Of a DNA stretch of 26,443 bases, positions 1-26,443 are shown in pieces (positions within the stretch are counted from its first letter, which is position 1; every line of letters begins with the position of its first letter). The notes beneath the pieces are model-generated. The model did not search any database. It was not told the origin of the DNA and saw only the letters and a list, made by a program, of their open reading frames with translations. The stretch is from a virus. The stretch spans positions 1-26,443 of IMG/VR virus record IMGVR_UViG_3300009285_001520. One strand, written 5' to 3'. The position numbers and the translations under genes were made by a program.

Positions 1-156
1 ATCTCGAACCCGAGCAAGCGCAAGACGCCACGAGGCGCGAGGGCGTTCATCACCAGGTGGCTGGCCAAGGAACAAGATCGCGGCGGCAATGGACATCCAT
101 CCAAACCTGTGGCTTATAGCCCGCCCTACCACCAGCCGTTCCCGAAGGAGGCGTGA
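1..156 (+). CDS. C-terminal fragment of a phage replication initiator/primosome-like protein (5' end outside window)
   Basis: Frame 1 is open from the first base to the TGA at 154-156, giving 51 residues. The fragment begins with a basic segment (KRKTPRGARAFITRWL) and ends in a proline-rich tail. A basic Lys/Arg-Thr-Pro-Arg-Gly segment followed by an amphipathic Trp-Leu helix is familiar from the C-termini of phage replisome organisers and primosomal proteins, which load the helicase at the phage origin. The stop overlaps the ATG of the DnaB-type helicase (TGATG), so the two are translationally coupled, which supports an initiator or helicase-loader role. The identity is inferred from this short tail and from position; the diagnostic N-terminal DNA-binding domain lies outside the window. 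Confidence 0.6.
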   Translation: MSNPSKRKTPRGARAFITRWLAKEQDRGGNGHPSKPVAYSPPYHQPFPKEA

Positions 157-1454
157 TGAATCAGACCGAAGACGTGCAGGATCAGCAGGCCGTGCTGGGT
201 GCTCTGATTATCGGTGGTATGCCGTTCCCTGACGAATTCTGCATGCTCGAGGACGAGTGTTTCACCGGGGTTAAAGAGGGGTACGTTTGGTTTGCACTGC
301 AGAACCTGAGGGATGCTGGCGAGCCGGTGGATGAGGTGACTGTGTGCCATGAGCTGAAGCGTATCGGGTGTGCCGGCAACATCGCGACCTACATTGCAGA
401 GATTACCGAGCGAGTGCCGTCACTCGAAAACGCCGGGCACTGGATGCGACTCCTCGCCGAGGATGGCCGCAAGCGCAAGATCCGAGCGCGTGTTGCATCG
501 GCCATGGACCGGGCCGGCGAGGATGCCGACGCCGAGAGTATCAGCGCGGCGGTGCAAGATGCTATTCGCCAGGTGGACCGCGAGACCACCCAGGGGCTTA
601 CCCATGTTCGGCAAATCATGCCGGATGTGCTGAAGCAGATCACCGATGCCGTGCTCGATCCTGACGCTGGCAGGATCGCGAAAACCGGGATTGCAGATCT
701 CGACGCAAAGACGAGGCTCGGCGCTGGGCAGCTCACCGTCATCGCCGGCAGGCCAGGCATGGGCAAGAGTGCACTCGCCGGCAACATCGCGTCGTACTGC
801 GCTGGGCGGGGGCTAGTGGCGCTCTTCTCGCTCGAGATGTCGGCGGTGGACTTCGTGCGGCGCATGATCCAGTCCAGGCTGCACCGTGATCCTGTGGAGG
901 CCGATGTCACCGCGGTCAAACAAGCAGCAGCCTCGCTGAGCGGAATCGAGCTCTACATCGACGACGCACCGGGGTTGTCGGTGCCCGACATGAGCGGCGC
1001 GTTGAAAAAACTCGGCAAGCCATCACTCGTCGTCGTGGACTATCTGCAACTCACCAAGGCACCAGAGGCCGAACGAAATGATCTGAGGGTTGGCGCGGTG
1101 ACGAAGGCGCTGAAGGCGCTCGCCAAGGATTTCGAATGCCATGTGATTGTGCTGTGCCAACTCAACCGCGCCGTCGAGGCGACCAGCGACAAGAGACCGC
1201 AGATGGGGCACCTGCGCGACTCTGGCAACATCGAGGAGGATGCCGACAACGTGTGGTTGCTCTTCCGTGAGGATTACTACGTGCCGAACAAGAACCCAGG
1301 ATGTGCTGAGATCATCATCGGCAAGCAGCGGCATGGCCAGACCGGAAGCGTCGCCGTGACGTGGCTCCCCAAGGCGCAGCTCTTCGCGGATGCTGTGCGT
1401 AACACCGGGGTGGACGATGATCACGAGGAACGTCCCGGTTGGTGGACGAGGTAA
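156..1454 (+). CDS. dnaB: DnaB-type replicative DNA helicase
   Basis: This 432-residue protein is a hexameric 5'-3' replication fork helicase. An N-terminal DnaB-like helical domain covers about residues 1-95 and the RecA-fold ATPase domain about 170-425. Visible motifs are Walker A GRPGMGKS (198-205, Lys204), Walker B LVVVDYLQL with Asp295, sensor segment QLNR (335-338), the DNA-binding H4 region HLRDSGNIEEDAD, and KQRHGQTG near 390-397, which holds the arginine-finger position. Length is close to bacterial DnaB (about 470). ATG 156 is preferred over GTG 153 because AAGGAG (145-150) lies 5 nt upstream of it. The gene is coupled to the upstream initiator-like gene and overlaps the next gene (TAATG). 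Identification is firm; only the C-terminal tail is poorly conserved in character. Confidence 0.95.
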   Translation: MNQTEDVQDQQAVLGALIIGGMPFPDEFCMLEDECFTGVKEGYVWFALQNLRDAGEPVDEVTVCHELKRIGCAGNIATYIAEITERVPSLENAGHWMRLLAEDGRKRKIRARVASAMDRAGEDADAESISAAVQDAIRQVDRETTQGLTHVRQIMPDVLKQITDAVLDPDAGRIAKTGIADLDAKTRLGAGQLTVIAGRPGMGKSALAGNIASYCAGRGLVALFSLEMSAVDFVRRMIQSRLHRDPVEADVTAVKQAAASLSGIELYIDDAPGLSVPDMSGALKKLGKPSLVVVDYLQLTKAPEAERNDLRVGAVTKALKALAKDFECHVIVLCQLNRAVEATSDKRPQMGHLRDSGNIEEDADNVWLLFREDYYVPNKNPGCAEIIIGKQRHGQTGSVAVTWLPKAQLFADAVRNTGVDDDHEERPGWWTR

Positions 1455-1681
1455 TGGCCCATGCCAGAATTGAAGGCCAGCGCGACTACAGCGTCGAGCG
1501 GTGTGGGGCCGACGAGCTGCGTGACATCGGAGCCCCAGCAGATGCCAAGCGATGGCGAGTCGAGTTCACCGCAGGCGGGAGGGCCGTCCGGTGGATCTGG
1601 TTCGGAGACGAAGACCGAGCAAACCTCGCCGGCGATAGATTCGTTCGAGGAGGACGAGGAGGAGTGGTGGGATCGCCGTAG
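1454..1681 (+). CDS. small hypothetical protein downstream of helicase
   Basis: The ATG at 1454 overlaps the helicase stop (TAATG) and a GAGG lies just upstream, so it is probably coupled to helicase translation. The 75-residue product has a compact middle (WRVEFTAGGRAVRWIWFGDE) followed by a Gly/Arg-rich end. I do not recognise a family. The first two thirds use codons like their neighbours, but the last 10 or so codons are GGA/CGA repeats. In the +1-shifted frame the same bases encode an acidic tail (FEEDEEEWWDRRR) in an ORF from 1461 to 1691, so it is not certain which frame is used near the 3' end. The start context favours this frame. Confidence 0.55.
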   Translation: MAHARIEGQRDYSVERCGADELRDIGAPADAKRWRVEFTAGGRAVRWIWFGDEDRANLAGDRFVRGGRGGVVGSP

Positions 1682-1747
1682 GCAAGAATGATGAGCCGTG
1701 GTGGTGCAATCAAACCGCGCAGCGATGCGCACAACAGGAGATTTGAC

Positions 1748-2290
1748 ATGCGAGTTGAAGGCAAGCTGAATTGTGATCTACGGCAAGTAATTGTGAAGCA
1801 GAGTCAAAGCAGCGACGGCCAAGAGGCGTTTCTCGACCTCGATGCTGGCGTGACGAAGGACGAGGCCGAAAAGAAGTTTGGAGAGGACTTCGCGTCCTTG
1901 GCATTCTCAACGATGCGCGTCCTGGAGGCGCAGGACGACGATGAAACCGATGCCATCGCCTTCCTGGTAGACAGCATCAAACCTGGTTCACGGGTGGTGT
2001 TCGAGCTCCACACCATCGACATCGACGGCGAAGAGATCACGGCTCAGCCTGAGCTGCGCGGAATCAAGACCGTCGACGGCGAGGCCAGGGTGATAGCCCA
2101 GCTCAGAATCCCGGTGGATGTGAGCAAGAAGGCGTTGCTTAACCAGTTGGTGGGTAACGTCGGGAAGACTGTCAAGGTCAGCTTCACCCCCGCGCAGGGA
2201 TCTCTGGACTTTGCCGAAGCCAAGGGCAACTGGAAAATGCGGGTGGTGAAGGGGGTCGTCGATCACAACGAAACGGTGGCCGACGCCTAG
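1748..2290 (+). CDS. hypothetical early phage protein
   Basis: The protein has 180 residues, is soluble and rich in Asp/Glu and Val, and has no membrane segment or cysteine cluster. ATG 1748 is chosen because CAGGAG (1735-1740) lies 7 nt upstream; an in-frame ATG at 1688 has no ribosome binding site. The sequence alternates short beta-like stretches (SRVVFELHTIDIDGEE, ARVIAQLRIPVDVSKKA, GKTVKVSFTPAQ). It sits between the helicase and a RusA resolvase, so a role in DNA replication or recombination is plausible, for example as an accessory or DNA-binding protein. No catalytic motif was found and I do not recognise the family. Confidence 0.75.
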   Translation: MRVEGKLNCDLRQVIVKQSQSSDGQEAFLDLDAGVTKDEAEKKFGEDFASLAFSTMRVLEAQDDDETDAIAFLVDSIKPGSRVVFELHTIDIDGEEITAQPELRGIKTVDGEARVIAQLRIPVDVSKKALLNQLVGNVGKTVKVSFTPAQGSLDFAEAKGNWKMRVVKGVVDHNETVADA

Positions 2291-2360
2291 GTCAAAAATC
2301 GCACACAGCCCAAGGGAAACCGTGTTTGAAGGTGTTAGTAACAGATAAAGGATGCCCAGT

Positions 2361-2825
2361 ATGACCCAGGCCCCGCGCGTCGATTCTGGGCGAATTAGCC
2401 ATGATCTTGGGTGGCACACTCCAGACCTGTCTGAGTTCGAGTTTCGACTGGCGATTCTTGGCAAACCCGTATCGCTGAAAAATAGTCGCAGGGCGGTGCA
2501 TGCCAAGGGTCGCCTGTTTTTAATTTCCAGCGCCAAGGCCGCGTCATGGATGGAGGATGCTGTGGCACAGTTGCTCGCGCAGTGGGTACCCGTGTTCAAA
2601 GAGCCGATCCCGTTGCACGTGCGACTTAACGCCAAGATTGTCAGCTACTTGCCGACACGTCGCCTCACTGATGCCTCGAACCTTTACTGTGCGCCAGAGG
2701 ACGCGATGCAGGGAATCGTCATCACCGATGACTCGCAAATCGAGGCGCACGACGGAAGCAGGCGAAGGTATGATCCCAGCAACCCCAGGGTCGAGATCAC
2801 GTTGACCCGCTTCGCGGAGGAGTGA
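2361..2825 (+). CDS. rusA: RusA-type Holliday junction resolvase
   Basis: The protein is a 154-residue endodeoxyribonuclease of the RusA family, which cuts four-way junctions formed during phage recombination and replication. The family pattern is clear: an N-terminal GKPVSLKNSR segment, SSAKAASWMEDA helix, then the acidic catalytic cluster LTDASNL, APEDAMQGIVITDDSQI, and a closing PRVEITL strand. The Asp of LTDASN and the two Asp of TDD correspond to the metal-binding aspartates of RusA. ATG 2361 has AAAGGA at 2347-2352 about 8 nt upstream; the alternative ATG 2352 would sit on top of that site and add three residues. The 3' end overlaps the next ATG (TGATG). It belongs to the early replication block; an endonuclease VII at the right end of the window is a second branched-DNA nuclease. 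Confidence 0.92.
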   Translation: MTQAPRVDSGRISHDLGWHTPDLSEFEFRLAILGKPVSLKNSRRAVHAKGRLFLISSAKAASWMEDAVAQLLAQWVPVFKEPIPLHVRLNAKIVSYLPTRRLTDASNLYCAPEDAMQGIVITDDSQIEAHDGSRRRYDPSNPRVEITLTRFAEE

Positions 2826-3124
2826 TGCAACAATTTGACCTGCAGCTCGGTGTTGCCGAGAAGGACACAGGCCTCGATCTCGTCGAGGCCAATAACCCGA
2901 ACTGGGTATCGGCCATGCGTGCCGTTGCAGCCGGGCTCGCCGTCAGGAGCGGCTCGGTGCATGTCGATGAGCTGAGGCCGTATTGCGCCGTGCATGGCCA
3001 GCCCAAGAACAAGAACGCGTGGGGCGCGATCTTCCGGGGGCCAATGTGGATCAAGATCGGAATGCGCAAGAGCGCGCTGGTCTCAAACCACGGGCACCCA
3101 TCTCCGGTATGGGCCTTGCGATGA
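2825..3124 (+). CDS. conserved small phage protein, possible winged-helix fold
   Basis: The ATG overlaps the stop of the RusA gene (TGATG), with GGAGG just upstream. The 99-residue product has a central helical part (NNPNWVSAMRAVAAGLAV, then VHVDELRPYCAV) followed by NKNAWGAIFRG and a short strand pair ending at VSNHGHPSPVWAL. A helix pair, an Asn-Ala-Trp-Gly-Ala turn and a beta wing is a layout seen in many small phage proteins encoded beside recombination genes, and it would fit a small winged-helix DNA-binding protein. That fold is inferred from the pattern, not demonstrated. It overlaps the next gene by 4 nt (ATGA). Confidence 0.75.
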   Translation: MQQFDLQLGVAEKDTGLDLVEANNPNWVSAMRAVAAGLAVRSGSVHVDELRPYCAVHGQPKNKNAWGAIFRGPMWIKIGMRKSALVSNHGHPSPVWALR

Positions 3125-3312
3125 ACGAGATCCCTGAAACACTCAACGCCTTGATCTCCAAGGCCGATGGGAGCGTAGCCCAGATCCGGCTAACGGCCAT
3201 CAAACCACCACGGAGCGGAGTACGCACCATCCGCATCACCGTTAGCCCGTGGACGTTCGAGGCATACCCGCCGCCATGTATTGGCAAATGCAAAAGGCAT
3301 TGCCGTGCGTGA
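3121..3312 (+). CDS. small hypothetical early protein
   Basis: The 63-residue product starts at an ATG that overlaps the preceding stop in ATGA, the coupling used throughout this block. It has a helical N-terminus (IPETLNALISKADGS), a basic beta-like middle (QIRLTAIKPP, VRTIRITV) and a C-terminal cysteine/basic patch (CIGKCKRHC). The final cysteines could bind a metal, but there are only three cysteines and one histidine, so this is weak. I do not recognise the family. Support comes from tight packing and codon use like its neighbours. Confidence 0.6.
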   Translation: MNEIPETLNALISKADGSVAQIRLTAIKPPRSGVRTIRITVSPWTFEAYPPPCIGKCKRHCRA

Positions 3313-3321
3313 GATGACGCC

Positions 3322-3555
3322 ATGACATGGGACCGCACATGCCTGGACTGCATGCCGTGCTTCGGCCCGCCATGCCAGTGCGAGTGCCACGAGCTCGGCA
3401 CCAACGACCCTGTAGCCAGGGCCGATCACCTCAACCGCAGATTCGAGGCGCAGCGATATGGCCGGCTGAATCGCAAGGAGGCAGCGCTGGCCCTGGGATC
3501 GGTCTATGGCGAAAGAGAAAAACAAAGGTTGATGAAAGTCAGGGTGAAAGCATGA
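3322..3555 (+). CDS. small cysteine-rich protein, putative zinc-binding
   Basis: This 77-residue protein carries six cysteines and a histidine within its first 23 residues (C7, C10, C13, C18, C20, C22, H23; the end reads CQCECHE), then a charged helical C-terminus (RADHLNRRFEAQRYGRL). The dense CxxC/CxC cluster suggests one or two structural zinc sites, as in many short phage regulatory or nuclease-accessory proteins. No HNH or other catalytic motif was found. It lies 9 nt after the preceding gene and overlaps the DUF3310 gene by 4 nt (ATGA), so it is part of the early operon. Function is unknown. Confidence 0.7.
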   Translation: MTWDRTCLDCMPCFGPPCQCECHELGTNDPVARADHLNRRFEAQRYGRLNRKEAALALGSVYGEREKQRLMKVRVKA

Positions 3556-3854
3556 CCTACGCTCCTAAAATTTTTCGGCAAGAAGATGACGGCACCGAGA
3601 CGCCGATGGCCTTGGTGGAAAAAGACGCTGCCGTGCGTAAGGGAAGCGTGCCGCCCTACTATCTCGGGCGCGACGGCAGCGCCGCTTGGGATGTGATCGA
3701 GAACTTCGGCCTCGGCTACAACCTCGGGTGCGTGCTGAAGTACATCGTGCGCGCAGGAAAAAAGACCGATGACCCGACGCAGGATCTCCGGAAGGCCATC
3801 CATTGCATCGAGCGGGAGCTCGAGGTGTTTGGCAAGAGAGGGACGGCGACATGA
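3552..3854 (+). CDS. DUF3310 domain protein
   Basis: The 100-residue protein contains the DUF3310 signature over about residues 35-92: PPYYLG, AWDVIENFGLGYNLGCVLKY, IVRAGKK, then DDPTQDLRKAIHCIERELE. The domain is common in tailed phages, often as a short stand-alone protein near nucleotide or DNA-modification genes, and is sometimes annotated as nucleotide-kinase-like; its biochemical role is not settled. The first 34 residues are outside the domain. It is coupled by ATGA overlaps to both neighbours, the upstream cysteine-rich protein and the downstream DNA methyltransferase. The family assignment is firm, the function is not. Confidence 0.88.
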   Translation: MTYAPKIFRQEDDGTETPMALVEKDAAVRKGSVPPYYLGRDGSAAWDVIENFGLGYNLGCVLKYIVRAGKKTDDPTQDLRKAIHCIERELEVFGKRGTAT

Positions 3855-4609
3855 TCCGCCTACTCTGTGGTCGATGGCAGGACGTGCTCAAGGATGTCGA
3901 GTGCGATGCGGTGATCACTGACCCACCGTATGGTGCCCGCACGCATGGTGGCCAACGACACGGGCTCAAGGATGCGCGCTACTGCGACAAGCAGGATCAC
4001 CCAAACCTATCGGCGCGCGGCCTCAACTATGCCCCATGGGGCGAGCCAGAGATCGTAGAATTCGTGCAGCACTGGTCACCACGCACACGCGGCTGGATGT
4101 GCGTATTCACTGACTCCGAGATCTGTCCGCTGTGGCGCGAGGCGTTGATGGCCGCTGGTCGTTACGTGTTCGCACCGCTCGCATGCGTTCAGCACGCGAT
4201 GAACGTGCGCCTGGCCGGTGATGGTCCGAGCAACTGGACCACATGGCTTGTCGTGGCGAGGCCACGCACAGGATTCAAGCGATGGGGAACACTGCGCGGC
4301 GCCTATGTCGGCAACAGCAATGATCGCGGAAGCAATGCGCTGGATCGCTCAAAGCTGCCAGTTGCTGGCGCCAAACCGTCATGGCTCATGCAGGCGATAA
4401 TCGGCGACTACACGCGCCCAGGCAATCTCATCGTCGACCCGTGCGCCGGCGGCGCCACGACATTGCTCGCCGCCGCAATCACGGGCCGCAGCGCCATCGG
4501 CGCGGAGATGGACCGCGAGACCTACCTCAAGGCCAGGGGCCGCCTGTTCGCGTCGACCATCATCCCGGCGTCCGAGCTGAATAACCATGCCATACCGCAC
4601 AGCGCTTGA
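3851..4609 (+). CDS. DNA adenine/cytosine-N4 methyltransferase (DPPY type)
   Basis: The 252-residue enzyme would transfer a methyl group from S-adenosylmethionine to an exocyclic amino group of adenine or cytosine in DNA. The catalytic DPPY is at residues 24-27, straight after the N-terminal strand VECDAVIT, and the SAM-binding loop DPCAGGATT is at 196-204. Catalytic motif before SAM motif is the order of beta-class amino-methyltransferases. The middle region (about 60-190) would hold target recognition. No partner restriction enzyme is visible, so it looks like an orphan phage methylase, perhaps protecting phage DNA from host restriction. The start is the ATG that overlaps the DUF3310 stop (ATGA). 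Which base is modified cannot be told from sequence alone. Confidence 0.92.
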   Translation: MIRLLCGRWQDVLKDVECDAVITDPPYGARTHGGQRHGLKDARYCDKQDHPNLSARGLNYAPWGEPEIVEFVQHWSPRTRGWMCVFTDSEICPLWREALMAAGRYVFAPLACVQHAMNVRLAGDGPSNWTTWLVVARPRTGFKRWGTLRGAYVGNSNDRGSNALDRSKLPVAGAKPSWLMQAIIGDYTRPGNLIVDPCAGGATTLLAAAITGRSAIGAEMDRETYLKARGRLFASTIIPASELNNHAIPHSA

Positions 4610-4841
4610 TGTCCTCGAGGCGCTGTGCCGAGGTCGCCGCGTGCGTGTCGACGAATGCCCGCATGCCATCACCGCCGCGCTAGTCAGGCGAGGGCTGGTT
4701 CACGCAACACTCACCACGATGAGGCTGACCGGTAGCGCAAAGCTGATGCGTGACTCGATGGTGCGCGAAACAACATTGACCACGTCAAGCCAGAGGTATA
4801 AACATGTGGCGCATGGCACGAAAAACACCACGAGGCGCTAA
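4587..4841 (+). CDS. small hypothetical protein, possible winged-helix
   Basis: The 84-residue frame starts 23 nt inside the end of the methyltransferase gene and overlaps the next gene by 38 nt. Codon use matches the block. The N-terminal half (ALDVLEALCRGRRV, then ITAALVRRGLVHAT, TTMRLTGSAKLMRD) reads like a small helical domain with a wing, as in winged-helix regulators, but no family is recognised. No strong ribosome binding site is visible, so translation may depend on coupling to the methyltransferase. It is the only plausible coding frame between 4610 and 4803. Confidence 0.6.
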   Translation: MPYRTALDVLEALCRGRRVRVDECPHAITAALVRRGLVHATLTTMRLTGSAKLMRDSMVRETTLTTSSQRYKHVAHGTKNTTRR

Positions 4842-5040
4842 GCTGTTGCGCGAATTCTTCGCGAGCAGCGAACTCACGCAGGCCGAGCTTGCGCGACTGA
4901 TCGGGGAATATCCCCAGACCATCAGCCACCTTCTCGCCGGGCGCAGGACGCCGACACTCGCCCAGGCGCTGGGCATCGAGAGGTATACGGGCGTGCCAGC
5001 GAGGGAGTGGTGTGATGCCTCGGTGACTATCTCCCGATAG
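4804..5040 (+). CDS. Cro/CI-type helix-turn-helix transcription regulator
   Basis: The 78-residue protein has an HTH of the XRE/Cro-CI type over about residues 12-62: LLREFF helix, then TQAELARLIGEYPQTISHLLAGRRTP with the usual scaffold (Gln26, Ala30, Ile33, Ser41, Leu44). ATG 4804 has AGAGG (4792-4796) 7 nt upstream, the best ribosome site in this part of the block. It has no dimerisation or peptidase domain, so it is Cro-like in size. It is the last gene of the early block and converges on the late block, overlapping the last late gene by 14 nt, so it is placed to influence the early-late switch. The DNA targets are not known. Confidence 0.82.
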   Translation: MWRMARKTPRGAKLLREFFASSELTQAELARLIGEYPQTISHLLAGRRTPTLAQALGIERYTGVPAREWCDASVTISR

Positions 5041-5278
5041 GCCCAACACCAACGCCCTTGCCTGACAGTCTGCGCTCGCGTGACTCGGTCGCCCACTGCT
5101 CATAACGTCCAAGCTCAGCACCACAGCGCGTGAGTCCGTAGTCGCAGGTATTGAGTCCCTGCTCACAAATCATCAAGCGCTCTGCAATTGGCCCGTAAGA
5201 ATGCTCTCGGCCAATAACCCAGCCGGTGAGCATGGCCAGCAACGCGATGATGGCCGCGGTGGTTCGGATGTCCACCAC
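5027..5278 (-). CDS. single-pass membrane protein, spanin (Rz)-like candidate
   Basis: The 83-residue product starts at GTG 5278 (or GTG 5275). It has one N-terminal membrane segment at about residues 7-22 (TAAIIALLAMLTGWVI), then a periplasm-type domain with three regularly spaced cysteines (ICEQ, TCDY, RCGAE) and charged helix. One N-terminal anchor plus a short helical ectodomain, last in a lysis cluster directly after the endolysin, is the layout of an inner-membrane spanin, which helps disrupt the outer membrane. No sequence-level Rz match can be claimed. The ribosome site is weak. The 3' end overlaps the convergent HTH gene by 14 nt. Confidence 0.6.
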   Translation of the reverse strand: MVDIRTTAAIIALLAMLTGWVIGREHSYGPIAERLMICEQGLNTCDYGLTRCGAELGRYEQWATESRERRLSGKGVGVGPIGR

Positions 5279-5304
5279 GATATTCTACCATGCCTACCTA
5301 AAAG

Positions 5305-5910
5305 CTAAAACACCGCCCCCGCACCGCTCATTGTCGTCCATGCGTCGTCCTGAATCAGCGAAAACACACGCGCGCGCAGCTCGCCCATTGGCAGCTTGTC
5401 ACCAGGGCATACCTTGTCTGGGTCACTGGTCGAGTCAGGGGCCTCGGTGTGTCCGATCATGCATGGGTAGACAGCGCCATCAAATGTAACACTGTGCTTT
5501 GGACACAGCGACTGGACGAGCCATCGCAGCAACCATTCTCCGGCTGCCATCTGCGCGCCAGTGGGTGGCTCACGTGTAAAGTCACCAATCCAGGCCACGC
5601 CGACAGCGCGAAAATTCCACCTCTTACCATGCGGACTCACGTAGGATAGCGGCAACGCCTGCTCGATCTGGCCATCCGGCCTGATGAGGATCGAGTACGC
5701 CATCTTGCCGATATGTGTCCGCGGGTCGGTAAATGCCTTGGCTAAGCCCACCACGGACGGCTCGATTTGCAGGCCAAGGTTGCGGCCCATCTCCGATGGC
5801 TCGATCCTGTGAATCATTACCGTGTCGATATCCTGCTTTTGCCTGCGAGCGTATTGCGCGCCCGGCATCGCGGCCAGCACCTCGTCTATCCGGTTTCGGA
5901 TCGTCATCAA
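5305..5910 (-). CDS. N-acetylmuramoyl-L-alanine amidase endolysin (Amidase_2/PGRP type)
   Basis: The 201-residue enzyme would cut the amide bond between N-acetylmuramic acid and L-alanine in peptidoglycan at the end of infection. The zinc-binding residues of T7-lysozyme-like amidases are visible: His34 in TVMIHRIEPSE, His154 in IGHTEA, and Cys168 in DKVCPGDKLPM. The core strand SILIRPDGQIEQ also fits. There is no signal peptide or cell-wall-binding domain, so release through a holin is expected. ATG 5910 has GGGAG about 7 nt upstream. It lies between a DUF1353 gene and the spanin-like gene. The assignment is firm. Confidence 0.92.
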   Translation of the reverse strand: MMTIRNRIDEVLAAMPGAQYARRQKQDIDTVMIHRIEPSEMGRNLGLQIEPSVVGLAKAFTDPRTHIGKMAYSILIRPDGQIEQALPLSYVSPHGKRWNFRAVGVAWIGDFTREPPTGAQMAAGEWLLRWLVQSLCPKHSVTFDGAVYPCMIGHTEAPDSTSDPDKVCPGDKLPMGELRARVFSLIQDDAWTTMSGAGAVF

Positions 5911-5943
5911 ATAGCTCCCTTATCGGGATGAAGAGATCATAGC

Positions 5944-6381
5944 TCACGGGGCACGCAGGGCCTTGACCTCTACCTCTGGTTGCGGCTTAGCGGCGTGGCT
6001 AGCAAACAAACGCAAACCCACATAGTCGAGCCAGCCTACCCATCTAAGCCATCGACGAGAATCCTGCGCCACCAGGTCGCGAAAAACCTGGTCCGAGTAT
6101 GCCCGCACCTCGGGATCGAGCTTGCCTGCTCGATGCAACTGGTAAAGGCCATCGTGGGCTAGCCCAGCGCGCATATTGCCCTTGCGATCAATCGCGGGGC
6201 CGCTCGCGCCATCCCAGCGATACAGTTTATGGATTGTGAGGCGCCCACGGTCATCGAGCTCGACAAACCCGTCAATCCGCGCAGCGCACCCATGGATGTC
6301 TGTGTCTACCCACCAGTCATCGAGGAGCTGATATCCACCCTCCTTGAGCCTGCGGTAAGAGATTGGACCGCTGGTCTTCAA
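5944..6381 (-). CDS. DUF1353 family protein
   Basis: The product contains the DUF1353 pattern: YRWDGASGPAIDRKGNMRAG, then LAHDGLYQLHRAG with the conserved His-Asp, and a C-terminal helical part. Phage members of this family are often encoded near lysis or tail genes; their activity is not established. I place the start at TTG 6381, because GGGAGG (6387-6392) lies 5 nt upstream and the TTG overlaps the upstream stop in TTGA, matching the operon's coupling. This gives 145 residues. An ATG at 6438 would add 19 residues, overlap the upstream gene by 61 nt, and lacks a properly spaced ribosome site. Confidence 0.75.
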   Translation of the reverse strand: MKTSGPISYRRLKEGGYQLLDDWWVDTDIHGCAARIDGFVELDDRGRLTIHKLYRWDGASGPAIDRKGNMRAGLAHDGLYQLHRAGKLDPEVRAYSDQVFRDLVAQDSRRWLRWVGWLDYVGLRLFASHAAKPQPEVEVKALRAP

Positions 6382-6821
6382 GGCTGCCTCCCAGCGATCA
6401 GGCCGAGCACAAATTTGATAACGGGACCATATGTCCATCCCTTTGGTCGTGCCTGCATCCTATCCACAAACGCCACCACCGCCCCACGGCTCAGGTGATG
6501 CGCGGCAACAGACCCACCACCACCACCGATGATCCCAGCAACAAACGCAGTTGCCAGAGGCATCAAGCCCCGAGTACCGGTCTCCACTGCAGCGAGAAAC
6601 GTACTGCCACCGCCGAGCACGAGCGGGATGGACCACTTGACCCAGGTGCTTTGCGAGTCAAAGCGGAGCCGCTCAGGCAGCGCATCGGCAAATCGCTGCC
6701 AGCGCCACAGGCGAATAGAGAGCATGACGCCGAGTGGTATCACGGCCAGCCACCCGGCCCTGGCCCATGCCGCCTGAAGCATGACCACTACCGCGTTTAT
6801 CTCTGGAGAAAGCTCGGCCAT
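6378..6821 (-). CDS. polytopic membrane protein, holin candidate
   Basis: The 147-residue protein has hydrophobic segments at about 22-39, 63-78 and 86-106 (LMPLATAFVAGIIGGGGGSVAA), with a weaker one near 133-143. Glycine-rich transmembrane helices, small size and location just upstream of DUF1353 and the endolysin make it the best holin candidate here, a protein that opens the inner membrane to let endolysin out. No holin family can be named from sequence. The ATG has AGAGGTGA upstream and overlaps the stop of a 30-residue membrane peptide (TAATG). Confidence 0.7.
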   Translation of the reverse strand: MAELSPEINAVVVMLQAAWARAGWLAVIPLGVMLSIRLWRWQRFADALPERLRFDSQSTWVKWSIPLVLGGGSTFLAAVETGTRGLMPLATAFVAGIIGGGGGSVAAHHLSRGAVVAFVDRMQARPKGWTYGPVIKFVLGLIAGRQP

Positions 6822-6913
6822 TAGTCACCTCTTTTTGCGGTCATGAAGAAACAAAACGCCACGAGCAGCAGGAACACGGTCAGCCATCCCAGCATGTAGA
6901 TGTGATCGATCAT
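6821..6913 (-). CDS. 30-residue single-span membrane peptide
   Basis: The frame runs from ATG 6913 to TAA 6821-6823. Almost all of the product is one hydrophobic helix (MLGWLTVFLLLVAFCFFM), with MIDHIY in front and TAKRGD behind. The ATG overlaps the upstream stop (ATGA) and its own stop overlaps the next ATG (TAATG), exactly filling the gap between two larger membrane proteins, which is strong evidence that it is translated. The size suits an accessory lysis peptide, a holin inhibitor or a pinholin-like peptide. The choice between these is open. Confidence 0.75.
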   Translation of the reverse strand: MIDHIYMLGWLTVFLLLVAFCFFMTAKRGD

Positions 6914-7269
6914 CGGCGCCCACGCTTAGGCTTCACTCCGATATTACTCATCAGCTCGTAGAGATTGATCTTGATATCCTCGGTGGCATTCGTAGTGCGC
7001 TCGATGTCCTTGCTCATACGCTCAACCTTTTCGTCAAGTCGGATCACTTGCTCACGCACGCCGTCTGTCTTCTCTCTCGGCTCGAAGTTGCTGAGGGCTG
7101 CCTGTACCACTGCCACATCGGCCTTGGTCGCCGCCTGCCATGGAGGCACACAAAAGCCTGTACCGAGCGCGAGCCCTACGAGTGTCACCGCCGTAGCGAC
7201 AATGCTTACCCAGGTGATACGCCTTCGGACCAGCCGACGAGTATCTGGAGCCGCTTCGATCCATGTCAC
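6910..7269 (-). CDS. membrane-anchored coiled-coil protein (spanin-like candidate)
   Basis: GTG 7269 is chosen as start because it overlaps the upstream stop (GTGA) and GGAG lies 5 nt upstream. The 119-residue product has a short basic N-terminus, one membrane helix at about 18-38 (ITWVSIVATAVTLVGLALGTG), then a charged heptad-like region (VIRLDEKVERMSKDIERT) at about 68-105 and a basic tail (KPKRGRR). An N-terminal anchor with a coiled-coil ectodomain is typical of inner-membrane spanins, and also occurs in phage membrane scaffolding proteins. It sits in a run of membrane genes before the endolysin. A spanin role competes with that of the 5027-5278 protein. Confidence 0.7.
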   Translation of the reverse strand: MTWIEAAPDTRRLVRRRITWVSIVATAVTLVGLALGTGFCVPPWQAATKADVAVVQAALSNFEPREKTDGVREQVIRLDEKVERMSKDIERTTNATEDIKINLYELMSNIGVKPKRGRR

Positions 7270-7946
7270 TGCAACTCCGCGTCTGCCCATAACTTTGCGG
7301 CATCCTCGGATTCGCTGCCCGCCCCCCTGCTCACCACGCATGGATACGGCTTGCTGCCTGCAACCGGTGAGCACGCGCCATCCGACTCAAGCCCAGGCCC
7401 ATCAATCCTCGTGGTGCGTGAATATCGACAGAGCGTGCCGTCAGCCTGCAGCCAGCAGTCGTGCAACGGCGCAATCATGTTACGACAGTTGGTGCCCGTG
7501 GTCAGCGCGAGACAGCTTGACACGAGCTGCCCGAATGAGCCGAACCATTTGACCGTCGTCGGATTGGCATCCGCGAACGCCTTGAGCCTCCCCGCTACCA
7601 GTGGGTGCGCCTCGATCTTGACCACCTGCCAGTTGTTCCCGCCCACCGAAACAAATGGCCCGAGGTCGAACTTGTACTGCACCGAACCCGTGCAGCCGCT
7701 CGGCGTGATGGAGCAGACACCAGCCGCACATGTGCCGAGCGTGTCGGGCAGTGTGGTGCCCTGGCGACGCGCAGTGTAAAAAACATGTTGCTCCTGGATG
7801 TCATTTGCCCGTGCTGCTGCAAGCGCCCACTGCGCGCAGTCAACGTCCTGCTCCTGCATCGCCTGCCACAGCGCAGCCGAGAAGGTGCCGCCGATGGCGA
7901 CGATGATCACCGCGCGGCGCCATACTAGTTTGAGCTTTTCGATCAT
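7266..7946 (-). CDS. exported or membrane-anchored cysteine-rich protein
   Basis: The ATG at 7946 overlaps the stop of the upstream gene (ATGA). The 226-residue product starts with a basic segment (MIEKLKLVWRR), then a hydrophobic stretch (AVIIVAIGGTFSAALWQA) that could be a signal peptide or an anchor. The remaining 195 residues contain about ten cysteines in spaced pairs (TCAAGVCS, SSCLAL, TNCRNM, HDCWLQ, TLCRYS), a layout suited to disulphides outside the cytoplasm. I do not recognise the domain. It follows the ConA-like exported protein and precedes the coiled-coil membrane protein, and its GTGA overlap couples it to the latter. Confidence 0.7.
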   Translation of the reverse strand: MIEKLKLVWRRAVIIVAIGGTFSAALWQAMQEQDVDCAQWALAAARANDIQEQHVFYTARRQGTTLPDTLGTCAAGVCSITPSGCTGSVQYKFDLGPFVSVGGNNWQVVKIEAHPLVAGRLKAFADANPTTVKWFGSFGQLVSSCLALTTGTNCRNMIAPLHDCWLQADGTLCRYSRTTRIDGPGLESDGACSPVAGSKPYPCVVSRGAGSESEDAAKLWADAELQ

Positions 7947-9913
7947 GGCCTTGTAATCTTCAGATCTCGCACACAAAACCCGCCGTCTATTGTATTCAGG
8001 TCTGAGTTTCTGTTGCCGATCCTTAATGTGTCCACAGATGTTGAGGTAGCAGCCGCCGTAGTGCCTACAGAGGCAGCCGCACCATCAACAGCCAGTGTCC
8101 ACCTGTCCGAATCGTAGTTGAGCGTTGTTCTGATATTCATCGGCGTACCTGGTGTGAATGTCTGAACTCCGGTAGTCGCCCCTACCGCCGCGCTGGTCCC
8201 TATGATCGATCTCAGTGTCTCAGTGGCCGTTATCTCAAGTGCAGCGCCTGAAACGTCACCGGCGCCGTCTGTGGCTATGTACCAGATCTTGCCTACGTTG
8301 ATGTAGTCAGACACAAATGGCGTGAACTCGACCTCTACAATGTACTCGCCGCTAAACAAATTGCCGGGCAAATACCTGGATGATTCTGCGGTTGAGTTGT
8401 CTGGTAGCCTGAAGAGATCCAGACCGCTCGTCACCGCCGCCGCCACGGTCGGAATGAATTGAGACGGCACCCACGTCTGCCCGGTGTACCATTGCGCAAG
8501 CAGCGCGGCATGACCAGTCGAGGCTGCCACACCGTCTGTTGGGTGTATGTAGATCCGCGCGTTGCTACACGCTGCATTACTCTCAGCCCAAGAGACACAG
8601 TCGCCATTTGGTGTGGTTGCATTGATTGCGAAATCGATTGTCTCTAGCAATGCGTCAGTGCAGCCCGTGATCTCCTCGATGTCGGCGTGGACGTTGCCGG
8701 TGCCGCTCTCTGCTTGACCAAAGACGCAGAGCACGCCGGTCGTTGCACCACCCTTGGCCACGGTCTGGTGGATGTACTCAGCACCCCCGGCATTATCGTC
8801 CGTGGCCTTATACATCTGCCTGCCATCGGCAAACATGCTTACGGTCGAAGTAGCAACGACGCTGGTCCCTACGGCAGTCCAGGTCGTGTTGAGTGTTGGC
8901 ACCTGTAGCAGTCGCTGTGTTGCGCTCGGTGTAGCGTGATAAGCGCAAGTAGTAGGGCCTCCTGCCCCGGTCAACCCCGGTGGCACCTCGCAGCCCTTGC
9001 GCGAGAAGTTGTCAGAGAAGCACTGAAGCGACCCAGCCACCCAACAGCAGGTGGGCCCGGTGTTGCTGAAAGTTGGAACGGTGCCTTTCTCCTCGTGCGT
9101 GCCCATGACCCAATCCGAGAACGAGGCGACCTGCGCAGCGCTGAGCACCGTGGTCTGCCAGTACAGGACAGCGGCGATGTCACCGATGATGCCGGTGCTG
9201 GCACCTTCGCCTGCATTGATGCGCATCCCGGTTGCCCCAGACGTGATGGTACCACCAGGGCTCGCCACTGCTGTCCCGGCTGTGCCGTTCTTGTAGGCGG
9301 TCGTGTTTCCGTCGTAGTCGTGGGTGCCGCACACCACCATCCACGAGCCGGCGCGCTCGTCGCCGGCAGGGCATAGGGCATTTGCAGACCCGGCGGCGGT
9401 GTTCTCAACGTAAAATCCGCAGCGTCCGGTGGAATTCCAGAGCTTCCACCCCTCCGCATCCGCATCATCCTGACTTGCGACCACGCCAGTAGTGGATGCT
9501 GTTGGAGCCATCCGGTAGATCGAGCACGCCGAGCAATCCCCTGTGCAGTCGGCGAGCGTGTTGGCGCCAGTCCAGACGGTGGCCGCCACGCCCCTGCGTG
9601 TGGCCATGCAGCCCTGCGAGAGATCGTCCCACCCACCATCGGCGCAGAGTGGCGAGTTTACTGCCGAGCTCGCGGTGCCCGACTCGGTGAATGCAGTTGT
9701 GCCATCTACGCTGTTGAGTGTTGGAGCTGAGCCCATCCAGGCGACGGTTGGAGTCGGGAAGTTTGCCGGGAGATCATTCCAGGCCGACATGCCATTGCGA
9801 GCGAGGGCGGCGTGGAAGACGACACGATCATCATTCGAGATTACTGATGAGCCGCCGAAATCGTCATCAACGATGAATTGGCCCAGAAGCAATGCGGCAA
9901 TCAATGCGCGCAT
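7943..9913 (-). CDS. large cysteine-rich protein with ConA-like/LamG-like domains, possibly exported
   Basis: The 656-residue protein begins with a short hydrophobic N-terminus (MRALIAALLLGQFIV) that may be a weak signal peptide; no clean cleavage site is visible. A first jelly-roll-like region covers about 60-275 and ends with LSAAQVASFSDWV, a familiar end of LamG/concanavalin-like domains in phage proteins. A cysteine-rich linker (about 288-325) follows. The last 150 residues form a second such domain (FSGEYIVEVEFTPF, then WTLAVDGAAASVG, CVRDLKITRP). There are 18 cysteines. Such domains bind sugars, so a role in adsorption or host-surface binding is plausible, either on the virion or on the host envelope. 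The upstream ribosome site is weak. It overlaps the next gene (ATGA). Confidence 0.78.
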   Translation of the reverse strand: MRALIAALLLGQFIVDDDFGGSSVISNDDRVVFHAALARNGMSAWNDLPANFPTPTVAWMGSAPTLNSVDGTTAFTESGTASSAVNSPLCADGGWDDLSQGCMATRRGVAATVWTGANTLADCTGDCSACSIYRMAPTASTTGVVASQDDADAEGWKLWNSTGRCGFYVENTAAGSANALCPAGDERAGSWMVVCGTHDYDGNTTAYKNGTAGTAVASPGGTITSGATGMRINAGEGASTGIIGDIAAVLYWQTTVLSAAQVASFSDWVMGTHEEKGTVPTFSNTGPTCCWVAGSLQCFSDNFSRKGCEVPPGLTGAGGPTTCAYHATPSATQRLLQVPTLNTTWTAVGTSVVATSTVSMFADGRQMYKATDDNAGGAEYIHQTVAKGGATTGVLCVFGQAESGTGNVHADIEEITGCTDALLETIDFAINATTPNGDCVSWAESNAACSNARIYIHPTDGVAASTGHAALLAQWYTGQTWVPSQFIPTVAAAVTSGLDLFRLPDNSTAESSRYLPGNLFSGEYIVEVEFTPFVSDYINVGKIWYIATDGAGDVSGAALEITATETLRSIIGTSAAVGATTGVQTFTPGTPMNIRTTLNYDSDRWTLAVDGAAASVGTTAAATSTSVDTLRIGNRNSDLNTIDGGFCVRDLKITRP

Positions 9914-9922
9914 GGCCGAATC

Positions 9923-10354
9923 TTACTCTGCTTCGTGGAGGTAGCAAGCGCCGTTGACAGCAACACTCAGGCACGACACGTGGGTCGCGTTAATGGCGCT
10001 CGTGGAGAAGCGAAAATACTTTCCAGCCAACAGCTTGAAATCATCGGCGAGCGCAGTGGTGGCAGCCGTACCCCAATCAACCCATGCGTCTGATTCGCAG
10101 CGCATGATGTAGGTCGTATTCTGCACCAATGCCCCGGAGTCAGCATCGGCACCAGTTGTGCACGCAAGCTTGGTGGGTGCACCAGTTTTCATGAATGGGG
10201 CACGCGTGCGCATTCCGCTCTCGTTCACGGCAGTCGTGATCATGTCTGCGTAGATCGGACCCGACAGAAGAACCAGGAGTGCCGAGAAAAATCCGCCTAC
10301 CCACAAAAGCAGAGACCTCATTGGCCTTGCGATTGGTACGAGATCTCTCTGCAT
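9923..10354 (-). CDS. small exported protein with signal peptide
   Basis: The 143-residue product has a basic start, a hydrophobic core (LLLWVGGFFSALLVLLSG) and a likely signal peptidase site after PIYA at about residue 36, so a mature protein of roughly 107 residues. The mature part is beta-like with four cysteines (KLACTT, MRCESDAW, HVSCLSV, GACYLHE) and could be disulphide bonded. ATG 10354 has GGAGGAG upstream and directly follows the lipoprotein gene stop; an in-frame ATG at 10321 would still keep the signal peptide. Located inside the exported-protein cassette. Its family is not recognised. Confidence 0.75.
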   Translation of the reverse strand: MQRDLVPIARPMRSLLLWVGGFFSALLVLLSGPIYADMITTAVNESGMRTRAPFMKTGAPTKLACTTGADADSGALVQNTTYIMRCESDAWVDWGTAATTALADDFKLLAGKYFRFSTSAINATHVSCLSVAVNGACYLHEAE

Positions 10355-10552
10355 TTACTCCTCCGTCACTACCGGACAAGGCCCCTCGGTGATGAGTAGG
10401 TGGGCCTCACCGGATGTCTGGGCCTGCATGGCGTCGAGATACGTGGCGCAATGCAATTGTCCTCGATAGCTGAACTCCATTCGTGGGGCGCGCGTGCCGG
10501 TTGAGGCGCACCCAGCCACGAGCATCAAGGCCATGGCGATCAGAGGTCTCAT
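10355..10552 (-). CDS. small phage-encoded lipoprotein
   Basis: The ATG at 10552 overlaps the upstream stop (TGATG). The 65-residue product opens with a compact lipoprotein signal, MRPLIAMALMLVAGCAS: the lipobox LVAGC puts the lipidated cysteine at residue 15. Residue +2 is Ala, which in enteric bacteria sends the protein to the outer membrane. The mature part is about 50 residues with two more cysteines (LHCATY, GPCPVV). Possible roles are an outer-membrane spanin subunit or a superinfection-exclusion lipoprotein; its place away from the endolysin and within the exported cassette leans to the second. Neither is shown. Confidence 0.75.
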   Translation of the reverse strand: MRPLIAMALMLVAGCASTGTRAPRMEFSYRGQLHCATYLDAMQAQTSGEAHLLITEGPCPVVTEE

Positions 10553-11520
10553 CAGAACGTCACATAGACAAGGCATTCGAAGTCATCGCCGGCATCATCG
10601 CAGGCATCGTCGGTCCCGGTGAACTTGATTGCCACAGCGCTACCTGCCGACACTGTTTCTGGTGCCTGCAGACGGACAGCGCATTGCTGTGGGACACCAT
10701 CACCAGTCCACGCCGGAGCAGCACACGTTAGCCCGGCCACGTCCGAGGTGTCCTCGCGCATTTGATAGGTGATCACATCATTTGCAGCGCTTGCCCCGGT
10801 GCAGGCGCCCACGCAAACCATTGCCACCGGCTTGAACGCAAAGGCTGCATGCCAAGGTGCATCAGCGGTTCCCTCAACGGCATTGTCCAGGCCATCACAG
10901 CCAGCCCCACCAAACGCCAGGTCGGCCTCTGTGTCATCGAGCAGGACTGGACCCATGTACTCGGCAGCACCGGTTGCAGAGCCATTACCGCAAAATCGGA
11001 TTACCTCGAGCGCCAGCGCCGGTATGGCTATGTCTACCCCCTCGTCGAAGATGGCCTCACCGACATCGACGTGAAACGCATCGGTAGCAGTGGTGCCGGT
11101 TATGACCACAGTCTCGGCGTCGTTCCCGGTGTCGATGGTGATCAGATTGAGTTGATCGGTTGACCCTATCAGCAACGCAGTGGTGTCGTTGTCGTCCACT
11201 ACAACCGATGATGCGCTGCCGCTGAACGTCAGCGCACCGGCGCCACCCGCACAGGTTAAATCACCCGTCTGTGTAGTGGCCCCGGTAAGGGTTGAGGTTC
11301 CGGCCACGTTGAGATTGCCATCGGACTCGAGGTCACCCTCGACATACAGCTCGCCGGCAGCGGTTGCCACGGACGGGGTGGTGAAGTCAGAATCGGCGAA
11401 GATTCGTAACAAGCTGATGACATTCGAAGTCCCGCCGACGTAGGCCATCACAGACAACGGGATGATCACCACGAGGAATATGGTAGTCGCGATTGCGTAG
11501 AATTTGTTGCGTCGAAACAT
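10552..11520 (-). CDS. exported or anchored fibre-like protein
   Basis: The 322-residue protein starts at ATG 11520, with AAGGAG 6 nt upstream. An earlier in-frame start near 11571 would translate through a hairpin and is disfavoured. The N-terminus is a Sec-type signal or anchor: MFRRNKFYAIATT, hydrophobic core IFLVVIIPLSVMA, possible cleavage after VMA. Residues about 50-130 hold short repeats of the type GDLESDGNLNVAGTST and TGATTQTGDLTCAGG, like the tandem beta strands of trimeric tail fibres. The last 160 residues are a cysteine-rich globular domain. Fibre-like content with an export signal is the unusual point. It is the first gene after the capsid gene hairpin. Confidence 0.72.
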   Translation of the reverse strand: MFRRNKFYAIATTIFLVVIIPLSVMAYVGGTSNVISLLRIFADSDFTTPSVATAAGELYVEGDLESDGNLNVAGTSTLTGATTQTGDLTCAGGAGALTFSGSASSVVVDDNDTTALLIGSTDQLNLITIDTGNDAETVVITGTTATDAFHVDVGEAIFDEGVDIAIPALALEVIRFCGNGSATGAAEYMGPVLLDDTEADLAFGGAGCDGLDNAVEGTADAPWHAAFAFKPVAMVCVGACTGASAANDVITYQMREDTSDVAGLTCAAPAWTGDGVPQQCAVRLQAPETVSAGSAVAIKFTGTDDACDDAGDDFECLVYVTF

Positions 11521-11538
11521 GGTGCTCCTTCGACAATA

Positions 11539-11568
11539 GCCGCGCCACCATGAGGGAGATGGCGCGGC
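11539..11568 (-). terminator. terminator-like hairpin after the major capsid gene
   Basis: A perfect 9-bp GC-rich stem (GCCGCGCCA pairing with TGGCGCGGC, 11539-11547 with 11560-11568) encloses a 12-nt loop. It starts 22 nt past the capsid stop on the - strand. The bases that follow on the - strand are CTATTGT and then TATTGTCG-like sequence, so the U-run is weak. It may act as a partial terminator that lowers expression of the exported cassette, or as a stabilising 3' end for capsid mRNA. Confidence 0.5.
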
Positions 11569-11589
11569 CATGTCAGAAAACCAAGATGA

Positions 11590-12492
11590 TTACGTTACGC
11601 TGTGACCTATGATCCACCGCCAGTCGGTGCAACCATGGCTCTCTCGGTAGTAGCCACCAATCTTCCTGGTGCCAGTATCAAGATTGCCGTCACCGAAGAT
11701 CTCCAGCGCCGCAGACTGGTACCAGCGCAGGTAGCGTGCACGTAGCCGACTGTCCATCATGAACCAGTCGCTTGCATCGGTCAGCAATGGCGACACAAAA
11801 AGAGAATATCGGCCAGCGTAGAAGTTGCTGCGGAGATTCGTCGAATCAGGGCGCATGGCCGACCGCACGGTCTCCCAGGCATCCTCTTCGAGGTCTACTG
11901 GCACCATCAACTCATCAGGATTGACCGACAACTTCAACCCGTCGTAGTTGGTGAACTTTCTCATCGCAACATGTGCTGCCTTGATGGCCGCCATCGAAAA
12001 CGCGGCAGTCAACAGGTTGTCCTGTGAGTTGCCACTATCTGCGTTGACGTGCGCGTTGTTGCAGATCGAAAGACCATCCTCTGACGTATACGTTGCACCA
12101 GTCACTGCATCGCGAAACAACGCAATTCCATCATCCTCGACCGTATACGCGGCAGCGGTCCCGAGCTCAACGCCGAGGTCTTGGAGAAATCCCCATTCCT
12201 CGAAGTCGACCACCATCCGCGAAACCGGTAGCATCAACGCAAACTCCGATTGCACGAATGTCTTCTGGAATTGCTGAGTGACCGTCGCCTCGCTGGCAGA
12301 GGCGGTTTCAGACTTTGCCTGAAACTTACCCAAGCCACCGAAGGACGAGGACCGATCACGGCGATTCCCTGTCCCCTGCATATTGTAAAGCAGTGGGACC
12401 AAGAACGGGCCCTCAAAATACTTTTCAATCGCAATCGCCGAGGTGACCTCGTCGAAGAGATAACTAAGTGTTCCTGTGGTTGCAGTTGCCAT
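11590..12492 (-). CDS. major capsid protein (HK97-fold, Mu gpT-like)
   Basis: The 300-residue protein forms the head shell. Family-like features are an N-terminal arm rich in Ser/Ala (about 40-70), the segment FALMLPVSRMVVDFEEWG, a peripheral helix region KAAHVAMRKFTNYDGLKL near 171-188, and a C-terminal half with YSLFVSPLLTDASDWFM and GGYYRESHGCTDWRW. This pattern resembles the Mu gpT-like branch of HK97-fold major heads. It sits directly downstream of a likely decoration protein and a scaffold candidate further up, as expected for a head module. A terminator-like hairpin follows. No N-terminal delta domain or protease gene is seen, in keeping with a separate scaffold protein. Confidence 0.85.
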   Translation of the reverse strand: MATATTGTLSYLFDEVTSAIAIEKYFEGPFLVPLLYNMQGTGNRRDRSSSFGGLGKFQAKSETASASEATVTQQFQKTFVQSEFALMLPVSRMVVDFEEWGFLQDLGVELGTAAAYTVEDDGIALFRDAVTGATYTSEDGLSICNNAHVNADSGNSQDNLLTAAFSMAAIKAAHVAMRKFTNYDGLKLSVNPDELMVPVDLEEDAWETVRSAMRPDSTNLRSNFYAGRYSLFVSPLLTDASDWFMMDSRLRARYLRWYQSAALEIFGDGNLDTGTRKIGGYYRESHGCTDWRWIIGHSVT

Positions 12493-12504
12493 TGTCGGCT
12501 CCCT

Positions 12505-13275
12505 TTAGATGATGATGGTTGAGGCTTGGATTACAGGCAGCTGGCCAATGGCCAGGAGACGCCTGACCTCTTCCCAGTCCCCGTAGATCATCCAGTCACC
12601 GTCATCGTAACCGTCGTCGGTCTCGATCTCGTTGTGATCCTGGTTATCCGCCCTGCCGAACTGGCTGATGCCGGAGTTAGCCGCCGCATCATTGCTAAGC
12701 ACGATCAGTTTGCTGGACGTGGTCAGAGTTGCGTTGAACTTGCGATGCAGCTGCAAGAGCAACGAAACGGCCCCGCCCGTGTGATCGTAGTCGTCGACGA
12801 CGCCCATCTCGCCAGCGCCTGGGCCCTCGTACACATAGACAAGAGCGCCATTCGGATAGTCGTCGGTGCCGTGTCCGGTGGTTTCCTCGATGTAAACCGA
12901 TGCCGCCGAATAGGTGACCACGGTTTCGTCAAAGTAGCCGTTGATGGCAACCTTGTAGATTGGCGTACCGTGTGGCACCAGACTCTGGACATGCAGCATG
13001 GTGGGGCTTGCCGCATCACCTGCCGGGTCGATGGGCAGCTGGAATGCCGTCGAGCTCCCGGCCATGGTTACTGACTTGGTGACGATGCCGATCGGGGCCG
13101 CCTGGCCCTCTCCGACCTTGATGAACAGGCCAGACGAGCCCGCGGTAGTGGATCGGTAAAGCATCTCGTTTCGCGTATACGCGACGCCGGGATCTCCGGG
13201 GAGGCGGATCACTTCGTCCTTGCAGACGCAGCGATGCAGCTCGAAGCCTTGGGTGGCTGTTACTGTAAAGGCCAT
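12505..13275 (-). CDS. putative head decoration / capsid-associated protein
   Basis: The 256-residue protein begins MAFTVTATQGFELHRCVC and is mostly beta-rich. A central segment (EGQAAPIGIVTKSVTMAGS) resembles capsid cement proteins, which bind the shell surface and stabilise it. Its ATG has GAGGAG 7 nt upstream, a strong ribosome site. It lies 12 nt before the major capsid gene and after a noncoding leader, so the two are likely made together at high level. The decoration role is inferred from position and composition; no named family can be claimed. Confidence 0.65.
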   Translation of the reverse strand: MAFTVTATQGFELHRCVCKDEVIRLPGDPGVAYTRNEMLYRSTTAGSSGLFIKVGEGQAAPIGIVTKSVTMAGSSTAFQLPIDPAGDAASPTMLHVQSLVPHGTPIYKVAINGYFDETVVTYSAASVYIEETTGHGTDDYPNGALVYVYEGPGAGEMGVVDDYDHTGGAVSLLLQLHRKFNATLTTSSKLIVLSNDAAANSGISQFGRADNQDHNEIETDDGYDDGDWMIYGDWEEVRRLLAIGQLPVIQASTIII

Positions 13276-13462
13276 AGGAATCTCCTCGTGCTAAGTCGGA
13301 CTTTGCCGACTATCAGCGCGATTAGAATCTCCCTCGGCCCCGTGGACGTTGGTCGGATTCAATCGACGCTACAGGTTAAACAACCCGCAGCGGATCTGGC
13401 TCCATGAGCCATTACCGTTATCGTTGTAGAGTTTGCCGACAATGCAAAATAAATGTCAAGAA
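13276..13462 (-). promoter_or_regulatory. noncoding leader of the capsid gene pair
   Basis: This 187-bp stretch is the longest gene-free interval in the late block. It holds two hairpins: TGGCTC/GAGCCA with a 3-nt loop (13397-13411) and AGTCGG/CCGACT with a 6-nt loop (13294-13311), the latter just upstream of the decoration gene ribosome site. The 9-mer TTTGCCGAC occurs twice. On the - strand, TTGACATTTATTTTGCAT (13442-13459) has a perfect -35-like hexamer but no matching -10, and only a near match to a sigma-54 element. A promoter or mRNA processing site for the capsid genes is likely, its type is not clear. Confidence 0.4.
13302..13440. repeat. direct repeat TTTGCCGAC, two copies
   Basis: TTTGCCGAC occurs at 13302-13310 and again at 13432-13440, followed by TAT and AAT respectively. 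The copies are 130 bp apart and lie at the two ends of the capsid leader. They may be binding sites for a regulator or remnants of a duplicated leader. With only 9 matching bases, chance is possible. Confidence 0.35.
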
Positions 13463-13720
13463 CTATTTACGAAGATTCTTTCCCACGAAATTGTCGCTGT
13501 CACATGTAGGGCATCGCTGGATCGCCGCCCAGTCGGCAATGGGGAATCCGCATTGAGCGCATCGGAGCTGGCGCGGGTAGCCATCCTCTGGGTTTTGCGG
13601 CGCAACACGGCTCATGCGTTTGAGCTTCCGAGATCCGGCAAATGGCGTTGGGTACCGCTCAACCATGCCAGGTGTAGGTAATCTGCGCCTGGTGCGTCTC
13701 TCGGTAACCCCGTGGCTCAT
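13463..13720 (-). CDS. small zinc-ribbon protein (Com-like)
   Basis: The 85-residue protein has a basic N-terminal half and a C-terminal zinc ribbon with four cysteines in two CxxC knuckles (C54, C57 in LRCAQCGFP; C70, C73 in QRCPTCDSD). The arrangement resembles Mu Com, a small zinc-finger RNA-binding translational activator, but the resemblance is limited to the cysteine layout. Its ATG overlaps the upstream stop (ATGA). It is the last gene before the capsid leader. It is the third zinc-ribbon protein of the head module. A regulatory or head-assembly role are both possible. Confidence 0.7.
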   Translation of the reverse strand: MSHGVTERRTRRRLPTPGMVERYPTPFAGSRKLKRMSRVAPQNPEDGYPRQLRCAQCGFPIADWAAIQRCPTCDSDNFVGKNLRK

Positions 13721-13932
13721 GGTGTGGCCTTAACGATGCCGCCATGCAACGCTATGGCCGAGCGCAGAGTATCGTCTGTTCTTCCCTTCGCGCACAGCGA
13801 AGAGACAACGCCAGCCCATTTCTCAGCAGAGACATAGGTCTGCTCTCCCCCGATCCTGACGATCACGCGGCCATCAGCCACGCGGCTTAGCTTGAGCTCA
13901 GGGGTAAGCATCGTCCATTCAATGGCCATCAT
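13717..13932 (-). CDS. small hypothetical head-module protein
   Basis: The 71-residue product starts at ATG 13932 (a second ATG at 13929 would drop one residue) and is coupled to both neighbours by ATGA overlaps. It contains a beta-like stretch (LKLSRVADGRVIVRIGGEQT) and a helical part (AEKWAGVVSSLCAKG). No membrane segment or metal site is seen. I do not recognise the family; position between the scaffold candidate and a zinc-ribbon gene suggests a minor head or assembly factor. Confidence 0.7.
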   Translation of the reverse strand: MMAIEWTMLTPELKLSRVADGRVIVRIGGEQTYVSAEKWAGVVSSLCAKGRTDDTLRSAIALHGGIVKATP

Positions 13933-14612
13933 CCACCCTTACGTCCGCGCTCGGCCTCTTCTGGCGTCCATGGTCGACCGCCTTTTGCGACTCGTTTCAT
14001 GCCGGCAATCATGGTGGCTATTGTCGTGCTGAAGTGTACGTTGCCACCGCTCTTTTCCGTGGATCGGAGTTGACGCCCATGCTCCGGATTGACGCCGAGC
14101 TGCTCCAGGATTGATATTGTCTTGGGCAACATCTCCCTTCCGCTTGCGCCACCCCTACCACCAGACGATGGCGTGCCACCAGGGATCCTGGTTCCTTCGT
14201 CGTCAACCTTTCCACTAGTCCCAGCCATGGCCTCAACCTCTTCCTCGATCATCGTCGACCAGTCGGCCAACGATAGCTTGTCCTTGTATCTCTCCACCTT
14301 GGCCTTGGCCTCATCTGACAACTTATCCAAGAGCCTATCCGCGCGGTCCTTGGTGGATTTCTCGAACACCTCGAGCGCAGCTTTTTTGGCATCAAGCTCA
14401 GCCTTTTGCTCCGCCAACATCCTCTCTTGATCGCCCTTGGCCAGGCGGTCTTTGTCCTTGGCGTCTTTCTGATCTTTCTCCCACTTGTCGATCTTGGCCT
14501 TATGTTCGGCTGCTTCCTTCTGGGCCGCGGCGAGCTTTTCGCTCATCGCCTTAATCTCTGATGCGCCCTTGTCCGCACTACTATCTGCTGTACCGCTTGC
14601 CCCTGCGCTCAT
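13929..14612 (-). CDS. putative head scaffolding protein
   Basis: The 227-residue protein is highly charged and mostly coiled coil from about residue 18 to 125 (EKLAAAQKEAAEHKAKIDKW, AELDAKKAALEVFEKSTKD). A Gly/Ser-rich hinge near 140-160 is followed by a C-terminal part with a short helix (TTIATMIAGMKRVAKG) and a basic end, the region that in scaffolding proteins contacts the capsid shell. Such proteins template procapsid assembly and leave before DNA packaging. Placement between the MuF-like gene and the major capsid gene fits. The start has GAGGA upstream, overlapping the region just after the previous stop. No protease motif is present. Confidence 0.75.
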   Translation of the reverse strand: MSAGASGTADSSADKGASEIKAMSEKLAAAQKEAAEHKAKIDKWEKDQKDAKDKDRLAKGDQERMLAEQKAELDAKKAALEVFEKSTKDRADRLLDKLSDEAKAKVERYKDKLSLADWSTMIEEEVEAMAGTSGKVDDEGTRIPGGTPSSGGRGGASGREMLPKTISILEQLGVNPEHGRQLRSTEKSGGNVHFSTTIATMIAGMKRVAKGGRPWTPEEAERGRKGG

Positions 14613-14619
14613 GGATTCC

Positions 14620-15066
14620 TCACGCCGCTACCTTTGGATCTCCGGGTAGCTTGTCTTTGCGCAAATCGATTGTCGCACCTTGCTTGATCAAATCTGCGCG
14701 TTTTCTCTTTGCTCGATTTTCTTTATGCGTGTTCAGGACTTCTGATTTGCACTCCTGAAACTCCTTGCTGCGCCAACGGTGCATGTAGTCATCAGCCGTA
14801 GCGTCGGCAGGTAATCTTGGCGGTAGCTTGGGGGGATGCACTGCGCCACCGGTGTCGAACCTTCCGCCGTAGACCATTGGTGATAGTGGTCTATCACCAA
14901 GATATTTGGCGGTAAGAGAGATCAAGCGATCATGCAGTGTGGTTTGTTCGCACGATAGACAATGCAACCCAAGCTGCTTGACCGGGACACCGCCCTGAGC
15001 AAACGAGACAATGTTATCTCGCCTGGAGCCGCACAACCCACACTCCCACTGGAACAAACGAAACAT
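14620..15066 (-). CDS. zinc-ribbon protein of the head module
   Basis: The 148-residue protein has an N-terminal zinc ribbon: C9 and C12 in WECGLCGSR, C36 and C39 in LHCLSCEQT. The rest is basic and low in hydrophobics (RLPADATADDYMHRWRSKEF, ENRAKRKRADLIKQG), suggesting nucleic-acid contact. The ATG overlaps the upstream zinc-ribbon gene stop (TGATG). I do not recognise the family. Two adjacent zinc-ribbon genes and a third nearby are an unusual feature of this head module. Confidence 0.75.
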   Translation of the reverse strand: MFRLFQWECGLCGSRRDNIVSFAQGGVPVKQLGLHCLSCEQTTLHDRLISLTAKYLGDRPLSPMVYGGRFDTGGAVHPPKLPPRLPADATADDYMHRWRSKEFQECKSEVLNTHKENRAKRKRADLIKQGATIDLRKDKLPGDPKVAA

Positions 15067-15500
15067 CAGCGACGACCGTTTGTCTTCCCGAATGCCCGAT
15101 GCTGGTTCCGATTCATCAGGTCCTGCGCTTTATCCTGTGGCAACATGATTACCTGCTGCTTGGGTCTCATGATAATCTGGCCATGGCATTTTGGGCACGG
15201 TCCCTGAAACTGTGCGTTGATCATGGCGCCCTGAACAAATTGCGCGCTTGCATGAAACTGCATGTCGCCGCAGTGGCCGCACTGAAGCGCAATGCCGAGC
15301 TGATATTCACAGATAGCTGGCCGTCCTAAATCTTTCTCCGCTTCGGTGCCCCGTGGCGGTACTCGATCCGCTTCTCCGCCTCCTGATACAGCTTCGATTG
15401 CTTGTCCGCTTTCGTTGGTTCCTGCGGCGGCTCCTGCCGAATTTCCGGTGTCAATTTCTCTCGTGTCATCACGATCCCCTCTTTTGTCAATCACCCTCAT
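15066..15500 (-). CDS. second zinc-ribbon protein of the head module
   Basis: The product is 144 residues from ATG 15500, or 142 from GTG 15494. The first 60 residues are low-complexity and charged. A zinc ribbon follows: C74 and C77 in LQCGHCGDM, C102 and C105 in GPCPKCHGQ, then a basic tail (NRNQHRAFGKTNGRR). The first codons overlap the end of the MuF-like gene by 14 nt and its stop overlaps the next ATG. The ribbon layout is like those of small phage DNA- or RNA-binding factors. Function is unknown. Confidence 0.72.
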   Translation of the reverse strand: MRVIDKRGDRDDTREIDTGNSAGAAAGTNESGQAIEAVSGGGEADRVPPRGTEAEKDLGRPAICEYQLGIALQCGHCGDMQFHASAQFVQGAMINAQFQGPCPKCHGQIIMRPKQQVIMLPQDKAQDLMNRNQHRAFGKTNGRR

Positions 15501-16230
15501 CTGCTCTCACCTTTCCGAGTTGTCTTAGTATGCTTGCGCCTTCATCCGTTTCAAGTGCTTTCGCTACAGCGTCTCGCGCCCGATCAATATCGGCTTGGGC
15601 GATAGCCCGTTGCGTATGTCCGGCCCCCTTGATCTTTTCTCGGACAATAGGGTCTACCCACTGCTTGCGTGCCCCGGCCTCGGTAGGGTCAACGATCTCC
15701 ATCATCTCGGCCGGGATGAGCGAGCAATGGCATGTACTTGTCCACCCGCTATGTATGGTGTCTGGGTGCAGTCCACTTGATAGCCAGTCTGCGTAGCTCT
15801 GCGTTTTGCCATGCAACGGGAGGCACTGGTAACACGTGTTGATGAGGGTGGCAACCCAGGTGTAATTGAGCCTGTCGGCGAGATCTGATTCTACCTTCTC
15901 AAGGGCTTCGGGATCTGCCTCGTCGAGCTCGAGCCCAAACTCACTGCGACCTAAAAACCGCTGCAAATCCTCTCTCACCGACGCCGTACCAACGATATCC
16001 CCCTGACGCTCGGCGGCCATCACTGACGATTCTGCGGCACCAGTGAGTGACCGCAAAAACTTCCCAAAGATGGGTCCGTCTTTTTCGAGGTCATCGAGCA
16101 TGAGCTGCTCGATACGATCAATCGGTACTCCTTGACTAGCCAGCTGATCGATCATCGTCTCCATGTCGATGGCGCTCTGGCGCACTGCGCGGTCAGCGAA
16201 GCGTGAGTAGATTTGGGCGTAGTTTGGCAT
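15487..16230 (-). CDS. MuF-like minor head protein
   Basis: The 247-residue protein has the C-terminal pattern of Mu gpF / SPP1 gp7-type minor head proteins: TWVATLINTCYQCLPLHG (C133, C136, His140), an intervening segment ending HPDTIHSG, and CHCSLIP (C167, H168, C169). These proteins sit at the portal side of the capsid and are thought to help assembly or DNA injection. At 247 residues it is on the short side, with a helical N-terminal half. Usually it lies directly after the portal gene, but here the upstream gene is a tail accessory protein and no portal is in the window. Its ATG overlaps the upstream stop (TGATG). Confidence 0.75.
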   Translation of the reverse strand: MPNYAQIYSRFADRAVRQSAIDMETMIDQLASQGVPIDRIEQLMLDDLEKDGPIFGKFLRSLTGAAESSVMAAERQGDIVGTASVREDLQRFLGRSEFGLELDEADPEALEKVESDLADRLNYTWVATLINTCYQCLPLHGKTQSYADWLSSGLHPDTIHSGWTSTCHCSLIPAEMMEIVDPTEAGARKQWVDPIVREKIKGAGHTQRAIAQADIDRARDAVAKALETDEGASILRQLGKVRADEGD

Positions 16231-16721
16231 CAGGTGCCGCTGAAGATGGCCACGCCACCCACCGTAACGGTTCCGAGTCCCGTGCTATTGTTGGACTCAA
16301 GATCTATGGTGTGGATAGAGTTAGACCCACTGTTCATGTTGAATGTAACCGGACCTCTCCAGATTTTGTCTGTGTGGTTTGCTGCAATCGTTGTCGTCAC
16401 ACGCCCACCGCCGTGGTTTAGGGAAAGAACGAAGTTGTTTGCGCCTGATTGCCACGCCTTGATGTAGTAAAAGCAATCCTCGGTTGTGGAGATACCACAC
16501 ATATCCCGACCCTTGACGCGAAACGATGCGTGGACGAGATATGCAGCTCCCGTGTTATCTTTGGTGTAGAAGGCACTGGAAAATAACACATTCTCAGCTT
16601 CGAGGCAGTACTGCTGATCGTTGAGGATGTCATCAGGCCCTGTGACAATGATGTTCTGCCTGGGGACAAAATCAGATTCATCGATAAATGCTGTAAAGTC
16701 TGTAACTGTCCGCGTGGCCAT
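16230..16721 (-). CDS. beta-rich tail accessory protein, function unknown
   Basis: The 163-residue protein has no membrane segment. It is rich in beta-type stretches (AAYLVHASFRVKG, NNFVLSLNHGGGRVTTTI, WRGPVTFNMNSGSNS) and reads like a small jelly-roll domain, common in phage carbohydrate-binding or tail-tip proteins. The ATG directly abuts the upstream TAA. It is the third of three consecutive beta-rich genes between the tail hub and the MuF-like gene. Receptor-binding or tail-tip structural roles are plausible; neither is shown. Confidence 0.65.
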   Translation of the reverse strand: MATRTVTDFTAFIDESDFVPRQNIIVTGPDDILNDQQYCLEAENVLFSSAFYTKDNTGAAYLVHASFRVKGRDMCGISTTEDCFYYIKAWQSGANNFVLSLNHGGGRVTTTIAANHTDKIWRGPVTFNMNSGSNSIHTIDLESNNSTGLGTVTVGGVAIFSGT

Positions 16722-17399
16722 TTAGACTCCTATCGTTCTCGGTGGGTACTCGTAAACGATAAGTCCTTTCATCTGTACTTTTATCGTGCCCCCTAGGTCG
16801 ATGACTTTGTTCTGTGAATCGGCCACCTGGATCTGTGGCTCGATAACAAATCTCCTTGTGCTGTCCAGTGTTGGAGAATCGAGGTCAGTCCACCCACTAC
16901 CAATGATATTGTGAAACGCTGCTCCATAGCATATGGACGGAACATCCATCGGCACACTACCGCCAGAAATATATGCGACCTGGCTTGTGGATGTTGCGAT
17001 CGTGTGTCCGGCCAGCGTCTTTGTTTGGAAGCGCACCGCGAATAGTGCCTTCGTCACGGAGAAGATAGTGAAAACAAGTCCGACACCACCATACCCCTCC
17101 GTTTGACGGAAGGGGATGTCCCACGTGTGACTGGATGTGGCACCAGACATGGTAAAGCTTGTCCACGTAGATAGCGCGCTGACGGTGGCTAGCGGGAGCG
17201 CATCGGGAGGGACGGTATCAGGATTTGTTGAGAGATACGTGATAAACGAGTATGATAGGTGATTTCCCACACACCGAAACGCCACAGCCTCCGTCTGCTG
17301 CGCTAGCTGTCTATCGGCCTCAGCAGTATGAGGAGATCCCGCTTGAATCAGTCTCCGCGCCAGTGGAGACGGCATGGAGGGGATCTTTTTGGTTGTCAT
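16722..17399 (-). CDS. beta-rich tail accessory protein, function unknown
   Basis: The 225-residue protein has a charged helical N-terminus (LARRLIQAG, AEADRQLAQQTEAVA) followed by a beta-rich body (LSYSFITYLST, VGLVFTIFSVTKALFAVRF) and a terminal strand set ending LIVYEYPPR. The short helix plus beta body is compatible with a trimeric tail-tip or fibre-base protein, where the N-terminus docks to the baseplate. No recognisable enzymatic motif. It is coupled to the upstream gene by ATGA. Confidence 0.65.
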   Translation of the reverse strand: MTTKKIPSMPSPLARRLIQAGSPHTAEADRQLAQQTEAVAFRCVGNHLSYSFITYLSTNPDTVPPDALPLATVSALSTWTSFTMSGATSSHTWDIPFRQTEGYGGVGLVFTIFSVTKALFAVRFQTKTLAGHTIATSTSQVAYISGGSVPMDVPSICYGAAFHNIIGSGWTDLDSPTLDSTRRFVIEPQIQVADSQNKVIDLGGTIKVQMKGLIVYEYPPRTIGV

Positions 17400-18259
17400 A
17401 TGGGTGCCGAGGCCGTGTCAAAGTCAGCAATTGTAAGCTCGTTAAACAACATGGCATTAATCAATGCCCCAGAGATATGGCGCACTGTAACCGTATCCGT
17501 GTCTAGTGGTACTGAGACAAACGGCGGATCTACGATATCAAGATTATCCCCACCCACACGCAAATGCTTAACAATCATGGATGGTTCTCGGAGTGCTGTA
17601 TCAACCTCAATGGATTGATACATCCCCGATGAAGTAACCGAGGTGTATCGGATGGATCTATTGTCGGCGCTAACCACCACGGCCGCGGACAAAACAGCAG
17701 CCGCCGTAGTATCGATCTGGCACAACGAATACACAGAAAAACCGACCGGGATCTTGCCACCCCATCTCGGTGCGATCTTGCTGTCATCTTGGAATGGGTA
17801 CCTGAGTGGCACATCTACCGTGTACCATGCAGGGGACCCCGAGGCCGCGCTGACGGTCATGGTTGGGATCCTTGCCTCGTCCAGTGGCGTCGGTGATGAT
17901 CCCCACGGCCAGATAAATATACCGATAGTTGGATTTGTTGCCGGTGTGGCACGCGTGCGTTCCGCGTATATGGCGACACGAATTATCCTGCACAGTGGAT
18001 TTACCAAAAAACTACCGGTCTGGATTATTGGTGGCCTTTCTGTAGATTTCATCCCAGTTATTGTGCGCGGTGGCGATGAAGCAGCGTAGAGTCCGGTCAT
18101 TCCCAGGCAGTTCCCACGGATTCGCCTGGACAGCAGGATGTTGTGATTGTCCCGAGCGAGCTGTTGATCATGCACATTCACAAACCCATCGTTGGTCGTG
18201 ACACGATCATCGATTTTCACGAAGCTAGTTGGGATGGTGGGTGCTGGGATTGTGATCAT
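17396..18259 (-). CDS. beta-rich tail accessory protein, function unknown
   Basis: The 287-residue protein is mostly beta stretches and turns (CRIIRVAIYAERTRATPAT, TPTIGIFIWPWGSS-like segments, IPVGFSVYSLCQI, AVLSAAVVVSADNRSIRY). No signal peptide, coiled coil or catalytic motif is seen. It directly follows the tail hub gene (ATGA overlap), where many phages encode distal tail or receptor-binding proteins. Comparable in character to the next two genes; the three may be paralogous or co-assemble at the tail tip. Confidence 0.65.
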   Translation of the reverse strand: MITIPAPTIPTSFVKIDDRVTTNDGFVNVHDQQLARDNHNILLSRRIRGNCLGMTGLYAASSPPRTITGMKSTERPPIIQTGSFLVNPLCRIIRVAIYAERTRATPATNPTIGIFIWPWGSSPTPLDEARIPTMTVSAASGSPAWYTVDVPLRYPFQDDSKIAPRWGGKIPVGFSVYSLCQIDTTAAAVLSAAVVVSADNRSIRYTSVTSSGMYQSIEVDTALREPSMIVKHLRVGGDNLDIVDPPFVSVPLDTDTVTVRHISGALINAMLFNELTIADFDTASAPI

Positions 18260-21075
18260 GTGTATTGCTTCGCGTCGTCGGCTACCGCGAGCACGCCAGC
18301 GGCAGTCGCATAAGCCGCGTAGGTGTCCATTCTGGCCGTGTTGGAATCGGAGTACGTCTGGAATGTAACGTAGTCACCTGCCGCAATGGCCTCCACCAAC
18401 GTCCCAACGACATAGATCCTGGTCCCATCGGTGCCGTCCGGAAGACCTGTGGTGAATGTGGTCCCGAATCCTTTGATCTCCTCAGCCTCCTTCCACGCAC
18501 CAGCCGAGGTCCGCAGTTCAATCAGATCACCAGTTCGAAAATAAAACGCATCCTTCTCCGCGCTGTCGTTGGTAAAGTCCTCGGTGTTGACCACAAAATA
18601 ATCACCGTTGGCGTCGTTGCCCTTGCTGGTCACCGTGCACGCTGGGGCCACAAGGCCGGCGGGGATGGTCTCGAAGAACAGCTCAATTTGAGCGGTGAAC
18701 ACCGGCTTGTCTGTCAGCCTCAAGTCGATGGAGATCACACGACCAGCCACCGCCGTGAACCCCCGTGCGCCGGTAAATGAATTCACGGGAAAGGCCGGAT
18801 CGTTTGCCGTGATGGAAACCCAGTCCCCGACGCCAAGTCCAAGATACAAGGACATCGACAGTGTTACCGTCCACACCGGAGGCGGGATCGAGTAAAGCGC
18901 GGCCAAGCCGTACATTCGAGCGAGCAGGGGGCCAAGCGTGTTGATGGTGTCCAGGTGTGCCTTAAATTCGAGCTTAGACCTGTCGTCCTCCTGGAATGCG
19001 GAGATCAGTTCCGCTGAGCGAATAGAGAGATTGACCTTCCCCTCCTCGATCATGACCGGAACATCACCCTCACTAATGCCGGTGGACTTCCACTGCCCCC
19101 CAACGTTTGCATATTCAACGAGCGCACGTGTCTCTACGTCGCGCGTAGTAATCTTGATCTCGCTTATCGGCGAATGGAACGAATGATTGATGTCTCCAGA
19201 GTCGATGATGTCCGCAGCGGTCACGGCGGTATAGGTATCGATCAGACCATCACCAATCGCTTGCCCAAGAAACACCGCCCCGATCTTACCAGCTGATCGA
19301 TCAAAGCGTAGCCCAATGCCGTAGGGCTTTAGGATGTACTCTCGTAACATCTTCAGGATGTCGATTTGCGTCTCGCTCCCGATGATGAATCTCCCGACCT
19401 CCTCGCCTGGGAGATACCGCTCACGGATGTACTCGAATGTACTGATGTCGAGCTTGCCAGAATCGATGCCCATCCCCCAGCCAATGGGCAGCGTGTCATA
19501 GATCGAGTTGCGTACCTGAAACTCGTTGCCGCTCACGGCGGCATTGCTGAACGCCTGCTCGACCGTGATGTCGTCCGCCGTGTTGCTGGCGATGACCTTC
19601 GCTCCAAACTTAGTATTAGACTGCTCGACCGAAAATAAAGCCTTACCTGCCCAGAGATCGACAGCACCCACGGTGCCAGCAGTAAACTCGGTAACGGTGG
19701 TTGTGCTCCCCGCAATGGCGTCCGCACGAAACATCTCGCGATCCATCGAGGTTAGAAAATGGAGCAGCACATCAATTGGGTGTCTCGTGACCCTGCCGTC
19801 GACCTGGAAACGATTCAGAAGCTTAGAATCAAACCAGTTATCAAGCATGAAACTCACCCGACTACCAACGAAGTCCCACGGGTTTTCAATGGAAGGCGTA
19901 CCGGCAGGGCTCCACTTTTCAGCGAGTACGATGTTCTTTTTTGCGTTGCTTAGCGTGTTGTCCTGTTTGGCCAAAAAGACCAAACGATCCTTGAGCTTCA
20001 CGAAGCTGGCAACAATGTTATCTCCAACCGTCGCATCGTCTAGCGCCTGCACGGTCCCAGAGTCCCATCCGCTCACCATGCCATCAGTACCGCCAGCCTC
20101 TGTGCGATATTGATAAGCTGCGGCCATTGAGTAGGTGCCGTCATTCTCTTGCGTGTCCGCATTGGCGATAGGCGCGTCAAACACCATGCGCATGATGGAG
20201 GAGTATTTTTTAGACTCGGTCTCAACTTCAAAGTTTCCGTCCATTATGGTCGTATACTCCGGCGGTGTGTTCATGCTGCTACCGCTGACCAACGTCCATT
20301 GCCGTTGACGATAGATGCGCCCCATCTCGCCCATGAAGTCGCCGACGAAATCGAAATCGTACTCAACACCTACGCCCATTCTGTTCGTGAAATTCTTGAG
20401 CTTTCCGGACCACAACAAGACACAGTTGGCGACCGCCTCGCCTGGGACATGGGCGTAAAGCACGGCCCGTCTGTTGTGCCAAAACTGAGCGATGCTCTTG
20501 ATCGAGGTGCCTACGATCCAAACATTGTGGACGTTGGCCTCTGGCTTGCGAAGCACTGAGCCTCGGTGTGTGCCCAGGTAGGCCCTGGTCGATCCAGTGT
20601 AGGTATGTGGCGCCCCACCACCGGACTTGGTGCCGAGCTTGACCAGCTCACGACCACCAATCCAGGCGAGGGCACCGGTAGCGAAACTAGCGCCATCGGC
20701 AAGCACGACTGACGTAGCGTTGTACTCGAGCTTGGTGTTGAGTGTGGTGCTCACCCCTGCTGCCCTTGGTGTGTAGTTGGTGAGCCACCAATCGTCGGTA
20801 TCGACTATCCTGGCGCTCAACCCGCTCGGCTTATAATCACCGTTTCGTGGATCAATGGATTCACTCAGACTACCGCCCAAGATCAATCCCTTGTGGATCG
20901 TTGCCCCGAGATCTGCGGCAAGCGTGCCGTTAAAATCATTCGTGACCCACGCGTCGCCGAGGAACCCGCCGGACAAGGACCCGCTCAGATCATTCGCTGG
21001 CCACCCTATGCCCTCGATGGCAAGGATGTACTCCATCGTCTGGTTGGTCTTGGCGAGCTCAGCCGCAACTGTCAT
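18256..21075 (-). CDS. large tail-tip/hub protein
   Basis: At 939 residues this is the largest protein of the window. It starts MTVAAELAKTNQTMEYILAI and is a mix of beta-rich and alpha/beta segments with no membrane helix. A middle part (about 370-620) holds INxx-type helical stretches and MLREYILKPYGIGLRF, as in tail hub proteins; the C-terminal 150 residues contain a beta module (EDFTNDSAEKDAFYF, RTGDLIELRTS) like ones in other tail genes here. Position after the tape measure and distal tail genes is where siphophages encode the central tail-tip protein, which positions receptor-binding proteins and helps cell entry. No peptidase motif seen. Function is by position. Confidence 0.65.
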   Translation of the reverse strand: MTVAAELAKTNQTMEYILAIEGIGWPANDLSGSLSGGFLGDAWVTNDFNGTLAADLGATIHKGLILGGSLSESIDPRNGDYKPSGLSARIVDTDDWWLTNYTPRAAGVSTTLNTKLEYNATSVVLADGASFATGALAWIGGRELVKLGTKSGGGAPHTYTGSTRAYLGTHRGSVLRKPEANVHNVWIVGTSIKSIAQFWHNRRAVLYAHVPGEAVANCVLLWSGKLKNFTNRMGVGVEYDFDFVGDFMGEMGRIYRQRQWTLVSGSSMNTPPEYTTIMDGNFEVETESKKYSSIMRMVFDAPIANADTQENDGTYSMAAAYQYRTEAGGTDGMVSGWDSGTVQALDDATVGDNIVASFVKLKDRLVFLAKQDNTLSNAKKNIVLAEKWSPAGTPSIENPWDFVGSRVSFMLDNWFDSKLLNRFQVDGRVTRHPIDVLLHFLTSMDREMFRADAIAGSTTTVTEFTAGTVGAVDLWAGKALFSVEQSNTKFGAKVIASNTADDITVEQAFSNAAVSGNEFQVRNSIYDTLPIGWGMGIDSGKLDISTFEYIRERYLPGEEVGRFIIGSETQIDILKMLREYILKPYGIGLRFDRSAGKIGAVFLGQAIGDGLIDTYTAVTAADIIDSGDINHSFHSPISEIKITTRDVETRALVEYANVGGQWKSTGISEGDVPVMIEEGKVNLSIRSAELISAFQEDDRSKLEFKAHLDTINTLGPLLARMYGLAALYSIPPPVWTVTLSMSLYLGLGVGDWVSITANDPAFPVNSFTGARGFTAVAGRVISIDLRLTDKPVFTAQIELFFETIPAGLVAPACTVTSKGNDANGDYFVVNTEDFTNDSAEKDAFYFRTGDLIELRTSAGAWKEAEEIKGFGTTFTTGLPDGTDGTRIYVVGTLVEAIAAGDYVTFQTYSDSNTARMDTYAAYATAAGVLAVADDAKQYT

Positions 21076-22178
21076 ACGTACCTCAGCAACGGCACTTCGA
21101 CATTGTACCTGTCGATGGCAGGTATCTCCTCGGGAGAAAATTCTGTCGTCTTGTCGAAGTCAATCACATAGGTTTGATAGGTGTGGTCGAAGAGGTAATA
21201 GGTGTTTGTGTTGTTGGTGATGTTGAGTCCGGAAGGGTGCGCGGTCACCGTGAGTACTGTTGCCGTGTGTGACGCGATATACCAGCTTTGAGTGATTGGA
21301 CCACCACCACTCGTTGCTCCGAATTCCGGCATGTGGAGAATCCTGTCGGCCCATTGGTCAGCATCGGTAATCACAAATGCTTTATCTGCATCCGTCAACG
21401 TAGTCGTGTTGGATGAATCAGCGGTTCCGACCTCGCCGCGCGCCGCGAGCACATAGGCGTCGCGGTAGATGCGAAAGTGTGTGCCATCCATTGCTGCGAC
21501 CCACCACAGGCCGAGTGGCTCGTTGCGGTCGTTTGGATAGGTCGGGGCCGCTGCGTAGGTCGATCCGCGATCAAGCATTTTCTTTGCTGTCACGAATTGC
21601 AGAGCTAGACGGTTGCCGCGTAGAGACGCAGCGATCCTCTGGGTCTTTACTGCGCCAGACAAAGACCTGGCCTGTAGGCCGCGCCATGTGTGGCTGTCCT
21701 GGTTATCGAGCGATTCGAGCAGACCATCCTCGTCCGCATACCAGCCGTAGGCGTGCTGCCAGTCCGCTGTAAATGTTGGGTTGTCTGTGGTTGTACTGGT
21801 GTCGTCTGCGGAGTGATCGAACCCAAGCACCTTGCCGATGTCGTCCCCGTCGCTCTCCGTCCAAGCGAGCTTAACGTCGTTGTTTGCTCCGGTTGCGTCT
21901 TTGAAATGGATACGCACCTTGTGCGTGGTTGGGTGAATGTCGATCACAAGCTCAAACGCAGTAAGGGCCGAGGCGTCGATCTGAATCTGCATCTTGTTGT
22001 TGAGCTCGTACAAGAAATCTGTCGTCTGGTTATCGCCGGCCATGAAGTAAGTGCCAGCGGCCATCGTGGCGCTCAGTGCGGTGTCATATGACCCTGCGTT
22101 GGACAGGTAGATCTTCCACACCCAGCCTCCGGTTGGGATGGTGATCGCGGTGAGTATCTTTGGGCGAGGTATCGCCAT
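21072..22178 (-). CDS. distal tail protein candidate
   Basis: The 368-residue protein starts at an ATG overlapping the tape measure stop (TAATG) and overlaps the hub gene by 4 nt. It is beta-rich with Trp/Tyr motifs (GGWVWKIYLSNAGS, FELVIDIHPTTHKVRIHF). The C-terminal part has a module ending TNTYYLFDHTYQTYVIDF. The slot directly after the tape measure is usually that of the distal tail protein, which caps the tube and starts the tip complex. No family motif was recognised, so this is a positional call. Confidence 0.6.
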   Translation of the reverse strand: MAIPRPKILTAITIPTGGWVWKIYLSNAGSYDTALSATMAAGTYFMAGDNQTTDFLYELNNKMQIQIDASALTAFELVIDIHPTTHKVRIHFKDATGANNDVKLAWTESDGDDIGKVLGFDHSADDTSTTTDNPTFTADWQHAYGWYADEDGLLESLDNQDSHTWRGLQARSLSGAVKTQRIAASLRGNRLALQFVTAKKMLDRGSTYAAAPTYPNDRNEPLGLWWVAAMDGTHFRIYRDAYVLAARGEVGTADSSNTTTLTDADKAFVITDADQWADRILHMPEFGATSGGGPITQSWYIASHTATVLTVTAHPSGLNITNNTNTYYLFDHTYQTYVIDFDKTTEFSPEEIPAIDRYNVEVPLLRYV

Positions 22179-23392
22179 TAGCCTAGCATCCCTTGTTTGT
22201 GCGCCTCATCAAGGGCTTTTTGGATCGCCACACCAACGCCGGCGTCCGTGACCGCTCCACTCACGTTGATGATCACCGTGCGGTCCTCTTTGGTGCCACC
22301 ACCACCGCCCCTACCACCACCAGCTGAGCCGCCTTCGAACCCACCACCTCCGCCACCTCCGCCGCCACCACCACCTCGACGAGATAATCCACCCAGCACA
22401 GCCCCACCCGTCATCAGACCAAGGCCAACAGCTACCTCGTATTTTCCTGCGGCGATCATGGCCGCACCGCTTGCTGCGGTAAACGGGTTCGCGAGAAATC
22501 CAGAGCCCATCGCAATATCCCCAAGGCCCTTCGTGAACACGATCTGGCCAAACTGCTTTGCCATGCCGGCTACAAACTTTGCCCCGCTAACCTTCTGACC
22601 AGCGATCAGATCCTCCATTGCCTGGAAGGTTGAGCTCGCCAACACTTGGGCTGCCCCCATCTGGAGCTCTAATATGCGGTCGTTTTTGTCCTGCTCGATG
22701 GCTGCTGCTTGATCGGCATACTTCTGTCGGATCTCTTCTCGTCGAGCTAGGTTTCCCTCAAGAATCTCTGCCCCGCCCTTTTCGATTGTTCCACCGAGCT
22801 TGTACATCTCGTTCTGATTTGACGTAAGGTTTCCTTGCCTCCTATCTGCCTCTTCTTGCTTGCGTTGCGCGTCCGCCCTCTTGATGCTTTCTAATTTCTT
22901 GGACTGTGCTTTTGCGAAATCGAGATCAGCACCAAGCTGTGTCGTCGGATCAGGCCGCTCAATGCCGATCGATGCCAACTTGCGCCCGAGATCCATGGCC
23001 GCCTTAGATGTCAGTGAAAATTGATCCTCCAGGGCTTTCGTCTCCTCCCTGGCCGCACGAATGCTCTGTTCTGCTGCCGCAAACAGGGATCCGATAATCG
23101 GTACGTTCTTTCCTGCCTCAATCGAGATGGTTGTGAATGTGTCTTTGAGGTTCTGCCCCTCGGTTCTGCTTTTGATGAGGCCCTCCGCGATACCCGCGCC
23201 CATTCGCGCCAAGGCGGCCAGGCCGACTACTCGACCAGCCAACCCACTAACAGCCTTGCCAAGGGAGTTGGTGTTGGTCTCTGCCTCAATCGCTGATTGC
23301 TTCCACCCCTTGAGCGCACCATCGACCTTACGTAGTCCAGCGACGGCTTGGTCGCTGTCTACTTGGACCACAACCGATTCAACGATTGCCAT
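22178..23392 (-). CDS. tape measure protein (short)
   Basis: The 404-residue protein begins MAIVESVVVQVDSDQAVAGL and has the usual tape measure layout: an N-terminal alpha/beta start, long helical and coiled-coil stretches (about 105-260), a hydrophobic region near 285-335 (AASGAAMIAAGKYEVAVGLG), and a C-terminal cap. A run of 12 glycines at 340-351, then Gly/Ser/Arg-rich linker to about 367, is unusual. It sits after the G/G-T chaperones, as expected. If residues scale at about 0.15 nm each, the tail would be near 60 nm, a short siphovirus tail. The gene overlaps the frameshifted T extension by 14 nt. Confidence 0.8.
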   Translation of the reverse strand: MAIVESVVVQVDSDQAVAGLRKVDGALKGWKQSAIEAETNTNSLGKAVSGLAGRVVGLAALARMGAGIAEGLIKSRTEGQNLKDTFTTISIEAGKNVPIIGSLFAAAEQSIRAAREETKALEDQFSLTSKAAMDLGRKLASIGIERPDPTTQLGADLDFAKAQSKKLESIKRADAQRKQEEADRRQGNLTSNQNEMYKLGGTIEKGGAEILEGNLARREEIRQKYADQAAAIEQDKNDRILELQMGAAQVLASSTFQAMEDLIAGQKVSGAKFVAGMAKQFGQIVFTKGLGDIAMGSGFLANPFTAASGAAMIAAGKYEVAVGLGLMTGGAVLGGLSRRGGGGGGGGGGGGFEGGSAGGGRGGGGGTKEDRTVIINVSGAVTDAGVGVAIQKALDEAHKQGMLG

Positions 23393-23783
23393 GCCGAACC
23401 TTCATCCCGTGGCTAGAATCATTCTTGGATTTGCGCTCATCATCTCTCATGCGCCATAGCCTATCACGCTCGCTGCTGATTACGGACAATGCGTGTTGCA
23501 GGTATGTCGGCGCGTCAATCGGATTCATGGCTCCTGACTCCACGGCATTTGATGCGCGGATGGCATCGTACACATGAGGAGCTTCGCGCAGCACGGCCCC
23601 AACAGGACATTCACGCAGTATCCGATCTGATTCTTCGAGGTGCGGCGAGGTGAACATGTAAGCTCGTTTCCCTTCCACCGCATACCCAGGCCTGAAGCAT
23701 CCACGTTGCTCGCGCAATCTATCACTACACTCGCTACAGCTCGGGCGACCGTGCCGCTCATAGGCCTCAATCGCCCAAATCAG
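23379..23783 (-). CDS. tail assembly chaperone T extension, made by -1 frameshift as G-T fusion
   Basis: This frame has no plausible start of its own (only an internal TTG at 23717) and is open up to the slippery site, where it joins the G gene in the -1 frame. The fusion from 24253 to 23379 would be 291 residues: 157 from G and 134 from here. The extension starts LIWAIEAYERHGRPSCSECS and carries a cysteine set (CSEC, RGCFRPGY, RECPVGA), then helical sequence (VYDAIRASNAVESG, LSVISSERDRLWRM). In lambda-like phages the G-T fusion binds the tape measure and recruits tail tube subunits, and neither G nor G-T stays in the virion. The end overlaps the tape measure start. Confidence 0.82.
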   Translation of the reverse strand: MIWAIEAYERHGRPSCSECSDRLREQRGCFRPGYAVEGKRAYMFTSPHLEESDRILRECPVGAVLREAPHVYDAIRASNAVESGAMNPIDAPTYLQHALSVISSERDRLWRMRDDERKSKNDSSHGMKVRHGNR

Positions 23784-23789
23784 TTTTTT
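23743..23789 (-). other. -1 programmed ribosomal frameshift site
   Basis: On the - strand the G gene ends ACA AAA AAC TGA. The heptamer A AAA AAC (23789-23783) is in the correct phase for a -1 slip (X XXY YYZ) and abuts the stop. Six bases later a stem GGGCGA / TCGCCC (23776-23771 with 23748-23743) with a 22-nt loop follows, the usual place for a stimulatory structure. The shifted frame is open for 134 codons. All parts match known G/G-T frameshift sites. Confidence 0.88.
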
Positions 23790-24253
23790 GTTTCATCCCC
23801 TGTTAGTTGGTTGAATCGAAAGATCGCAAACCCAACCTCAATGGCCACTGGGCGCAGGCCGCGGGCAAAGGTCTTTGCCAGCCATGCAGGATCAACATAC
23901 TCGATGTTGCCGCGCTTGATGGTAGGTGCCTCCTCTGCCCAGCCCTGGATTCCGCGCAGCCCCGATAGAAAGCATCGCCATGCTGCCTCATTCGGCCTCG
24001 ATGAGTCTCCGCGCCCGATCTTGCAATCGTCAATGATCTGCACCATATCCCCCGGCAATACAACGCCGATACGAAACACGGTCGGAGATTCACCGGCCTT
24101 GATCTTCAGCGCATCACGCCAGCATGACGGATTGGTCTGTGCCTTTTCGGCGTATGCGTTGATGTCAGACTCGGTCATAGCCTCCATGTCCACCGCAGTG
24201 TCGTGCAGTGACACACATGTTGCCTCGTCCGTCATCCGTATTGGCTTGAGCAT
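23780..24253 (-). CDS. tail assembly chaperone G
   Basis: The 157-residue protein starts at ATG 24253 with AGGAGG just upstream; an earlier in-frame start at 24283 lies inside the tail tube gene and lacks a ribosome site. It is an acidic, soluble alpha/beta protein (ESPTVFRIGVVLPGDM, SRPNEAAWRCFLSGLRGIQG, IEVGFAIFRFNQL). Position between tail tube and tape measure, plus the slippery heptamer at its end, identify it as the tail assembly chaperone, expressed alone or as the G-T fusion. Primary sequence of this family is poorly conserved, so the context carries the call. Confidence 0.82.
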   Translation of the reverse strand: MLKPIRMTDEATCVSLHDTAVDMEAMTESDINAYAEKAQTNPSCWRDALKIKAGESPTVFRIGVVLPGDMVQIIDDCKIGRGDSSRPNEAAWRCFLSGLRGIQGWAEEAPTIKRGNIEYVDPAWLAKTFARGLRPVAIEVGFAIFRFNQLTGDETKN

Positions 24254-24261
24254 CACGCCTC

Positions 24262-25941
24262 CTAGAAAATGTGTAGCGCCCAATCAGGCACCTTGTTGGA
24301 TGTACTCGCGCCATCATTGGCCATGCCTGCGTCTTGCGCCTCGAACACCGCTGGGTGCTCCATGATGCCGTCAGCGTCCTCTGGGTGCGGTGACTGGATC
24401 AACTTGGCCACCGGCATTCTCACGGCGATGCACTTGCCGTGGCTGCCATAGACCACAGCCAATGCGTAGGCAGTCCTGGCCAAAAATGCAGAGTCACGTC
24501 CAATGTTCTCGCTTCCTGACAGCACGATCTCGCGCCACGTACCACCAGGCGCATAGCCGGTCACCTGGTAGCCCGCTCGCCCATTGATACCACTAGAGCC
24601 CTGCACCATCTTAGGCGACACCGCGGTCCCAGGCGTCGCCGTGAATCCCTTGACATCCACCTTGGTGCTGTCGAGATACGCGATGCGATCTGACTGCAAC
24701 ACGGGCAGCGTGGTGTGGTAAGCGGTGTTGGGTACGTAAGGCGCTGCCTCCACCTCGCGGGTCCAGTGATCTGCGCTCAGCGTGAACGCAAACTCGGGAA
24801 TTGCCGCATCAGTGATTTCGACGTTGCCCTTGCATCCCGTGAATGTGGTACGCACCCCGTCGACTTCGACCTCGACCAACGCCCCGTAGGTATCCGCATC
24901 AGTCGCCAGCTCATACATGCGGCCTGCATACAGCGTATCAGACGCAGCCGGAGCCACCGGCAACGCGGGGCTCACCGTAAGCGTATCAACGCCACCACCA
25001 CCATCCGTGATTGCTGTGATGAATGACACGTTGCCATTCCACATGACCGCCATACCAACCCTGACGAAACGCTCCCATGTGCCAGTCGCCACAGTGACTG
25101 CCGTTGTCGTCGAGCCCGCCCCAACCGCCGCCGACGTCGCAACCGTCTCCTCGAGGCCACAGGCCTGGAACAATCCGTGAGCCGGTGACGAGTTGGCAAC
25201 CGACGCCGCTGCAGCCAGGCTCCCAGTGCCGACAATCTGTGTGTTGAAATTGACCGTGCCGGCCCGGGCACCGACAGCACCATCACCGCGCGACATGTTC
25301 ACGCGGTTTTGTGGGCGCGGCAAATAGTCCTCAGTCGGACCTAACGCTAGGCCTCCTGCCTCAATAAACTTGCGGAGGAGCACAACATCTCCAGCTGCGA
25401 GCGCTCCGCCGAGGCCGGCGGCCAGCACGAAGGTCCCCGTCCCGGGAGTGAAGCCGGTGATCTTGGCAATCTTGCCCCGTCGATTGCCTGTAATTGGGAT
25501 CGCGTAGTAGTCGAGCCAAAAGTCAGCGGTGTTCAAATCAGCTTCAGATCGTGTAGCATCAACCATATCCGTTTCGCCGCTGCTCGAATCGACCTTTACG
25601 ACCGGGTCTGGCGACAACCAGATCTCGTATTCCACGGCGCTTGCCACTTGGTTGGGAAACCCATTGTTCTCGAGCGTAAGTGTCCCGCTCCCATCATCAT
25701 CGGTGATGCGTTTCCAGAGTCCCTGATTCGTGCCGCTGAGAATCTTGACCCAGTAGGCGCCATTGTACGTGTCGGCCCCACCACTGTCTGCGCCAGTATC
25801 GACAAGCGTCGTACCCCCGGCGGCTCCGGCGCTGGTGGTCGTGCCGCGCTTGACAAGAGACCAGCTGTCCCCAGAAACAGAAGTATGAGGTACATATGAC
25901 ACAATTTGCTGAGACCAAATCCTTGCGGCAATAGAACTCAT
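24262..25941 (-). CDS. major tail tube protein with an added N-terminal domain
   Basis: The 559-residue protein is longer than usual tail tube proteins. The tube-like core begins around residue 190 (LALGPTEDYLPRPQNRVN, GTVNFNTQIVGTGS, SPAHGLFQACGLEET), a pattern of phage tail tube families in which an acidic first strand, a polymer-forming loop and an ACG-like turn recur. The first 190 residues are a separate beta-rich part (VKILSGTNQGLWKRI, GTLTLENNGFP), and a similar module (VGMAVMWNGNVSFITAI) is inserted near 290-345. Additions of this kind often project from the tube surface. ATG 25941 has GGAG 5-6 nt upstream and overlaps the endonuclease stop (ATGA). Next comes the chaperone, as in siphophages. 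Confidence 0.75.
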   Translation of the reverse strand: MSSIAARIWSQQIVSYVPHTSVSGDSWSLVKRGTTTSAGAAGGTTLVDTGADSGGADTYNGAYWVKILSGTNQGLWKRITDDDGSGTLTLENNGFPNQVASAVEYEIWLSPDPVVKVDSSSGETDMVDATRSEADLNTADFWLDYYAIPITGNRRGKIAKITGFTPGTGTFVLAAGLGGALAAGDVVLLRKFIEAGGLALGPTEDYLPRPQNRVNMSRGDGAVGARAGTVNFNTQIVGTGSLAAAASVANSSPAHGLFQACGLEETVATSAAVGAGSTTTAVTVATGTWERFVRVGMAVMWNGNVSFITAITDGGGGVDTLTVSPALPVAPAASDTLYAGRMYELATDADTYGALVEVEVDGVRTTFTGCKGNVEITDAAIPEFAFTLSADHWTREVEAAPYVPNTAYHTTLPVLQSDRIAYLDSTKVDVKGFTATPGTAVSPKMVQGSSGINGRAGYQVTGYAPGGTWREIVLSGSENIGRDSAFLARTAYALAVVYGSHGKCIAVRMPVAKLIQSPHPEDADGIMEHPAVFEAQDAGMANDGASTSNKVPDWALHIF

Positions 25942-26443
25942 GATTTCTCCAAGCGTACAATGCGCAATTTTTCTTGTGCATGTTTAACCAAATACAACCG
26001 AGCAAGCTCAATTCTTTGCACATCGTCTAGAAAATGGCCAAGACCAAGGTTACACCGGACACACAATAAAGAGCGGACCCTTCCAGACGAATGATCATGG
26101 TCAACAACAAGGCGGCCATTGTCGGGCATATTGGCGCAAATTGCGCACAGCCCGCCTTGCCCGATGTACATTGACTCATATTGACTGTACGGTATCCCGT
26201 ATTTCTTCAGATAGCGTTTGTTGCGTCTCGTCTCCGCGTGATTTTTTCTCCATGCGCGAGTACGCTCACGGTTTTTAGCCAAGATAGTCATCCTACGGAT
26301 CGGGTCCATCATGGCCTTTGCGTAATATTTGCGCTGCTGCAAAACTTTTTTGTTTCTGTTTCTCTCTCGCCATCGCTTTTCATTTTCCCTCGCTTGATCG
26401 GGATGGCGAAGTCGCCATAGGCGTGCGCTTTTTCTTCCATTAG
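25938..26443 (-). CDS. recombination endonuclease VII-type HNH nuclease (5' end beyond right edge)
   Basis: The frame is open to the right edge, so the start lies outside. The N-terminal part in the window is a basic, Arg/Lys-rich repeat-like helix (ARLWRLRHPDQARENEKRW), typical of this family. The nuclease core has two CxxC zinc knuckles (LCAICA and LCVRCN) around a DHDH motif, with the histidine-metal fold of T4 endonuclease VII, which resolves branched DNA before packaging. Counting from an internal TTG at 26342, the motifs are C66, C69, D81-H84, C94 and C97. The gene overlaps the tail tube gene by 4 nt. It may be a debranching nuclease or a homing-type insertion in the late operon. Confidence 0.85.
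   Translation of the reverse strand, partial: NGRKSARLWRLRHPDQARENEKRWRERNRNKKVLQQRKYYAKAMMDPIRRMTILAKNRERTRAWRKNHAETRRNKRYLKKYGIPYSQYESMYIGQGGLCAICANMPDNGRLVVDHDHSSGRVRSLLCVRCNLGLGHFLDDVQRIELARLYLVKHAQEKLRIVRLEKS

Follow-up and report, generated by a model that had tools for sequence, protein, structure and literature searches.

A late phage gene run between capsid and lysis genes encodes predicted exported, cysteine-rich proteins

Introduction

Why would a tailed phage place a series of apparently exported proteins between its capsid and lysis genes? Phage modification of the host envelope is known mostly from single small exported proteins, each the work of one gene, in a few E. coli phages. 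The DNA analysed here is a linear IMG/VR virus fragment of 26,443 bases (hereafter the window, meaning the whole stretch). An earlier note, made from the sequence alone, described six consecutive late products in it as exported or membrane-anchored and cysteine-rich, and proposed that they may dress or modify the host envelope late in infection. Here we examine the locus, its products and the explanations that might account for them.

Genomic context of the run

Early genes occupy the left part of the window on the plus strand and late genes run from the right end on the minus strand, the two sets meeting near 5,030. The late order begins with tail genes (25941 to 16230). After these come a head-morphogenesis-like gene, a pair of zinc-ribbon-type genes, then a scaffold-like gene with two small genes behind it, and a possible decoration gene upstream of the capsid gene. 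The run under study follows, and beyond it lie a holin-like gene, a gene for a 164-aa protein, an Amidase_2 endolysin gene and a spanin-like gene. Several tail and head genes are named here by position. In the late operon (25941-11590, minus strand), the head genes appear to come after the tail genes, the opposite of the usual siphophage order, and three small proteins encoded among the head genes (15500-14620 and 13720-13463, minus strand) carry paired, zinc-ribbon-like CxxC motifs. No terminase or portal gene was found in the 26,443-base fragment; these genes presumably lie outside it. Comparison of the window proteins with each other revealed no paralogy. The run, its borders and the lysis genes comprise the following features (slashes mark cleavage sites):

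11590..12492, minus strand: major capsid protein of Mu gpT / Phage_capsid_4 type, bordering the run on its upstream side (Pfam PF25209, E 1.9e-9; PF10124, E 7.9e-7; PHROG head families)
11520..11583, minus strand: strong hairpin, rich in G and C, that separates the capsid gene from the run; its core stem spans 11570-11537 (RNA fold -37.9 kcal/mol, z -5.7)
10552..11520, minus strand: 322-aa fibre-like protein, 9 Cys, ATAAGELYVEGDLE motif; predicted SPase I Sec signal ...PLSVMA/YVGG, cleavage after residue 26
10355..10552, minus strand: 65-aa predicted lipoprotein of Cor/Llp-like anatomy; lipobox LVAG/C at residue 15, two further Cys (35 and 59)
9923..10354, minus strand: 143-aa protein with a small mature domain, 4 Cys; predicted SPase I Sec signal ...GPIYA/DM; weak phrog_22789 match (E 0.09)
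7943..9913, minus strand: 656-aa lectin-like protein, 18 Cys; one Laminin_G_3-type domain (residues about 125-263); phrog_4390, E 0.008
7266..7946, minus strand: 226-aa protein, 10 Cys without CxxC; predicted N-terminal SPase I signal or anchor
6910..7269, minus strand: 119-aa anchored coiled-coil protein, 1 Cys; phrog_736 (unknown function), E 1.9e-4, and a weaker holin family match
6821..6913, minus strand: membrane peptide of 30 aa with a single span, MIDHIYMLGWLTVFLLLVAFCFFMTAKRGD; coupled to both neighbours (ATGA and TAATG)
6378..6821, minus strand: holin-like multi-span membrane protein with a hydrophobic N-terminal segment, downstream border of the run; no family match
5305..5907, minus strand: endolysin, Amidase_2 (Pfam PF01510, E 2.9e-14)
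5027..5278, minus strand: inner-membrane spanin-like protein, assigned from its position and N-terminal anchor alone

The earlier note placed six ORFs on the minus strand from 11520 to 6910, and these coordinates are correct. Its description of one coupled late programme is supported: the junctions are TGATG at 10552, TAAATG at 10354, a 9-nt gap at 9913, ATGA at 7946 and GTGA at 7269. The additional 30-aa ORF (6913-6821, minus strand), coupled on both sides, completes an unbroken chain into the holin-like gene (6821-6378), such that translation is coupled or nearly so from 11520 to 6378. This ORF lies below the usual size limit for ORFs, and was hence missed. No convincing candidate for a separate promoter of the run genes was found in the window. 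The hairpin probably keeps the run expressed at a lower level than the capsid; its extended fold (11583-11520) overlies the Shine-Dalgarno site of the gene that opens the run, encoding the 322-aa product, and stem-loops or terminators are annotated straight after the capsid genes in the N15 and T1 records too.

Export signals and cysteine content

Export signals were called with a simple rule-based classifier, not SignalP, which looks for a charged start, an uncharged hydrophobic core, and a cleavage site or lipobox. Of known proteins, the classifier caught DsbA, OmpA and Lpp, missed MalE, and rejected EF-Tu and RecA. In five reference phages it recovered Lom, Bor, Rz and Rz1 of lambda and Cor of N15, HK022 and T1; its sole flag beyond lysis, moron and exclusion genes was one T1 gene after the capsid. 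The flags that it sets within the window fall on the run, on the anchored 119-aa product and on the spanin-like gene; the 17 tail and head genes upstream receive none. Near related capsid genes in approximately 78 other phages, flags fell on 0 of 492 upstream genes and 6 of 465 downstream genes, and most of these six look unconvincing. At the background rate, the chance of at least four of the five run genes being flagged would be about 1e-8 to 1e-7, a figure that serves as a guide only, as genes are not independent draws.

Every late-strand product from the capsid to the holin-like gene possesses a hydrophobic N-terminal export or anchor segment, weak in the 656-aa product, whereas the 17 tail and head proteins upstream start without one. 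The earlier claim of export signals across six products holds in large part. Four are strong or fair: the SPase I-type signal of the product at 11520 (previously given as a Sec signal or anchor), the LVAG/C lipobox at 10552, the GPIYA/D cleavage site at 10354, and the signal or anchor of the ten-cysteine product at 7946. The product at 6910 is anchor-like. The exception is the 656-aa product, whose N-terminus (MRALIAALLLGQFIVDDDF) comprises 13 hydrophobic residues and then DDD, with no cleavage site; its export is thus uncertain.

The products contain 9, 3, 4, 18, 10 and 1 cysteines, in run order from 11520 to 6910. Cysteine makes up 44 of 1294 mature residues in the five large products (3.4%) versus 24 of 4078 in upstream structural proteins without zinc-type motifs (0.6%; Fisher p 1e-12), and the run contains only one zinc-type CxxC pair. 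The run is cysteine-rich as claimed, save for the single-cysteine product at 6910. Three mature products have even cysteine counts (4, 18 and 10), and the lipoprotein has two besides its lipid cysteine. This pattern is as expected for proteins that would make disulphides after export. Overall, the anatomy of the signals against a near-zero background, the enrichment in non-zinc cysteines and the occurrence of the 322-aa motif mostly in Sec-exported proteins (see below) lead us to predict with considerable confidence that most of the run's products are exported.

Products of the run and their relatives

The whole run has no homologous set in any collection searched. Against phages, tblastn with the run products tested and the 939-aa tail protein returned nothing significant, the 656-aa, 226-aa and tail proteins had no relatives in scans of IMG/VR viral contigs, and nothing meaningful matched the run products in PADLOC or NCBIfam. 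Omnitrophota were considered as hosts and rejected: a search of 285 genomes with the tail protein yielded one spurious match, in housekeeping genes. For the 322-aa and 656-aa products, alignment-free AlphaFold modelling gave unusable structures (mean pLDDT 34.5 and 31.5, respectively).

The stretch PSVATAAGELYVEGDLESDGNLNVAGT lies within residues 48-79 of the 322-aa product. IMG/VR viral contig scans with the motif of this product returned nothing besides L003 and L004, and its presence was confirmed in one further contig only, L004 (IMGVR_UViG_3300035698_003421). This contig is a phage with a terminase, a portal, a scaffold-like gene and a related capsid, in which the motif protein, a fibre protein, is encoded six genes after the capsid and has a textbook signal peptide by the classifier. 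The two phages are thus alike in signal peptide, ATAAGELYVEGD motif and gene position downstream of a gpT-like capsid gene, but the L004 contig shows a single exported product before it ends, with a beta-helix-like look and fewer cysteines (1.2%). Four giant proteins in the bacterial genome collection contain the motif, from Patescibacteria (L009, L010) and Omnitrophota (L011, L012), with as many as five copies in one protein. Sec signals are clear in three of the four, and the remaining protein probably has one too, further in. Unlike the 322-aa product, these proteins are bacterial, 1300-1800 aa long and outside a phage context. The repeat ATAAGELYVEGDLEVDG, present in one to five copies in these mostly Sec-signal-bearing proteins, is possibly an unnamed surface-protein repeat. 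A protein from the tail region of a Halobacillus prophage also matches, more weakly, and has no signal; the motif by itself is therefore no proof of export.

The 656-aa product was said to have ConA-like domains and 18 cysteines. The cysteine count stands, and one domain, Laminin_G_3 (PF13385), approaches significance (E 5.4e-6; 27.1 bits, or 27.5 for the domain alone, against a gathering score of 27.6); the others lack statistical support. For the 226-aa product, neither tblastn against phages nor the viral contig scan detected a homologue. The 119-aa product, counted as a member of the set by the earlier note, is anchor-like, but its single cysteine and weak holin match fit the lysis side better, and it is probably a lysis accessory rather than a member of the export set. 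The 30-aa peptide at 6913-6821 probably belongs to the lysis set as well.

Comparison with known exported phage proteins

The 65-aa product is the sole lipoprotein-type ORF of the window when both strands are searched. In size and anatomy it resembles the exclusion proteins Cor and Llp (of T1, N15, HK022 and T5): across these and the window product, lengths are 65-78 aa, with a lipobox cysteine at residues 15-17 and two further cysteines, and the Cor controls alone measure 75-78 aa with the cysteine at 17. The small size and lipobox expected of a Cor/Llp protein are therefore both present. Similarity is another matter. Local alignments with known Cor proteins were no better than shuffles (shuffle p 0.06-0.93), whereas Cor proteins align clearly with one another in the same comparison, and tblastn against phages gave a best E of about 9. 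A 59-aa secreted-type ORF straight after a related capsid (L044:3784-4014, plus strand) was rejected as a relative of the lipoprotein (shuffle p 0.38); its last two cysteines are spaced as in the window lipoprotein (EGxC ending), a likeness that is not significant.

Known exclusion lipoprotein genes usually adjoin the receptor-binding gene. The window gene shares with them a site in the late structural region, but follows the capsid and 322-aa genes rather than a receptor-binding or tail-tip gene; the tail genes end at 16230, and it lies about 5 kb from the receptor-binding gene region. Cor and Llp are exported to the outer membrane, as is predicted of the window product, which differs from them in being accompanied by large, putatively exported lectin-like and fibre-like products. 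An Rz1-type outer-membrane spanin is likewise a small lipoprotein, but the window product is neither proline-rich nor encoded within or next to the spanin-like gene (about 5 kb away). Llp, which binds FhuA on its periplasmic side, has an intramolecular disulphide in common with Cor (PMC9586334). In the mEpimmI phages, such lipoprotein genes sit in the structural cluster and phages are excluded upon their expression (PMC11893012). The window lipoprotein may work like Cor by this analogy, without being identified as Cor.

Lambda Lom and Bor are likewise exported, come from genes inside or next to the late region and are caught by the same classifier, but they are single genes, annotated as an outer-membrane protein (Lom) and a serum-resistance protein (Bor), and are not lectin-like. 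In N15 and T1, the neighbours of Cor form a short late-region run annotated as outer-membrane or membrane-associated proteins; unlike the products here, they show no signal by the same classifier. Exported late-region proteins have been described before (T5 Llp, lambda Lom, and the Cor proteins of T1, N15 and HK022), and the earlier suggestion of an undescribed system was too strong. What sets this run apart is how many products it has and that large lectin-like and fibre-like ones are among them.

Candidate functions of the run

The explanation we favour is that the run at 11520-7266 is a module for modifying the envelope, expressed late and analogous, on a larger scale, to the one-gene Cor/Lom-type cases; to this we would give slightly less than an even chance. 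The host Sec and Lsp machinery would take the products to the periplasm and outer membrane, where their cysteines would pair as disulphides in an oxidising compartment and the exported set would change the infected cell's surface. The Cor/Llp-like lipoprotein would disable the phage's own receptor from within, and the lectin-like and fibre-like products would bind or cover surface glycans. Superinfection would thereby be blocked late in the cycle and released progeny kept off the debris of lysed cells, with the 119-aa and 30-aa products probably acting in lysis, outside the module. Of the envelope-export reading in the earlier note, the predicted export of most products and the single coupled programme stand, while its purpose is argued by analogy alone. 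The analogy for masking, adhesion or superinfection exclusion comprises the Cor/Llp anatomy and the lipoprotein genes of phage structural clusters, and makes such a host-surface role plausible at somewhat under even probability. Several features count against envelope modification: no homologous set turned up in the collections searched, the signal of the 656-aa product is weak, the 322-aa motif has a weak match in the signal-less Halobacillus prophage protein, ConA-like domains are common in phage tail fibres as well, and the lipoprotein gene, unlike what is usual for known exclusion lipoproteins, lies about 5 kb from the receptor-binding gene.

The large products might instead sit on the particle as virion fibres or decorations, held by uncleaved N-terminal anchors or folded in the periplasm and bound at lysis. 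Their genes come straight after that of the capsid, virions typically contain lectin-like and fibre-like proteins, and L004, another phage, is arranged alike. However, tailed virions assemble in the cytoplasm, and canonical cleavage sites, a lipobox and a cysteine content far above that of this phage's other structural proteins are difficult to reconcile with such a fate, as is the near-absence of such signals in capsid-related phages; we regard it as unlikely. The literature searched for exported virion-type proteins in tailed phages yielded no direct precedent. A two-compartment form of virion assembly, in which disulphide-bonded fibres and lectins would be exported, folded in the periplasm and joined to capsids when lysis mixes the compartments, appears very unlikely. 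Cargo for lysogenic conversion, i.e. exported adhesins or surface proteins of benefit to the lysogen, would have parallels in the exported Lom and Bor in or beside the lambda late region, and the 322-aa motif is common to giant exported bacterial proteins. We nonetheless find this distinctly unlikely given that the coupled late chain includes the run, for which no convincing separate promoter was found, that no integrase is seen in the 26,443-base fragment, and that its codon use is like that of the rest of the phage (r 0.89).

That codon use, together with a third-position GC matching that of the structural genes, also argues against a chimeric contig carrying an inserted bacterial secreted-protein operon. 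The closest relatives of the 322-aa motif are indeed mostly bacterial, but the run lies on the same strand with its genes coupled, codon use and GC fit both flanks, the lectin-like family is common in phages and the motif is present in a second phage (L004), leaving such an artefact next to no probability. An enlarged lysis cassette would make the lipoprotein the outer-membrane spanin partner of the product at 5278-5027, with the other exported products helping to disrupt the envelope. The lipoprotein being the only such ORF in the window, the continuation of the chain into the holin-like gene and a weak spanin-family match (E 0.12) are consistent with this, yet about 5 kb separate the lipoprotein gene from the spanin-like gene, and the lipoprotein lacks a proline-rich stretch. 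Moreover, we know of no lysis role for lectin-like or fibre-like proteins, and consider this arrangement at least as improbable as conversion cargo.

If the envelope-modification reading is correct, a single coupled late block would supply about five cysteine-rich products predicted to be exported, lectin-like and fibre-like ones included, and some phages would devote late expression to reworking the surface of a cell that is about to lyse. If instead part of the virion is matured in the periplasm, a tailed phage would carry proteins matured outside the cytoplasm. In either case, the contrast in signal peptides and cysteine content offers a simple rule by which further such blocks may be found.
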